Shown here piece by piece: positions 1 to 64,000 of a stretch of DNA of 64,000 bases. This DNA comes from Schleiferiaceae bacterium (lineage in GTDB: Bacteria; Bacteroidota; Bacteroidia; Flavobacteriales; Schleiferiaceae). The stretch lies in assembly GCA_029254375.1 (NCBI GenBank), contig JAQWXR010000021.1, positions 1-64,000 on the forward strand, read 5' to 3'. Position 1 is the first letter of the stretch. Each line of letters starts with the position of its first letter. Made by a program: the position numbers and the translations under genes. The notes below the pieces were generated by a model. That model made no database searches and had not been told where the DNA came from. It saw only the letters and a list, made by a program, of their open reading frames with translations.

Positions 1-744
1 CGGGCACGACTTGTGCTTTCCGGTGCAGCCCCAATCCGAGCGAGTTTGCTCGAAGAATTTGCCACGTTGGGTATCCATATTCAGGAAGTCTACGGAATGA
101 CCGAAAACCTAGGTATATCCACCGTGAATTTCCGCGGAAAAGTGAAAATAGGTACTGTGGGGCAAGCCTTTTCGGGCATGGAGGTGCGGATTGGAGAGGG
201 GAATGAGGTCCTAGTCAAGGGACCCACCTGCACATTGGGCTATTACAAAGAACCCTTGAAAACGGCCGAACTTTTTGAGGGAGGTTACTTGCACACCGGG
301 GACTGTGGAAGCATTGATTCTGAAGGCTACCTAACGATTACGGGGCGAATCAAGGATATCTTTAAAACCTCTAAAGGCAAATATGTCGCACCGGCCCCCA
401 TAGAAAATCTGTTAATGGCCAATGACGACATGGCGCAAGTATGCGTGGCGGGATTTAATCTCCCACAGCCTGTAGCCCTAGCTGTGCTTACAGAGGAGGC
501 GCGCACATCCGATCGAAAGCCGATTTATCTAAACGCCAAAGCGCTTTTAGCCGCTATAAATGAAGGGTTGACTGCACATGAGAGACTATCCAAACTCATA
601 TGGGTTTCAGAAGACTGGACCGTGGAAAATGGATTCCTCACGCCGAGTTTGAAGATCAAACGGAACGTCGTGGAGGCTTTTTATATGGAACGGATTAGCG
701 CCGCAATGGATTCCCCTAAATCCGTTGTTTTCTTTGAGGCCTAA
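1..744 (+). CDS. AMP-forming long-chain acyl-CoA synthetase, C-terminal part (5' end outside window)
   Basis: The open frame runs in from the left edge, so only about the last 247 residues are seen. The adenylate-forming enzyme signature is clear: a GMTEN motif near fragment residues 32-36, a YLHTGD motif followed by GYLTITGR, then KDIFKTSKGKYVAP, which matches the hinge and C-terminal lid of long-chain fatty acid-CoA ligases. In this family the enzyme activates a fatty acid as acyl-AMP and transfers it to coenzyme A. The substrate cannot be read from the fragment. It ends 26 bases before coaX, which has its own promoter. The family is certain and the fatty-acyl specificity is an inference. 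Confidence 0.85.
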   Translation, partial: RARLVLSGAAPIRASLLEEFATLGIHIQEVYGMTENLGISTVNFRGKVKIGTVGQAFSGMEVRIGEGNEVLVKGPTCTLGYYKEPLKTAELFEGGYLHTGDCGSIDSEGYLTITGRIKDIFKTSKGKYVAPAPIENLLMANDDMAQVCVAGFNLPQPVALAVLTEEARTSDRKPIYLNAKALLAAINEGLTAHERLSKLIWVSEDWTVENGFLTPSLKIKRNVVEAFYMERISAAMDSPKSVVFFEA

Positions 745-765
745 GCTCTTCGAGACCTACCTTTG
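734..765 (+). promoter_or_regulatory. Bacteroidota-type promoter of coaX, with almost no leader
   Basis: TTG at 734-736 is followed after 21 bases by TACCTTTG at 758-765, which matches the Bacteroidota -33/-7 consensus TTG N17-23 TAnnTTTG. The coaX ATG begins only five bases after the -7 box, so transcription would start at or next to the start codon. The transcript start is inferred, not seen. Confidence 0.6.
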
Positions 766-770
766 AGCAT

Positions 771-1475
771 ATGTTAAGCGCAGTCGAATTAGGGAATACC
801 CGAACCAAAGTCTGTCGATTTAACGCTAAGGGTGAGCAGATGGCAGACACTCGCCACTATGACGGTGGGCATACGATTTGGCAGAATGAAATTCCGATAG
901 GCGATATTCTGCGTATAGCAAATACAGCGGCTGTAGACTTGGCTTCTTCTTTCGAGGATCAGATCGTCACGTTGTCGAATCCCTGGCCTTTCCTTTTTGA
1001 CTGTTCTCCCCAAATTGGTATCGACCGTTGTTTGGCTGCGCTAGGGGCAAGGCAAAAGAAGGCCGAAGGGAGTATTGCAGTTATTTCATGTGGAACCTGT
1101 TTGACAGCCACTCTTTTGACTGAGGACAATACTCTTCTAGGGGGTCCAATATCTCCAGGGTGGTCCACGCGTCTACAATCCATGGCGGATTATGCCCCGG
1201 CATTACCTCGATTACTTCCCGCGATCCAACACCTCTCGTCCAAAGGAAGTCAGAGCACTCAGGACAGTATGTTGCAGGGTTCATTTGGCGGAATGCTCGC
1301 GGAGATAGAGCACATTATTAGGGTTTGGAGGCAAGAATACCCGAATTTGACCGTTTTTTTAACTGGAGGGGATGGCCCGGCTTTTGCTAAACCATTGGAA
1401 AGCGGCATATTTGCGGCTTCGAATTTGGAGGCCCTCGGGCTTTATGCTCAGTACAACTATGAACAAAATCTCTAG
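771..1475 (+). CDS. coaX: Type III pantothenate kinase (CoaX) family protein, catalytic residues substituted
   Basis: At 234 residues it has the ASKHA-fold layout of CoaX, which phosphorylates pantothenate in coenzyme A synthesis. Recognisable motifs are LGNTRTK at 7-13, GIDR at 83-86, an SCGTCLT segment at 106-112, LGGPISPG, and a late LTGGDG. Key positions differ from the family: the phosphate-loop Asp of DxGNT is Glu6, the catalytic Asp of the D-x-G-T motif is Ser106, and the Asp two or three residues later in that motif is Thr114. Activity is therefore doubtful; it may be a degenerate or repurposed CoaX. The 3' end overlaps the next gene by 17 bases. Confidence 0.8.
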   Translation: MLSAVELGNTRTKVCRFNAKGEQMADTRHYDGGHTIWQNEIPIGDILRIANTAAVDLASSFEDQIVTLSNPWPFLFDCSPQIGIDRCLAALGARQKKAEGSIAVISCGTCLTATLLTEDNTLLGGPISPGWSTRLQSMADYAPALPRLLPAIQHLSSKGSQSTQDSMLQGSFGGMLAEIEHIIRVWRQEYPNLTVFLTGGDGPAFAKPLESGIFAASNLEALGLYAQYNYEQNL

Positions 1476-2814
1476 AGTCCTCGCCATCCTCCTGCTCAGC
1501 GTTGGGGCATTCACTACGTTCGCTCAAAGTGGAGGGGTAAGCCCGTATTCCTACTATGGGCATGGCTTGACTCAGCCAAATGCCTTTGCTTTCCATCAAT
1601 TACTTGGCGGTACCCAGGCGGCCTCTCAATCAAAATTATATGTCAATCCAGGTCAGCCTGCGAGCTATGCGCACATCCGTTATACGACCTTAGATTTAGG
1701 TGGAACCTATCAAGGAATTCACCAGCAAACTCAGTCTGCAGGACTTTGGAACACGACGGGTGGATTCCGAAACATGGGGGTCGCATTCCCTCTCCAAAAG
1801 TGGATGGGCTTTTCTGCGGGGATCATGCCTTATTCTCTCGCTGGGTATGACATGCTCACTAATGGGACCGACGCAGATTTTGGAACATACACGCGTCAAT
1901 ACCAAGGAAAAGGGGGATATAACAAGGCCCATTTCGGTGTCGGGTTGACTACGCTGAAATACCTCTCCCTTGGCTTCAATGCCAACTATATATTTGGTTC
2001 ATTGGATCAACAAAGCAACTTGATATTTACGAACAATCAGTTTAACTCCGTGCGCTTGAGCGAACGGACTCTGGCGAGCGACTGGATGTGGGATGCAGGA
2101 GCACAACTGCGCATTCCAAGCGGTTCAATTCAGACCGTTATCGGATTTACTCTACGCAACAGTGCCTCGATTCAAAGTAGCTTTAGCGATGTGAGCTACA
2201 CATACATTCAAAATGGTTCAGGATCCGAAACGCCTTTGGATACGGGACGAGCCCAACTGAATCAAGCGGGATTTATCCATATCCCAAGTCAAATGTCGGT
2301 GGGCGTAGAATTCTCTAAGCCCATCGAGAATTTGCCGATTAATGCGTGGACCTTTGGGCTACAATACCAAATCACGGAGCAAATGGAATTGTTGCCTTTT
2401 TGGACCGGAAATCTACCTTGGATTTCTTCAGAACCCTGGACGCCTACGTACGCAGAAAATGGTCAGCGCTATTCGGTTTCAGCATCTATGATTCCATCTT
2501 TGGCGCTTCCAAAGCGTCGACTAAAATCCTATGGTGCAGAGGTGGCCTATCGTGCACATTTTCAGTTTGAAAATACCGGTTTAGTCCTCAACGACACACC
2601 TATTCAAGCGTGGCAATGTGGTTTGGGTGTAGGTCTTCCCCTAGGAGGCCGAGCCATTTTGCCCGGAGACGTTAAATTTGCCACCCTTCACATTGGGGCC
2701 CAAGTGGGCAATTATGGAAGCAAACAGAATAATTTGATCAACGAATTCTATACTCAAGCCGTGATTGGAGTGACCCTTAATGATCAATGGTTTATCAAAT
2801 TCAAATACCGTTAA
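1459..2814 (+). CDS. Putative outer-membrane beta-barrel protein of Bacteroidota
   Basis: 451 residues starting at ATG 1459; an in-frame ATG at 1444 would add five residues. The chosen start gives a clean signal peptide (MNKISRVLAILLLSVGAF, cleavage near FAQ-SG). The mature part begins with an SPYSYYGHG motif often seen in Bacteroidota outer-membrane proteins, and continues with alternating aromatic and polar strands, many glycines, and a final strand ending in FKYR, as expected of a beta-barrel inserted by BamA. No specific transport function is recognisable. It overlaps coaX by 17 bases and is followed after five bases by a TPR protein, so it is part of the envelope cluster. Confidence 0.7.
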   Translation: MNKISRVLAILLLSVGAFTTFAQSGGVSPYSYYGHGLTQPNAFAFHQLLGGTQAASQSKLYVNPGQPASYAHIRYTTLDLGGTYQGIHQQTQSAGLWNTTGGFRNMGVAFPLQKWMGFSAGIMPYSLAGYDMLTNGTDADFGTYTRQYQGKGGYNKAHFGVGLTTLKYLSLGFNANYIFGSLDQQSNLIFTNNQFNSVRLSERTLASDWMWDAGAQLRIPSGSIQTVIGFTLRNSASIQSSFSDVSYTYIQNGSGSETPLDTGRAQLNQAGFIHIPSQMSVGVEFSKPIENLPINAWTFGLQYQITEQMELLPFWTGNLPWISSEPWTPTYAENGQRYSVSASMIPSLALPKRRLKSYGAEVAYRAHFQFENTGLVLNDTPIQAWQCGLGVGLPLGGRAILPGDVKFATLHIGAQVGNYGSKQNNLINEFYTQAVIGVTLNDQWFIKFKYR

Positions 2815-2819
2815 TACGT

Positions 2820-4223
2820 ATGAAGCGCTTACTGATTACCTGTCTCGCGTTGATTTCATTTGGCGCCCAAGCTCAGAAATGGGGCCCTACAGAAGCCGAT
2901 AGCACCCGTTGTTTTGAGAATTACAACAACTTTGGATCCTTGTGCAACAACAAAGAATACCTACAGGCATATGAGCCATGGTTGATGGTTTACAGCACCT
3001 GCCCACAGGCGAGTGAGGTGGTCTATAAGTTTGCGCCGAAAATTTTTGATGCCAAAATCAATCTAGAAAAAGATACGGACAAGAAGGAAGAATTGATTGT
3101 CGCATTGATGAAAATGTATGATGATTGGATTTTGTATTACCCGGGCAATGAAGCCAAGATTCTGGGGCAAAAGGCCAACGACCACTACGATTACTATCCC
3201 GAGGATTCGTACACGGCCTTTCAAATGTTCAATGCTGCCTTGGCGGTCAATCCCGGAGATATTCAGCCGCTCTACTTGAACAACTATTTCAATACCGCCA
3301 TCGCACTGTATAAGTTAGATACCTTGGGTTCTGAAGGTTTGCTAAATGCGTATGGCGCTGTCGGAGAGGCCATTGAGCTGCAAACGAACAATTGGAATCT
3401 TGAAATCACGTCGCTCACAGAGAAAGATACCTTGGGCACGATTTCTGCGAGAGAGAAGCGAGTATTAGATATTGACAAACGCTTGCTCGAGCAGTCCAAC
3501 AAACTCATCGGCAATATTGAGCGTGGACTTGCTCCGCTGTTGACCTGTGACCGACTGGGCTTAATCTATAACCAAGAAAACCTTGACAAGCATGCGGGCG
3601 ATGCCGCCTGGTTGCGCCGTGCAGAGAAAATGCTTTCCAAGGAGCGCAGTGATACCTCCGGCAGTTCTGATTGTACAGATAATCCTATCTACTACCTCGT
3701 AGCGCAATCTTTGTATGATTTGGACCCAACGTCTCAGGCGGCTCGTTCGATGGGTGTTTTGAGTATCAAAAATGAAAAATATGAAGATGCGATTTTGTAC
3801 TTCACGGATGCGATTTCTCAAGAAGCTGATCCGCTCAAGAAATCACGTGACTACCTCCGCCTAGCAGCCATTCACTTGAAGTTGGGCAACTTGTCTGCAT
3901 CCAAAAGTGATTGTGCGAATGCAATCCGCGCCAATGAAATTTCTGGGGATGCCTATCTCATGTGGGCCAATGTTTATGCCTCAGCAGCGGGCTCCTGCGG
4001 TAATAACGTGTTCGAAAAAAATGCCGTCTACTGGGCAGCCATTGACAAAGCATCTCGCGCCAAGCAAGTGGATCCAAACTTGACTGGTCGCGCGGACAAA
4101 CTCATTGCTGCATTTCGTAAAGGCATTCCGGATAAGTCTATTTCTTTCCAATTCAATCAAAAGGAAGGCGATCGCTACACCATCGGATGTTGGATCAACG
4201 AAACTGTAACCGTACGTTTCTAA
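2820..4223 (+). CDS. Exported tetratricopeptide-repeat protein
   Basis: 467 residues from ATG 2820, chosen because it begins the signal peptide MKRLLITCLALISFGAQAQ; the open frame extends slightly upstream without support. The mature protein is helical with TPR-like units: a segment near residues 120-165 (YPEDSYTAFQMFNAAL) and a clearer C-terminal pair around residues 300-390 (EKYEDAILYFTDAI, then LRLAAIHLKLGN). It would act in the periplasm or at the outer membrane as a protein-interaction scaffold. Its stop codon overlaps the lptC start (TAATG), so the two are probably translationally coupled. Partner proteins are unknown; an envelope-assembly role is inferred from the neighbours. Confidence 0.7.
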   Translation: MKRLLITCLALISFGAQAQKWGPTEADSTRCFENYNNFGSLCNNKEYLQAYEPWLMVYSTCPQASEVVYKFAPKIFDAKINLEKDTDKKEELIVALMKMYDDWILYYPGNEAKILGQKANDHYDYYPEDSYTAFQMFNAALAVNPGDIQPLYLNNYFNTAIALYKLDTLGSEGLLNAYGAVGEAIELQTNNWNLEITSLTEKDTLGTISAREKRVLDIDKRLLEQSNKLIGNIERGLAPLLTCDRLGLIYNQENLDKHAGDAAWLRRAEKMLSKERSDTSGSSDCTDNPIYYLVAQSLYDLDPTSQAARSMGVLSIKNEKYEDAILYFTDAISQEADPLKKSRDYLRLAAIHLKLGNLSASKSDCANAIRANEISGDAYLMWANVYASAAGSCGNNVFEKNAVYWAAIDKASRAKQVDPNLTGRADKLIAAFRKGIPDKSISFQFNQKEGDRYTIGCWINETVTVRF

Positions 4224-4801
4224 TGCACCTTCGTCGAACAAGACTAATTTTTTTCAAGGGAGCCTTCGTGGCTCCCTTGCTGTTTCTATATCTCGCGTGT
4301 TCGAATGATGAAGTCGCGGTAAGTCAGCTGGCCCAATCGTTTCATGGCGCAATGATTGAGCAAGAAAATGTTCGAATTACCTACAGTGATTCTGGATTGT
4401 CCAAAATTCGAGTGGTGGCGGGCGTACTTGAAGATTTTTCTGAAGAAGAGGAGCTTCCGCGTCAAGTGTTCCGCAAGGGATTTCGCGTTAGTATTTTGGC
4501 TTCGGATGGCCAAGAATCTGGTTTTGTGAAAGCAGAGAAAGCCCTACGCCGCTTGAAAGATCAAGTTTGGGTACTTAGCGGAAATGTGGAAGTTCAGCAA
4601 GAAGGAGGCAATTCCTTGTACACGGATGCCATGGAATGGGATCGAATGAATCAAGAATTCCGCAGTGAATCCAAAGTCCGTATTATCGATAAAGGCGAAG
4701 AAGTTCAAGGAAAGGGATTTACAGCCAAGGAAGATTTGTCCCAATACACCATCTTTGCAGTGTCGGGTCACTTTGAGGGCGACGAAAACTATAGAGAATG
4801 A
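4223..4801 (+). CDS. lptC: LPS export protein LptC-like lipoprotein
   Basis: 192 residues. LptC links the LptB2FG transporter to the periplasmic LptA bridge in lipopolysaccharide export. The start at 4223 overlaps the previous stop (TAATG) and gives a hydrophobic segment ending in LYLACSNDE, a plausible though imperfect lipobox with Cys near residue 27. The mature part has the LptC/OstA pattern: beta-strands such as KGFRVSILASDG, then KDQVWVLSGNVEVQ, TDAMEWDRMNQEF and KGEEVQGKGF, the usual order in these jellyroll proteins. The call rests on this pattern and on position next to a CNNM protein, a common Bacteroidota arrangement. It overlaps the next gene by four bases. Confidence 0.75.
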   Translation: MHLRRTRLIFFKGAFVAPLLFLYLACSNDEVAVSQLAQSFHGAMIEQENVRITYSDSGLSKIRVVAGVLEDFSEEEELPRQVFRKGFRVSILASDGQESGFVKAEKALRRLKDQVWVLSGNVEVQQEGGNSLYTDAMEWDRMNQEFRSESKVRIIDKGEEVQGKGFTAKEDLSQYTIFAVSGHFEGDENYRE

Positions 4802-5031
4802 AACCAACCTTTTATCGCCGCAGTCTGCGCACCGTTGAATGGGTGTGGCTGGTCATTGGATTGCTATCCATGGAGACCATCTACAGTCAATGGGATGTAG
4901 ATCGGAATAAATCCTACATGTTCATTCTCTTTGCCTTCTTGGGATTCTTTATGTTTGGTTTGCGTAGGAAACAACGTAAGACCATGGAGGCGCGTTGGAA
5001 ATCCAACGACGACGCTTCTAAACAGTCATGA
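4798..5031 (+). CDS. Small two-helix membrane protein
   Basis: 77 residues with two hydrophobic segments, about residues 14-30 (VEWVWLVIGLLSMETIY) and 40-55 (YMFILFAFLGFFMFGL), followed by a basic stretch (RRKQRK) and a polar tail. This fits a small inner-membrane hairpin with its C-terminus in the cytoplasm. The start overlaps the lptC stop and the stop overlaps the next start, each by four bases (ATGA), so it is a real gene embedded in the operon. I recognise no named family. Its place between lptC and the CNNM gene suggests an envelope or ion-related accessory role, which is only inference. Confidence 0.7.
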   Translation: MKPTFYRRSLRTVEWVWLVIGLLSMETIYSQWDVDRNKSYMFILFAFLGFFMFGLRRKQRKTMEARWKSNDDASKQS

Positions 5032-6272
5032 ACGAAGCACTCTCTTTACTTGTTGCACTGGTATGCTCTGCATTCTTTTCAGGGATGGAGATTGCCTATT
5101 TGAGTGCCAACCGACTCCAAATTGAAATTGAAACTAAGCGCGCCACCTTGCCTGGTCGCTGGCTGGGCTATCTGATTGCACACCCTGGGCATTTTATTGG
5201 GGCCATGTTGATGGGAAACACCCTGGCCCTTGTGTTAGTTGGTCTTAAAACAGCGGCACTCCTAGATCCTTGGCTATTTAAATTCATGGAAACGGGATGG
5301 GCTGTGGTCATAGAGACCCTCGGTTCCACACTGGTAGTCCTGTTTGTCGCAGAATACCTCCCCAAAGCCTTTTTCCGCCATCGAGCGAACGACTCACTTC
5401 GCTGGTTTACTGTCCCATTGATGGCCATCTACTTCATTCTGTGGCCTTTGGTCGAAGTATTGACACGCATTAGCCGAATGTTTTTACGCCGAATGGGACG
5501 CGACATTCAATCAGCCAAAGAACCTGTGGTTTTCGGCCGGGCAGATTTGGACCACTACCTGGAAGAGGGTAGTTCCGCTGAGGAGGTGGATCCGGAAATC
5601 GAACTTTTCCGAAATGCCTTAGATTTTGGGGATACCAAAGTTCGTTCCTGCATGGTCCCTAGGACAGAAATTTGTGCAGTGCCAGCAAGCATTGGCATGG
5701 AAGAACTCAGGGCTCAATTTACTGAAACAGGTTTTTCCAAACTCGTCGTATACCGTGAAACGATTGATGATGCCTTCTCCTATGTCCATGCTTTTGGTCT
5801 TTTTCGTCGTCCTAAGCGATTAGCGTCCATCTTGACACCCCTTTCCTTTGTGCCTGAAACGATGAGTGCTCAAGAGGTCTTCAAGATGTTGATTCGAGAG
5901 AAACGATCTATGGCCTCTGTCGTGGATGATTTAGGTTCATTAACCGGCATTGTGACCTTGGAGGACGTGGTAGAGGAACTATTTGGTGAGATTGATGATG
6001 AGCATGATAGCAACATCAGCACTGAGGAGGTTTTGCCCAATGGTTCATGGAGGCTTGACGCTTCATTGGAAGTCGATCATTTGAACGAGACCTATGGTTT
6101 TGACTGGCCCGAAGATGATGGGTACAGCACCTTGGGAGGATTAATCGCAGATCATTTGGGACATCTCCCGGTGGAGGGGGAGACACTTCAGCTCGAAAAT
6201 TGGGTATTCACCATCGAAACAATGGACGCTCAACGCATCGCTTGCGTGATTGTATCCATGGATCAGGATTAA
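5028..6272 (+). CDS. CNNM/CBS-domain membrane protein (HlyC/CorC family)
   Basis: 414 residues. The N-terminal part (about 1-140) is a CNNM (DUF21) membrane domain: a start resembling SAFFSGMEIAYLSANRL and a glycine-rich GAMLMGNTLALVLVG segment. A CBS pair follows at about 200-315 (VRSCMVPRTEICAVP, then IVTLEDVVEELFGEI). A CorC_HlyC C-terminal domain lies at about 330-412 (DGYSTLGGLIADHLGHLP). The family is linked to magnesium or other cation handling; the old hemolysin label is misleading. Bacteroidota GldE is a member, but I cannot say this copy is GldE, as no other gld gene is adjacent. It overlaps the preceding small gene by four bases. Confidence 0.85.
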   Translation: MNEALSLLVALVCSAFFSGMEIAYLSANRLQIEIETKRATLPGRWLGYLIAHPGHFIGAMLMGNTLALVLVGLKTAALLDPWLFKFMETGWAVVIETLGSTLVVLFVAEYLPKAFFRHRANDSLRWFTVPLMAIYFILWPLVEVLTRISRMFLRRMGRDIQSAKEPVVFGRADLDHYLEEGSSAEEVDPEIELFRNALDFGDTKVRSCMVPRTEICAVPASIGMEELRAQFTETGFSKLVVYRETIDDAFSYVHAFGLFRRPKRLASILTPLSFVPETMSAQEVFKMLIREKRSMASVVDDLGSLTGIVTLEDVVEELFGEIDDEHDSNISTEEVLPNGSWRLDASLEVDHLNETYGFDWPEDDGYSTLGGLIADHLGHLPVEGETLQLENWVFTIETMDAQRIACVIVSMDQD

Positions 6273-6310
6273 GACTTGTATTTCTTCATGGAGAAGGGCA
6301 ATCTGATTTG

Positions 6311-6318
6311 TATATTCG
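6311..6318 (+). promoter_or_regulatory. Possible -7 element for the PpiD-like gene
   Basis: TATATTCG differs from TAnnTTTG at one base and is followed by CAGCC, which resembles the GCAGTCC after the -7 boxes of rpsL and rpsA. It lies 21 bases before the start codon. No TTG sits at the right distance upstream, so this is weak; the gene could equally be read from the upstream operon, 67 bases away. Confidence 0.3.
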
Positions 6319-6339
6319 CAGCCTTATTTTCTACGCATT

Positions 6340-8421
6340 ATGGGTATGTTTGATCGCCTCCGTCGCCGTTCCGGCTTAGTTATCGTCGCCATTGGTTTTG
6401 CCTTGGGCGCCTTCATTTTGGGAGAGTTCTTCACTTCAGGTTCCGTTTTACTCAACGGAGATGCTGATGCTGTTGGATTTATCAATGGAGAGAAAGTTTC
6501 ATCTATGGACTTCAATCGAGAGATGGAAGACATGCGGTTGAACAATCCTCAAATGGCCAGCATGGGCGCGATGCAGCTTTCTCAGATGGTCTGGAATCAG
6601 CAATTGCAAAACCGTTTGATTGGTGAGCTTCAAGAAGAATTAGGCTTTACCATTTCATCGGATGAATTGTGGGATGCGATTATAAGCAACCCGAGCATTC
6701 AATCGATGGAAGGCTTCCGTGATCAGAATACGGGTCAATTCAATGTGGATTTACTCCGCAATGCCTTGGCAAACTTGCGTGACAACAAAGAGTCTAGCCA
6801 AGAAGCGACAGACCAATATTTGAACTGGGTCAATTTTGAAGGGGACGTTCGCAACGAGGCCCTATCAAATAAGTTCTATGCCGCGGTGAAGCAAGGGTTA
6901 CGTACACCAGTATCCCTGTATCAACACAGCCTCGCGCGTCAAACCCGCCAGGCAGAGATCGAATGGGCTGGGCTCCTCGTGAGTGGAGTAGAAGACTCTC
7001 TTGTGGATGTCTCCGAGGCGGATTATAAGGCAGTCTATGCCGAGAACAAAGAGAGTTTCAAAGTCATCAATGAATTGCGTGACATCTATTTTGCAAACTT
7101 CCCTATCGAGCCTTCTCAAGGAGATCGTGAAGGAGTCATCGCTGAAATGAATTCCATGCAAGCGGAGTTGGTGGTAAGTGTGGATGATTCTGCCTATGTG
7201 ATGGCCAACAGTGATGTCCCCTTTCAAGACGCATATTTCAGATTGGATCAGCTCGATGAGTCCTTAAAGACGGCGATCGATGGTCAATCTGCAGGCTATG
7301 TCAGCGGTCCGATTGAAATTGGACCTGGTTACCAAATCGTGAAGGTCATGAACCGTCGCAACATGCCTGACTCCGTTTCTGCTCGTCATATTTTAGTAGC
7401 TTTTGCTGGAGCCGAGCGCTCTCAAGCCACTCGTGATTTTGCTGAGGCAAAAACTATTGCAGATTCCATTTTAGCAGGTATCAATTCTGGAGCCTTGAAC
7501 TTTAATGCGGTCGCTACGACCTTTAACGATGACGTCGCCGCAGGCATGAAAGGTGGCGACCTGGGTTGGTTCAAATCGGGCATGATGGCCAAGCCTTTTG
7601 AAGATTATTGTTTCCGTAATGCTTCCGGCTCTACGGGTTTGGTGTTCACCAACTTTGGCTACCACATCATAAATGTTACCGGTCAACGAGGTGCAGTTCC
7701 ATCTGTACGTCTTGCGCAGGTCTTCCGTAGAGTGAATGTTTCCAAGGAAACAGAGCAGGGAATTTATACCCAGGCGGCAGAATTTGCCAAGGCTATTCAA
7801 ACAGGCGAAGACGCTCAAGCCGTGGCGAATCGTTTTAATGTAGCCCTTCTTCCAAATAAGAACACGTCAGCCACAGATCAAACGATTATTGGCTTAGGCG
7901 AGAGTCGTGAAGTTATTCGTTGGGCTTTCAATGCCGATCGCAATGTGAATGAGGTAGGCGTCATCAATAACAACTACCAGAGTTACGTTGTGACTCAGCT
8001 CACGGCGGTATACGAGCCAGGCTACAAGTCGGTCCAAGAATTGCGTGACGAGTTGCGCATGTTAGCAACAAATCGTGCAAAAGTTCTTTACCTCAAAGGG
8101 CAATGGGAGGCAAACAAGCCTGCCTCACAGAAAGCGACGGTGAGTTTATCCAGCGTTTTCTTACCAGGTGCTGGTCGCGAAGCGGTGGTGCTAGGCATGG
8201 CGCTAGGCTCATCTACGGGTTATAGTTCAGAGCTGATTGAAGGTTTGAATGGAGTGTATCAGTTTAATGTGCTCAACATCATTGAGAACCCCGGGTTGAA
8301 CACGAATGCTAGCGACGTCGCTGCCCAGAACAATCAACTCCGTCAGCGTGTGCAGTCCGCCTTATTCCAGGCATTGATTGACGGAGCTGATGTGCAAGAT
8401 TATCGCGGTAAGTTCTATTGA
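6340..8421 (+). CDS. ppiD: Membrane-anchored peptidyl-prolyl isomerase, PpiD/SurA-like
   Basis: 693 residues, close to the usual size of Bacteroidota PpiD-like proteins. One N-terminal membrane anchor (about residues 11-30, SGLVIVAIGFALGAFIL) is followed by a SurA_N-like helical region with the phrase FINGEKVSSMDFNREMEDM, and a parvulin (PPIC) domain at about 345-455, marked by SARHILVAF and GGDLGWFKSGMMAKPFEDYCF. A long C-terminal region follows. In this family the protein is a periplasmic folding helper for outer-membrane and secreted proteins. It ends the envelope cluster and is followed by a strong terminator shared with the convergent rodA. Confidence 0.88.
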   Translation: MGMFDRLRRRSGLVIVAIGFALGAFILGEFFTSGSVLLNGDADAVGFINGEKVSSMDFNREMEDMRLNNPQMASMGAMQLSQMVWNQQLQNRLIGELQEELGFTISSDELWDAIISNPSIQSMEGFRDQNTGQFNVDLLRNALANLRDNKESSQEATDQYLNWVNFEGDVRNEALSNKFYAAVKQGLRTPVSLYQHSLARQTRQAEIEWAGLLVSGVEDSLVDVSEADYKAVYAENKESFKVINELRDIYFANFPIEPSQGDREGVIAEMNSMQAELVVSVDDSAYVMANSDVPFQDAYFRLDQLDESLKTAIDGQSAGYVSGPIEIGPGYQIVKVMNRRNMPDSVSARHILVAFAGAERSQATRDFAEAKTIADSILAGINSGALNFNAVATTFNDDVAAGMKGGDLGWFKSGMMAKPFEDYCFRNASGSTGLVFTNFGYHIINVTGQRGAVPSVRLAQVFRRVNVSKETEQGIYTQAAEFAKAIQTGEDAQAVANRFNVALLPNKNTSATDQTIIGLGESREVIRWAFNADRNVNEVGVINNNYQSYVVTQLTAVYEPGYKSVQELRDELRMLATNRAKVLYLKGQWEANKPASQKATVSLSSVFLPGAGREAVVLGMALGSSTGYSSELIEGLNGVYQFNVLNIIENPGLNTNASDVAAQNNQLRQRVQSALFQALIDGADVQDYRGKFY

Positions 8422-8440
8422 TCATTTTCCCGTCAATGCA

Positions 8441-8475
8441 AAAAAAAGGGGCATCCGCATGGTGCCCCTTTTTTT
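8441..8475. terminator. Bidirectional intrinsic terminator between the PpiD-like gene and rodA
   Basis: An A-rich left flank with GGGGCA at 8448-8453, a nine-base loop, and TGCCCC at 8463-8468 followed by a run of eight T. The A and T runs pair as well, so it can work on both strands and serves the two converging transcripts. Confidence 0.85.
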
Positions 8476-8497
8476 ATTGAAGAGATTTAATTCGTTA

Positions 8498-9775
8498 TCA
8501 GAGTGTATCCCATCGCTGTGAGTCTAGCCTCAAGAAGACAAAAAGCATGAGCGTAAAGGCCCAAAGAGAAGAACCACCATAACTGAAGAAAGGAAGTGGA
8601 ATGCCGATGACCGGGACCAGACCCAGAGTCATTCCTATGTTCACAAGAAAATGGATGAGCAAGATGGAGGCAATGCCGAAGCCATAAATTCGGGAAAAAG
8701 ATTCCTTTTGGCGCTCGGCGAGATAGAGTATGCGTGCAATCAGCCCGGCAAAGGCCAAAAGCACCGCGATAGAGCCAATAAATCCCCACTCCTCGCCCAC
8801 GGTGCAAAAGATATAATCGGTAGTCTGGGCTGGGACAAAATTCAATCGAGTTTGGGTGCCCTGCATGTACCCCTTGCCAATGAATCCACCTGAGCCAATG
8901 GCAATGAGTGACTGTGCAGTTTGATACCCAGCGGCACTTGGTTGTTCCACTTGCCCGAGGAGTAATTGAACGCGTAACTTTTGATGTGGCTGCATCACGG
9001 AATTAAATACCGTATTCACCATGAGGCCCCAGACAATGGCCAAGACCCCGAACCAAATGGCTGGGTGCCGAACGATTGTTCTTAGTGTAAGTCGGCGCTG
9101 TAGCCGATCAAATCCAAGACCAATGAGGCTTCCTAAGACAATGATAATGAGTACGGTATTAGAAGAAAAAGCTAGGGCTATCACCGAAATCACCATGGCG
9201 CCGAGTCCTAAGAAAATGAAATAGCCGGGTAGGCCCTCCCGATAAAAAACGAGCATGAATCCCAAAAAGACAATTGCGGAGCCTGTGTCCGGCTGAAGCA
9301 AAATCAGGGCCATCGGTAGAAAGGCAAAAAGGGCTGGAGTCCATCGCGATCGCCATTGTCTGAGGTCAACTCCGCGCTGAGAGAGCAAACGCGCAATCAC
9401 CATGGCGGCACCCATTTTGGCAAATTCCGAAGGTTGTAAACCAAAGCCGCCAATCTGCAGCCAACTCTTATTTCCCCCGACTTCTTTTCCCACGGCAAGG
9501 ACAGCAAGGAGCAAGAGTAACGTGGCGATATAAATTGGAAAGGTTAGCGCTTCGTATAGCCGAGCGTCACTGAGTAAGACAATCAGAATAATGAGTGCAC
9601 TCATGCCAATGAAACTGAGCTGACGACCCGCTTCATTGTTCCAATCCCAGCCATAACCGTCGATCACCGGGTTCACCGTGGCATAGATGTTCATCCAGCC
9701 AAAAAGGACAAGAAAGAGGAAAAGTCCAACGGTCAATCCATCGAGTTTGCCAAACCAACCGTTTTGTCGTTGCAT
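8498..9775 (-). CDS. rodA: Rod-shape peptidoglycan glycosyltransferase RodA
   Basis: 425 residues of the SEDS (FtsW/RodA/SpoVE) family, the glycosyltransferases that polymerise lipid II during cell elongation. About ten membrane segments are visible. Signature pieces include GGNKSWLQIGGFGLQPSEFAK, LLQPDTGSA with the conserved Asp, GYQTAQSLIAIGSGGFIGKG, and the late IPLPFFSYGGSS. It shares one base with the upstream mrdA stop (TAATG on the minus strand), as expected for a RodA-PBP2 pair acting as one complex. It is the last gene of the purH-mre-mrdA-rodA operon and ends at the shared terminator. Confidence 0.95.
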   Translation of the reverse strand: MQRQNGWFGKLDGLTVGLFLFLVLFGWMNIYATVNPVIDGYGWDWNNEAGRQLSFIGMSALIILIVLLSDARLYEALTFPIYIATLLLLLAVLAVGKEVGGNKSWLQIGGFGLQPSEFAKMGAAMVIARLLSQRGVDLRQWRSRWTPALFAFLPMALILLQPDTGSAIVFLGFMLVFYREGLPGYFIFLGLGAMVISVIALAFSSNTVLIIIVLGSLIGLGFDRLQRRLTLRTIVRHPAIWFGVLAIVWGLMVNTVFNSVMQPHQKLRVQLLLGQVEQPSAAGYQTAQSLIAIGSGGFIGKGYMQGTQTRLNFVPAQTTDYIFCTVGEEWGFIGSIAVLLAFAGLIARILYLAERQKESFSRIYGFGIASILLIHFLVNIGMTLGLVPVIGIPLPFFSYGGSSLWAFTLMLFVFLRLDSQRWDTL

Positions 9776-11610
9776 TAGTAGGGGGGGAGTTCGGTTTTTA
9801 CACTCTGCACGCGGTATTCACCTTTCAAACTGCCTTCGACCATGCTTTGCTCCAGTATCGGGCGTGAAATATCGCCATGGATGTACTTTTCCATCATCAA
9901 ACTCGCGATGGGTGCGGCCCATCGGGATCCCCAGTAGCCATTTTCAACAATGATTGCGAGGGCAATTTTAGGATCTTCCACGGGCGCAAAGGCCATAAAG
10001 ATGGAGTGGTCCTGGCCATGAGGGTTTTCGGCCGTGCCGGTTTTTCCTGCCATGGATAGCCCTTCGAGACGCGAGGCACGGGCGGTGCCATTTTCAAATA
10101 CATCCGCCATGCCTTGAATTATGATATCGAAATGTTCCGGGTCAATGGTGGTCATGTGTTTGAATTGGAAGATTTCTGGATCCACAGGTTTCGTGCCAAT
10201 TTGACGAACCACGTGCGGAGTAAACCAGTAGCCTCGATTCGCCATGGCCGCGGCGACATTCGCAAGCTGAATGGGAGTGGTCACTAATTCCCCTTGACCA
10301 ATAGCCAAAGAGATTACGGTAGGAGATTTCCACCGATCGCTGCGATATACTCTGTTGTAATAGGCTCCGTCAGGCACAAATCCTCTTCGACCAGTAGGTA
10401 GATCGACCCCAAGGAATTCCCCTAAGCCAAAACTATTTACATGCTTATGCCAGGCGTCAATCCCTTGGCTTGCAGTGGGATACTTGTCCAAGGTTTTCTT
10501 GAGAATTTGGCAATGATAATTATTGCAGGACTTTGAGATAGACCCGCGTAAATCGAGCGTGCCTGCTTTGCAATGGCAACCAACATGTAGGCGTCCAAAG
10601 TGGTACCCGTCCACACAGCTGTACTGAGTAGAGGGGCTAACCACGCCCTCTTGCAAGGCGATTAATGCGTTGATCACTTTGAATGGGGAGCCCGGGGGGT
10701 ATTCTGCTAGAATGCCACGATCGTAAAGTGGCTTATTGATAGAATCATTGTAGAGTCGCGAGTAGTTCCGAGAACGGTAGCGACCCACTAGGGCATTTGG
10801 GTCATAATTTGGAGCAGTCACTAAGGCCAATATTTCTCCCGTATTTGGTTCTATGGCGACGATGGATCCACGCTTGCCCGACATGAGTAATTCCCCATAG
10901 GCTTGCAAGGTCGCATCTAAGGTCAAGGTCAGGTTCTCGCCTGAAGTGGGTTTTTGATCATACTTGCCATTTTGCAACGGTCCCACGTCTCTGTTGAGAT
11001 TGTCCACCGTGATGTATCTCCGTCCCGCTTGGCCTCGAAGGGACTCTTCGTAACTCGCTTCAATTCCTGAAATTCCGATGTAGTCACCTAATTCGTATTC
11101 AGGCTTTCGACTTAATAAGTAGTCATTCACTTCGGAAACATATCCCAGGACATTTCCACCCGTGGGGGTGATGTACTTTCGAAGGATACGGCGACGTAGG
11201 TTTATCCCTGGATAGAAGGAAATTTCCTCTTGAATACGTGCATAATCATTGGCCGTAAGACCCCGTAAAATAGGACTGGGCCTAAAAGGGGAATACACTT
11301 TGGCTTTGCGCAGCGCACGCTGAAGTCGTTCAAGTTCCTCGCCGAGAAGCTGGGCGAGTTTGAGGGTGTCGACATTACGCATCAATCGGGGTGTCGCCTC
11401 GATGTCATAGGCGATTTGATTGGAGGCCATGACTTGACCATTTCGATCCAACATGACCCCTCTCGGGGCAAAGACCTTTTCTATTCGCTGCGCGTTATTG
11501 GCCGCGTTTAATGTGTAACGCTCATCAATCAATTGGATGTAGAAGAGCCGAGCAATAAAGATGCTCGTCGCACCAAAAAGCAGGAAAAAGAACAACGAGG
11601 TACGCTTCAT
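9775..11610 (-). CDS. mrdA: Penicillin-binding protein 2, elongasome transpeptidase
   Basis: 611 residues. One N-terminal membrane anchor (SLFFFLLFGATSIFIARLF) is followed by the class B PBP dimerisation region with APRGVMLDRNG. The transpeptidase domain carries the three active-site motifs: SPFK with nucleophile Ser308 and Lys311, SCN at 361-363, and KTG at 523-525. It cross-links peptidoglycan during side-wall growth with RodA, and beta-lactams acylate the serine. The start overlaps the mreD stop by four bases. Order and overlaps fit the standard elongasome operon. Confidence 0.95.
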   Translation of the reverse strand: MKRTSLFFFLLFGATSIFIARLFYIQLIDERYTLNAANNAQRIEKVFAPRGVMLDRNGQVMASNQIAYDIEATPRLMRNVDTLKLAQLLGEELERLQRALRKAKVYSPFRPSPILRGLTANDYARIQEEISFYPGINLRRRILRKYITPTGGNVLGYVSEVNDYLLSRKPEYELGDYIGISGIEASYEESLRGQAGRRYITVDNLNRDVGPLQNGKYDQKPTSGENLTLTLDATLQAYGELLMSGKRGSIVAIEPNTGEILALVTAPNYDPNALVGRYRSRNYSRLYNDSINKPLYDRGILAEYPPGSPFKVINALIALQEGVVSPSTQYSCVDGYHFGRLHVGCHCKAGTLDLRGSISKSCNNYHCQILKKTLDKYPTASQGIDAWHKHVNSFGLGEFLGVDLPTGRRGFVPDGAYYNRVYRSDRWKSPTVISLAIGQGELVTTPIQLANVAAAMANRGYWFTPHVVRQIGTKPVDPEIFQFKHMTTIDPEHFDIIIQGMADVFENGTARASRLEGLSMAGKTGTAENPHGQDHSIFMAFAPVEDPKIALAIIVENGYWGSRWAAPIASLMMEKYIHGDISRPILEQSMVEGSLKGEYRVQSVKTELPPY

Positions 11611-12116
11611 CGTGGTCCATTGGGTTTAATGAATGCTCCAGCGATGAACATCAACACCGTGCTGCTTCCCGCAGAAAGGACGCTGCGCCAGAGGTAAGCC
11701 CAAAAGTGATACAAGCCGTGGGCATCCACGGCAAATAGATAGCCGTGATGCAGCGCCGCCGCCATTCCGGTATAAATGAGCCACTTTCCTGCCCCCATGT
11801 CCCCCATGGTAAAACCTAAATCTTCTTCCGATGCTCGTGGGAGTACTGAGGCGAGCAATTGAGGGCGAAAAAAACCAATCAAGCTCGTGGCCATAAGATG
11901 CATACCACCACTATGCATTTGGAAATCCATCCATGCCCCAAGCAGAGCTCCCGCAAGTAACAAAGTCATTCGACTCCAGCTTGCGGGTGCGAGAAGCAGG
12001 GCGAGGAGATAGAGATAGGGATTTAAATAGCCATATACCTGAACTTGGCTAAGGACAAAGCTCTGAAATAGCACTAGGATAAGGGTCCAGATGGCCCATG
12101 ATTGCCAATGTCTCAT
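11607..12116 (-). CDS. mreD: Rod-shape membrane protein MreD
   Basis: 169 residues, almost entirely hydrophobic with five or six membrane segments, as in MreD. The sequence is poorly conserved, so the call leans on size, topology, the segment QVQVYGYLNPYLYLLALLLAP (the pattern in many Bacteroidota MreD proteins has the same NPY), and position between mreC and mrdA, overlapping each by four bases. MreD is an integral part of the elongasome linking MreC with the synthases. Confidence 0.88.
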   Translation of the reverse strand: MRHWQSWAIWTLILVLFQSFVLSQVQVYGYLNPYLYLLALLLAPASWSRMTLLLAGALLGAWMDFQMHSGGMHLMATSLIGFFRPQLLASVLPRASEEDLGFTMGDMGAGKWLIYTGMAAALHHGYLFAVDAHGLYHFWAYLWRSVLSAGSSTVLMFIAGAFIKPNGPR

Positions 12117-12910
12117 GGGGCAAGTAAGGATTGTTGTTCATCCATGAGGGTGTTTTTGACCACATAGGCGGCTTGCTGCCGGCTAACACCGCCCCACATT
12201 TTTAATGTCGCAGATTGGGTATACGAAGAGGAGTCTGATTCCACGGCAATGACCCAACCAATGGGCCAGCCTTCGGGAAAAATTGCCGATCGGGCATCGG
12301 TGACCACGGTGTCCCCTATTTGCATCTGCGCATCCAGTGGAATATCCTCGAATTCAAGTTCATTAGCCGCTCCGCCATGCCATACCACCGTTCCAAAATG
12401 GCCTGATCGCATGGTTACACCAGAAATACGTGATTCACTGTGGAGTAGAGAAATGATTTTGGCAAAATGCGGACTGGCTTGGCTCACAACCCCGAGGACC
12501 CCCTCTGAAGACAAAACGCCCTGGCCCACGGCAATCCCATCCTTACTGCCTCGATTCAGGATGAGCACATTGTTCAATAATTGAGAAGTGGAATAAATCA
12601 CTTCCGCAGAAAGCCATTCAAATTGATTGCTATCCACAGCATTCAGCGAGCGGATGCCGGGTTGACTAAGTAGCTGGCGTAGGCGCGTATTTTCTTTTTG
12701 AAGGCTTTGATTGCTTTCAGCTAGGTTAAAATAACCCTTCCAGTTATCCCTCGTGGCATTCCACTTCGCTTGATTCTCAAGCACACTAGACCAATACATG
12801 GACGTATGCATGGGTGAATCGCGGTAGGTCAATGCCAAACCACCAAACTGGAAGGTTAGCAGAAGGAGAATGAGGCGGTAGCGCAAGATGAAGCGCAGGA
12901 CGTTCCGCAT
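12113..12910 (-). CDS. mreC: Rod-shape protein MreC
   Basis: 265 residues: an N-terminal membrane segment (YRLILLLLTFQFGGLAL), a coiled-coil stretch at about residues 55-80 (NLAESNQSLQKENTRLRQLL), and the beta-rich MreC domain with NRGSKDGIAVGQGVLSSEGVLGVV, a close match to the family signature. In the family it forms periplasmic filaments that activate PBP2. It begins four bases after mreB and overlaps mreD by four bases. Confidence 0.93.
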   Translation of the reverse strand: MRNVLRFILRYRLILLLLTFQFGGLALTYRDSPMHTSMYWSSVLENQAKWNATRDNWKGYFNLAESNQSLQKENTRLRQLLSQPGIRSLNAVDSNQFEWLSAEVIYSTSQLLNNVLILNRGSKDGIAVGQGVLSSEGVLGVVSQASPHFAKIISLLHSESRISGVTMRSGHFGTVVWHGGAANELEFEDIPLDAQMQIGDTVVTDARSAIFPEGWPIGWVIAVESDSSSYTQSATLKMWGGVSRQQAAYVVKNTLMDEQQSLLAP

Positions 12911-12914
12911 GGGA

Positions 12915-13943
12915 TTATCGCATCAAAAGGGTCCGGTATTTCTCCAGATTCTTCAACGCAATGCCTGTTCCCCGCACCACGGCTCGGAGCGGATCTTCGG
13001 CCACGTATACAGGAAGATCTGTTTTGGCTGAAATACGTTGATCAAGTCCGCGCAGCATGGAGCCACCTCCTGCCATATAAATCCCAGAATTGTAAATATC
13101 GGCAGAAAGCTCTGGTGGAGTCATAGAAAGGGCTTCCATGACAGCATCTTCAATGCGAGTTAAGGATTTATCCAAAGCCCGTGCAATCTCCTTATAAGTA
13201 ATCTCTACTTGCTTGGGCTTCCCTGTAATTAGATCTCGACCTTGAACACTCATGTTATCAGGGGGAGAACTCAAGTTCTCGATGGCTGATCCAACGGTGA
13301 TTTTTATGGCTTCTGCCGTGCGTTCCCCAACGAACAGGTTGTGTTGAGATCGCATGAAGTAGGCAATGTCATTCGTGAAGACATCACCAGCTACCTTGAT
13401 ACTCTTGTCACATACAATTCCGCCTAAGGCCATGACGGCAATTTCCGTCGTGCCACCGCCAATGTCAATGATCATATTGCCTTTAGGCTCAAGAACATCA
13501 ACACCAATTCCAATAGCTGCAGCCATGGGTTCATGGATGAGGTAAATGCCTTTGGCGTTGGCATGCTCGGCGCTGTCGCGTACGGCGCGCTTTTCTACTT
13601 CGGTGATTCCAGAAGGAATACAAATGACCATTCGAAGAGAAGGCGTGAGCCATTTGTTCTTAAGCACCGGGATGCTTTTAATCATCTCGCGAATCATGTG
13701 CTCCGAAGCAACAAAGTCAGCAATGACGCCATCCTTTAGAGGGCGCACGGTGCGAATGTTTTCGTGGGTTTTGCCATGCATTTGCATAGCTTCATGGCCA
13801 ATAGCCAAAATAGCTCCTGTAGTTCGATCCATGGCAACGATGGAAGGAGCATCAACGACCACTTTGTCATTGTGAATAATCAGCGTGTTGGCTGTTCCTA
13901 GGTCAATCGCGATGTCGTAAGTCAAAAAATCAAACAGTCCCAT
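12915..13943 (-). CDS. mreB: Actin-like rod-shape protein MreB
   Basis: 342 residues, the usual size. Actin-fold nucleotide motifs are complete: phosphate-1 IDLGTANT near residues 12-19, phosphate-2 IDIGGGTTEIAV, and the adenosine motif MAGGGSMLRGLD near the C-terminus. MreB polymerises under the inner membrane and guides the elongasome. It follows purH after 12 bases and precedes mreC after four, so purH and the shape genes are likely on one message. Confidence 0.97.
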   Translation of the reverse strand: MGLFDFLTYDIAIDLGTANTLIIHNDKVVVDAPSIVAMDRTTGAILAIGHEAMQMHGKTHENIRTVRPLKDGVIADFVASEHMIREMIKSIPVLKNKWLTPSLRMVICIPSGITEVEKRAVRDSAEHANAKGIYLIHEPMAAAIGIGVDVLEPKGNMIIDIGGGTTEIAVMALGGIVCDKSIKVAGDVFTNDIAYFMRSQHNLFVGERTAEAIKITVGSAIENLSSPPDNMSVQGRDLITGKPKQVEITYKEIARALDKSLTRIEDAVMEALSMTPPELSADIYNSGIYMAGGGSMLRGLDQRISAKTDLPVYVAEDPLRAVVRGTGIALKNLEKYRTLLMR

Positions 13944-13955
13944 GGGTTTCAGGTT

Positions 13956-15479
13956 TCAATGTTTAAAATGGCGAATTCCAGTCATCACCATCGTCATGTC
14001 CTTTGAATCACAGTACTCCGTGCTCAATTGGTCCTTGATGGATCCTCCTGGTTGAATAACTGCTCGAATGCCAGCTTCGTATGCAATTTCGACACAATCG
14101 GGGAAAGGAAAAAATGCATCGGAGGCCATAACAGCCCCTTCGAGTGAAATTCCAAAAGATTCGGCCTTCTGAATGGCCTGTTTCAGGGCATCGACGCGTG
14201 AGGTCTGACCCACACCACTAGAAATTAATCGGCGGTCTTTTGCAAGGACGATCGTGTTGCTCTTGCTGTGCTTGCAAACTGCCGAAGCAAATAGTAGGTC
14301 ATCTACTTCTTGGGCGGAAGGGCTGCGCTTCGTAGCGATGGTCAAATCACTTTCGTTATCGCGGTGGATGTCCCTGGCTTGAAGTAAGACCCCGTTCAAG
14401 GTCGAACGGACCATATATTGGGGCCATTCAGAAGGTTGGCTCTCCAAAATGATTCGGTTTTTTTTGCTCTTGAGGATTTCTAAGGCGGCGACACTGTACC
14501 GAGGAGCAATGATAACTTCAAAAAACAGGTCGTTCATTTTGAGGGCACTGTCCTCATCAACAGTTTCATTGCAGGCAATCACCCCGCCAAAAGCGGATAC
14601 AGGGTCTGTCTGGAGGGCTCTGTCCCAAGCTTGGCTCAAACTGTTTGCTGAGGCCATTCCACAGGCGTTATTGTGCTTGATGATAGCTACCGTAGGGGCT
14701 TCTTTGCCTTCAGCGCAGAAGAGCATCGCGGCGTCAATGTCGAGTAAATTGTTGTAGCTCAACTCTTTCCCATTGTGCTGGATAAAGAGTTCGTCCAAAT
14801 TTCCAATAAACCATGCGGACTGGTGTGGGTTTTCGCCATAACGAAGGGATTTCCGTGGCCCTGCGAGGTTCGGAAATGGTTTTAATTCGCCCGCAAACCA
14901 GGTGGCAATGGCAGAGTCATAGTGATTACTCACCTGAAAGCTGCGGCCAGCAAAGGCCTTGCGTTGGGCTAGACTGGTTTGGGCTCCTTGCGTATGAAGA
15001 ATATCCAAAACCTCTTGATACTCCCCGCGAGAGGAGACCATCCACACGTCATTGAAATTCTTCGCCCCTGCTCGGATTAAAGAGATTCCTCCGATGTCAA
15101 TCTTTTCAATGATTTCCGCTTCGCTCGCTCCCGAAGCGACCGTGTCTTCGAACGGATAGAGGTCAACAATGACCATATCAAAACTTGGGATATTGCGCTC
15201 CGCAACAGTCTTTTGATCCTCAATATTGGAGCGTCGCCACAAGATTCCTCCAAAAACATTGGGGTGGAGTGTCTTGACTCGGCCGTCTAAAATGCTGGGG
15301 AAGCCCGTCACCTCCTCAATAGCTGTGCATGACAAGCCTTGAGCTTCAATAAAAGTCTGAGTTCCTCCCGTAGAGTACAGGGACACTCCGTCCTTCTGCA
15401 GGGCATGAAGAATGGGCGCCAGTCCGTCTTTGTGAAAGACAGAAATGAGAGCAGAACGTATGGGAGTTAGAGCAGACAT
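13956..15479 (-). CDS. purH: Bifunctional AICAR transformylase / IMP cyclohydrolase
   Basis: 507 residues from ATG 15479; an upstream in-frame TTG at 15485 would add two residues. PurH catalyses the last two steps of IMP synthesis. The N-terminal MGS-like cyclohydrolase domain shows STGGT and GRVKTLHPNVFGGIL, and the C-terminal transformylase shows RYGENPHQ and KHNNACG, where many homologues have KHTNPCG. It is the promoter-proximal gene of the mre operon, tying purine synthesis and cell elongation to one transcript, an arrangement I believe is common in Bacteroidota. Confidence 0.96.
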   Translation of the reverse strand: MSALTPIRSALISVFHKDGLAPILHALQKDGVSLYSTGGTQTFIEAQGLSCTAIEEVTGFPSILDGRVKTLHPNVFGGILWRRSNIEDQKTVAERNIPSFDMVIVDLYPFEDTVASGASEAEIIEKIDIGGISLIRAGAKNFNDVWMVSSRGEYQEVLDILHTQGAQTSLAQRKAFAGRSFQVSNHYDSAIATWFAGELKPFPNLAGPRKSLRYGENPHQSAWFIGNLDELFIQHNGKELSYNNLLDIDAAMLFCAEGKEAPTVAIIKHNNACGMASANSLSQAWDRALQTDPVSAFGGVIACNETVDEDSALKMNDLFFEVIIAPRYSVAALEILKSKKNRIILESQPSEWPQYMVRSTLNGVLLQARDIHRDNESDLTIATKRSPSAQEVDDLLFASAVCKHSKSNTIVLAKDRRLISSGVGQTSRVDALKQAIQKAESFGISLEGAVMASDAFFPFPDCVEIAYEAGIRAVIQPGGSIKDQLSTEYCDSKDMTMVMTGIRHFKH

Positions 15480-15502
15480 GAACAATGAAAAATATCAAAA
15501 AA

Positions 15503-15510
15503 CAAAGGTA
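15503..15510 (-). promoter_or_regulatory. -7 promoter element for the purH-mre operon
   Basis: On the minus strand this reads TACCTTTG, a perfect TAnnTTTG box, 23 bases before the purH ATG. No TTG is found 17-23 bases upstream of it, so only the -7 half is supported. Confidence 0.5.
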
Positions 15511-15548
15511 GGGATTCCATGGCATGGACTTTGTAATTTTCAAGGCTC

Positions 15549-16799
15549 ATGCGCAAAATAACCGCTCTACTTTCTGAATCCTTCCGATTTGCTTGGATGG
15601 CACTGGTATCCAATAAATTACGCACGTTTTTAAGCTTGTTAGGAATCACTATTGGCATCTTCGCCATCATTGCCGTTTATGCCATTGTAGACAGTTTGGA
15701 ACGAAATATCCGTCAGTCTGTCGAAAGCCTTGGAAGCGACGTGGTTTATGTGCAAAAATGGCCCTGGGGTGGAGATGGTGGAGAATATGCCTGGTGGAAG
15801 TACTTCCAACGACCCGAAGTGGGCATTACGGACTTTAAACGCCTGATGGCCAAAAATCTGCGAACCGCTGAGTCCTTGACGTACATCGTGGGGTCATCAG
15901 AAACCCTTAAAATGGGAAATTCTAGCGTGGAGCGGGTAGAAATAAACGGGGTCACTTTCAATTATGGAGCGCTGAATAGCCTGGATATTGCTGAGGGACG
16001 TTATTTCACAGAAAGTGAGATGAATTCGGCGCGCAATGTGATAATTCTTGGGGCGGATGTAGCGGACGGATTATTCCCGAGCGGAAAAGCATTGGGAGAG
16101 TCGGTGCAGACCTTCGGCCGTCGCTTCACAGTTATTGGAATTTTACCCAAAGAAGGGGCCAATATCATCGGCCAAAGTCATGATAGTAAAGCTATGATTC
16201 CTGCCACACTATTCACCTTCCTCAAGGGGGATGAATTTGGCGGTTCCGCGATTCAAGCGAAGGTAAAACAAGGATTCAGCACCCTAGAACTAAAAGAAGA
16301 ACTACGAATGCACATGCGCGCCATACGACGCCTTAAACCCATTTCTGACGATGATTTCACTTTGAATGAATCCTCCGTATTCTCTCAAGGTTTAGACACT
16401 ATGTTTGGAGCAATCGGAATCGCTGGAACAGTCATTGGCGGTTTTTCCATCTTGGTGGGCGGTTTTGGAATTGCCAATATTATGTTCGTCTCTGTCCGAG
16501 AGCGTACGGGCCAAATCGGAATTCAAAAGGCGCTCGGCGCAACCCGTAGTTTCATTCTCACTCAGTTTTTGGTTGAATCCACGTTGCTCTCCCTCGCGGG
16601 CGGCTTGGCCGGCTTAATCCTCGTAGCGGGCCTCATGATGATAGGCAGCGCGATTTCAGGTTTTGAATTGGCAATGAGTTCGAACAATGTGCTCACTGGA
16701 ATTCTCCTGTCTGCGGGGATTGGATTGCTTTCTGGTTTGGCGCCGGCATCCATGGCGGCACGATTAGATCCAGTCGAAGCAATTCGCTTCAATCAATAA
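15549..16799 (+). CDS. MacB-type ABC transporter permease
   Basis: 416 residues with MacB/FtsX architecture: one N-terminal membrane helix (FLSLLGITIGIFAIIAVYAI, about 29-48), a large periplasmic domain (about 50-280), then three C-terminal helices with the diagnostic SVRERTGQIGIQKALGA loop and a final ARLDPVEAIRFNQ. Such permeases work with an ATPase in mechanotransmission or export of peptides, lipids or drugs. No ATPase gene is adjacent, so the partner is encoded elsewhere. It diverges from purH with 69 bases between starts and converges on the GAF gene with only eight bases between stops. Confidence 0.9.
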   Translation: MRKITALLSESFRFAWMALVSNKLRTFLSLLGITIGIFAIIAVYAIVDSLERNIRQSVESLGSDVVYVQKWPWGGDGGEYAWWKYFQRPEVGITDFKRLMAKNLRTAESLTYIVGSSETLKMGNSSVERVEINGVTFNYGALNSLDIAEGRYFTESEMNSARNVIILGADVADGLFPSGKALGESVQTFGRRFTVIGILPKEGANIIGQSHDSKAMIPATLFTFLKGDEFGGSAIQAKVKQGFSTLELKEELRMHMRAIRRLKPISDDDFTLNESSVFSQGLDTMFGAIGIAGTVIGGFSILVGGFGIANIMFVSVRERTGQIGIQKALGATRSFILTQFLVESTLLSLAGGLAGLILVAGLMMIGSAISGFELAMSSNNVLTGILLSAGIGLLSGLAPASMAARLDPVEAIRFNQ

Positions 16800-16807
16800 G
16801 AACTCGT

Positions 16808-17230
16808 TTAAAGAGCAGAAGCCACTTCTTCGCACAGCTTTTCTAGCAAGGCTTGATCTTCTGGACCAAAGGCGTTCCGAACATGGCTATCAATATCTAG
16901 TTGACCAATGAGCTTCCCATTCTTGTAGATTGGTAGGACTATTTCTGATTTTGTTTCGATGGAACAGGCCAAATAATTGTCTTGGGCATGCACATCAGGG
17001 ACGACAAAAACCTCTCCACTTTCGGCCACTTGTCCGCAAATCCCTCGCCCATATGGTATTTGCGTGTGACTCGTTGTAGCACCCACATAGGCGCCGAGCT
17101 CCAAACTGCGGTCGTCGTCATTCATCCAGTAAAATCCCACCCAATTATAGTTTGGACATTCGGTCTGAAGACGGGCGCACAGGGCCAGGTGTTGCTCAAA
17201 TGAAGCGGCAATTTTTGTACGCAAATCCAT
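16808..17230 (-). CDS. GAF-domain free methionine-(R)-sulfoxide reductase-like protein
   Basis: 140 residues forming a single GAF domain of the YebR/fRMsr type, which reduces free methionine-(R)-sulfoxide. The family stretch QIPYGRGICGQVA, followed by VPDVHA and SEIVLPIYKNGKLIGQLDID, is well kept. Of the three cysteines discussed for E. coli YebR, Cys65 and Cys89 match the second and third (Cys94 and Cys118), while the position matching Cys84 is His55. The catalytic and one resolving cysteine are therefore present. It follows the DagK gene after 14 bases. Confidence 0.8.
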   Translation of the reverse strand: MDLRTKIAASFEQHLALCARLQTECPNYNWVGFYWMNDDDRSLELGAYVGATTSHTQIPYGRGICGQVAESGEVFVVPDVHAQDNYLACSIETKSEIVLPIYKNGKLIGQLDIDSHVRNAFGPEDQALLEKLCEEVASAL

Positions 17231-17244
17231 AATGGCTGAAACAA

Positions 17245-17631
17245 TTAATTGAAGAGGGTCCAGATTTTTGGGACGAACAATACGATGGCTATGGCCACTG
17301 CAAAAGCGGAAGCGATGAGCACTGAGCCGGCGGCCAAATCTTTAGTTCTCTTTATGGCAGGATGATCCTCTGGATGAACAAAATCGCACAAGGCTTCCAG
17401 CGCCGTATTCATTAACTCCAAACCCAAAATCAGCCCAAACAGACTAAATAAAATTATCCACTCAAAAAGGGAAACCTCCAAAAAATAAGCGATTAAACTC
17501 ACAATGATCATGGCCAAAAAGTGGATGCGCACGGTCAGTTCACTTTCCCAACTTAAGGCAATTCCATTGACTGCTTGTCGAAGGCGCATCAAACCATGTA
17601 AAAAGAGTTTTTGAATGGGTTGTCTCTCCAT
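17245..17631 (-). CDS. dgkA: Diacylglycerol/undecaprenol kinase, DagK family
   Basis: 128 residues of the small trimeric membrane kinase family. Three membrane segments are visible (about 37-52, 57-75, 100-120), with the catalytic signature ELMNTALEAL around the conserved Glu, and AIKRTKDLAAGSVL, which matches KxxKDxxAgaVl. Members phosphorylate diacylglycerol or undecaprenol; which applies cannot be told from the sequence, and undecaprenol kinase is plausible in a cell-envelope setting. The start codon lies four bases after a perfect -7 box. Confidence 0.9.
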   Translation of the reverse strand: MERQPIQKLFLHGLMRLRQAVNGIALSWESELTVRIHFLAMIIVSLIAYFLEVSLFEWIILFSLFGLILGLELMNTALEALCDFVHPEDHPAIKRTKDLAAGSVLIASAFAVAIAIVLFVPKIWTLFN

Positions 17632-17635
17632 GTTT

Positions 17636-17643
17636 CAAAGGTA
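17636..17643 (-). promoter_or_regulatory. -7 promoter element for dgkA, four bases before the start codon
   Basis: The minus strand reads TACCTTTG then AAAC and ATG. A Bacteroidota -7 box at this distance puts the transcript start at the A of the start codon, so the mRNA would be leaderless. No -33 TTG is found at the right distance. Confidence 0.5.
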
Positions 17644-17802
17644 GTAATGGGTGGCTGCACGACTCGCATTGCCGCCCTAAAAAGTTAGGATGAAGTGCCT
17701 TGAGTTATTTCCCCTTCTTTCGCAATCTCATTGGGAGTGTGCGTAAAAATAATCCAAGTCGGCGCTAATGAGAGTAACCTGAGAAAAAGAACTTTTAGGT
17801 AG

Positions 17803-17810
17803 TATCTTTG
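17803..17810 (+). promoter_or_regulatory. -7 promoter element for the T9SS surface-protein operon
   Basis: TATCTTTG fits TAnnTTTG, 27 bases before the ATG at 17838. No TTG lies in the -33 window. The 159 bases upstream (17644-17802) hold no gene or RNA that I recognise. Confidence 0.45.
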
Positions 17811-17837
17811 ACCGTTATTAATAAAAGCACATTGCTC

Positions 17838-19901
17838 ATGGCAATATTCCGCCGTTTCTTTCTTGCACTGCTATTTGGTTTCCCATTGATGTCGGGGGCT
17901 CAAACACTCGACTTGGTGCAAGCCCCAAACCTGTCCAAGTGTACCGGAGACTCCTTGCGTCTCACCATGACCATTGGAGCCCCGGGAATGGCTGTCTCAA
18001 ATGATTATTTTGTTTTACTCGCTCCAGGAATGAAAGCGGCTTTCACCCAAGCGTCTAGTGATACCTTGGAAATTGTTAAATGGCAATCAATCACACCTGC
18101 CCCCACGGGAACCGTAGCAGATTCGATTTCTGCGGGGGTTAAGTATGCTTGGGTAGTCATTCCTGTGACCATTACGACAAATAACTTCTACAGCCTGGCC
18201 GTCCGCTCCACAAGTCCAATTCTTTGGTCCGATACGATTCAGATGACGGTGAACGTTTCGCCTGAAGTGACGATTGATTCCATCATCGGTGGTTTTGAGA
18301 ACCTTTACAGTGGTGGCCCAGATTGGGGGATGTGTGACGGGGATACCATTGTGCTTTATGCCTCAAAGGGTCTGGATAGTTATGTCTGGACCAATGGGGG
18401 TAGTGCCATTGCGGGTGCTTCGTGGGATTCATTACTAGTTTTTGCCAGCGGCACCTATGGCGTCACCGGTTCTTCTGGAAACTGTGACGTCATGAGCGTC
18501 GACACCATCATCAACATCTTTAGTCCTCAAACGACCATTACACACGTCGCCACAGGGATGTTTAGCCTAACCGTCCTGGACAAAGACAGCCAGGTAGATT
18601 CCTTAGCCTTCTGTGAAACGGAGTCGATCACTTTGCGCGGTCCAAGCACATTTGCCCCGGGTACCAGCCTTGCCTACCAATGGGTAAAAGATTCCATTGA
18701 TCAGTTTGGCCAAACATTAAAAGTGACGATTAATGGCGCAACCAACCGTGACTTTACCACCAATTCCTCTGGCTTGTATTCTTTGGTGACATCATGGTTC
18801 CCGGGAGGATGCCCGGATACGAGCTACAGTGTAGAATTATTTGTTGACACGGTTCCGGATACCTTCATTGAAAACATCATGTGGTCGTGGCAAAGCGCCG
18901 CCTCCTTGGATATCTGTCCTGGTGACTCCACTTTGTTGCGAAGCAACGCAACAAGCTTGACGAATGATTGGACATTCCAATGGGAAGTTAAATACCCAAT
19001 TAGCACAGGTACTTGGCAAGCAATACCAGGAGAAGACCAATCAGATCTCATCGTAGACACTGCCCTTTTCCTAGGTTCGGGGCAGTACCGTTTGGTCATT
19101 AATAGCGAAAGTTGTGACTTTACTACAGCGCCGTTACAAGTCAATGTCATCCCACTTCCCACTGTGAACGTAGCGCCCAAGGATAGTCTGGCTTTATGTG
19201 CTGGTGATTCAGTCCTTATCGGAGCTACAGGCAACGGTTTAAGTTATCAATGGACCTGGAGCACTGGATCCTACTCAGGAATCTCTTTCTATGCCAAGGA
19301 CCCAGGCACCTATGTAGTGGAGGCCACCGGCCCCAACAATTGTTCAAGCTTTGACACGCTTCAAATCACGCAAATTGTGGTGACGCCCAATGCGGGACCA
19401 GATCAAGTGATCATGCCAGGTGATGTCGTACAACTCAACGCTACAGGTGGCTTGCAGTACTATTGGTATGCGGACAAACCGGCTTACTTCAGTGATCCGT
19501 ATAATCCATCTGCTCAAACCCGTCCTACCCAGGATACTACTTGGTATTATGTGGAGGTGCGGAGCGCACTGGGATGTTTTGGAATTGACTCCATGATGGT
19601 GGTTCAGTTTAATCCGGCAACCCTCTTACCTAACATCACCAATGTTATGAATGTCATTACACCGAACGGTGATGGGTTTAATGACGTGTTTGACATGTCA
19701 GAAGTCGTTCAATCCGACTCCTGTGATATTGTTATTCTTGATCGTTGGGGATCCAAAGTCTACGACCAAGACCGCTACATAAGTGGTTGGGACGGACGAA
19801 ATACAGGCGGGGATCCGCTACCTGACGGAACATATTATTACTTGCTGCTGTGCGATGGGGAACCTCGTTACCGTGGCGCCATTACTGTTATTCGCAATTA
19901 A
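17838..19901 (+). CDS. Secreted T9SS surface protein with repeated Ig-like units and type-B sorting domain
   Basis: 687 residues from ATG 17838, which begins a signal peptide (MAIFRRFFLALLFGFPLMSGAQ). The mature part repeats an Ig/PKD-like unit with the pattern C-x-GDS-xx-L ... YQW; I count about five (starting CTGDSLRL, CDGDTIVL, CETESITL, CPGDSTLL, CAGDSVLI) plus a variant PGDVVQLNATGG unit. Residues 601-687 are a CHU_C/gliding-associated type-B C-terminal domain (TPNGDGFNDVF, DRWGSKVYD, LPDGTYYYLL). Type-B CTDs direct export by T9SS and depend on a PorP/SprF partner, and such a gene follows after 13 bases. Function is probably adhesive or structural; no enzyme domain is seen. Confidence 0.88.
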   Translation: MAIFRRFFLALLFGFPLMSGAQTLDLVQAPNLSKCTGDSLRLTMTIGAPGMAVSNDYFVLLAPGMKAAFTQASSDTLEIVKWQSITPAPTGTVADSISAGVKYAWVVIPVTITTNNFYSLAVRSTSPILWSDTIQMTVNVSPEVTIDSIIGGFENLYSGGPDWGMCDGDTIVLYASKGLDSYVWTNGGSAIAGASWDSLLVFASGTYGVTGSSGNCDVMSVDTIINIFSPQTTITHVATGMFSLTVLDKDSQVDSLAFCETESITLRGPSTFAPGTSLAYQWVKDSIDQFGQTLKVTINGATNRDFTTNSSGLYSLVTSWFPGGCPDTSYSVELFVDTVPDTFIENIMWSWQSAASLDICPGDSTLLRSNATSLTNDWTFQWEVKYPISTGTWQAIPGEDQSDLIVDTALFLGSGQYRLVINSESCDFTTAPLQVNVIPLPTVNVAPKDSLALCAGDSVLIGATGNGLSYQWTWSTGSYSGISFYAKDPGTYVVEATGPNNCSSFDTLQITQIVVTPNAGPDQVIMPGDVVQLNATGGLQYYWYADKPAYFSDPYNPSAQTRPTQDTTWYYVEVRSALGCFGIDSMMVVQFNPATLLPNITNVMNVITPNGDGFNDVFDMSEVVQSDSCDIVILDRWGSKVYDQDRYISGWDGRNTGGDPLPDGTYYYLLLCDGEPRYRGAITVIRN

Positions 19902-19914
19902 CCGCATCTGATCC

Positions 19915-21417
19915 ATGAAAAAGACTTTCCTACTTGTTTTTACTTTGGGTAGCATCCTGGCACAAGGCCAGCAGCTTCCCTTGTATGCGAATTACTTCTT
20001 CGCCCCTCAAATGACCAATCCAGCGGCCTCAGGAGCGAATGGATTTAGTGAATTGACTACGATGCACCGCCAACAGTGGCAGGGTATGGAAGGCGCTCCT
20101 GAAACATCGGCTCTGGTATTTAATGGTGCCATGAATAAAGAGCGCATTGGTTATTCCGTCTATGCCTTCACCGACAAGACGGATATTGTGAGTCGTTCAG
20201 GCATTTACGGCAACTATGCCTACCATGCTCAACTTTCAGAAAACTCAGCTTTAAGCATGGGTGTTGGTGTGGGCTATGTGAACAATGCATTTGATATGGC
20301 CTCGGTTCGAGTCAAAAATGAAGGAGATCCCTTCTTGTTCCCTGCCAACCAAAATGGAACACTGGACATGACCCTCGGGGTCAATTTGCGTGTCGCAGAT
20401 TTCAACTTGGGTCTGAGTGTGCCTCAGTTGCTCAACCCAACCATCACTTACAGTAATAACTATGATGGTCCGGTGGCATACCATCTCATTCGTCACTATG
20501 TGGCACGAACGCAGTACGATATCAATATTCAAAAAGATCGCATGGTCCTTTCTCCGATGGTCACGGTCCGTGCGGCCGCGTTTGTCAAGCCTCAGGTGGA
20601 TGCAGGCTTATTGTTTGATATGAAGGAATATGGATACCTCGGTGCGATGTACCGTTCAAATTATGCGGCGACGATCAATGCTGGCGTGCATTTGACGCCG
20701 GTCCTTTCGTTGGGCTATGCCCATGAGTTTAGCACAAATACCTACGCATCTTATTTGGGAATGTCGAATGAATTTATTCTTTCATACAAGTTTGGCGACA
20801 ACAACCGTAACGAGCGAATGGAATCCGAAATCAAACGCCTCAAGGACAAGCAACGTCAATCCAGTCAAGAAACTGAAAAACTATTGAATGAGCGTTTCGA
20901 AGAGTTTAAAGAGGAGCTCGGTGCGGCGCAAGTGGCTGAATTGGAAAAGCAGAAGGAAGCCCTCAAGGCCGAAGGAATGCAGATGCAAGAAGCCGGTGCC
21001 CAAAACGGTGGCTTACGTGGAAATCAGAACGGCAACCAAGGCGGGGGCAATAATGATGGATTCGCTGACAGTGGCTCGTGGGATCAAGGTGCTGCTTCAA
21101 AGAATAATGACGGTGCAATCAACAATGATGGAGCGATTAAGGGCTACCGCAATGATGAATACGCCAATAACGTGGCTCCTGGTTCTTCAGGCTACTATGT
21201 AACGGCGGGTGTTTATGGCGAATCAATCAATGCGGAACGCATGGCGAGCAGCCTATCGAAGAAAGGCATTTCAGCCAAGGTATTCCGCGATAACCGCAAC
21301 AATATGTTCTACGTTTATCTGCTTAAGTTCCGCAACTATGAAGGAGCCGATCGTGCTAAGAGTTCAGGCCTCAATGGCCAGTATTCTGGTAAACTTTGGA
21401 TCAAGGTGGTTGAGTAA
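19915..21417 (+). CDS. PorP/SprF-family outer-membrane protein fused to a SPOR domain
   Basis: 500 residues. A signal peptide (MKKTFLLVFTLGSILAQGQ) is followed by the PorP/SprF start QLPLYANYFFAPQMTNPAASG and a barrel region to about residue 300. Then come a charged coiled coil (about 303-355, rich in Glu, Lys and Gln), a Gly/Asn-rich linker (about 360-422), and a C-terminal SPOR domain at 427-498 (YYVTAGVYGE, then FYVYLLKFRNYEGA). PorP/SprF proteins serve export and surface attachment of type-B CTD cargo; SPOR domains bind denuded peptidoglycan glycans. The fusion could anchor an outer-membrane secretion partner to the cell wall. It overlaps the next start by one base (TAATG). Confidence 0.9.
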   Translation: MKKTFLLVFTLGSILAQGQQLPLYANYFFAPQMTNPAASGANGFSELTTMHRQQWQGMEGAPETSALVFNGAMNKERIGYSVYAFTDKTDIVSRSGIYGNYAYHAQLSENSALSMGVGVGYVNNAFDMASVRVKNEGDPFLFPANQNGTLDMTLGVNLRVADFNLGLSVPQLLNPTITYSNNYDGPVAYHLIRHYVARTQYDINIQKDRMVLSPMVTVRAAAFVKPQVDAGLLFDMKEYGYLGAMYRSNYAATINAGVHLTPVLSLGYAHEFSTNTYASYLGMSNEFILSYKFGDNNRNERMESEIKRLKDKQRQSSQETEKLLNERFEEFKEELGAAQVAELEKQKEALKAEGMQMQEAGAQNGGLRGNQNGNQGGGNNDGFADSGSWDQGAASKNNDGAINNDGAIKGYRNDEYANNVAPGSSGYYVTAGVYGESINAERMASSLSKKGISAKVFRDNRNNMFYVYLLKFRNYEGADRAKSSGLNGQYSGKLWIKVVE

Positions 21418-23318
21418 TGCGTAGACTCTTAGCAATTATTGTTCTGACCTCTGGTCTTTTATGGACGAGCCAAAGCGCATCCGCAGCGCATCTAGTAGGC
21501 GGTGAGATTACCTACGCGTGCAATGGAAGCAATAGCTATACCATAAAGCTTCGTATCTACCGCGATTGCAATAGTGGCGGGGCGCAATTTGACAACACGG
21601 TAACCTTTACCATTTTTGATAATACAGGAGCTCAGCTATTCAATCCAACGGTCAACAAAAGCCCGACCGTTAGCGTTCCGGTGGGAACAGGGAATCCCTG
21701 TTTGATATCCCCTCCGAACATCTGTACGGAGTATGCGGATTATGTGCATACCATGACCCTACCCGCACGGGTTGGAGGGTATACCATTTCCTATCAACGC
21801 TGCTGCCGCAATGCAACGATTTCAAACATCGCGGCCAGTGGTAAGGGGAACACGTATACCGTGCAGATTCCATCCATGGATAATTGCAATAGCTCTCCGG
21901 AATTCACGACAGTGCCTCCGATTCTTCTCTGCTTGAACGATGTTCAAAACATTAATTCCTCTGCGACAGATGCTGATGGAGATTCGATGTTTTACGAGTT
22001 TTGTGACATTTTGAATGGTGGGTCGAGTGGAAATGCCTCCCCTAACCCAGCTGCGGCACCACCGTATACTTCTATCCCTTTCATTGCGCCTCAATCAAGT
22101 ACTAGCCCTATCCCGGGGAATCCAGCCTTGATTATCAATTCTAGCACGGGGTATATCACCGGTGTCGCCAATACTACGGGTCAATACGTGGTGGGTATAT
22201 GTGTCAGTGAATACCGAAATGGGGCCCTTTTGTCGACGGTTCGCCGTGACTATCAATTCAACATTACCAATTGTGTGAGTAATGTCGTAGCGGATATGCT
22301 TACCCAAATTGAAAAGCCAAGTTTACTCTGTGGAGGACGAACCATGGCATTTCAAGCTCAAACGGGTGGTGCGATTTCCTACTTCTGGGATTTTGGCGAT
22401 ACCACGACGGCGCAAGACACAAGTTCTTCCCCGTCTCCCTCATGGACCTATCCTGATACTGGAGAATATACCATCATGTTGGTCATCAACCCTGGGCTTG
22501 TTTGTACGGATACGGTGTTTGAGTCATTCCATATTTACGACGCACCGGACTACGTCATTGCATATGATGGCCAAACGTGCTTCGAAGCACAGGACATTAG
22601 CTTTTATGCGAGTGGAAGCACCCCAAGTGACGCCAGCTTCTCCTGGGATTTTGGAAACCTAGCGAATGTCTTCGGGGCAACAGGAGATACCGTTGAACAC
22701 GTGAGCTGGTCTCAGCCGGGCAAGTACCCTGTGCGATTAATCGTTTTCTCGAATACATGTCCGGATACCACATATGATACCATGAATGTGGTACAGTGGT
22801 CTCTTCCAGTATTTGCTGGAAATGATACGGTGATTGCTCGAGGTGATACGGCCTATTTGAATGTTACTTCTGGTGCTGCCTACCGTTGGTTTGCAGATAA
22901 GCCTGTCTACTTCAACAATTACCGTCAACAGGATCCTCATACCTGGACCTATCAGGATTCAACGACCTTTTATGTGATTGTCACCAATTCAGTAGGCTGT
23001 CAAGGTATCGATACGGTATTCGTGTATTATTCGCCGGATCAAACGATTCCAGACCTTAGCAATGTTCAGAATGCCATGACGCCAAATGGGGATGGGATGA
23101 ACGATGTTTTGGATTTGTCTGAAGTCACCTTTGATGATCAGTGTACCCTACGCGTGCTTAATCGATGGGGTGGCCAAGTCTACAGCCAGGAAAATTATGA
23201 TGACACTTGGGGAGGTACCAATATCAATGGTAACCCTTTGCCTCCTGGTACGTATTACATCTTATTGCATTGCGATAAAGAACTTCGCTATGGAGGTCCT
23301 GTCACGATTATTCGCTAA
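21417..23318 (+). CDS. Secreted PKD-domain T9SS surface protein with type-B sorting domain
   Basis: 633 residues with a signal peptide (RRLLAIIVLTSGLLWTSQSASA). The N-terminal 280 or so residues start with AHLVGGEITYACNG and YRDCNSGG, a family of large Bacteroidota surface proteins. Two PKD-like units follow (FWDFGDTTTAQDTSS with TYPDTGEYTIMLVI; SWDFGNLANVFG with WSQPGKYPVRLIV). An Ig-like unit and a type-B CTD at 547-633 (MTPNGDGMNDVLDLSE, NRWGGQVYS, LPPGTYYILL) close the protein. The last 165 residues or so resemble the end of the first cargo gene of this operon. It is translationally coupled to the PorP-SPOR gene and is probably its T9SS substrate. Confidence 0.88.
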   Translation: MRRLLAIIVLTSGLLWTSQSASAAHLVGGEITYACNGSNSYTIKLRIYRDCNSGGAQFDNTVTFTIFDNTGAQLFNPTVNKSPTVSVPVGTGNPCLISPPNICTEYADYVHTMTLPARVGGYTISYQRCCRNATISNIAASGKGNTYTVQIPSMDNCNSSPEFTTVPPILLCLNDVQNINSSATDADGDSMFYEFCDILNGGSSGNASPNPAAAPPYTSIPFIAPQSSTSPIPGNPALIINSSTGYITGVANTTGQYVVGICVSEYRNGALLSTVRRDYQFNITNCVSNVVADMLTQIEKPSLLCGGRTMAFQAQTGGAISYFWDFGDTTTAQDTSSSPSPSWTYPDTGEYTIMLVINPGLVCTDTVFESFHIYDAPDYVIAYDGQTCFEAQDISFYASGSTPSDASFSWDFGNLANVFGATGDTVEHVSWSQPGKYPVRLIVFSNTCPDTTYDTMNVVQWSLPVFAGNDTVIARGDTAYLNVTSGAAYRWFADKPVYFNNYRQQDPHTWTYQDSTTFYVIVTNSVGCQGIDTVFVYYSPDQTIPDLSNVQNAMTPNGDGMNDVLDLSEVTFDDQCTLRVLNRWGGQVYSQENYDDTWGGTNINGNPLPPGTYYILLHCDKELRYGGPVTIIR

Positions 23319-23343
23319 GAGTATTACGTGCTAGAGATGTATC

Positions 23344-23378
23344 AAAAAAAAGCCCGGTCGTATCGACCGGGCTTTTTT
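23344..23378. terminator. Bidirectional intrinsic terminator between the T9SS operon and dnaJ
   Basis: AGCCCGGTCG (to 23360), loop TAT, CGACCGGGCT (from 23364): a perfect stem flanked by A and T runs, so it can end transcription from both converging sides. Confidence 0.92.
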
Positions 23379-23413
23379 ATACGTAAAAACCGATTGAGGT
23401 TGGGCTCTAGCTC

Positions 23414-24526
23414 CTATTGGAACATGTCTTTTACACGATCGAAAAATCCCTTGTCGCTTTTACCTGGATTTGGCTGAAAATGATCGTTAGCTTGAAGCTT
23501 TTCGAGCATTTCTTTTTCTTCCGAGTTCAAGGATTTGGGCGTCCATACAGAGACATGGACCAAAAGATCTCCCGTCCCATAACCCTCTACGCTAGGTAAT
23601 CCCTTTCCTTTGAGTCGAAGTGTTTTTCCACTTTGAGTACCGGCCTCAATTTTCATGCGGGCCTTTCCCTGAACCGTTGGGATTTCGGCTGTAGTTCCGA
23701 GAGCCACATCTGGAAAAGATAAGTACAGGTCATAGTGCAAGTTCTGACCTTCACGCACCAGCTCGGGATGCGCTTCTTCTTCAATGCTTACGATTAAGTC
23801 CCCTGCAGGACCGCCAACAGGTCCGTGGTTGCCTTTCCCTCCAACGCGCAGTTGCATGCCATCTTGAACCCCTGCAGGGATCTTCACGCTGACCACTTCT
23901 TCAAGGCGCTCTAGACCATCGGAACCGACGCCATCAGGTCGCTTGTCGATCATTTGGCCCGAACCATTGCAGCCATGGCAAGCGGAGGCGGTCCGCATTT
24001 GGCCAAGGATAGTATTCTGTACTCGGGTGATTTGACCAGAACCGTTACACACCGTACAGGTCTTAAAAGTTAAGCCTTCGGCTGGCACGGCCCGGCGAAT
24101 TTTAATCTTCTTCTCAACACCGCCCACGATATCCTCAAGGGTGAGTTTAACACGAACTCGAAGATTTGCTCCTCGGGCTGCCCCGCCTCGGCCACCGCCG
24201 CCAAAACCGCCAAAACCACCGCCGCCAAAGATGTCTCCAAAATGACTGAAGATGTCATCCATGTTCATGCCGCCACCGCCAAAGCCACCGCCGCCGCCTG
24301 GGCCGAAAGCTTGGTGACCGAACTGGTCATACTTCTGTTTTTTCTCAACGTTAGACAAAACTTCGTAGGCTTCTGCCGCTTCTTTAAACTTGTCTTCTGC
24401 CGCAGGATCCCCAGGATTCTTATCCGGGTGGAATTGAATAGCCATCTTGCGATAGGCTTTCTTTATTTCATCGGGAGAAGAAGATTTGCTAACGCCTAGA
24501 ACTTCGTAATAATCACGCTTTGCCAT
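23414..24526 (-). CDS. dnaJ: Chaperone DnaJ lacking zinc centre I
   Basis: 370 residues from ATG 24526 (an upstream in-frame ATG at 24550 overlaps grpE and is not needed). The J domain (1-70) keeps HPD at 33-35; a long Gly/Phe-rich region follows (about 73-125), then the substrate-binding domains. Canonical DnaJ has four CxxCxGxG motifs. Only two are present, CTVCNGSG at 157-164 and CHGCNGSG at 183-190, matching motifs II and III, which build zinc centre II. Where motifs I and IV belong the protein reads AVPAEGLTF and RPDGVGSDG, so zinc centre I is gone. DnaJ stimulates DnaK and delivers unfolded clients. grpE lies one base upstream. Confidence 0.95.
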
Positions 24527-24527
24527 C

Positions 24528-25079
24528 TCAAGTAGGGGATTGGTCCGCAACTACCACCTTGGCATAGCGAATGATTTTAACACCAAGGCTATATCCTTTT
24601 TCAATTTGATCGATCACCTTACCGGCCATATCGGGGCTTGGAGCGGGAATATTCGTAATGGCCTCCATTGTTTCCACATCGAACACTTTACCAATACTAG
24701 AATCCATTTCAGTGAGTCCTTCGGCTTTTAGGCTGTGCATCAATTTGGTGTAGATCAGTTCCATGCCGACGCGCTCGGGGGAATCTGCAGCGATGTTCTT
24801 TAAGGCGCGTTCAAAGTCATCCACGATGGGGAGAACTGCTTTAATAACTTTCTCATTGGCCGTAGCCATTAAATCCAAGCGCTCGCGGGCATTTCTGCGA
24901 CGGAAGTTCTCAAACTCCGCATATAAACGCAGATTCTGATCCTTCATCTCCTGGACGATTTCTTCGTGGCTTTGAGGAGCTTCCTCCGAAACCTCTGTCT
25001 CAGGATGGTTTGGACTAGAGGATTGTTCAGTGTCAGTTTCTGGTACCTCGGTTTCGTGCTTTTTGGAATCTTTTGCCAT
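24528..25079 (-). CDS. grpE: Nucleotide exchange factor GrpE
   Basis: 183 residues: an acidic, polar N-terminus (about 1-40), a long helix (about 45-85) with [18 protein letters not shown], and the C-terminal beta domain with [29 protein letters not shown]-type sequence, all typical. GrpE releases ADP from DnaK and also senses heat in several bacteria. It is co-transcribed with dnaJ, one base apart; dnaK is not in the window. A sigma-54-type promoter lies just upstream. Confidence 0.95.
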
Positions 25080-25107
25080 GGTGTGAATTAACTATAGTCC
25101 CCTAAAC

Positions 25108-25122
25108 GCAAACAATCTGCCA
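25108..25122 (-). promoter_or_regulatory. Sigma-54-type promoter of grpE-dnaJ
   Basis: The minus strand reads TGGCAGATTGTTTGC, that is TGGCA-N6-TTGC with GG and GC exactly ten bases apart, the diagnostic -24/-12 spacing. The predicted transcript start is near 25096, 17 bases before the grpE ATG. The match to the consensus is seen directly; use by RpoN is inferred. Confidence 0.6.
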
Positions 25123-25148
25123 AACTGAATCAGGTGTCAGATTGGCAG
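25117..25148. repeat. Inverted repeat overlapping the grpE sigma-54 promoter
   Basis: Arms of 12 bases at 25117-25128 and 25137-25148 (CTGCCAAACTGA and TCAGATTGGCAG) match at 11 of 12 positions around an eight-base centre. The promoter-proximal arm contains the -24 half of the sigma-54 element, so a protein bound here would compete with or guide the polymerase. It lacks a T run and is not a terminator. Confidence 0.6.
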
Positions 25149-25202
25149 ACAGTAGGGAGTATGGCGCATGACAGCGCCCAAACTAGGTCGTTTTGTCCGG
25201 CC

Positions 25203-25751
25203 TTATTTCAATAATGATTTGAGGGCTGCTTCTAACTGCGCTCCGCGCAAGCCCTTTGCAATCACTTTTCCGTTTCCGTCCAATAAATAGGTCATTGGGA
25301 TAGAATTCACCCCGTAAATCGCAGCTCCCTGGGCTTTCCATCCACGAAGGTCACTCACATGGCTTGACCACACGAGACCATCTTTTTCAATGGCTTGTAC
25401 CCAGCGATCCTTGGCTTGGTCTAAACTCACGGAGTAAATTTCAAAGCCCTTTCCTGCCGTGTACTTTTTGTCTTTGTATTCATTATAAATGCGAACAACA
25501 TTTGGGTTCTCCATACGGCATGGACCACACCAGGAAGCCCAGAAGTCAATGAGTACGACTTTACCGCGTAAATCACTCAACTTTACAACATCCCCGCTGG
25601 GGTTGGGAAAAGCCAATTCAGGAGCTTGATCACCGACATTAATATTCGCCAATTGGACGCTATTCACTGGTCTAGTGCTTTCCATGGCAGGACGTCCAGC
25701 GGTCCAAACCAAGGCACTAGCGAGAAGAAGGGTAAAAACAGAGTATTTCAT
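25203..25751 (-). CDS. TlpA-like periplasmic thioredoxin-fold protein
   Basis: 182 residues from ATG 25751, which begins the signal sequence (MKYSVFTLLLASALVWTAG); the longer open frame upstream reads back into murA and is rejected. The thioredoxin-fold domain (about 50-180) has the TlpA/ResA pattern: VGDQAPELAFPNPSGDVVKLSDLRGKV, the redox motif WCGPC, and the cis-proline region SIPMTYLLDG. Such proteins reduce disulfides in the periplasm, for instance in cytochrome c assembly. It follows murA after 13 bases and is the last gene of the uvrD-DUF4290-murA transcript. Confidence 0.88.
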   Translation of the reverse strand: MKYSVFTLLLASALVWTAGRPAMESTRPVNSVQLANINVGDQAPELAFPNPSGDVVKLSDLRGKVVLIDFWASWCGPCRMENPNVVRIYNEYKDKKYTAGKGFEIYSVSLDQAKDRWVQAIEKDGLVWSSHVSDLRGWKAQGAAIYGVNSIPMTYLLDGNGKVIAKGLRGAQLEAALKSLLK

Positions 25752-25764
25752 AGTGGGGTACAAG

Positions 25765-27081
25765 TTAGGCTGAAATGCGTTCAATTTGGGCACCAAGGGC
25801 GCGAAGGCGTTCGTCAATGCGTTCATAGCCTCGGTCAATTTGTTCGATGTTGTGGATTGTACTCGTCCCCTCCGCACTCAAGGCAGCAATCAACAGAGCG
25901 ATACCTGCACGGATGTCAGGGGAGGTCATTGTCGTGGAGCGCAAAGACACCTTCCGGTCCAATCCAATGACCGTGGCACGGTGCGGATCACACAAAATAA
26001 TTTGGGCTCCCATGTCAATGAGTTTATCGACAAAGAACAAGCGACTCTCAAACATTTTTTGGTGAATGAGCACTGAGCCTTTCGCTTGAGTGGCTGTGAC
26101 CAAGACAATACTCAAAAGGTCTGGGGTGAATCCAGGCCACGGGGCATCGGCTACCGTCACCATTGATCCATCGAGATAGGACCCAATTTCATAAGATTCT
26201 TGGGAAGGCACATAAATGTCATCCCCTTGAATTTCTAATTGTATACCTAATTTTTTGAATACGTCAGGAATCACGCCTAAATGTGCTACACCCGCATTCC
26301 TAATAGTCAAGGCACTGCGTGTCATCGCGGCGAGGCCGATCCATGAGCCAATTTCGATCATGTCCGGGAGGCAACGATGTTCAGTGCCACCAAGACGCTC
26401 AACCCCGGTTATAGTAAGTAAGTTTGAGCCGATGCCTTGAATATGCGCACCCATCCGAACAAGCATATTGCAAAGCTGCTGGAGGTAAGGCTCACAAGCA
26501 GCATTGTAGATAGTGGTAGTTCCGGGGGTAAGGGCAGCGGCCATGACGATATTCGCGGTCCCGGTGACGGAAGCCTCATCCAATAACATATAGGCCCCTT
26601 TTAGTCCTTCTGCCGGGGTTTCCACCCCATAGAAATGCGAATTCTCTTCATATTTAAACTCGGCACCTAGCTTCATGAAACCCAAGAAGTGGGTATCTAG
26701 GCGGCGGCGACCGATCTTATCTCCTCCTGGCTTGGGTATATATCCTTTGCCAAACCTCGCCAAAAGAGGACCGACCAACATGATAGAGCCGCGAAGCGAT
26801 GCACCCTTTTTTTTGTATGCGTCCGAAAAAAGGAAGTTTACGTCCACATTCTTAGCGCAGAAGCTATAATCTCCATGACCATGCTTGCTCACCGCCACGC
26901 CGAAATCCCCCAAAATCTCAATCAATTTATTGACATCGACTATTTCTGGGATGTTAGAAACACGCACAGTCTCCTCAGTGAGTAGGACGGCACAAAGAAT
27001 TTGCAAGACTTCGTTTTTGGCCCCTTGCGGATGTACGTCGCCTTGGAGGCGAATTCCCCCTTTGATTTTAAAACTTGACAC
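25765..27081 (-). CDS. murA: UDP-N-acetylglucosamine 1-carboxyvinyltransferase, Asp-type active site
   Basis: 438 residues, full length for MurA, which transfers enolpyruvate to UDP-GlcNAc in the first committed step of peptidoglycan synthesis. The N-terminal HPQGAKNEVLQIL contains the conserved Lys-Asn pair. The active-site loop reads PGGDKIGRRRLDTH, so Asp121 stands where most MurA enzymes have the cysteine that fosfomycin alkylates (E. coli Cys115). Natural Asp enzymes, as in mycobacteria and chlamydiae, are active and insensitive to the drug. It lies 12 bases after the DUF4290 gene. Confidence 0.95.
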   Translation of the reverse strand: MSSFKIKGGIRLQGDVHPQGAKNEVLQILCAVLLTEETVRVSNIPEIVDVNKLIEILGDFGVAVSKHGHGDYSFCAKNVDVNFLFSDAYKKKGASLRGSIMLVGPLLARFGKGYIPKPGGDKIGRRRLDTHFLGFMKLGAEFKYEENSHFYGVETPAEGLKGAYMLLDEASVTGTANIVMAAALTPGTTTIYNAACEPYLQQLCNMLVRMGAHIQGIGSNLLTITGVERLGGTEHRCLPDMIEIGSWIGLAAMTRSALTIRNAGVAHLGVIPDVFKKLGIQLEIQGDDIYVPSQESYEIGSYLDGSMVTVADAPWPGFTPDLLSIVLVTATQAKGSVLIHQKMFESRLFFVDKLIDMGAQIILCDPHRATVIGLDRKVSLRSTTMTSPDIRAGIALLIAALSAEGTSTIHNIEQIDRGYERIDERLRALGAQIERISA

Positions 27082-27093
27082 AGGAATTGGGGA

Positions 27094-27756
27094 TTATTTA
27101 CGTTTAAAGTTGGTTTTCCGCTTGAAGTTCGGCTTGGCCTTTTTCTTCGTGCGAGTGTGGAGTGGGGCGTTCTGTGAAACCACTCCTCGATTTACGGACA
27201 GGGTCGACTTCTCCTGACCTAATTGGCCGGCAGACAGGGTGCGCAGTTCGGCGTAAATAACCGCATCATCCACATTGTCTTTGTTCCAAGAGAGGTAGGC
27301 GCGCTTCATCTGATTGGCAATATCCAATTCCATGGCATCGCGCTCTTCGGAAGCATCCATGGCGGATACCGTGGATATCAGATTCTGCAAAATGTTGCCA
27401 TAGTAGCGGTGACTCCGGCTCTTCTGAGGGTATGGGACGGCGTCCGGCTTCCCACTCAACTTCTCCCGTGTGGGAGTAGGATAAGGGCAGTCCACATCGA
27501 GTCCAAAGTTGGACATCACAAAAAGATGGTCCCATAATTTATGCCGGTAATCCGGGTTATCGCGAAGTCCTGGGTTGAGGTTACCTATCACATCAATAAT
27601 ACTGTTGGCCACCTTGGTGCGGTGTTCGCGTTCAGGCAGGGTCAGGCAATATTCAATCATGGACTGGACATGACGCCCGTATTCAGGCATGCGAAGGTCC
27701 TCGCGGTCCGTATTGTAGTCCAATGCCAACGCGGCAATTTGAGAAGTTTCAATCAT
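27094..27756 (-). CDS. DUF4290 family protein
   Basis: 220 residues matching the Bacteroidota-specific DUF4290 family: LDYNTDREDLRMPEYGRHVQ at the N-terminus, a conserved LWDHLFVMSNFGLDVDCPYP block near residues 90-110, then a helical second half. The function of the family is unknown. The last 20 or so residues are strongly basic with a repeated NFKRK, suggesting nucleic-acid contact, but this is inference. The start overlaps the end of uvrD by four bases, so it is translationally coupled to the helicase. Confidence 0.85.
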   Translation of the reverse strand: MIETSQIAALALDYNTDREDLRMPEYGRHVQSMIEYCLTLPEREHRTKVANSIIDVIGNLNPGLRDNPDYRHKLWDHLFVMSNFGLDVDCPYPTPTREKLSGKPDAVPYPQKSRSHRYYGNILQNLISTVSAMDASEERDAMELDIANQMKRAYLSWNKDNVDDAVIYAELRTLSAGQLGQEKSTLSVNRGVVSQNAPLHTRTKKKAKPNFKRKTNFKRK

Positions 27757-30107
27757 GGTAGTAGTTGCAATTTAGCAAACTTGAGGAGCAATTTTTTCTC
27801 CCCAGCGTTATCAAATTCAATTGTGGCTTTACGCTCGGTGTCTTCCCCGGTTAATTCGGTTACTTTCCCTATGCCAAATCGGTCATGGACTACCCGCAAT
27901 CCAACTGCCAAATCCAGGTTTAGGGCGTGTTGACTATTCCCGGTGGAGGCTGACGCCTGTTGCATTGGCTTGAGCGCGGTAGGTCTTCGGAAGCGAACCG
28001 GGGCAGGCGGGGGACTGCTTAATCGTTCCGCTGGCTTCGTGGACTTTGGAGCAGTTCGCACTGATCCTCGTTGCCGACTCGAAGGTACATCAAAGGCATC
28101 TCGTAATTCATTCGGAATGGAATAGCTTGGTTGAAACTCCGGAATGTGAATGTCCAAAGTAGCTTCATCAAGCTCTTCCAAGAATCGACTAGGCTCACAA
28201 TCGATGAGCTTTCCCCAACGATAGCGAACGTGGGCATAGGTCAGGAACGCCCTCTTTTCTGCGCGAGTCAGAGCAACATAGAATAATCGACGTTCCTCTT
28301 CTAGGTCCGAGCGCGAACCCATTGACATCATGGATGGAAATAAATTCTCTTCCATCCCCACTACAAATACGACAGGGAATTCCAAACCCTTGGCTAGGTG
28401 AATCGTCATGAGATTGACCTTAGGGCGGTCATCGTCATCTAGGCGATCTGCATCCGTCAACAGGGCTATATCTTGCAAGAAGGCGCCCAAGCTAGGGTCG
28501 CCATCTTCCACCTGCTGTTGTTGCTCCACAAAATCTTTAATCCCGTTCAGCAATTCTTGAACGTTCTCATAGCGGGAAATGCCTTCGGGCGTTTTGTCAT
28601 CCGAAAGCATCTTAATCAAGCCACTGCTCCGAGCAATATGCTCCACGACATCAAAGGCATCCTTCTGTTCTGCGATGATTTGATAGGAAGTAACGAGGTC
28701 AATAAATGCCAAAAGACGCTCCTGCGTGGGCTTGTTGATATTCACGTTCCACTCACTCGCCTGACTGGCCGCATCCCAAAGGCTTGCTTGCCGATCATTG
28801 GCAGCAATGGTCAATCTGGCCAAGGTGGTATCGCCAATCCCTCTGGCGGGAAGATTAATGACGCGTCGAAAAGCTTCTTCGTCTTTAGGATTCACCGTGA
28901 GGCGGACATAGGCCATTAGGTCTTTGACTTCTTTCCGCTGGTAAAATGAGAGGCCTCCAAATATCCGGTAGGGGATGTTTCGTCGGCGGAAGGCATCTTC
29001 AAAAGCACGGGACTGCGCATTCGTCCGATACAAGATGGCAAAATGGTCATGTGGGGTGTGCTCCCGCATATTTAACTCCCAAATCGTCTGAGCTACAAAA
29101 TTTCCTTCATCGGAATCCGACACACTCTTGTGCACTACTATGCGCTCGCCTTTTGGGTTTTCAGTCCAAACATTTTTCTCCAGTTGATCTTGGTTGTGCT
29201 TGATGAGCGAATTCGCAGCCTCCACAATGCATTGACTGCTGCGGTAGTTTTGTTCCAATTTAAACAGCTTGGCGTCCGAATAGTCTTTTTGGAAATTGAG
29301 AATGTTTCGAATATTGGCTCCACGGAATGCATATATACTTTGGGCATCATCACCCACCACGCACAGGTTCTCAAAGCGAGAGGCCAGAGCCTTAACGATG
29401 AGGTATTGCGAGTGGTTGGTATCCTGGTATTCATCAACCAAAATGTATTTGAAACGGTCTTGGTAGCGAGCGAGTGCATCGGGAAATTTAACAAAGAGCT
29501 CATTCGTTTTCAGTAGCAAGTCATCAAAGTCCATGGCGCCAGCGCGAAAACACTTTTCTGTGTAGGCAACGTATAGATCCCCAAGTTTGGGCATTCGAGC
29601 TGAAGCATCGGCTTCTTGCAAATCGGCGCGACTTTGGTAGGCTTTTGGAGTTATGAGGTTGTTCTTGTAGGAGGAGATCCGACCAGCGACTCCTTTCACC
29701 TTATAAATGTCCTTATCCAAGTCCCGCTCTTTTATCAGGCCAGCAATGACCTTTTGGGCATCTTCACTATCATAAATGGTGAAATTGGAAGGGTAGCCCA
29801 ATCTGTGTCCTTCGATGCGAAGAATGCGTGCAAAGACGGAGTGAAAGGTTCCCATCCATAAATTCTTGGCTTCTGTGCCCCCAAGGAGGGCCTCAATCCG
29901 ACCCTTCATTTCCCGTGCCGCTTTGTTGGTGAAAGTGAGGGAGAGAATGTTGAAAGGATCGACGCCTTTCTCCATGAGATAGGCTATTCGATAGGTCAGC
30001 ACGCGGGTCTTTCCCGATCCCGCGCCAGCAATAACCATGACAGGGCCCTCCGTCTGCTGGACAGCTTGCTGTTGAACCGAATTGAGGGCAGATAAATAAC
30101 TGGACAT
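27753..30107 (-). CDS. uvrD: ATP-dependent 3'-5' DNA helicase UvrD/PcrA
   Basis: 784 residues, superfamily 1A. Motifs in order: I AGAGSGKTRVL (about 28-38), Ia TFTNKAAREM, II VDEYQDTN, III GDDAQSIYAFRGA, IV NYRSS, V TIHLAKGLEFPVVFVVG, VI RRLFYVALTRAE. The C-terminal 100 or so residues are a linker plus a Tudor-like end (GLRVVHDRFGIGKVTE), as in PcrA. The enzyme unwinds DNA in nucleotide excision and mismatch repair and clears RecA or stalled polymerase. PcrA and UvrD cannot be separated by sequence alone here. It is the first gene of a transcript diverging from the ribosomal operon. Confidence 0.95.
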   Translation of the reverse strand: MSSYLSALNSVQQQAVQQTEGPVMVIAGAGSGKTRVLTYRIAYLMEKGVDPFNILSLTFTNKAAREMKGRIEALLGGTEAKNLWMGTFHSVFARILRIEGHRLGYPSNFTIYDSEDAQKVIAGLIKERDLDKDIYKVKGVAGRISSYKNNLITPKAYQSRADLQEADASARMPKLGDLYVAYTEKCFRAGAMDFDDLLLKTNELFVKFPDALARYQDRFKYILVDEYQDTNHSQYLIVKALASRFENLCVVGDDAQSIYAFRGANIRNILNFQKDYSDAKLFKLEQNYRSSQCIVEAANSLIKHNQDQLEKNVWTENPKGERIVVHKSVSDSDEGNFVAQTIWELNMREHTPHDHFAILYRTNAQSRAFEDAFRRRNIPYRIFGGLSFYQRKEVKDLMAYVRLTVNPKDEEAFRRVINLPARGIGDTTLARLTIAANDRQASLWDAASQASEWNVNINKPTQERLLAFIDLVTSYQIIAEQKDAFDVVEHIARSSGLIKMLSDDKTPEGISRYENVQELLNGIKDFVEQQQQVEDGDPSLGAFLQDIALLTDADRLDDDDRPKVNLMTIHLAKGLEFPVVFVVGMEENLFPSMMSMGSRSDLEEERRLFYVALTRAEKRAFLTYAHVRYRWGKLIDCEPSRFLEELDEATLDIHIPEFQPSYSIPNELRDAFDVPSSRQRGSVRTAPKSTKPAERLSSPPPAPVRFRRPTALKPMQQASASTGNSQHALNLDLAVGLRVVHDRFGIGKVTELTGEDTERKATIEFDNAGEKKLLLKFAKLQLLP

Positions 30108-30117
30108 GGAAGGAATC

Positions 30118-30125
30118 CAAAGGTA
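30118..30125 (-). promoter_or_regulatory. -7 promoter element for uvrD
   Basis: The minus strand reads TACCTTTG, ten bases before the uvrD ATG at 30107. This implies a leader of only a few bases. No -33 TTG is seen at the right spacing. Confidence 0.5.
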
Positions 30126-30176
30126 GCGTTTGCCGAAGCGATGAAAAAGTTTAAAAACTGCTGTGAAATCTAAATG

Positions 30177-30204
30177 TTTGATAGGGAAAAAAGGTCTACA
30201 TTTG
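30177..30204 (+). promoter_or_regulatory. Promoter of the rpsL-rplQ ribosomal operon
   Basis: TTTG at 30177-30180 and TACATTTG at 30197-30204, 16 bases apart, form a good Bacteroidota promoter. The bases directly downstream are CAGTCC, the same as at the rpsA promoter. The leader of about 60 bases can form a small hairpin (CCTTA with TAAGG) before the rpsL start. Confidence 0.65.
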
Positions 30205-30267
30205 CAGTCCCTTAAAAACTAAGGAAGAATTTTATTGTAGCGACGACAACCAACACAATTATCAAGA

Positions 30268-30648
30268 ATGCCAACCATTCAGCAGCTCGTCCGTAAAGGG
30301 CGAGTCAAATTAGTAAAGAAGAGCAAGTCAGCAGCGCTGGATTCTTGCCCTCAGCGCCGCGGCGTGTGCACGCGGGTTTACACAACTACTCCTAAGAAGC
30401 CGAACTCCGCTATGCGTAAGGTCGCCCGTGTGCGCCTCACCAACGGAAATGAGGTCAACGCCTACATTGGTGGAGAAGGTCACAACCTTCAGGAACACTC
30501 CATCGTGCTTGTGCGCGGCGGACGTGTAAAAGACTTGCCAGGTGTCCGTTATCACATCGTTCGCGGTGCATTGGATACAGCCGGTGTGAGTGGCCGAATG
30601 CAGCGCCGCTCCAAGTATGGTGCAAAACGACCCAAAGTCAAAAAATAA
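30268..30648 (+). CDS. rpsL: Ribosomal protein S12
   Basis: 126 residues. S12 sits at the decoding centre and helps tRNA selection. Conserved motifs are [15 protein letters not shown], which keeps the streptomycin-sensitive Lys in PKKPNS, and [10 protein letters not shown] with the Asp that many bacteria methylthiolate. It is the first gene of the long ribosomal operon. Confidence 0.98.
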
Positions 30649-30657
30649 TAGGAAACC

Positions 30658-31128
30658 ATGAGAAAGACGCGTGCCAAGAAGCGCCCCCTATTACCGGATC
30701 CACGTTTCAACGATCCTTTGGTAACCCGCTTCGTAAACAATTTAATGTACGACGGTAAGAAGTCGACGGCCTATGCCATCTTCTACGAAGCGATCGACTT
30801 AGTTTCTGAAAAGTCTGGCGAAGCCAACGGCTTGGAACAATGGAAGACGGCTTTAACCAATGTTATGCCTCATGTGGAAGTTCGTAGCCGCCGTGTTGGT
30901 GGTTCAACCTTCCAAATTCCTCAACAAATTCGTCCCGAACGCAAAATCTCCATGGCAATGAAATGGATGATTGGATATGCTCGTGGCCGCAATGAAAAAA
31001 GCATGGCTTCCAAGCTTGCTGGTGAAATCATGGCGGCGGCTAAGGAAGAAGGCGCAGCAGTGAAGAAGCGTATGGATGTCCACAAAATGGCCGAGGCCAA
31101 CAAAGCCTTCTCACATTTCCGTTTCTAA
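30658..31128 (+). CDS. rpsG: Ribosomal protein S7
   Basis: 156 residues. S7 nucleates the 30S head and touches the E-site tRNA. The N-terminal [23 protein letters not shown]-like segment and [17 protein letters not shown] are typical. It is separated from rpsL by nine bases, the classic str-operon order. In E. coli S7 represses its own operon; no such site is recognisable here. Confidence 0.98.
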
Positions 31129-31139
31129 TCTAAGATATC

Positions 31140-33269
31140 ATGTCTAAGCGCGATTTAAAATTCACACGTAACATTGGTATCATGGCCCACATTGATGCGG
31201 GCAAAACGACTACCACCGAGCGAATTTTGTACTACACGGGAGTTAGCCACAAGATTGGTGAGGTTCACGACGGTGCTGCTACCATGGACTGGATGGTTCA
31301 GGAGCAGGAGCGGGGAATCACAATAACCTCTGCGGCGACTACATGCTTTTGGCGCTTCCCTACCGATCAAGGTAAGGATGTGGATAACACCCAGGAATAC
31401 AAAATCAATATTATTGACACCCCGGGACACGTTGACTTTACCGTAGAGGTAGAGCGCTCCTTACGTGTATTGGATGGTGCCGTAGCCTTGCTATGTGCGG
31501 TAGGTGGTGTCCAGCCGCAGACAGAAACTGTTTGGCGTCAGGCCACTAAGTACAACGTACCTAGAATTGCCTTCGTGAACAAAATGGACCGCACAGGGGC
31601 TGATTTCTTTAATGTAGTTCGCCAAATTGACGAGAAGTTGAAAGGCAATCCTATTCCTCTTCAAGTGCCAATCGGTGCCGAGACGGAATTCCAAGGCGTT
31701 GTTGACTTGATTGATAACGAAGCAATCATTTGGGATGATGCTACTCAAGGTATGACATACAAGGTGGTAGATATTCCAGCTGACTTAGTTGATGTTGTAG
31801 CTGAATACCGCGAGAAATTGGTAGAGGCCGTAGCTGAATTCGATGACAACTTAATGGAAAAATTCTTTGACAATCCTGACAGCATTACTCGTGAGGAATT
31901 GGTTGAAGCTATCCGTAAGGCCACCATCGCCCAGAAAATCACTCCAGTTCTTTGCGGATCGGCGTTCAAGAACAAAGGGGTTCAGACCATGTTGGATGCG
32001 GTCATGTCGTTTATGCCTTCTCCAGTAGATGTGGAAGGAATCATCGGTACCAACCCTGATACCGAACTAGAAGAAATGCGCAAACCGGATCCAGATGAGC
32101 CATTTGCTGCGTTGGCATTCAAGATTGCCACAGATCCTTTCGTAGGTCGTTTGTGCTTCTTTCGTGTGTACTCCGGGTCTATTGCAGCTGGTTCTTACAC
32201 TAAAAATATGCGTTCTGGAAACAAGGAGCGTATTTCGCGCATCTTTCAAATGCACTCAAATAAGCAGAATCCAATCGACATGATTGAGGCTGGGGACATT
32301 GGTGCAGGTGTTGGTTTCAAGGATATCCGTACAGGAGATACCTTGTGTGACGAAAAGCGTCCAATTGTTCTTGAATCTATGAGTTTCCCTGAGCCTGTTA
32401 TCGGTTTGGCGGTTGAGCCTAAGACCCAAGCTGACGTTGACAAGTTAGGTATGGCGTTGGCTAAGTTGGCTGAAGAGGATCCCACTTTCCGTGTTCACAC
32501 CGACGAAGAGACTGGTCAAACAGTAATCTCCGGTATGGGCGAATTGCACTTAGAAATTATTGTTGATCGCTTGAAGCGTGAATTCAAAGTAGAGTGTAAT
32601 CAAGGTGCTCCTCAAGTTCAATACAAGGAGGCCCTTACTCAAGAATACAATCACCGTGAGGTTTACAAGAAGCAAACAGGTGGTCGCGGTAAGTTCGCGG
32701 ACATCGTCTTCTCAATAGGCCCTGCTGATGAAGACTTCGTAGGTCAGCTTCAGTTTGAGAATAATATTAAAGGAGGTAACATTCCTCGTGAATTTGTTCC
32801 AGCGGTAGAGAAAGGATTCAAGGATGCCATGAATAATGGTCCGTTGGCAGGCTATGCCATTGACACCATGAAAGTGACTTTGACTGACGGTTCTTTCCAC
32901 CCTGTGGATTCGGACTCGTTATCCTTTGAATTGGCTGCAAGAATTGGCTTCCGTGAGGCAGGCAAGAAGGCACGTCCAGTGATCTTGGAGCCTTTGATGA
33001 AGATGGAGGTCGTCATGCCCGAATCTTCTATGGGTGACGTCGTCGGTGACTTGAACAAGCGCCGCGGTATTGTTGAAGGCATGGACACGAAAGACGGAGA
33101 CTCTGTCGTTCTCGCCAAGGTGCCTTTAAGTGAAATGTTTGGATACGTTACCACCTTGCGTACGATCACTTCAGGCCGTGGCAGCTCTTCTATGGAGTTT
33201 AGTCACTATGCTGAAACACCATCAAGTATTGCTGAGGCGGTTATTGAGAAAGTAAAGGGTAGCAAATAA
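31140..33269 (+). CDS. fusA: Elongation factor G
   Basis: 709 residues, the translocation GTPase. G1 [19 protein letters not shown], switch region [12 protein letters not shown]3 DTPGHVDF and G4 [10 protein letters not shown] are complete, and domains II-V follow, including [11 protein letters not shown] and the C-terminal [12 protein letters not shown]. Unlike the E. coli str operon, tuf does not follow: rpsJ starts 14 bases later, merging the str and S10 operons as is usual in Bacteroidota. Confidence 0.98.
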
Positions 33270-33283
33270 GTCTTATTCAAGTT

Positions 33284-33589
33284 ATGAGCCATAAAATTCG
33301 CATTAAACTCAAGTCTTACGACCATATGCTCGTAGACAAGAGTGCAGAGAAAATCGTGAAAACGGTGAAGAGCACTGGGGCTGTAGTCAACGGTCCTATT
33401 CCTCTTCCGACGAACAAGCGTATCTACACGGTACTGCGTTCTCCGCACGTAAATAAGAAAGCCCGTGAGCAGTTTGAGCTTTCAAGCTACAAGCGTTTGT
33501 TGGACATCTATTCTTCTTCAAGCAAGACAATCGATGCTCTAATGAAGCTGGAACTTCCCAGTGGTGTTGAAGTAGAAATCAAAGTTTAA
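33284..33589 (+). CDS. rpsJ: Ribosomal protein S10
   Basis: 101 residues. S10 belongs to the 30S head and, as NusE, to antitermination complexes. [17 protein letters not shown] and [19 protein letters not shown] are diagnostic. It opens the S10 part of the operon, 14 bases after fusA. Confidence 0.98.
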
Positions 33590-33607
33590 TTTATTCCAAT
33601 TGAAATC

Positions 33608-34222
33608 ATGCCTGGACTAATTGGCAAGAAAATCGGAATGACCAGCATTTTCGACGCGGATGGCAAGAACCAACCGTGTACGGTCATTGAATTGGGCCCC
33701 TGCGTGGTTACCCAATTGAAAACAGAAGATGTCGATGGTTACGCAGCCGTGCAGATAGGATTTGGGGAAAAGAAAAACCCAGTTCAAGCTGCCGCCGGCC
33801 ATGCCAACAAGGCGAATACCACCGCCAAGAAGAAATATGTCGAATTCAAAGATTTTGCGGAAGGCTCAGTGGGCTTGGGTGATATCTTGACCGTTGAGAT
33901 GTTTGAAGAAGGTGAATTTGTGGACATCGTTGGAACAACAAAAGGTAAGGGCTTCCAAGGGGTTGTTCGCCGCCACGGCTTTGCCGGGGTAGGACAAAGC
34001 ACCCACGGTCAGCACAACCGCCTCCGTGCACCAGGATCTATCGGTGCAGGTTCTGATCCCTCGCGCGTATTCAAAGGTACCCGCATGGGTGGCCGTATGG
34101 GTGTAGACCGCGTGAAGATCCAGAACCTTCAAGTTTTGAAAATTGACACTGAGCAGAATTTGCTAGTGGTGAAGGGTTCAGTACCTGGAGCTAAGCAGTC
34201 GCTCGTAATTGTTGAGAAGTAA
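33608..34222 (+). CDS. rplC: Ribosomal protein L3
   Basis: 204 residues. L3 is an early 50S assembly protein reaching toward the peptidyl transferase centre. [16 protein letters not shown] at the start and the loop with [17 protein letters not shown] and the later GTRMGGRMG are typical. Its stop shares one base with the rplD start (TAATG), implying coupled translation. Confidence 0.98.
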
Positions 34223-34854
34223 TGGAATTGCGCATTGTTAACCAACTGGGTGAAGACACAGGTCGCATGGCGATCCTGAATGATGATGTTTTCGGCATCG
34301 AACCCAATGAGCACGCCATGTATTTGGACGTGAAGCAGTACTTGGCGAACCAACGTCAAGGAACACACAAGGCGAAGCCGCGTGCGGAAATTTCTCGCAC
34401 AACCAAAAAGCTGCATAAGCAGAAAGGTACAGGTGGCGCTCGTCATGGTAGCATGAAGTCTCCCTTGTATCGTGGTGGTGGTCGTGTATTCGGACCTGTG
34501 CCTCACGAATATGGCTTCAAACTAAATAAAAAGTTAAAAACTCTAGCACGTATTTCTGCTTTTTCTTCCGTGGTGAAGGAGAATCAAGTGATTGTTGTTG
34601 AGAATCTTAGCTTCGAAGCACCAAAGACGAAGCAGTACCACCAGGTCCTGCAATCCTTGGGGCTTAACGGAAAGAAATCCACTGTAGTGTTGGCTGAGTC
34701 AGATAAAAATGTATATTTGTCATCCCGCAATTTTGAGGGGTCAAATGTGCTAACTGCTTCAGAGCTAAATACTTATTCAATTTTGAATGGTGGCACACTG
34801 ATCCTAACTGAGGGCTCAATTGAGAAAATTCAAACGGCATTAACTACGAAATAA
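34222..34854 (+). CDS. rplD: Ribosomal protein L4
   Basis: 210 residues. L4 lines the exit tunnel; its loop is seen as KLHKQKGTGGARHGSMKSP. In E. coli it also represses the S10 operon, but no such leader control is visible here. It overlaps both neighbours by one base. Confidence 0.97.
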   Translation: MELRIVNQLGEDTGRMAILNDDVFGIEPNEHAMYLDVKQYLANQRQGTHKAKPRAEISRTTKKLHKQKGTGGARHGSMKSPLYRGGGRVFGPVPHEYGFKLNKKLKTLARISAFSSVVKENQVIVVENLSFEAPKTKQYHQVLQSLGLNGKKSTVVLAESDKNVYLSSRNFEGSNVLTASELNTYSILNGGTLILTEGSIEKIQTALTTK

Positions 34855-35147
34855 TGGAAAGCATTCTGATTCGTCCCGTCATCACGGAGAAGGCCTCAGC
34901 CAGCGCTGAGGAGCGGAATCGCTACACCTTCGTCGTAGATAAAAAAGCCAACAAGGTTGAAATCAAAAAGGCCGTAGAGGCTGCGTACAATGTGAACGTC
35001 GAAAATGTTCGCACCATCATCGTCCCTGCCAAGCATATTGTGCGTCACACAAAAGCGGGCATGTTAGAAGGCAAAAAGTCTTCTTTCAAAAAGGCGATAG
35101 TGGATGTTCGTTCCGGTGAATCCATCGATATCTACGGTAATCTTTAA
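34854..35147 (+). CDS. rplW: Ribosomal protein L23
   Basis: 97 residues. L23 rings the tunnel exit and is the docking site for trigger factor and [13 protein letters not shown] and [19 protein letters not shown] are the family signature. The start overlaps the rplD stop by one base. Confidence 0.97.
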
Positions 35148-35152
35148 GCATC

Positions 35153-35977
35153 ATGGGCGTACGTAAACTAAAAGCAATCACTCCGGGTCAGCGTTTTCGC
35201 GCCGTGAATGATTATGCCGCGATAACAGCCACTGCTCCAGAGAAGTCTTTGACGGCTCCTAAGAAACGCAGCGGTGGTCGTAACAATACTGGTAAGATGA
35301 CCATGCGATACATGGGTGGCGGTGCTAAGCAGCGCTATCGTATTGTGGATTTCAAACGTGAAAAGTTTGGTATCCCCGCAACAGTTAAAACGATAGAATA
35401 CGATCCAAATCGTTCCGCATTCATCGCCTTGGTGGTGTACGCAGATGGTGAGAAGCGTTATATCATTGCACCTAATGGCCTGACGGTGGATCAAATCATT
35501 GTCTCGGGTACAGGTTCAGCTCCTGAAGTGGGTAACTCCATGAAGTTGTCGGAACTTCCTTTGGGTACTATCATACACAATATCGAACTTCGTCCCGGTC
35601 AGGGTGGCATCATTGCACGCTCTGCGGGTGCTTTTGCCCAGTTGGCAGCACGTGACGGGAAGTACGCCACTTTGAAGATGCCTTCTGGTGAGACGCGTAT
35701 GATCTTAGTTGAGTGTATGGCTACTGTTGGCGTTGTTTCCAACAGCGATCATCAGCAGGTGGCAAGCGGTAAGGCGGGCCGTAGCCGTTGGTTAGGTCGT
35801 CGTCCCCGTACACGTGGTGTAGCTATGAACCCAGTCGATCACCCAATGGGTGGTGGTGAAGGTCGTGCATCAGGAGGGCACCCACGTTCACGCAATGGTA
35901 TTCCTGCAAAGGGTTACAAGACGCGTTCGCCGAAGAAGGCAAGCAACCGCTACATCATTGAAAAACGCAAGAAATAA
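35153..35977 (+). CDS. rplB: Ribosomal protein L2
   Basis: 274 residues. L2 is needed for subunit joining and peptidyl transfer. The C-terminal [19 protein letters not shown] contains the conserved His important for activity, and [11 protein letters not shown] is in the N-terminal half. It is spaced five bases from rplW and three from rpsS. Confidence 0.98.
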
Positions 35978-35980
35978 GCG

Positions 35981-36259
35981 ATGGCACGTTCACTAAAAAA
36001 AGGACCCTACATCCATTACAAGCTGCAGAAGCGAATCATGGAGAATGTAGAAGCAGGCAAAAAGACGGTGGTGAAGACCTGGTCTCGAGCTTCCATGATC
36101 AGCCCCGATTTCGTCGGACAAACTATCGCCGTTCACAATGGCAAGACTTTTATTCCTGTTTTTCTAACAGAGAATATGGTTGGTCATAAACTCGGTGAAT
36201 TCGCCCCAACACGAACTTTCCGCGGTCACGGTGGAAAGAAAGATAAGGGTAAACGATAA
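35981..36259 (+). CDS. rpsS: Ribosomal protein S19
   Basis: 92 residues. S19 contacts tRNA and forms part of the bridge to the 50[32 protein letters not shown] and [14 protein letters not shown] are diagnostic. Confidence 0.98.
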
Positions 36260-36265
36260 GAAGCC

Positions 36266-36697
36266 ATGGGAAAACGTAAACAACTCTCAGCAGTAGCCAT
36301 GAAAGAAGCCCGCAAAAGCGTGGCGATGGCTAAATTGAATAACTGCCCAACTTCTCCACGTAAAATGCGCTTAGTTGCGGATTTGGTGCGTGGCATGGAA
36401 GTGACTAAGGCTCTATATGTGTTGAAGCACAGCGGTAAAGAGGCATCTATCCGTTTGGAGAAATTGCTACTTTCTGCACTCAGCATCTGGCAAACCAAAA
36501 ACGAAGCTTCTTCTGTGGATGAGGCAAACCTAGTCGTTCAAACGATTAGCGTAGATGGTGGCCGTATGTTAAAGCGTGTTCAGCCAGCTCCCCAAGGTCG
36601 TGCTCACCGTGTGCGCAAGCGCTCGAACCACGTCACTTTGATTGTTGGAGAAGCACTTGTGACTCCTGAAGTAACCGAAGTTAACGAAGCTAAATAA
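36266..36697 (+). CDS. rplV: Ribosomal protein L22
   Basis: 143 residues. L22 extends a beta-hairpin into the exit tunnel. Recognised by [14 protein letters not shown] and the hairpin region [32 protein letters not shown] short variable tail rich in Glu and Val follows. It overlaps rpsC by one base. Confidence 0.97.
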
Positions 36698-37431
36698 TGG
36701 GACAAAAAGCAAATCCTATCGGCAATCGCCTTGGTTTCATCCGCGGTTGGGACTCTCAGTGGTACGGTGGTCGTAACTACGGTGATAGAATCGCAGAGGA
36801 TGCAGCCATTCGTAAGTATCTCTATGCACGTTTAGCTCGTGCGAACGTTTCGCGCATCATCATTGAGCGCACGCTCAAGTTGGTGACGGTGACGATTGCT
36901 ACGGCTCGTCCCGGTGTAATCATCGGTAAAGGAGGAACGGAAGTAGATAAGCTTCGTGAGGAACTCAAGAAATTGACTAAGAAGGACGTCCAGATTAACA
37001 TCCATGAAATTAAGCGTCCTGAATTGGATGCTAAATTGGTGGCTGATTCAATCGCTCGCCAAATTGAAGGTCGTATTTCTTTCCGACGTGCAGTCAAGAT
37101 GTCAATAAGTTCAACCATGCGTATGGGTGCTGAAGGAATTAAAGTTCAATTGAGCGGACGTTTGAACGGTGCAGAAATTGCTCGTTCTGAGAAGTTCAAA
37201 GACGGACGGACTCCACTACACACATTCCGTGCGGACATCGATTACCATCTCTCTGAGGCGCATACGACCTATGGCCGTATTGGTATCAAGGTATGGATCA
37301 TGAAAGGAGAAGTGTATGGCAAGCGTGATTTGACCAATGTTTTGGGCACTTCCAAGCGTCCTAACGCTAGCGGAACTGCTGCTCCAGGTCGTGGTCCAGA
37401 TCGTCGCCGTCCTAACAATCGCAAAGCTTAA
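36697..37431 (+). CDS. rpsC: Ribosomal protein S3
   Basis: 244 residues with a KH domain ([21 protein letters not shown]) and the C-terminal S3 domain ([23 protein letters not shown], then [17 protein letters not shown]). S3 helps unwind mRNA at the entry channel. The basic, Pro/Arg-rich tail ([14 protein letters not shown]) is usual in Bacteroidota. Confidence 0.98.
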
Positions 37432-37445
37432 TTCGGAGTTAGATC

Positions 37446-37868
37446 ATGTTACAGCCGAAAAGAACAAAATACCGTAAGACCTTTAAAGGCAAAATGAAGG
37501 GCGTCGCCCAACGTGGAGCTACTTTAGCCTTCGGTTCCTATGGTATCAAATCTCTGGAAGAGGTTTGGATGACCGCCCGCCAGATAGAAGCTGCTCGTAT
37601 TGCTGCGACACGTTTCATGAAGCGTGAAGGCCAGTTATGGATCCGCGTGTTTCCGGACAAGCCTATCACAAAGAAGCCGTTGGAAGTACGTATGGGTAAG
37701 GGTAAAGGTGCAGTAGAATATTACGCTGCAGTTATTCGCCCAGGCCGCATGTTGTTTGAATTAGATGGAGTACCCGAGGATGTCGCGGTAGAAGCATTGC
37801 GCCTCGCAGCGCAGAAGCTTCCTGTGAAGACAAAACTGGTAACCCGTCGTGATTTGGTAAAAGCCTAA
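37446..37868 (+). CDS. rplP: Ribosomal protein L16
   Basis: 140 residues. L16 organises the A-site region of the 50[19 protein letters not shown] at the start and [17 protein letters not shown] in the C-terminal half identify it. It lies 14 bases after rpsC. Confidence 0.98.
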
Positions 37869-37880
37869 TTCCTGAGCGCC

Positions 37881-38072
37881 ATGAAAATGAATGAAATCCA
37901 AAACCTGTCTCAGGAGGAATTGATGAACCAATTGACATCTGTCAAGAAGGAGTTGGCTGATATGCAGCGCAAGCATCGCATCAGCCCAATGGAGAACCCA
38001 ATGGTGATCCAGGCAACGCGCAAAGTCGTGGCACGCTTGTCCACGGAAGTCACTAACCGCCAAGGTAAATAA
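37881..38072 (+). CDS. rpmC: Ribosomal protein L29
   Basis: 63 residues, two helices, with LSQEELMNQLTSVKKELADMQRKH and a final VARLSTEVTNRQGK. L29 sits near L23 at the tunnel exit. ATG 37881 is used; a second ATG two codons on is less likely. Confidence 0.95.
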   Translation: MKMNEIQNLSQEELMNQLTSVKKELADMQRKHRISPMENPMVIQATRKVVARLSTEVTNRQGK

Positions 38073-38081
38073 TTGAGGTCG

Positions 38082-38342
38082 ATGGAAAATCAACGCAACC
38101 TCCGCAAAGAGCGAACTGGTGTAGTCACTAGTTCAGCAATGGACAAAACGGTCACTGTGAGCGTTTCTCGTCGCGTGAAGCATGCCATGTATGGCAAGTT
38201 CATCACGTTTTCGAAGAAGTTTCACGCCCATGATGAGACCAACGATTGCAATAAGGGCGACACCGTTCGCATCATGGAGACTCGTCCCATGAGTAAAACT
38301 AAAGTCTGGCGCGTCGTAGAAATTATCGAAAGAGCTAAGTAA
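38082..38342 (+). CDS. rpsQ: Ribosomal protein S17
   Basis: 86 residues from ATG 38082; a TTG nine bases upstream directly abuts the rpmC stop and is not needed. [21 protein letters not shown] and [22 protein letters not shown] are the OB-fold S17 signature. It binds 16S rRNA early in assembly. Confidence 0.97.
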
Positions 38343-38344
38343 AG

Positions 38345-38713
38345 ATGTTACAAACAGAATCACGTCTCCGCGTAGCGGACAATACGGGTGCCAAAGAGGT
38401 TTTGGTCATTCGTGTATTGGGTGGTACACGCCGTCGATATGCCTCCGTGGGCGACAAAATTGTCGTCACCATTAAGGAAGCAGCTCCAGCGGGTACAGCC
38501 AAGAAGGGCACCGTCTCAAAAGCGGTAGTCGTTCGTACCAAGAAAGAAGTACGCCGTCCCGACGGTTCATACATCCGCTTTGATGACAACGCTTGTGTGT
38601 TGCTCGGTGCAAATGGTGAGATGCGCGGAACGCGTGTTTTTGGACCAGTTGCACGTGAGTTGCGCGACAAGCAGTACATGAAGATTGTTTCCTTGGCACC
38701 TGAAGTGCTTTAA
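38345..38713 (+). CDS. rplN: Ribosomal protein L14
   Basis: 122 residues, the usual length. [20 protein letters not shown] and the C-terminal [24 protein letters not shown] are highly conserved. L14 is at the subunit interface and binds RsfS. It begins two bases after rpsQ. Confidence 0.98.
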
Positions 38714-38726
38714 GAATCTGAATACA

Positions 38727-39047
38727 ATGGCAAAGTTTCATATCAAAACAGGAGACACGGTGATGATCATTGCCGGAGCTTCCAAAGGGAAGTCGGGCCG
38801 CGTGGTCCGCGTGATCCCCAAGCAGCAACGCGCTGTGGTGGAAGGTGTCAATATGATCACCAAGCATCTCAAGCCCACGGCGAGCAGTCCCCAAGGAGGC
38901 ATCGAAAAAATGGAAGCACCTATTCACGTTTCAAACTTGATGGTGATGGACGCAACGGGAATTCCCTCGCGTACTCGTCTTGAGGTTGGTGAGAATGGTA
39001 AAACCGTCCGAATTTCCGTTAAATCTGGTAATCCCCTTGCGAAATAA
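38727..39047 (+). CDS. rplX: Ribosomal protein L24
   Basis: 106 residues from ATG 38727; the open frame reaches 14 codons upstream into rplN without support. The KOW motif [21 protein letters not shown] and the segment [12 protein letters not shown] are typical. L24 starts 50S assembly. It overlaps rplE by one base. Confidence 0.97.
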
Positions 39048-39586
39048 TGGAGCCTAAACTGAAGACAGACTTTCACAGTAAGGTAGTACCTGCGTTGAAG
39101 GAGCAGTTTGCTTACACAAACGATTTACAAGTTCCGCGCTTGCAAAAAATTGTTTTGAGCCAAGGTATTGGTGCAGCTGTATCAGACAAAAAATTGGTTG
39201 ATAATGCGGTGGAGGAAATGACCATCATTGCCGGGCAGCGTGCTGTTCCAACCAAATCCAAGAAGGATATCTCAAACTTCAAATTGCGTAAGGGTATGCC
39301 TGTTGGCGCACGCGTCACGCTACGTGGAGAGCGTATGTACGATTTCTTAGAGCGCCTTTTGGTGTCTGCTCTACCTCGTATCCGCGACTTCCAGGGAGTA
39401 AAAGAAGGCTTTGATGGCCGTGGTAACTTTACCATGGGTATCACAGAGCAAATCATCTTTCCAGAGATTGAGATCGACAAAGTAAATCGCATCGCCGGTA
39501 TGGACATCACGTTCGTTAGCTCTGCGAAAACAGACAAGGAGTGCAAAGCGCTTCTCCAGGAATTCGGAATGCCTTTCAAAAAATAA
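39047..39586 (+). CDS. rplE: Ribosomal protein L5
   Basis: 179 residues. L5 belongs to the central protuberance with 5S r[32 protein letters not shown] and FNFTMGI-like [16 protein letters not shown] identify it. Confidence 0.98.
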
Positions 39587-39589
39587 GTT

Positions 39590-39859
39590 ATGGCCAAAGA
39601 ATCAATGAAGGCGCGTGAGCGCAAACGTGAAGCTATGGTAGCTAAGTATGCCACCAAGCGTCAGGCTCTAAAAGAAGCTGGCGATTATGAAGGTTTACAA
39701 AAGCTTCCTAAAAATGCATCCCCTGTGCGTCTGCACAATCGGTGCAAATTGACGGGTCGTCCCCGTGGGTATATGCGCCAGTTTGGTTTATCCCGCGTTA
39801 CGTTCCGTGAAATGGCCTTGAATGGAATGATTCCAGGTGTTAAGAAGAGCAGCTGGTAA
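39590..39859 (+). CDS. rpsN: Ribosomal protein S14, zinc-free form
   Basis: 89 residues, the long C-minus type: it has [23 protein letters not shown] and ends in GVKKSSW, but lacks the CxxC pairs of the short zinc-binding form. S14 is a late-assembly protein of the 30S head. It starts three bases after rplE. Confidence 0.97.
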
Positions 39860-39879
39860 TCCTCCGAATTGTAAAGAAC

Positions 39880-40278
39880 ATGTATACAGATCCAATTGCA
39901 GATTTCCTGACTCGCATTCGCAACGGCGCTAAAGCCGGTCATGCAGTCGTCGAAGTGCCTTCAAGCAACATGAAGGTGGAAATTGCCCGTCTTTTGCAAG
40001 ACCAAGGCTTTATCGCCAGCTACAAAGTAGATCAGGACGGTCCTCAGGGAACGCTCAAAGTGGCTTTGAAGTATGAAAAATCCTCAAAGCGTCCTGTGAT
40101 TCGCGGTCTTGACCGTGCTTCACGTCCAGGTTTGCGCAACTATAAATCAGCAACAACGCTTCCCCGTGTTAAGAACGGTTTGGGTGTCGCTTTAGTCAGC
40201 ACGTCGCAAGGCATGATGACCGATAAGGATGCTCGTTCTAAGAACATCGGTGGAGAAGTTATCTGCTACGTTTACTAA
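39880..40278 (+). CDS. rpsH: Ribosomal protein S8
   Basis: 132 residues. TDPIADFLTRIRNGAKAGH at the N-terminus and ALVSTSQGMMTDKDARSKNIGGEVICYVY at the end are diagnostic. S8 binds the central domain of 16S rRNA; in E. coli it represses the spc operon. Confidence 0.98.
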   Translation: MYTDPIADFLTRIRNGAKAGHAVVEVPSSNMKVEIARLLQDQGFIASYKVDQDGPQGTLKVALKYEKSSKRPVIRGLDRASRPGLRNYKSATTLPRVKNGLGVALVSTSQGMMTDKDARSKNIGGEVICYVY

Positions 40279-40287
40279 ATCGACGAT

Positions 40288-40839
40288 ATGTCACGTATAG
40301 GTAAATCCCCCATCACGATTCCTGCCGGTGTAAGCATCACGGTAGAGAACTCTGTGGTCACGGTTAAAGGAAGTAAGGGCGCTCTCGTCCAAGTTGTTCC
40401 TGCCGAGATCGGTATCGAAATTGAAGAGAATGTGTTGACTGTGACACGTCCTTCTGATTCTAAACCACACCGCGCAGCGCACGGCTTGTACCGTTCTCTC
40501 ATCAACAATATGGTTGTTGGAGTTTCTGAAGGCTTCTCAAAGCGTTTGGAGTTGGTCGGTGTCGGTTTCCGTGCCAGCCACCAGGGTCAAGTGTTAGACT
40601 TGTCGTTGGGCTTCTCCCACACTATTACAATGCAACTTCCCAATGAAGTGGTCGTCAATACCATCAGCGATAAGGGTAAAAACCCAATAATTGAGTTGTC
40701 TTCGTTTGACAAGCAATTGGTTGGTATGGTCGCTTCTAAGATTCGTGCATTCCGCAAGCCTGAGCCATACAAAGGAAAAGGTGTTCGTTATGTTGGTGAA
40801 ATCGTTCGCAAGAAGGCTGGTAAGTCTGCAGGCAAATAA
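40288..40839 (+). CDS. rplF: Ribosomal protein L6
   Basis: 183 residues with two similar L6 folds. SRIGKSPITIPAGV and the C-terminal IRAFRKPEPYKGKGVRYVGE with IVRKKAGKSAGK are typical. L6 lies near the factor-binding site. Confidence 0.98.
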   Translation: MSRIGKSPITIPAGVSITVENSVVTVKGSKGALVQVVPAEIGIEIEENVLTVTRPSDSKPHRAAHGLYRSLINNMVVGVSEGFSKRLELVGVGFRASHQGQVLDLSLGFSHTITMQLPNEVVVNTISDKGKNPIIELSSFDKQLVGMVASKIRAFRKPEPYKGKGVRYVGEIVRKKAGKSAGK

Positions 40840-40852
40840 TCCATAAGAGATC

Positions 40853-41209
40853 ATGGCAACTAAAGAAATGACCCGTAGAGACCGTATTCACTTGCGTATT
40901 CGCAAAGTGGTGAATGGAACGGCAAAATGCCCACGCTTGGCCGTATATCGCAGTAGTAAAGAAATTTATGCTCAGTTGGTAGACGACGAGAATGGAACGA
41001 CCCTGGCAATGGTATCCTCCTTGTCTAAAAATGGGGAGCCATTAACAGGTAGTAAGACGGAGCAAGCTGCTCAAGTTGGTAAGAAAATGGCCGAGGCCGC
41101 TATGGCTAAAGGCATCGATTGTGTCGCATTTGATCGTGGAGGGTTTCTCTACCACGGACGTGTCAAGGCTTTAGCCGAAGGTGCACGTGAAGGCGGACTG
41201 AAATTCTGA
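40853..41209 (+). CDS. rplR: Ribosomal protein L18
   Basis: 118 residues. [24 protein letters not shown] and the C-terminal [24 protein letters not shown] identify it. L18 binds 5S rRNA. It follows rplF after 13 bases. Confidence 0.97.
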
Positions 41210-41217
41210 TTTTAGAG

Positions 41218-41736
41218 ATGAAAGAAATTACCTCAAAGAAAGTTAAGCCTAGCGGCTTGGAGCTCGTGGATCGCCTCGTAGGGGTTCAGCGCGTTACCAA
41301 AGTAACTAAAGGCGGTCGTGCCTTTGGATTCACAGCGATTGTCGTTGTGGGTGACGAGCACGGTATCGGTGGTTACGGTCTAGGCAAGAGCAAAGAAGTA
41401 TCCGAGGCAGTGACCAAGGGTATTGAAGATGCGAAAAAGAATTTGTACCGCTTCCCCATTGTCAAAGGATCAATTCCTCACGAACAGGATGGAAAATTCG
41501 GTGGAGCGCGCGTATTCTTACGTCCAGCTTCTTCCGGTACTGGCGTGATCGCCGGTGGTGCAATGCGTCACGTGTTGGAAAGCGTGGGTGTCCACGACGT
41601 TTTGGCGAAGTCTAAGGGTTCTTCGAACCCACACAACTTAGTGAAAGCGACCTTTATGGCCCTTCACCAATTGCGTGATGCCAAGCAAGTAGCTCGTACC
41701 CGTGGGGTAGAGGTTTCTAAAGTATTTAACGGCTGA
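41218..41736 (+). CDS. rpsE: Ribosomal protein S5
   Basis: 172 residues. The N-terminal double-stranded RNA-binding fold has [24 protein letters not shown] and [14 protein letters not shown]; the C-terminal half has the conserved [20 protein letters not shown]5 supports decoding accuracy and mRNA unwinding. Confidence 0.98.
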
Positions 41737-41746
41737 TCCACCTATC

Positions 41747-41929
41747 ATGGCACGTATTAAGATAACTCAAGTTCGCAGCATCATCAATCGCCCTCCCAAC
41801 CAGAAAGCCACTATGGTGGCGTTGGGATTGCGCAAGATGAATCATAGCGTGGAGCACGAGAACACTCCCCAGATTGCAGGCATGGTTCGCACCGTGAATC
41901 ACCTCGTTCAAGTTGAAGAAGTTAAATAA
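41747..41929 (+). CDS. rpmD: Ribosomal protein L30
   Basis: 60 residues. ITQVRSIINRPPNQKATMVALGLRK is the family core, followed by MVRTVNHLVQVEEV. It is placed between rpsE and rplO, as in the standard spc order. Confidence 0.96.
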   Translation: MARIKITQVRSIINRPPNQKATMVALGLRKMNHSVEHENTPQIAGMVRTVNHLVQVEEVK

Positions 41930-41938
41930 GTAGAATCT

Positions 41939-42385
41939 ATGTCACTTCACAATATTAAACCCGCCGCTGGATCTACGTTCACCAAGAAGCGTCTTGGCCG
42001 TGGAGAGGGTAGTGGTTCCGCAGGCACCGCTGGTCGTGGTCACAAAGGACAAAAGTCTCGTTCTGGCTACAGCAAGAAAATCGGTTTCGAAGGAGGTCAA
42101 ATGCCCCTTCAGCGCCGTGTGCCAAAGTTTGGATTCACCAACCCAAATCGTGTGGAATACCGCGCAATCAATTTGGATATCATCCAAGCCCTAATTGAAG
42201 AAAAGAAAGTTACGGAGATCAATTTGGACGTGTTGATGCAGAATGGCCTAGCCGGAAAGCATGACTTAGTCAAAGTTCTTGGCCGTGGCACGTTAACTAC
42301 TGCCCTCAAAGTTTCTGCGCATAAATTCAGTGCATCTGCATCTGCAGCGATTGAAGCCGCCGGTGGTTCAGTAGAAACACTCTAA
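41939..42385 (+). CDS. rplO: Ribosomal protein L15
   Basis: 148 residues. The Gly-rich N-terminal extension (RLGRGEGSGSAGTAGRGHKGQKSRSG) threads into 23S rRNA, and the block GFEGGQMPLQRRVPKFGF is diagnostic. It is a late 50S assembly protein, ten bases before secY. Confidence 0.98.
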   Translation: MSLHNIKPAAGSTFTKKRLGRGEGSGSAGTAGRGHKGQKSRSGYSKKIGFEGGQMPLQRRVPKFGFTNPNRVEYRAINLDIIQALIEEKKVTEINLDVLMQNGLAGKHDLVKVLGRGTLTTALKVSAHKFSASASAAIEAAGGSVETL

Positions 42386-42395
42386 GGATCTAGAT

Positions 42396-43727
42396 ATGAA
42401 GCGATTTATCCAAACCCTCCAGAACATTTGGCGCATTGCCGAGCTGCGTGAGAAGATTCTCATGACAGCAGGATTGCTCTTAGTGTATCGTTTGGGTTCG
42501 AATGTGGTGCTTCCCGGTATTGATCCTGAATCACTAGGTCAACTAAAGAACCAGTCTTCGGAAGGCTTGGTGGGCTTAATTAATGCCTTCTCGGGGGGTG
42601 CCTTTGCAAATGCATCCGTTTTGGCTTTAGGTATCATGCCTTACATCTCAGCTTCGATTGTCATTCAATTGGCTGGTTTGGCTGTTCCTAGCATTCAAAA
42701 GATGCAGAAGGAAGGGGAGTCAGGTCGTCGCAAGTTGAACCAGATTACGCGCTACTTGACTATTTTGATTGTAGCCGCCCAAGCGCCAGGCTACATTACC
42801 AACTTGCTCATGCAAGGTGTCACGGTTACTATGCCCATGCCAACCTTTTGGTTCGCTTCATGGACTGTAATTATTGCTGGTACCATTTTCGCCATGTGGT
42901 TAGGGGAGCGGATCACTGAAAAGGGTATTGGAAACGGTATCTCTCTTTTAATCATGATCGGTATTGTTGCGACTTTACCGCAAGCATTCTTCCAAGAATT
43001 GGTCACCCAGCTTAGCCCTGCGGGCGGTGGTTGGATTAAGTTTCTACTCGAGTTGGTAGCCATCTATCTTGTTTTTCTTTTCGCCATTGCTATCACGCAA
43101 GCAGTTCGCCAAATTCCTTTGGAATATGCCAAACGCGTGGCAGGTGGGAGTAGTAAATCTCTTGGGCGCAGCTACTTGCCTATCCGTGTCAACGCCTCGG
43201 GTGTGATGCCGATCATCTTCGCTCAAGCCTTGATGTTCATTCCACTGACGGTGGTTCAGTACACAGGATTAGAAGGAGCAAGCGCGACTTGGATGGTAGA
43301 TGTTTTTGGAGATATCCAAGGCTTCTGGTACAATTTTGTGTTTGCCATGTTGATTTTGGTCTTCACCTATTTTTATACGGCGATCCAAATCAATACGACG
43401 CAGATTGCTGATGATCTTAAACGTAATGGTGGCTTCGTACCAGGAATTAAACCAGGTGAGGCAACAGGCAGCTACATCGATGATGTTTTGGCCAAGATCA
43501 CTCTACCAGGCGCCATTCTACTTGCCGTCATTGCCATCATGCCATCCATTGCGATGACTGCCGGAATGAATATGCAATGGGCTCAGTTCTACGGAGGTAC
43601 CTCTCTGTTAATTATCGTAGGTGTCGTTCTCGACACCTTGATGCAAGTTGAAAGTTATTTGTTGAACAGCCACTACGACGGTCTCATGGACGGAGGTCGT
43701 TTGTCGGGCAGAAACAACGCGTTTTGA
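42396..43727 (+). CDS. secY: Protein translocase subunit SecY
   Basis: 443 residues with ten membrane helices, the channel of the Sec translocon. [15 protein letters not shown] at helix 1, the plug region with [38 protein letters not shown], and the C-terminal [24 protein letters not shown] are all conserved. It begins ten bases after rplO. In many bacteria adk or map follows; here infA does, one base later. Confidence 0.98.
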
Positions 43728-43728
43728 T

Positions 43729-43944
43729 ATGGCGAAACAAGGCGGAATAACTCAAGACGGCACCATCACCGAAAACCTTTCAAACGCAATGTTTCGCGTC
43801 GAATTGGAAAACGGCCATGTGGTGACGGCACATATCTCAGGTAAGATGCGGATGCACTACATCAAGCTTCTGCCTGGGGATCGTGTAAAACTGGAGTTGT
43901 CTCCGTATGATTTGTCCAAAGCACGTATTACCTACCGTTATTAA
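43729..43944 (+). CDS. infA: Translation initiation factor IF-1
   Basis: 71 residues, an OB-fold protein that blocks the A site during initiation. [21 protein letters not shown] and [28 protein letters not shown] are diagnostic. It lies between secY and rpmJ. Confidence 0.97.
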
Positions 43945-43966
43945 AAGATTTGTTTAGAAACACACC

Positions 43967-44083
43967 ATGAAAGTTCGAGCATCACTTAAAAAACGTAGCG
44001 CTGATTGCAAGATTGTCCGTCGAAAGGGCCGCTTGTATATCATCAACAAGAAGAATCCGAAGTTGAAGCAACGACAAGGTTAA
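43967..44083 (+). CDS. rpmJ: Ribosomal protein L36, zinc-free form
   Basis: A short gene of 38 codons read directly from the sequence: it starts [15 protein letters not shown] and ends [12 protein letters not shown]. The zinc-binding form has three Cys and one His; here only Cys14 remains, with Ser11, Lys27-28 and Leu33 or so at the other sites, so it is the C-minus form. It sits between infA (22 bases) and rpsM (18 bases), the usual place. Confidence 0.93.
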
Positions 44084-44101
44084 ACCCATTAGACGAAAGA
44101 A

Positions 44102-44479
44102 ATGGCGAGAATTGCTGGCATAGACCTCCCGAAAAATAAGCGTGGAGAAATTGGTCTGACCTATATCTACGGAATTGGTCGTTCCCGTTCGCGTGAAATC
44201 CTCACGGCGGCTGGAGTTGATATTAACATCAAAGTTCAAGACTGGACGGATGATCAACTACAGGAAATCCGTAATTGGATCACGGACAATGTAAAAGTGG
44301 AAGGGGAACTTCGTTCCGAAACCCAAATGAACATCAAGCGATTGATGGATATCGGATGCCAGCGCGGTATTCGCCACCGTCTTGGTCTGCCCCTTCGAGG
44401 TCAGCGCACCAAGAATAACTCACGCACTCGCAAGGGCAAGCGTAAGACGGTTGCAAACAAGAAAAAGGTAACGAAATAA
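44102..44479 (+). CDS. rpsM: Ribosomal protein S13
   Basis: 125 residues. [25 protein letters not shown] and the C-terminal [25 protein letters not shown] are diagnostic. S13 forms head bridges to the 50S and contacts the P-site tRNA. Confidence 0.98.
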
Positions 44480-44489
44480 TCCATAACTG

Positions 44490-44888
44490 ATGGCTAAGTC
44501 TACCAAGTCTACAAAGACGACGAAAAAGCGCAAGGTTAAAGTGGAAGCTGTGGGTGAAGCTCACGTAACCTCCACGTTTAACAACATCATCATTGCTCTG
44601 ACCAATACGCAGGGTCAAGTCATTTCTTGGTCCTCCGCGGGCAAGATGGGCTTCCGTGGTTCTAAGAAGAATACGCCCTACGCTGCGCAGATGGCAGCAG
44701 AAAATGCAGCAGGGGTAGCCGTTGAGGCTGGCTTGCGCAAAGTAAAGGTGTATGTAAAAGGCCCAGGTAACGGTCGCGAGTCTGCGATTCGAAGCTTGAA
44801 CAATTCAGGCATCGAGGTCACTGAAATTGTGGATATTACCCCAATTCCCCACAATGGTTGCCGTCCACCAAAGCGCCGTCGCGTATAA
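44490..44888 (+). CDS. rpsK: Ribosomal protein S11
   Basis: 132 residues. After a Lys/Thr-rich N-terminus come [19 protein letters not shown]-like sequence, [24 protein letters not shown] and the C-terminal [17 protein letters not shown]11 is on the 30S platform near the mRNA exit. Confidence 0.98.
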
Positions 44889-44909
44889 TTATTTAATTGA
44901 CAGAAAGAA

Positions 44910-45518
44910 ATGGCACGTTATAGAGGTCCCCTTACGAAGATTGCCCGCCGCTTTGGTGAGCCCATTTTTGGCCCGGATCGCGCACTTGAAAAGCGCAATT
45001 ATCCTCCAGGACAACATGGTAACCAGCGCAAGCGTGGTAAGAAATCAGAATACTCTGTTCAATTAGCTGAGAAGCAAAAAGCGAAGTATACCTACGGAAT
45101 TTTGGAACGTCAGTTCCGTATTTTATTTGATCGTGCGTCTCGCTCGAAGGATGTTACCGGTGAGGTACTTCTCCAGTTGTGTGAGAGCCGCTTGGATAAC
45201 GTAGTATATAGAATGGGCATAGCTCCTACTCGCCGTGGGGCACGTCAATTAGTAGGTCACCGTCACATCACCGTGAATGGCGATGTATTGAACATTCCTT
45301 CATACCAAGTAAAGACCGGAGATGTTATCTCCGTTCGTGAGAAGTCCAAAACCCTCGAGGTTATCACAGCAGCACTTTCTGGTGGCGGTTCCAACCAATA
45401 TGGTTGGGTCACCTGGAATGATGCGACCATGACAGGAACTTTCAATAGCGTGCCTTCACGTGATATGATTCCTGAGAACATTAAGGAGCAACTGATTGTC
45501 GAACTCTACTCGAAATAA
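44910..45518 (+). CDS. rpsD: Ribosomal protein S4
   Basis: 202 residues. [20 protein letters not shown] at the start and the S4 RNA-binding domain ([31 protein letters not shown]) identify it. S4 starts 30S assembly and often regulates the alpha operon. It lies three bases before rpoA. Confidence 0.98.
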
Positions 45519-45521
45519 GAT

Positions 45522-46514
45522 ATGGCTATCCTTCAATTCCAAAAGCCTGAAAAGGTTATCGTCAATACGACCACTGATTCACACGGCCAGTTTGAATTCC
45601 GCCCGTTGGAGCCTGGATATGGCTTGACAGTAGGCAACGCGCTACGTCGTGTATTGTTGAACTCTCTTGAGGGTTTTGCATTTACCTCTGTTCGCATCGC
45701 TGGTGTTGAGCATGAATTCTCTACCATCAAAGGGGTAGTTGAAGATGTGACTGAAATGGTTCTAAACCTGAAGCAGGTTCGTCTCAAGCGTCAAATTGAT
45801 TCTGCTGATGCAGAAACGGTGAAAGTCAGCTTGACAGGCAAAGACCAGTTGACTGCAGGTGACCTTGGGTCGTTCATGGTCAACTACCAGGTATTAAATC
45901 CTGATATGGTAATTTGCCACATGGACCCTTCGGTGAAGTTCGAAATGGAGCTGAGCATCGAAAAAGGCCGTGGATATGTTCCAGCCGAGGAAAATAAAAA
46001 GGTAGACGCCATGTTGGGCACTATCGCTTTGGATGCCATCTACACGCCCATCAAGAACGTTAATTACAGCATCGAAAACTTCCGTGTTGAGCAGAAGACT
46101 GACTTTGAAAAGTTGATCTTGGAAATTCAAACAGACGGTAGCATTGCGCCTCAAGACGCTTTGACCGATGCTGCACAAATTTTGATTCAGCACTTCTTGC
46201 TTTTCACAGACGAGCGCATGATTCCAGATTCGGAACCTGTGCAAGAGGTGGAGAGCTACGACGAAGAGGTTATGGAAATGCGCAAGTTGCTCCTAAAGCC
46301 ATTGACTGAATTGGAACTGAGTGTTCGTGCTTTGAACTGCCTTAAAGCAGCTGAAGTAGAAACTGTAGCCGACTTAGTGTCATACACGAAAGCCGACTTG
46401 ATGAAGTTCCGCAACTTTGGTAAGAAGTCATTGACTGAATTGGAAGATTTAGTTGCTCACTTGGGTCTTTCCTTTGGAATGGACACCACCAAATACAAAC
46501 TGGATAAGGAATAA
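45522..46514 (+). CDS. rpoA: RNA polymerase alpha subunit
   Basis: 330 residues. The N-terminal assembly domain shows [24 protein letters not shown] and the C-terminal domain shows [19 protein letters not shown] and [16 protein letters not shown], the DNA- and activator-binding part. It is linked to rpsD and rplQ at three and six bases, as in the alpha operon. Confidence 0.98.
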
Positions 46515-46520
46515 TTTGCA

Positions 46521-47051
46521 ATGAGACACGGCAAGAAATTTAATCACTTGGGCCGCACGGCTTCGCACCGAAAGGCGATGCTTAGCAATATGGCGAGCTC
46601 TTTGATTACCCATAAGCGCATTAACACCACGGTAGCTAAGGCGAAAGAATTGAAGAAATTCGTTGAGCCTTTGGTGACCCGCTCCAAAGTGGATAGCACG
46701 CACAATCGTCGTATGGTATTCAGTTACCTTCAAGATAAGTACGCTGTAACAGAGCTTTTCCGCGAAGTGGCCGTTAAGGTTGGTGACCGTCCAGGTGGAT
46801 ACACGCGCATCATCAAAACGGGTAACCGTTTGGGTGACAATGCAGAAATGTGCATGATCGAATTGGTTGACTTCAACGACATCTACGGCAACGAGAAGAA
46901 GGAAGTTAAAAAGACCACACGTCGTAGCAAGAAAGTCGCAGCGACAGCCGAAGAAGCGGTATCTGTGGAGGCATCTGAAGTTGTTGTGGAGGAGACTCCT
47001 GAAGCATCTGCAGAAGCCCCTGCTGAGATCAACGAAAACGAGACAGAATAA
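46521..47051 (+). CDS. rplQ: Ribosomal protein L17 with acidic C-terminal extension
   Basis: 176 residues. The L17 core (about 1-120) is clear: [21 protein letters not shown] and [18 protein letters not shown]. Beyond it lie a basic patch ([10 protein letters not shown]) and about 45 residues rich in Glu, Ala and Val ([18 protein letters not shown]). Such tails are common in Bacteroidota L17. It is the last gene of the ribosomal operon, ended by a strong terminator. Confidence 0.97.
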
Positions 47052-47084
47052 TCAAGCGTACGCGTGAAATCTCTGCTAACTTGC

Positions 47085-47115
47085 AAAGGATAAGGGTTTC
47101 CCTTATCCTTTTTTT
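47085..47115 (+). terminator. Intrinsic terminator of the ribosomal operon
   Basis: AAGGATAAGGG (to 47096), a three-base loop, CCCTTATCCTT and a T run up to 47115. The stem is perfect. The T run directly abuts an ATG at 47116 in the carA frame. Confidence 0.9.
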
Positions 47116-47139
47116 ATGTCCAGTCCTAAGCAATTGTAT

Positions 47140-49522
<2,383 letters not shown>

Positions 49523-49531
49523 ACCACCCTG

Positions 49532-50836
49532 ATGGATCGTATTAAAGAACATTTTCAAACTAAGATTCCTACTGCGCAGGCTGAAATGAAAGCCTTCTTG
49601 GCAAAATATAGCGAGCAGGTGCTTGGTAATATCACGGTAGGGCAGATTTATCAAGGTATGCGTGGGATGCCTGCTTTGATTTGCGAAACGAGTAAACTAG
49701 ATGCTGAAGAAGGAATTCGTTTCCGTGGCTATAGCATTCCAGAACTTCAAAAGTTGCTTCCGGCCTACCCAGGAGCAGCAGAACCGCTTCCAGAAGGATT
49801 GTTCTATCTCATTTTAATGAATGAACTCCCTACGGATGACGATGTTCGTCGCGTAAGTAACAACTGGGCGCGCCGTGCTATCGTGCCGCCGCACGTATTC
49901 AAAACTATTGATGCGCTTCCGAGCTACACTCACCCTATGACCCAATTTGTGGTGGGCATTATGGCCTTGCGCACTGAAAGCGAATTTGCCAAGGCCTATG
50001 CAAATGGAGTTTCTAAAGCAGATTATTGGGACACGACGTATGAGGATGCGATGAACCTCATTGCTCGCCTTCCAAGGATTGCCGCATACATTTATCGCCG
50101 CGCGTACAAGAACGGAGAGCATATTGAGCCCGATACAAAATTGGATTGGGCGGGCAATTTTGCACACATGCTCGGCTACGATAATGAGGAGTTCCGCGAG
50201 TTGATGCGCTTGTACATGACCATTCACTCGGATCACGAAGGAGGGAATGTGTCAGCACACACCGTCCACCTTGTGGGATCTGCTTTGTCTGATGCCTATC
50301 AAAGCTTTGCGGCGGGCATGAATGGTTTGGCAGGCCCATTGCATGGTTTGGCAAATCAGGAGGTAATCAAGTGGACCTTGGAAATGAAAGAGGCCATTGG
50401 TTCTGAAAATCCAAGCCAAGAGGAAATTGCTTCATATTGCAAGCAAACTCTAGCCGCTGGAAAGGTGATTCCCGGCTTCGGTCATGCCGTTTTGCGCAAA
50501 ACTGACCCACGTTACACAGCACAGCGTGAGTTTGCCATGAAGCATATGCCAGAGGATCCGTTATTTCAAGTCATCTCGAATATCTACGATGTAGTTCCAG
50601 GGATACTAGAGGAGACAGGAAAGGTGAAGAATCCTTGGCCAAACGTTGACGCACACTCGGGCCAATTGCTCATGCACTATGGTTTGGTGGAATATGATTT
50701 CTACACGGTGATGTTTGGTGTGTCTCGAGCCATTGGTACCCTGACTAATTTGATTTGGGATCGGGCGATGGCGATGCCTTTGGAGCGTCCTGGTTCAACC
50801 ACTACAGACTTGCTTAAAAAGCGATTCGAAAACTAG
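49532..50836 (+). CDS. Citrate synthase, eukaryotic (mitochondrial) type
   Basis: 434 residues. Catalytic residues are found in [11 protein letters not shown] (His of the first site), [15 protein letters not shown] (second His) and [14 protein letters not shown] (Asp). The surrounding sequence, for example [51 protein letters not shown] and [17 protein letters not shown], follows mitochondrial citrate synthases much more than the hexameric bacterial GltA. It condenses oxaloacetate with acetyl-CoA at the entry to the TCA cycle. It sits behind eno, so glycolysis and TCA entry are linked, and its transcript probably ends at the hairpin at 50875-50929. Confidence 0.92.
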
Positions 50837-50846
50837 ACAAAGTTTA

Positions 50847-50875
50847 TTGTGAATCAATAATTTACCTTATTTTTG
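50847..50875 (+). promoter_or_regulatory. Promoter of rpsA
   Basis: TTG at 50847-50849, 18 bases, TATTTTTG at 50868-50875: a full Bacteroidota promoter. The next bases are CAGTCC, as at the rpsL promoter. The -7 box overlaps the left arm of the hairpin below by one base. The predicted leader to the rpsA ATG is about 108 bases. Confidence 0.65.
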
Positions 50876-50929
50876 CAGTCCTTTTTGGAAAGCGTTTTTG
50901 CAGGCGCCTCAAAGGACTGCATTTTTTTT
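50875..50929 (+). terminator. Intrinsic terminator or attenuator in the rpsA leader
   Basis: GCAGTCCTTT at 50875-50884 pairs perfectly with AAAGGACTGC at 50911-50920 across a 26-base loop, followed by eight T. The left arm begins in the rpsA -7 box, so only read-through RNA from the citrate synthase gene contains the whole arm; RNA started at the rpsA promoter would have part of it. Confidence 0.6.
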
Positions 50930-50987
50930 ATCCCTTTCGTTGGTAGCTGAAGCCTGCAAAACCATCGAAATACAAGTATTTAAGCGC

Positions 50988-53003
50988 ATGGCCAAAACGA
51001 CCAAGCCTGAAGTTCAAGCCGAAGAGCTTGAAATCCCTGAAACGACTTCCGAAGTAACAGAAACCCCTGTAGCAGAGGTTGAAGCCATAGTGGTGGAGGA
51101 AACTCCTGTTGTGGTGGAGGAAGCTCCTGCCGAAGAAAAGAAAGCACCAAAACGTGCTTCGAAGAAAGAGGTAGTAGTCGAAGTTTCCGAAATGGAAGCA
51201 GACGACGAAGAGCTCGTTTTAGAAGCTGATGAAGAAGAAACTCCATTTGATTGGGAGGCTTACGAATCTGGGAATAAAGAAAAATCTGAAGCTACGATGG
51301 CCATGGAGAAGATGTACGAGGACACCCTCGTTACTTCCGTGGAGCACCAAGTAGTGAGCGGTAAGGTAATTAGCCTTTCGGATCGAGACGTAATCATTGA
51401 TATCGGCTCGAAGTCTGAAGGGGTAGTTTCATTGAACGAATTCCGATACAATCCTGATTTAAAGGAAGGCGATAGCGTAGAAGTTCTCGTAGACAAGCAG
51501 GAAGACAAGTTGGGCCAGCTAGTTCTGTCGCACCGTAAAGCTCGTTCTATCAAAGCTTGGGATCGCGTGAATGAAGCATTTGATTCTGAAGAGATCGTTC
51601 AAGGTTACGTGAAGTGCCGCACGAAAGGTGGTATGATTGTGGACGTGTTCGGCTTGGAGGCCTTCTTGCCAGGTTCACAAATTGATGTGAAGCCTATTCG
51701 CGATTACGATATCTATGTAGATAAGACCATGGAATTCAAGATTGTTAAAATTAATCACGAATTCAAAAACGTCGTTGTCTCTCACAAAGCCCTCATCGAG
51801 GCAGATTTGGAGGAGCAAAAGCGCAAGATTATTGGTCAGCTCGAAAAGGGTCAGGTGCTCGAGGGTGTGGTCAAGAACATCACAAGCTATGGCGTATTCA
51901 TCGACTTGGGCGGCGTAGACGGATTGGTGCACATCACTGATTTGTCTTGGAGCCGTATCAACCACCCATCTGAGGTTGTTGAACTCGATCAGAAGATTAA
52001 TGTGGTTATCCTTGACTTTGATGAGGCTAAGACACGTATACAATTGGGTCTTAAGCAATTGTTCCCGCACCCATGGGAGGCATTGGATACTAATATTGCG
52101 GCCGGTGACAAGATCAAGGGTAAGGTGGTTGTCCTCGCTGACTATGGCGCCTTTGTAGAGGTGGCTCCAGGCGTTGAAGGATTGATTCACGTTTCTGAGA
52201 TGAGCTGGGGATCACACCTCCGTTCAGCTAATGATTTCTACAAGGCAGGCGATGCAGTAGAAGCTGTTGTATTGAGTGTTGATCGTGAGGAGCGCAAAAT
52301 GTCCCTCGGCGTGAAGCAATTGACTCCGGACCCATGGTCTGAGATTACATCGAAATACCCCGTGGGATCTAGCCATACAGGTAAGGTGCGCAACTTCACC
52401 AATTTCGGAGTTTTCCTCGAGTTGGAAGAAGGGATCGATGGATTGGTTCACATTTCTGACCTTTCTTGGACTAAGAAAGTCAAGCATCCTTCGGAGTTTA
52501 CTTCGGTAGGCGCTGAACTTGAAGTGCAAGTATTGGATATCGATGTAGAAAACCGTCGCTTGAGCCTTGGACACAAGCAAGTGTCGGAGAACCCATGGGA
52601 TAGCTACGCTTCGTTATTTGGAGAGGGAAGCACGCACACTGGTGAGGTGAAGACCGCGGCGGATAAAGGCTTCAATATTTGGTTTGCTGATCAAGAGCTG
52701 GAGGCATACTGCCCCGCACGACATGCTTCCAAAGAAGATGGTTCTAACTTAGCTGTAGGCGAGCAGATGGAATTTGTAGTGATTGAATTCAATCGCGACA
52801 ACCGTCGTATTCTCGTTTCTCACACCCAAACGTTCAAGCAGGTAGTCGACAGCAATGAAGGCGGAAGCAAGAAGGGCAAGGGCGGAGGAAATAAAGGCGG
52901 TTCAAATGCAGTGAATGCAGTGAACTCAGTCGTTGAGAAATCTACCTTGGGTGATTTGGACAGCTTAGCTCGTCTGAAAGAAGAAATGGAAAACAACGAG
53001 TAA
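50988..53003 (+). CDS. rpsA: Ribosomal protein S1 with acidic N-terminal extension
   Basis: 671 residues from ATG 50988 (MAKTTKPEVQ); the frame is open upstream through the leader but has no support. About 100 residues rich in Glu, Val, Pro and Lys (for example VVEETPVVVEEAPAEEKK) precede six S1 RNA-binding domains, beginning near residues 118, 200, 285, 370, 460 and 545; clear examples are SYGVFIDLGGVDGLVHITDLSW and NFGVFLELEEGIDGLVHISDLSW. A Gly/Lys-rich tail follows. S1 recruits and unfolds mRNA on the 30S, which is relevant in a phylum that rarely uses Shine-Dalgarno pairing. Confidence 0.95.
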   Translation: MAKTTKPEVQAEELEIPETTSEVTETPVAEVEAIVVEETPVVVEEAPAEEKKAPKRASKKEVVVEVSEMEADDEELVLEADEEETPFDWEAYESGNKEKSEATMAMEKMYEDTLVTSVEHQVVSGKVISLSDRDVIIDIGSKSEGVVSLNEFRYNPDLKEGDSVEVLVDKQEDKLGQLVLSHRKARSIKAWDRVNEAFDSEEIVQGYVKCRTKGGMIVDVFGLEAFLPGSQIDVKPIRDYDIYVDKTMEFKIVKINHEFKNVVVSHKALIEADLEEQKRKIIGQLEKGQVLEGVVKNITSYGVFIDLGGVDGLVHITDLSWSRINHPSEVVELDQKINVVILDFDEAKTRIQLGLKQLFPHPWEALDTNIAAGDKIKGKVVVLADYGAFVEVAPGVEGLIHVSEMSWGSHLRSANDFYKAGDAVEAVVLSVDREERKMSLGVKQLTPDPWSEITSKYPVGSSHTGKVRNFTNFGVFLELEEGIDGLVHISDLSWTKKVKHPSEFTSVGAELEVQVLDIDVENRRLSLGHKQVSENPWDSYASLFGEGSTHTGEVKTAADKGFNIWFADQELEAYCPARHASKEDGSNLAVGEQMEFVVIEFNRDNRRILVSHTQTFKQVVDSNEGGSKKGKGGGNKGGSNAVNAVNSVVEKSTLGDLDSLARLKEEMENNE

Positions 53004-53026
53004 TCGTTTCATTTTTGAATAATTCC

Positions 53027-53058
53027 AAAGGGCTGCCCAAATGGGTGGCCCTTTTTTT
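53027..53058 (+). terminator. Intrinsic terminator of rpsA
   Basis: AAAGGGC (53027-53033) and TGCCCA pair with TGGGTG and GCCCTTT across a two-base loop, followed by a T run ending at 53058. The NIF3-family ATG follows 11 bases later. Confidence 0.85.
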
Positions 53059-53069
53059 ATCTTCAAGCT

Positions 53070-54167
53070 ATGATTACATGCCACAATCTTTGTGAGGAGC
53101 TGGAACAATGGGCTCCTTTAGAATTTCAAGCAGCGTATGACAATTCAGGTCTTATCGTAGGGGATCCTGGAATGGAAGTACATGGCGTCATGGTCGCATT
53201 GGATGTCACAGAAGAAGTGATCCTGGAAGCCGTGAGTAAGGGTTGCAACTTTGTTCTAACGCATCATCCGATCATCTTTAAAGGCCTTAAGCAGCTCATA
53301 GGCAAGACGGAAGTTGAACGCTGTGTGATTTTGGCACTGCGTCATAATGTGGCTCTTTATGCAGCGCATACCAATCTTGACAGCATTCATGGCGGAGTGA
53401 GCCATGCGTTGGCAGAGGCTTTGACTGTGAAAAATCTGTCTATTCTTGCTCCACGTGAAGATTTGCTTTTTACGCTATCTGTGTTCACTCCATTAGAATC
53501 AACGGATGCAGTAGCGGAAGCGCTCTTTTCCGCCGGGGCGGGACGTGTTGGACAATACGACGAATGTCATTTCTCCTTGGATGGAAAGGGGACATTTCGC
53601 CCCCTTAAAGGGTCAAATCCGGCACTTGGCAAGCAAGGAGAGCGCAGTGTCGTTCTAGAGCAATGGCAGCATTTTGTGGTCTCGCAGGAGCGTCGTGGAG
53701 CAGTTCAAACGGCGATGGAATTAAGCCATCCCTATGAAGTGGTGGCGCACACCTGGACCTCTATGGAGAATAGTCGATCCGATGTGGGCTTTGCGGTCGT
53801 CGGCGACTTGGAGCAAGCCATGTGTTGGGACGATTTTATAAAGCACGTAAAAAGCGTTTTGGGGCTGACTGCTTTGAGACACAGCCCCAAGGTCCATGAT
53901 GAGGTGAAGCGAATTGCTCTATGTGGGGGCGCAGGAGTGGATTTACTGCCTTTAGCTATTCGGTCTGGAGCTCAGGCTTTTATCACGGCGGACATCAGTT
54001 ATCATCGCTATTTTGAAGCGAAAGGGGCCTTGGTAATGATGGATGTAGGACACTGGGAAAGCGAACAGTTTACAATCCAATTATTAGCCGATTACATTCG
54101 GCGGAAATTCCCTAATTTTGCCATCCTTACGACCACGTCGTTAACCAATCCCATGATCACTGTTTGA
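53070..54167 (+). CDS. NIF3/YbgI family dinuclear-metal protein
   Basis: 365 residues, the long form with a middle insert (about 125-235) like the PII-like domain of Gram-positive homologues. Metal-ligand segments are visible at both ends: VLTHHPIIFKG, AAHTNLDSIHGG, and near the C-terminus CGGAGVDLL, TADISYHRYF and DVGHWESEQF. The family forms toroidal hexamers; it has been proposed to act as a GTP cyclohydrolase I type 2 or a hydrolase, but its role is not settled. folE of type I is also in this window, so the GTP cyclohydrolase label would be unsafe. It is spaced one base from the next gene. Confidence 0.9.
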   Translation: MITCHNLCEELEQWAPLEFQAAYDNSGLIVGDPGMEVHGVMVALDVTEEVILEAVSKGCNFVLTHHPIIFKGLKQLIGKTEVERCVILALRHNVALYAAHTNLDSIHGGVSHALAEALTVKNLSILAPREDLLFTLSVFTPLESTDAVAEALFSAGAGRVGQYDECHFSLDGKGTFRPLKGSNPALGKQGERSVVLEQWQHFVVSQERRGAVQTAMELSHPYEVVAHTWTSMENSRSDVGFAVVGDLEQAMCWDDFIKHVKSVLGLTALRHSPKVHDEVKRIALCGGAGVDLLPLAIRSGAQAFITADISYHRYFEAKGALVMMDVGHWESEQFTIQLLADYIRRKFPNFAILTTTSLTNPMITV

Positions 54168-54168
54168 T

Positions 54169-54966
54169 ATGGCTAAAAAGACCAGCACAGCGGCTACGGC
54201 CACAGTAGAAGATAAGCTTCGCGCTTTGTACAATCTGCAAATCGTCGATCGTCGTATCGATGAAATCCGCAATCTACGCGGTGAGTTGCCTTTGGAGGTG
54301 CAAGACCTGGAAGATGAAATCGCCGGTTTAGAAACGCGTTTTGCGCGAATCCAAGAAGAAGTAGCCTCGGCAAAAACCGAAATCAAAGGCCACAAGCAAT
54401 TGATTAAAGAGTGCCAAGAGAAAATCAGTAAATACGAAGCGCAGCAGAAAAACGTACGAAACAATCGTGAGTTCGATGCAATTGCAAAAGAAATTGAATT
54501 CCAGGAATTGGAAATTCAGTTGAAATTAAAGCACATTGGCGAATTTGAAGTGACGGTAGAAACCCGTGGCACAGTAGTTTCGACATTAGAAGAGAAGCTT
54601 GGTGAGCGTAAGAGCCACTCGGAGTTTAAAAAAGGTGAATTAGAAACGATCATCAAGGAAACGGAGAAGGAAGAAGCGATTCTTTTGGATCGTTCTGCTT
54701 CGTTGTCAGAGAATATAGGAGATGATCGCCTTCTTAGTGCATATCAGCGTATTCGGAGCAAAGTAATCAATGGCCTAGCGGTCGTGAGCATTGAACGAGG
54801 TGCATCTGCCGGATCTTACTTTACGATTCCACTTCAGCGTCAGATGGAAATAGCACAACGAAAGAAAATCATGATCGACGAGCATTCAGGTCGCATCTTG
54901 GTTGATCCCACTTTGGCACGCGAAGAAGAAGAGAAAATGGCAGCCGAATTGGCTATTGTCGCGTGA
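54169..54966 (+). CDS. Coiled-coil protein of the C4 zinc-ribbon family, without the cysteines
   Basis: 265 residues: a long antiparallel coiled coil (about 20-195) and a C-terminal segment matching the zinc-ribbon domain of this family. The family normally has ACGGC and CEHCGRIL; here the same places read ASAGS (residues 212-216) and DEHSGRIL (237-244). All four metal cysteines are replaced, while neighbouring family residues (IERGA, IPLQRQMEI, RKKI, GRILVDP) are kept, so this is a metal-free form rather than a decayed gene. The function is unknown; homologues are suspected nucleic-acid-associated or tethering proteins. It is usually found next to NIF3, as here. Confidence 0.88.
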   Translation: MAKKTSTAATATVEDKLRALYNLQIVDRRIDEIRNLRGELPLEVQDLEDEIAGLETRFARIQEEVASAKTEIKGHKQLIKECQEKISKYEAQQKNVRNNREFDAIAKEIEFQELEIQLKLKHIGEFEVTVETRGTVVSTLEEKLGERKSHSEFKKGELETIIKETEKEEAILLDRSASLSENIGDDRLLSAYQRIRSKVINGLAVVSIERGASAGSYFTIPLQRQMEIAQRKKIMIDEHSGRILVDPTLAREEEEKMAAELAIVA

Positions 54967-54985
54967 TCTCATTGACTTTTAATAG

Positions 54986-55016
54986 AAAAAGCCGCTCATT
55001 GGGCGGCTTTTTTTTT
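54986..55016. terminator. Bidirectional intrinsic terminator
   Basis: AAAAAGCCGC, a seven-base loop, and GCGGCTTTTT plus further T residues. It lies between the converging zinc-ribbon-family and methyltransferase genes and has A and T runs on both sides. Confidence 0.88.
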
Positions 55017-55045
55017 GGTTTAGTTGGCTGTGGTAGGTCGAGCGC

Positions 55046-55810
55046 TTAACTGGGTTTACGACAGACGTATAAAGGTTCGTCGCTTGGTAGGCGATAGCGA
55101 TCGACTTCGGCAGGCGAAAGTCTTTTGAATAGTTCCACCACTTCAACCTCAAAACCGGCCGCAGCGAGGCGATTGGGGTAATCGGCACCATATAAGCGGA
55201 CGTGATCATATTGCAAGAATCTGCGTTCACGTTCTGCAGGGTCAGTAATTGTTGGGTCTTCGTCAGTTTTTAGAATCCCTGGAACCCAGGGTACTTGGAA
55301 TATTCCCCAACCACCCGGTTTCATAACCCGGAAAAGCTCCCTAAGGCATTGAGCATCGTCCGTCACATGCTCGAGAACATGGTTGCAGAATATGACATCA
55401 AATTGCTCGGCTTCTATGGGGATATGGTGCAGATCAAAGTGCATATCTGCCAATGGAGACTCGATATCAGCAGTTAAAACTTCGAGATTGCCTTGTTTCT
55501 TAAATCGAAAATGGAAGCATTGTTCCGGTGCGATATGTAAAAGCTTCTGAGGGGCGCTAAAGAAGTCGGTATATCGCTGGAGATAGAGATAGAGCAGCCG
55601 ATGGCGCTCTAAAGAATTCGTACCCGGACTTAGGGCATTTTCCCGAATACGCCCACCGTAGCCATATGGCAAGAACTTACGGTAGCTCCGGCCATCAATG
55701 GGATCAGTGAAGCGTGAGCCTGCATAGATGAAGGGCCCAATGAGCCGGACAAGCGAACTCAAGCGAATCAACCAAGGACGGGGAATGCGACGTAGTGCCC
55801 AGCGGATCAT
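55046..55810 (-). CDS. SAM-dependent methyltransferase, class I
   Basis: 254 residues. After an N-terminal region of about 85 residues, a type-11 methyltransferase domain follows: LLHIAPEQCFHFRF replaces the usual glycine-rich motif I, then LTADIESPLADMHFDLHHIP, FDVIFCNHVLEHVTDDAQCLRELFRVMKPGG (motif IV and post-motif) and a QVPWVPG strand. The AP-E form of motif I is known in methyltransferases linked to glycan or lipid pathways. The substrate is unknown. The start overlaps the map stop by four bases, so it belongs to the gpmI-map transcript. Confidence 0.85.
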   Translation of the reverse strand: MIRWALRRIPRPWLIRLSSLVRLIGPFIYAGSRFTDPIDGRSYRKFLPYGYGGRIRENALSPGTNSLERHRLLYLYLQRYTDFFSAPQKLLHIAPEQCFHFRFKKQGNLEVLTADIESPLADMHFDLHHIPIEAEQFDVIFCNHVLEHVTDDAQCLRELFRVMKPGGWGIFQVPWVPGILKTDEDPTITDPAERERRFLQYDHVRLYGADYPNRLAAAGFEVEVVELFKRLSPAEVDRYRLPSDEPLYVCRKPS

Positions 55811-56604
55811 AGGAATACAGGATCATTCTTGGGCAATCCCAAGGCTTCATAGATGTAGTCAAACGTGCTCAACACCATTGGGCGGCCATCAACGAGGGCT
55901 ACATCGTGTTCGAAGTGCGCAGAGGGTTTTTTATCACCAGTAATGATCGACCAGCCATCGTTGAGCTGACGTATACGGTGTGTGCCGAGGTTAATCATAG
56001 GCTCGATAGCGAGGACCATTCCATCCTGAAGTAGTTTGCCACTGCCTCGCTTGCCGTAGTTAGGTACTTGAGGATCTTCGTGAAGTTTCTTCCCCAAGCC
56101 ATGGCCCACTAATTCCCGCACGACGCCGTATCCTTGGGCTTCACAATGGCGTTGGATGGCGTAGCCAATATCTCCTATACGGTTTCCGCGCTTCATCGCT
56201 TCGATACCTACATACAGAGATGATTTGGTCACATCGAGAAGCTTTTGGACGGCGGGATCAATTTCGCCCACAGCAAAGGTGTAGGCATGGTCTCCATAGT
56301 ACTCATCGTAGAGTACGCCGCAATCGATGGATATGATATTGCCTTCATCCAGTGGCACATCCTTTGGAATCCCGTGGACCACCTGTTCATTGACGGACGT
56401 ACATAGGCTATTGGGAAAGCCGTACATGCCTAAGAAGCCAGGGACGCCCCCCATATCGCGGATAAAATCCTCTGCCAATTTGTCTAAGCGCAGAGGGGTG
56501 ACCCCGGGCTTTACCTCCGCAGCGAGCATGCCCAAGGTTTTCGAAACCATAAGGGCGCTGGTGCGCATTCGTTCAATTTCTTCCGCGTTCTTGAGTATGA
56601 TCAT
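55807..56604 (-). CDS. map: Methionine aminopeptidase, type I
   Basis: 265 residues from ATG 56604; the open frame continues 90 codons upstream inside gpmI without family sequence and is rejected. The metal and active-site residues are placed as in E. coli MetAP: His in VVHGIP, Asp in SIDCGV, Asp in YYGDHAYTF, His in VGHGLGKKLHE, Glu in AIEPM, Glu in HFEHDVAL. It removes the initiator Met from nascent proteins. In many bacteria it lies beside secY or infA; here it has moved behind gpmI, overlapping it by four bases. Confidence 0.96.
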   Translation of the reverse strand: MIILKNAEEIERMRTSALMVSKTLGMLAAEVKPGVTPLRLDKLAEDFIRDMGGVPGFLGMYGFPNSLCTSVNEQVVHGIPKDVPLDEGNIISIDCGVLYDEYYGDHAYTFAVGEIDPAVQKLLDVTKSSLYVGIEAMKRGNRIGDIGYAIQRHCEAQGYGVVRELVGHGLGKKLHEDPQVPNYGKRGSGKLLQDGMVLAIEPMINLGTHRIRQLNDGWSIITGDKKPSAHFEHDVALVDGRPMVLSTFDYIYEALGLPKNDPVFL

Positions 56605-58112
56605 GCGAGAAGACTTTTGCCTGTCATGGCATCGGGTTTTGGGATGCCCATCCAATCCAAAATGCTCGGTGCAACGTCCCCAAGTACGCCAGAATTTAGG
56701 TGAACCTGGCTCAAATTTTCCGCACTCACCAAATGGAAGGGGACCGGTTGAGTAGTATGCGCTGTGTGAGGACTCCCATCCGGGTTTTTCATGCAATCCG
56801 CATTGCCATGATCTGCCAAGATGAAGAAGCTGTATCCATGCTTTAATCCAGCTTCTACAATGGCTTGACTGCATTGATCCACGGTTTCGACCGCTTTAAT
56901 GGCGGCTTCGAGACTCCCTGTGTGGCCAACCATATCAGGATTGGCAAAATTCAAGCAAACAAAGTCGCAGCTTTCGCCTTCCAACTCGGGGATGATGGCA
57001 TCGCGTATGTCAAAGGCAGACATTTCCGGTTGTAGATCATAGGTGGCGACTTTAGGGGAAGGGCACAGCAGACGACGCTCCCCCTCAAAGGCTTCTTCAC
57101 GACCTCCACTAAAGAAAAAGGTCACATGTGGATATTTTTCGGTTTCAGCAATGCGAATTTGACGTTGCCCCGCTCGTTCTAGGACCTCGCCCAAGGTGTC
57201 TGAAAGATTGTCTTTTTCAAAAACAGACCTGACCCCATGGAAGGTCTTGTCGTAGTTGGTCAATGTGTAGAAATCCGTTGCTATGGGTTCCATGCCAAAT
57301 TCAATCATGGCCTCTTGGCTCAATACTTTGGTTAATTCTCGGCCGCGATCTGTTCGATAATTGAAGAAGAGCACTACATCGCCATGCTGAATTTTGGCAT
57401 CGTCCAAAATGATGGGTTCGATAAACTCATCGCTCTGCCCACGGCTATAAGCGGAGGTCACGGCCTCAGACGCACTGCCATGAAAAATCAAACCCTGGCC
57501 ATATACCAAAGCGTCGTAGGCTTTCTTTACTCGTTCCCAGCGTTTGTCTCGATCCATTGCAAAGTACCGCCCAACGATACTCGCTACGCGCCCTGTCGTT
57601 TGTGCCATATGGGCCTCCACCTCGGCAAGGTAAGTTTGTCCCCCTTGAGGATCTGTATCGCGCCCATCCGTAAAGGCGTGAAGGGCGACATCCTCGAGTC
57701 CGGCTTCGTGAAACAGAGAAAGCAAGCCCTTCAAGTGAGCGATATGACTGTGGACTCCGCCGTCAGAAACCAAGCCTAAAAGGTGCAAACGTTTGCCTTT
57801 TGCTGATGCAAGCAGGTCGAGGAAGACCTTGTTTTGAAGTAGGCTTTTTTCTTCGATGGCCAAGTCGATTTTTACCAAGTCTTGGTAGACTACACGTCCA
57901 GCCCCGAGGTTCATATGACCCACTTCCGAATTGCCCATTTGGCCTTCGGGGAGACCCACGGCGCGGCCTGAGGCCTCCAATTGGGCTGTTGGGTAGCGAT
58001 GGAGACCATCAACAAAAGGGGTATGGCCAAGGTCCACCGCCGAAACCTCTGGATTGGCTGCAATGCCCCAACCATCCAAGATCATTAAAACAGCTTTTTT
58101 CTTAGCACTCAT
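56601..58112 (-). CDS. gpmI: Phosphoglycerate mutase, cofactor-independent
   Basis: 503 residues from ATG 58112 (SAKKKAVLMILDGWG); a TTG nine bases upstream lies in the putative -7 box and is not used. The alkaline-phosphatase-fold signatures are present: LDGWG with the metal Asp, GNSEVGHMNLGAGR with the catalytic Ser, the DGRDTDPQ block, and the metal cluster NFANPDMVGHTG and ILADHGNAD. It interconverts 3- and 2-phosphoglycerate with two manganese ions. It is the first gene of a three-gene operon with map and a methyltransferase. Confidence 0.96.
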   Translation of the reverse strand: MSAKKKAVLMILDGWGIAANPEVSAVDLGHTPFVDGLHRYPTAQLEASGRAVGLPEGQMGNSEVGHMNLGAGRVVYQDLVKIDLAIEEKSLLQNKVFLDLLASAKGKRLHLLGLVSDGGVHSHIAHLKGLLSLFHEAGLEDVALHAFTDGRDTDPQGGQTYLAEVEAHMAQTTGRVASIVGRYFAMDRDKRWERVKKAYDALVYGQGLIFHGSASEAVTSAYSRGQSDEFIEPIILDDAKIQHGDVVLFFNYRTDRGRELTKVLSQEAMIEFGMEPIATDFYTLTNYDKTFHGVRSVFEKDNLSDTLGEVLERAGQRQIRIAETEKYPHVTFFFSGGREEAFEGERRLLCPSPKVATYDLQPEMSAFDIRDAIIPELEGESCDFVCLNFANPDMVGHTGSLEAAIKAVETVDQCSQAIVEAGLKHGYSFFILADHGNADCMKNPDGSPHTAHTTQPVPFHLVSAENLSQVHLNSGVLGDVAPSILDWMGIPKPDAMTGKSLLA

Positions 58113-58118
58113 AGGCCG

Positions 58119-58126
58119 CAAAGGTA
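58119..58126 (-). promoter_or_regulatory. -7 promoter element for gpmI, six bases before the start codon
   Basis: The minus strand reads TACCTTTG then CGGCCT and ATG. As at coaX and dgkA, the predicted transcript start is within a base or two of the start codon. No -33 TTG is found at 17-23 bases. Confidence 0.45.
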
Positions 58127-58145
58127 CTTTATTTGGACTGGATAC

Positions 58146-58850
58146 TCAGATTTCTAAGGCGCCAGAGGCCACTTCTATAGGGACTTTTCCGGCTTCAAAA
58201 AGGCGTGCGCTAAGGGATCCGTGTAAGGCCATGTCTGCCCCATGAACTTCCAGCCAAGAACCCTCGCGAAGACCAAGTACGGGTTGCGAATTGAAGTGGT
58301 GGAATTCACGAATGCGTGTTTCACGTGTTTCGCCCATGTGCATGCTGCCCTCCATTGGATCTAGGTAATGGGGATTGAGGTTAAAGGGTATCCATCCAAA
58401 AGCTTCAAACTGGGGCGGATAGACGATAGGCATATCATTGGTGGTGCCCACCGTCAAGCCGGCCACATTGCTGCCTGCACTCGATCCCATATAGGGCATA
58501 CCCGCTCGGACGGCTTGGTCGATGGCCGCAAAGGCGCCTGATTCGAGCAAGGTCTTCAGCAGCACAAAGGTGTTTCCCCCACCAATGAATACACCCCGGG
58601 CCTCGGCCAAAGCTTCGACAGGAGAGGCATACGTATGGATGCCCCGCATCGGAATGCCTTCCGCTTCAAAGGCCTGCGTGGCATGTGTCGTATAATCATC
58701 CCAGCTCATGCCGCCAGGGCGAGCGTAGGCAACAAACAAAACCGGCCCTTCGCCCCGCGAAAAATGAGCAGTCCAGGCTTCCTTGTAATAGCTCAAATAC
58801 GGATGACCATGCACCGTGGAAGTGGACGCCAAGAGGAGGTTGAGGCTCAT
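58146..58850 (-). CDS. pepE: Peptidase E, alpha-aspartyl dipeptidase (family S51)
   Basis: 234 residues, the usual length. The nucleophile elbow GSSAGSNVAG, the preceding FIGGGNTFVLLK, the NPHY block with LDPMEGSMHMGETRETRI, and LREGSWL are typical of peptidase E, a cytoplasmic serine peptidase that cuts N-terminal Asp-Xaa dipeptides. The start overlaps the BNR-protein stop by four bases. It ends 33 bases before gpmI. Confidence 0.92.
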   Translation of the reverse strand: MSLNLLLASTSTVHGHPYLSYYKEAWTAHFSRGEGPVLFVAYARPGGMSWDDYTTHATQAFEAEGIPMRGIHTYASPVEALAEARGVFIGGGNTFVLLKTLLESGAFAAIDQAVRAGMPYMGSSAGSNVAGLTVGTTNDMPIVYPPQFEAFGWIPFNLNPHYLDPMEGSMHMGETRETRIREFHHFNSQPVLGLREGSWLEVHGADMALHGSLSARLFEAGKVPIEVASGALEI

Positions 58851-60202
58851 CGCTTGGATTTTTTGCGCTTCTTGGCTTCCTCGGTGAGGGATTTTGGAGC
58901 TGCAATGGGATCGCGAGTGAGTTCAATGTCATAGTACATTGCGTTGTAGACCGAATTCACACCGTCTGCTTGTTGAGTCCAAACCATGTGCACACCCATG
59001 AGACCTGCAGAGATGCCGTTGTAGTCCCCAAAGAAAGACGCTGGGGTGGGTTGGAAGGCCTCTGCCAAGGCATGATGTTCCCACGTTTCTCCCCCATCTG
59101 CACTCATGCTGTGATACGCTTGCGTGGTCCAATTCACGGTATCCTGCTGCCCATAGGCAATAACGTGGAGGGCATTGCCCCGGACGGTGTCGACGGTAAA
59201 CCATGGCATAAAGTGGTGAACGACCCCTTCGGGGCGCGGAAGGATGTGTTTGCGGGACCAGTAGCGGCCACGGTTGTCGGAATACTGGTAGGCCACCCAA
59301 GTACTATCGCCGTCCTGCTCACCAAAGACGAGGTGCAAGCGGCCACTGCGGTCGTACATGGAGATGGGCATGCCATTGGCGCGTCCAAAACCAGGAATTT
59401 CATGGGCCCAGCCTCCGCGTTGAGCCGCAAAAGGGACCTCGTGCTCAAACCACGTGGCTGCGCCGTCGTCGTCTGAACGGTTAAACCACAGGGTGTCATT
59501 GACGCTCCAAATGACGGATACGCCTCCCATCGGATCGGCGGCAGGAACAGCCCCTTCTGTGGTCTCATCGTCGTCGATGCAATCGCCCTCGTGGGCAGAG
59601 ACGGTAACTGCGGGCGACCACGTGACTCCACGGTCCTCGGATTGTGAATAGCGGATACGCGAGCGGTAGAGGCTGCGGTCCGCTTCGCCGTATTTGTCAA
59701 ATTCCGTCCACGAAACGTGCAACGTATTGGTGTTAGGATCCACCGAGATGCCCTCCTTGTCTTGGTCCTTTGGGGGGTTAAAGCCAATGCCGCTGCCATT
59801 GCTCCAGGTCTTGCCGTGGTCATCGCTCCACTGAATAACTATGCGGTCCAACCAATCGCCTTCTTGATGGGCTTTACCGCTTGGGTTCGCCAAATGCAGG
59901 AAATAGACCCGTCCGGCATTGTCGTATTGCAAGATTGGATCTCCGTACACGCCATAGGTGGAAGTCAATGTGGAATGGGTCCAGGTATCCAAAGCCAAGG
60001 GAAATTCATTGGCGTGGACCTGGTCCAATACGGAGCCCGCCACGACGTGGAAGCTATTTGGATCTGCGGCCACACTGGGTTCACAGGCCCATTCATGGGG
60101 ACGGTTTTGGGTGCTCAGCACATTGACTTCATGCGTGTAGGTGCCTTGAGCAAATACTGAGCTGCTAGTGGCCAAGACACTAAGAAAAAGGATCGATTTC
60201 AT
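58847..60202 (-). CDS. Exported BNR-repeat (sialidase-fold) protein
   Basis: 451 residues from ATG 60202, which gives a signal peptide (KSILFLSVLATSSSVFAQG) and overlaps the DUF192 gene by four bases; the longer frame upstream is not supported. Five Asp-box motifs of the form S-x-D-x-G-x-x-W are visible (SDDHGKTW, SEDRGVTW, SDDDGAATW, SDNRGRYW, SADGGETW), so the fold is a six-bladed beta-propeller as in sialidases and glycan-binding proteins. I do not see the arginine triad of true sialidases with confidence. The protein ends in a basic KKRKKSKR and has no T9SS sorting domain, so it is probably periplasmic. The substrate is unknown. Confidence 0.8.
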   Translation of the reverse strand: MKSILFLSVLATSSSVFAQGTYTHEVNVLSTQNRPHEWACEPSVAADPNSFHVVAGSVLDQVHANEFPLALDTWTHSTLTSTYGVYGDPILQYDNAGRVYFLHLANPSGKAHQEGDWLDRIVIQWSDDHGKTWSNGSGIGFNPPKDQDKEGISVDPNTNTLHVSWTEFDKYGEADRSLYRSRIRYSQSEDRGVTWSPAVTVSAHEGDCIDDDETTEGAVPAADPMGGVSVIWSVNDTLWFNRSDDDGAATWFEHEVPFAAQRGGWAHEIPGFGRANGMPISMYDRSGRLHLVFGEQDGDSTWVAYQYSDNRGRYWSRKHILPRPEGVVHHFMPWFTVDTVRGNALHVIAYGQQDTVNWTTQAYHSMSADGGETWEHHALAEAFQPTPASFFGDYNGISAGLMGVHMVWTQQADGVNSVYNAMYYDIELTRDPIAAPKSLTEEAKKRKKSKR

Positions 60203-60732
60203 AAACGGTTCCATTTGAAATTCATTCCAGGGGTGATGCCTACTTGGGCGCAGGTGCCTGCCGGAAGTTCCAGTATCACTTGGGCCGGACCTTCCGAGGG
60301 TAGCGGGGTTTCGCTGAATGGCTGAGCGTTGGCTTGGATGCTCACCACTTGGCCTGCCGAAGAGATATAGACAATATCCAATCCAACGTAGGTGTTCTTC
60401 ATCCAAAAGCTTTGCATCCGTTCTTCGGGCATCAGAAAGAGCATGCCCATGTCAGGATCCATGTGCTTGCGCCACATCATGCCTTGCTGGACTTCGCGCT
60501 CCGATTCGGCCAGTTCTATTCGGTATGTCGCGACCGTATCCGAACCATTCACAAAGGCCCCGTAACCTTCGAGTAGGAAGGGAGGTTCGTAGGTTTCGGC
60601 GATGTTCTGTGCGTGTGATTTAACCTTTGTATCTACTCCAGTGATTGCTGGAGCGATTTGGACATATAGAAAGCCAATTAATGCAAGACTTAAAAGGATC
60701 GTCCCAACCGTTTTAAAAAGCGATTTTTTCAT
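60199..60732 (-). CDS. DUF192 family exported protein
   Basis: 177 residues with an N-terminal membrane segment or uncleaved signal (about 8-27, VGTILLSLALIGFLYVQIAP). The DUF192 domain (about 65-177) is shown by RIELAESEREVQQGMMWRKHMDPDMGMLFLMP, SFWMKNTYVGLDIVYIS and the final LELPAGTCAQVGITPGM. The family is a small beta-barrel found in bacteria and archaea with no settled function. It overlaps lgt and the BNR gene by four bases each. Confidence 0.9.
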   Translation of the reverse strand: MKKSLFKTVGTILLSLALIGFLYVQIAPAITGVDTKVKSHAQNIAETYEPPFLLEGYGAFVNGSDTVATYRIELAESEREVQQGMMWRKHMDPDMGMLFLMPEERMQSFWMKNTYVGLDIVYISSAGQVVSIQANAQPFSETPLPSEGPAQVILELPAGTCAQVGITPGMNFKWNRL

Positions 60733-61799
60733 GACTTAGAGCGGGATAGAAAGGACTGTACAAATAAAATTAATCCAATGACTACAAGTGGAATACTTAG
60801 CCATTGGCCCATGTTGAGGCTCATTCCAGCCTCGAATGCTTTCTGGTTGGCTTTAAAAAATTCAATCAGAATTCGAAAGCCAAAAACAGTCACTAAGAAG
60901 AGGCCAAAAATGCGCCCTTCATACTGCAGCTGTTTACGCTCGCCTAAGAAGAAAAGGAAGCCAAAAATCACTAAATAAGCAAGGGACTCTGCCAGCTGAG
61001 AGGGCAATCGAGGAATGCCATAGACGGTAAGGTGAAATTTCCCATTGTTTGAGGGTTGGAGGTAGGCATCTTCAGGAATGTAGAGGTGACGATTGTCTTT
61101 CTTCTGGAGGTTAAATAGCGGGATGAGATGCACCTCAACAATGGACTGCAAAGCGCCAATTTCTGTCTTTCCTTTTGGGGTGATGATCAAATCATATTGT
61201 GGAAGGCTCAGGCTATCTGTTTCCAGGACCTCACCGGTCGATTCGAATTGCAAGGATTCGACGGCATTTGAAAAGTAGGTCTCCGAATAGTCTAGCACGG
61301 GGCGTAGAAAGACGGTTTCAAACTGTTGATTGGCTGGCTCGCCGTAGATCTCCGAATTGGTAAAATTCCCCAAGCGAATAAAGGCCCCAGCCAAAGCGAC
61401 CGTAATCACCACGCGATCCATAAGCCAGAGAAAGGATTTTCCGCTGCTTTTGAGTTGCGTTTTTGTGAAATAATACAAGACTAAGGGAATAACAACAGCT
61501 GCTCCGTGGGAAGCTAAACCACCTTTCCATGGCATAAATATTTCGGTCACATGCTGCTTGTAATAGGCCCAATCATAGAAGAAAACATGCCCTAAGCGCG
61601 CGCCGATGATCGTTGCGACTACCGTGTATATCAACAGGTTGTCCAGCACCTCTTGGGAAACGCCTTCTTTGGAAAAATATCGACGCATGAGGTAGAACCC
61701 AGCCAGGAAACCCGCAAAAAAGAGCATCTGGTAATAGCGCAAAAAGAGGGGGCCGATTTCAATACCGCGTTCGGCTGCCCAAGTCAAGGTTAGTAGCAT
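60729..61799 (-). CDS. lgt: Prolipoprotein diacylglyceryl transferase, with long insert
   Basis: 356 residues from ATG 61799, against about 290 in E. coli. Lgt moves diacylglycerol from phosphatidylglycerol to the lipobox cysteine. Conserved pieces are WKGGLASHGA with the essential His, FIRLGNFTNSEIYG with the essential Arg, Asn and Glu, and FRILIEFFKANQ with Arg and Glu. Two oddities: an insert of roughly 85 residues follows the RLGNF motif, rich in short beta-type segments (TDSLSLPQYDLIITPKG), and the usual HPSQLYE reads LPSQLAES, losing His and Tyr. About seven membrane helices are seen. A -7-like box lies four bases upstream. Confidence 0.92.
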   Translation of the reverse strand: MLLTLTWAAERGIEIGPLFLRYYQMLFFAGFLAGFYLMRRYFSKEGVSQEVLDNLLIYTVVATIIGARLGHVFFYDWAYYKQHVTEIFMPWKGGLASHGAAVVIPLVLYYFTKTQLKSSGKSFLWLMDRVVITVALAGAFIRLGNFTNSEIYGEPANQQFETVFLRPVLDYSETYFSNAVESLQFESTGEVLETDSLSLPQYDLIITPKGKTEIGALQSIVEVHLIPLFNLQKKDNRHLYIPEDAYLQPSNNGKFHLTVYGIPRLPSQLAESLAYLVIFGFLFFLGERKQLQYEGRIFGLFLVTVFGFRILIEFFKANQKAFEAGMSLNMGQWLSIPLVVIGLILFVQSFLSRSKS

Positions 61800-61803
61800 A
61801 AAA

Positions 61804-61811
61804 CGAAGGTA
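61804..61811 (-). promoter_or_regulatory. Possible -7 element for lgt, four bases before the start codon
   Basis: The minus strand reads TACCTTCG, one base off TAnnTTTG, then TTTT and ATG. The spacing equals that at dgkA. It lies in the 48-base gap between yidD and lgt, and no -33 element is seen. Confidence 0.4.
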
Positions 61812-61847
61812 ACGAAGTCCAAGCAACCACTTGGTGACCTTAGGTGC

Positions 61848-62099
61848 CTAATTCTCGATTTCGCTGCGCTTAGGGACGGGATCAAATCCATGACTTCCCC
61901 AGGGGTGGCAGCGGCTAATTCGACGCAAGGCCATGTAGCTACCGCGGAGTGGGCCCCATTCTTGAACCGCTTCGGACGCATAGCTCGAACAGGTTGGCGT
62001 ATGCCGACAGGAGGGAGGGGTAAATGGAGAAAGGACGTATTTGTAGATCCCAATCAGGAGCAAGAAGGGCAGGCCCAGAATCCAGCTCAGGAGCTTCAT
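61848..62099 (-). CDS. yidD: Membrane protein insertion efficiency factor YidD
   Basis: 83 residues. The family block PSCRHTPTCSSYASEAVQEWG, followed by RGSYMALRRISRCHPWGSHGFDPVP, is unmistakable. A hydrophobic or amphipathic N-terminus (LLSWILGLPFLLLIGIYKYVL) precedes it. YidD assists YidC in membrane protein insertion; it normally lies near rnpA and yidC, but here it is overlapped by cysS (four bases). Confidence 0.95.
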   Translation of the reverse strand: MKLLSWILGLPFLLLIGIYKYVLSPFTPPSCRHTPTCSSYASEAVQEWGPLRGSYMALRRISRCHPWGSHGFDPVPKRSEIEN

Positions 62100-63583
62100 T
62101 CTTGGATGCTGTAGGTGCTGCCTTCTGCACCGTCTTTGACCTGAATTCCGCCGGCAGCCAGTTGATCGCGGATCGCATCGCTCGCGGCCCAGTCTTTCTG
62201 TTCGCGGGCCTTGCGACGCGCATCCAGCACAATGGCCATCGCCGCATCCAACGCTTTCTGCGAAGAAGCTCCAGCCGCCCCGCTCGCTGCGTCCGTTTGC
62301 AACCCAAGAACGTCAAACATCCATGCCTTGAGATGGCTCAACAGTGCCGTAGCCCCCATTTGGCCCAAATGCCCAGGGTCTTGGTGATCCGCTTGAATGG
62401 CCCTTACCGCATCAAATAAATGGGCAATGAGAATGGGGCTATTGAAGTCATTATTCATAGCATCCAAGCAGCGATTCTGCCAGGCCTCGACATCAAATTG
62501 ACCTTCTTTCGGGCCATGATTGGCCCGTTGGCTCAGCGTTGTGAACGCGTTCATTAGGCGCTGATGACCTTTTTCGGACGCTTGAAGTGCTTCATCAGAG
62601 AAGTCCAATACCGAGCGATACTGGGCTTGATGAATGAAAAATCGCGCTACGGAGGCGGAATAAGCCTTGCTCAAATGGGGCGAGTCTCCGCTGAGTACTT
62701 CCTCCGGGAGTAAGGTGTTACCCGTGCTCTTGGACATGCGCTTGCCATTGAGCGTAAGCATGTTGGCGTGCATCCAATAGCGCGCCCCGCCGTGATGGTG
62801 GGCCCCTTTGTTTTGGGCAATTTCACACTCATGGTGCGGGAATTTGAGGTCCATGCCACCGCCGTGAATATCAAACTCTTCGCCCAAATATTTGGTACTC
62901 ATCGCCGAGCACTCCAAATGCCATCCAGGAAAGCCTTCTCCCCATGGGCTTGCCCAGCGCATGATATGGGCTTCGGAGGCTTTTTTCCACAGGGCGAAAT
63001 CTAATGGAGAGCGTTTGTCACTTTGTCCATCTAAGTCCCGACTGCCGGACATCATTTCTTCGGTATTTCGGCCGGATAATTCGCCATAAGGATGCTTTTG
63101 GCTGTAGGCTTCCACATCAAAATACACGGAGCCATTGGCCTCATAGGCCCACCCATTCGCGAGCAGCTGTTGAGTCATCGCAATTTGTTCCACGATGTGG
63201 CCCGTAGCGGTGGGTTCAATAGAAGGCGGAAGCGCATTAAATGCGCGCATCACATCATGAAAGTTGACCGTATACTTTTGGACCACCTCCATGGGCTCTA
63301 TCTGCTCTAATTTGGCACGCTTGGCCACCTTGTCTTCTCCCTCATCGGCATCATCGACCAAATGTCCAGCATCCGTGATGTTGCGGACATACCGCACCGT
63401 ATAATCGCGGTATTTAAGGTATCGGAAGATGAGATCAAAGGACAAGAAGGTGCGAACGTTACCCAGATGCACATGGCTGTAAACCGTCGGGCCACAGACA
63501 TACATGCCGACGCGGCCCGCTTGAAGGGGCTCAAACGTGCTCAAAGCACCTTGGTGGCTATCGTAAATCTGTATTCCGCTCAT
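62096..63583 (-). CDS. cysS: Cysteinyl-tRNA synthetase
   Basis: 495 residues. The class I HIGH-type motif is HVHLGN after YVCGPTVYS, the KMSKS motif is RMSKSTGN, and the zinc ligands are kept: Cys in VCGPT, Cys in WHLECSAMS, and His and Glu in KFPHHECEIAQ. The C-terminal DALR-like and anticodon-binding regions are complete. It charges tRNA-Cys. It starts three bases after the folE stop and overlaps yidD by four. Confidence 0.97.
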   Translation of the reverse strand: MSGIQIYDSHQGALSTFEPLQAGRVGMYVCGPTVYSHVHLGNVRTFLSFDLIFRYLKYRDYTVRYVRNITDAGHLVDDADEGEDKVAKRAKLEQIEPMEVVQKYTVNFHDVMRAFNALPPSIEPTATGHIVEQIAMTQQLLANGWAYEANGSVYFDVEAYSQKHPYGELSGRNTEEMMSGSRDLDGQSDKRSPLDFALWKKASEAHIMRWASPWGEGFPGWHLECSAMSTKYLGEEFDIHGGGMDLKFPHHECEIAQNKGAHHHGGARYWMHANMLTLNGKRMSKSTGNTLLPEEVLSGDSPHLSKAYSASVARFFIHQAQYRSVLDFSDEALQASEKGHQRLMNAFTTLSQRANHGPKEGQFDVEAWQNRCLDAMNNDFNSPILIAHLFDAVRAIQADHQDPGHLGQMGATALLSHLKAWMFDVLGLQTDAASGAAGASSQKALDAAMAIVLDARRKAREQKDWAASDAIRDQLAAGGIQVKDGAEGSTYSIQE

Positions 63584-63586
63584 GGT

Positions 63587-64000
63587 TTAGTCTCCAAATT
63601 CGGTTTTTAATTGGACGTAGGAAAGAAAATCGTGTTTTAATTGCTCTTCTTTGGCAAAACGACCTCCATATTCTGCTGTTACCGTACTTGAATCAATATC
63701 TCGAATGCCCCGGGCATTGACACAAAGGTGCTTCGCATCAATCATGACCGCAACGTCCAGGGTACCTAGGGCCTCTTGAAGTGCGGCGGTGATCTGACGT
63801 GTCAAGCGCTCTTGCACTTGGGGGCGTTTGGCGTAGTAGTCGACAATGCGATTCATTTTACTCAATCCAATGACTCGGTCTTGAGAAAGATAGGCAATAT
63901 GGGCACGGCCAACAATGGGAAGTAAGTGATGCTCGCATGTAGAGTAGACTACGATGTTCTTTTCTACGAGCATTTCGCCGTATTTGTAGCTGTTTTCAAA
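63587..64000 (-). CDS. folE: GTP cyclohydrolase I, C-terminal part (5' end outside window)
   Basis: About 137 codons are seen; the frame is open through base 64000, with FENSYKYGE before the first visible Met, so the true start lies outside. Zinc ligands are in STCEHHLLP (Cys and His) and KHLCVNARG (Cys), with the catalytic region IGLSKMNRIVDYYAKRPQVQERLT between. The enzyme makes dihydroneopterin triphosphate for folate or related pterins. It is upstream of cysS by three bases on the same transcript. Confidence 0.95.
   Translation of the reverse strand, partial: FENSYKYGEMLVEKNIVVYSTCEHHLLPIVGRAHIAYLSQDRVIGLSKMNRIVDYYAKRPQVQERLTRQITAALQEALGTLDVAVMIDAKHLCVNARGIRDIDSSTVTAEYGGRFAKEEQLKHDFLSYVQLKTEFGD

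Follow-up and report, generated by a model that had tools for sequence, protein, structure and literature searches.

The window, i.e., the whole 64,000-nt stretch of DNA that was analysed, comes from the genome of a Schleiferiaceae bacterium (G000; 1.70 Mb in 53 contigs, estimated 88.5% complete). Near its beginning, an AMP-ligase gene stops at 742-744, and coaX starts 26 bp downstream on the same strand. Short T-rich boxes lie ahead of the start codons of coaX and of several other genes, and the features on which this study is based are the following.

734-736, plus strand: TTG put forward as a -33 element of coaX; codon material near the 3' end of the AMP-ligase gene, unsupported as a promoter element.
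758-765, plus strand: candidate -7 promoter box of coaX, TACCTTTG, N5 (AGCAT) ahead of the ATG.
771-773, plus strand: start codon ATG of coaX, whose A771 is the transcription start predicted from the sequence.
771-1475, plus strand: coaX, type III pantothenate kinase (PF03309, Pan_kinase, E 7e-21).
17636-17643, minus strand: box of dgkA, TACCTTTG, N4, ATG at 17631 (DAGK_prokar, Pfam).
30118-30125, minus strand: box of uvrD, TACCTTTG, N10, ATG at 30107 (UvrD, Pfam).
58119-58126, minus strand: box of gpmI, TACCTTTG, N6, ATG at 58112 (iPGM_N/Metalloenzyme, Pfam).
61804-61811, minus strand: box of lgt, TACCTTCG, N4, ATG at 61799 (LGT, Pfam).

The coaX layout described in the first-pass annotation (TTG, N21, box, N5, ATG) proved exact on direct reading, and the spacings quoted there for dgkA, gpmI, lgt and uvrD all agree with the coordinates. 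From the last stop (33 bases upstream) to a conserved GNTR motif near the N-terminus, the coaX frame holds a single start codon, so that the distance from box to start is independent of annotation. The placement of the box fits a leaderless transcript, and coaX thus stands, in silico, as the candidate it had been taken for. At uvrD, the predicted leader is about 5-6 nt long, and this gene would not be leaderless. The leadered class is exemplified in the window by purH, which has a good box at 15503-15510 on the minus strand, at N23 (leader about 18 nt).

The short spacing had been proposed as a genome-wide habit, with a peak expected at 4-6 bases, and when boxes were counted over the gap k between box and ATG, the peak was found exactly there. 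In 807 kb of G000, 39, 34 and 13 boxes occurred at k = 4, 5 and 6, respectively; the flanking gaps k = 3 and k = 7 were low, with 3 and 5 boxes, respectively; the reversed-sequence control gave 3, 5 and 5 at k = 4-6. The contigs making up these 807 kb were chosen largely from the list of N5 matches, which inflates the count at k = 5 and involved no selection for k = 4 or k = 6. Over the whole genome, TANNTTTG-N5-ATG had 43 matches versus 10 for the reversed control pattern, a count that is independent of gene calls. With gene starts taken from a home-made gene caller (685 genes called), TAHHTTTG stood 4-6 bases ahead of the ATG at 56 of 607 called starts, versus 4 of 6016 internal ATGs that are in frame and 3 of 10114 that are out of frame. 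The genome-wide habit is thus borne out by the peak, by the enrichment at starts over internal ATGs, and by the conservation across the genus that is described below.

Strict k = 5 pairs numbered 31 in the 807 kb versus 39 in the whole 1703 kb, and the k = 5 count was therefore scaled by 0.60 for estimating the share of boxes at short spacing. After this correction, 112 boxes lie no further than 50 nt from a start, 55 of them (49%) at 3-7 bases; at divergent genes, the corresponding share is 36 of 66 (55%), and the uncorrected shares are 64/121 and 42/72. Because most divergent genes (137/212) are without the strict box, the leaderless share applies to recognisable promoters only. A position weight matrix brought no useful gain in sensitivity over the strict pattern.

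It had also been claimed that coaX has a full promoter, and this part did not hold. The TTTG that includes the TTG proposed at -33 is made of codons of the upstream AMP-ligase gene (TTT GAG GCC TAA), and the leaderless-type class as a whole has no detectable -33 element. A TTTG at a distance of N19-23 from the box was present in 1 of 59 leaderless-type and 4 of 52 leadered promoters, i.e., no -33 element was seen in either class, and in the 59 leaderless-type promoters none of the positions from -32 to -1, counted from the box, exceeded 0.18 bit. Within the box itself, C is preferred at the two free positions in these promoters. The housekeeping promoter of the Bacteroidota, recognized by sigma-ABfr, is given in the available text of two reports as -33 TTTG and -7 TAnnTTTG (PMC6847099, PMC7366714). 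The TAnnTTTG box was found here, and TTTG near -33 was not; in the accessible part of one of these reports, the -33 element of F. johnsoniae is likewise weak and poorly visible (PMC6847099).

The position of the presumed transcription start (+1) can be judged from the bases around the start codon. A pyrimidine is the usual base preceding a transcription start, and -1 was a pyrimidine at 47 of the 55 ATG genes with a box versus 349 of 544 others (p 0.0015), alike for k = 4, 5 and 6. The choice of start codon points the same way. In nine GC-rich genomes of the genus (G001, G002, G005, G006, G007, G010, G017, G019 and G020), N4-GTG was counted 123 times versus 18 in the control, and N4-TTG 31 times versus 34 (Fisher 7e-9), a grouping that was made after coaX and the counts had been seen and for which GC was measured in G020 only (0.597) and inferred in the others. 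Over all 22 genus genomes, the excess of GTG is weaker (201 versus 102), TTG stands at 193 versus 168, and ATG at N5 sums to 769 versus 130. The start codons that follow the box hence begin with a purine usable as +1, ATG and GTG being enriched and TTG not, a pattern that transcription starting on this purine would produce.

In the part of the F. johnsoniae study that is available, candidates whose box lay 4 or 5 nt from the transcription start were accepted as probable promoters (PMC6847099). By this spacing, +1 after a gap of 4-5 would be the first base of the start codon or the base preceding it. The same published spacing, together with the occurrence of N5 and N6, leaves room for transcription to begin a base or two further upstream, giving leaders of 1-3 nt instead of none. 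We regard this as unlikely, although it deserves serious attention, as the pyrimidine at -1 for k = 4-6 alike and the purine-only starts favour +1 at the start codon itself.

Conservation of the coaX box was followed through the genus, which is a clade of TMED14 and BACL7 metagenome-assembled genomes (MAGs) within the Schleiferiaceae. The box lies at N4 or N5 in 13 of 21 genus loci: before ATG in seven close relatives (one with TACCTTTA), as TAAATTTG-N4-GTG in five loci, and as TAAATTTG-N4-ATG in one. In the remaining eight, each from a different species, it lies at N10 with a predicted leader of 5-6 nt, so leaderlessness is not required for coaX. Such ultra-short leaders at N10 boxes are predicted at 8/8 coaX loci of one subclade (L056-L063), and also at uvrD. 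An alignment scan of contigs returned 22 coaX loci, mostly from the same genomes as those already compared, and a coaX search of G020 gave no match.

With the co-directional AMP-ligase gene ending 26 bp before coaX, a leadered read-through transcript may exist too. Carried further, this would mean that the promoter is real, yet coaX is expressed mainly by read-through from the AMP-ligase gene, and most coaX mRNA is leadered and internal. The short gap on the same strand is compatible with such an arrangement, and the end of the AMP-ligase gene is recognisable in the closest relatives too. In five species, however, the box is still at N4 although the sequence upstream is seemingly unrelated to that of the closest relatives. 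We therefore find predominant read-through rather improbable at coaX, and it would leave the genome-wide result untouched.

The other boxes were kept to different degrees. For lgt, the box is at N4 or N5 in 21/21 genomes with the gene (N4 in 20, N5 in one), in the variants TACCTTCG, TATCTTCG or TAACTTTA; a second lgt-like gene, present as two fragments in G011 and without a box, is outside the 21. For gpmI, the box was kept in 19/19 loci having an N-terminus, with 16 N4-GTG, one N4-ATG and two N6-ATG layouts, the last in the source genome and its nearest relative. The GTG starts of gpmI (L193-L202, L204-L209) are always 4 bases past the box, and ATG is used only in G000, G012 and G009; in four loci (L202, L203, L205 and L208) the box ends in A (TAnnTTTA). 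The dgkA box is at N4 or N5 in only 11 of 21 loci, at N39 in one, and nine are without any of the searched patterns. In the upstream flank (-50 to -13), the mean pairwise identity is 0.40 for lgt and 0.38 for gpmI, calculated on rows picked by the box pattern at N4 only (20/21 and 15/19, respectively). The box and its spacing are thus what is kept while the upstream flanks diverge.

A signal for translation initiation, such as a landing site for the ribosome or for protein S1, would likewise be conserved and keep a constant distance from the start codon, and the T-rich box might be read in this way rather than as a promoter. The position of genes in operons speaks strongly against this reading. 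Boxes at 3-7 bases were found at 42 of 212 divergent genes versus 8 of 290 operon-internal genes (Fisher 4e-10), the latter defined by a co-directional neighbour ending within 20 bp upstream, and for k = 4 boxes alone the numbers are 20 versus 4 (p 5e-5). A translation signal would be indifferent to operon position, since operon-internal genes also need translation, so this distribution argues for a promoter. In addition, the box exactly matches the published -7 box and is not found ahead of TTG starts, and we consider a translation signal very unlikely. It is hardly credible that miscalled starts or base composition created the peak, even with starts from a home-made caller and a sample enriched for N5 matches, given the whole-genome N5 excess that needs no gene calls, the unselected peaks at k = 4 and k = 6, the single start in the coaX frame, and the flat reversed-sequence and internal-ATG controls.

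We propose, with a probability of about 0.86, that coaX is transcribed into a leaderless mRNA from a -7 box of the sigma-ABfr type, and that this layout occurs at about half of the recognisable promoters and is kept genus-wide. The housekeeping sigma factor would bind the box TACCTTTG at 758-765, and RNA polymerase would start 4-5 bases past it, on A771 or on the base preceding it, yielding a leaderless mRNA. By analogy with other organisms, the ribosome may then take the 5'-terminal AUG or GUG directly, without upstream contacts. The AUG/GUG layout would serve roughly half of the recognisable promoters, and would have been maintained across this genus of small-genome aquatic Flavobacteriales. 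In G000, at C8:3584-4087 and C44:25575-26012, a TAA that is a candidate stop of the upstream gene (frame not established) opens the next -7 box (TAAATTTG and TAATTTTG, respectively). If TAA is indeed the stop, then stop, promoter and leaderless start would be packed within about 15 bases.

On the ribosome side, Bacteroidota hardly rely on Shine-Dalgarno pairing, if at all, and on leaderless mRNAs elsewhere, initiation at the 5'-terminal AUG is direct and involves no contacts to upstream mRNA. The ribosomal protein bS21 takes part in masking the anti-Shine-Dalgarno. Loss of bS21 was considered as an explanation of the leaderless habit and rejected: a search of 60 genomes found bS21 (PF01165) in 57, and in 21 of 22 within the genus, so the masking is not visibly lost. 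The 16S 3'-end pattern, sought for a changed anti-Shine-Dalgarno, was not found in any of the 22 genus genomes. Among order-mates, the 16S 3' ends of G098, G090 and G092 (L132, L133 and L134) carry CACCTCATT, CAACTCCTT and CATCTCATT, respectively, in place of the anti-Shine-Dalgarno CACCTCCTT. In the source genome, leadered genes have an A-rich stretch ahead of the start, which resembles the Kozak-like signals of F. johnsoniae.

How far the layout extends beyond the source genome was estimated from two kinds of counts. The share of boxes at 3-7 bases among those within 50 nt was, in small samples, 10/25 in G020 and 5/20 in G016, both of the same genus, and about 12/20 in G032, which belongs to another genus of the family. 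Other small samples gave 5/16 in G024, about 3/17 in G026 and 4/17 in G185, and an order-mate (G089) gave 2/39. G020, G032 and G185 were compared because of their high N5 counts; in the comparison genomes, stretches were taken by contig number or in fixed steps, irrespective of matches.

The N5 pattern was in addition counted in 149 relatives and in 392 genomes of the phylum. The ratio of observed to control matches is very high in the genus (e.g., 42 versus 0 in G020), and within the family, N5 counts are high in g12 as well, and so they are in small genomes from other families (G118, 56 versus 15; G128, 54 versus 23; G185, 55 versus 9). For G185, the 4/17 share comes from a 140-kb sample and is not striking despite the high N5 count. 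High ratios also occur at low counts (G252, 13 versus 1; G353, 14 versus 1). In AT-rich genomes the reversed control is high too, and there the N5 count alone is a poor lineage marker.

The leaderless habit had been linked to the phylum, and this link is not supported: the transcript maps of three other Bacteroidota are low, as is the order-mate. Instead of a rule for the phylum, the unevenness of the N5 ratios indicates a lineage trait, perhaps with more than one origin, and the small-genome members of other families with many N5 boxes suggest a repeated origin of leaderless use. We put forward, tentatively and at slightly less than even odds, that in the TMED14/BACL7 clade genes with their own promoter mainly use leaderless initiation at AUG or GUG, that this large-scale use arose apart from the actinobacterial one, in a phylum whose ribosomes disregard Shine-Dalgarno pairing anyway, and that it possibly recurs in other small-genome Flavobacteriales.

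Mapped Bacteroidota keep leaders on most of their mRNAs, with leaderless transcripts a small minority. A planktonic clade that is apparently leaderless at about half of its recognisable promoters makes Shine-Dalgarno-blind initiation by the ribosome testable, and for gene finding in these genomes, the box spacing provides a strong signal of where genes start.

Previous work on the phylum contains several hints of such transcripts. In the available portions of these publications, an AT-rich bias upstream of non-Shine-Dalgarno genes of Bacteroidetes was read as possibly leaderless (PMC5397173), leaderless mRNA is mentioned for some Flavobacteriia (PMC10783764), and the work on GeneMarkS-2 placed the FCB group under AT-rich ribosome-binding sites (PMC9581028). 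A survey of predicted leaderless genes, as far as its accessible text goes, found them in 1 of 37 Bacteroidetes/Chlorobi genomes (2.4%), scanned for Pribnow-like boxes only, and says that Bacteroidetes may be underestimated (PMC3160421). A literature search, with most subscription papers outside reach, returned no report of widespread leaderless expression in the TMED14/BACL7 clade.

Compared with known systems, the promoter described here shares its -7 box with the sigma-ABfr promoter and, as far as the accessible descriptions of the latter go, differs from it by having no detectable -33 element. The nearest mapped organisms belong to the same phylum and use the same box. According to the available parts of the respective reports, 3.7% of leaders in B. 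thetaiotaomicron are shorter than 10 nt (PMC7366714), 87% of those in F. johnsoniae are longer than 10 nt, leaving about 13% at 10 nt or less (PMC6847099), and 5.5% are leaderless in F. psychrophilum (PMC9723704). Leaderless transcripts thus appear to be rare there, whereas about half of the recognisable boxes would give rise to them here. Outside the phylum, on average 19% of genes in Actinobacteria and 39% in Deinococcus-Thermus are predicted to be leaderless in the accessible text of the survey (PMC3160421); these mRNAs share with those predicted here a fixed, short distance from box to start, and belong to another phylum with another sigma box. Leaderless transcription is already known, and what is new here is the lineage and the extent.
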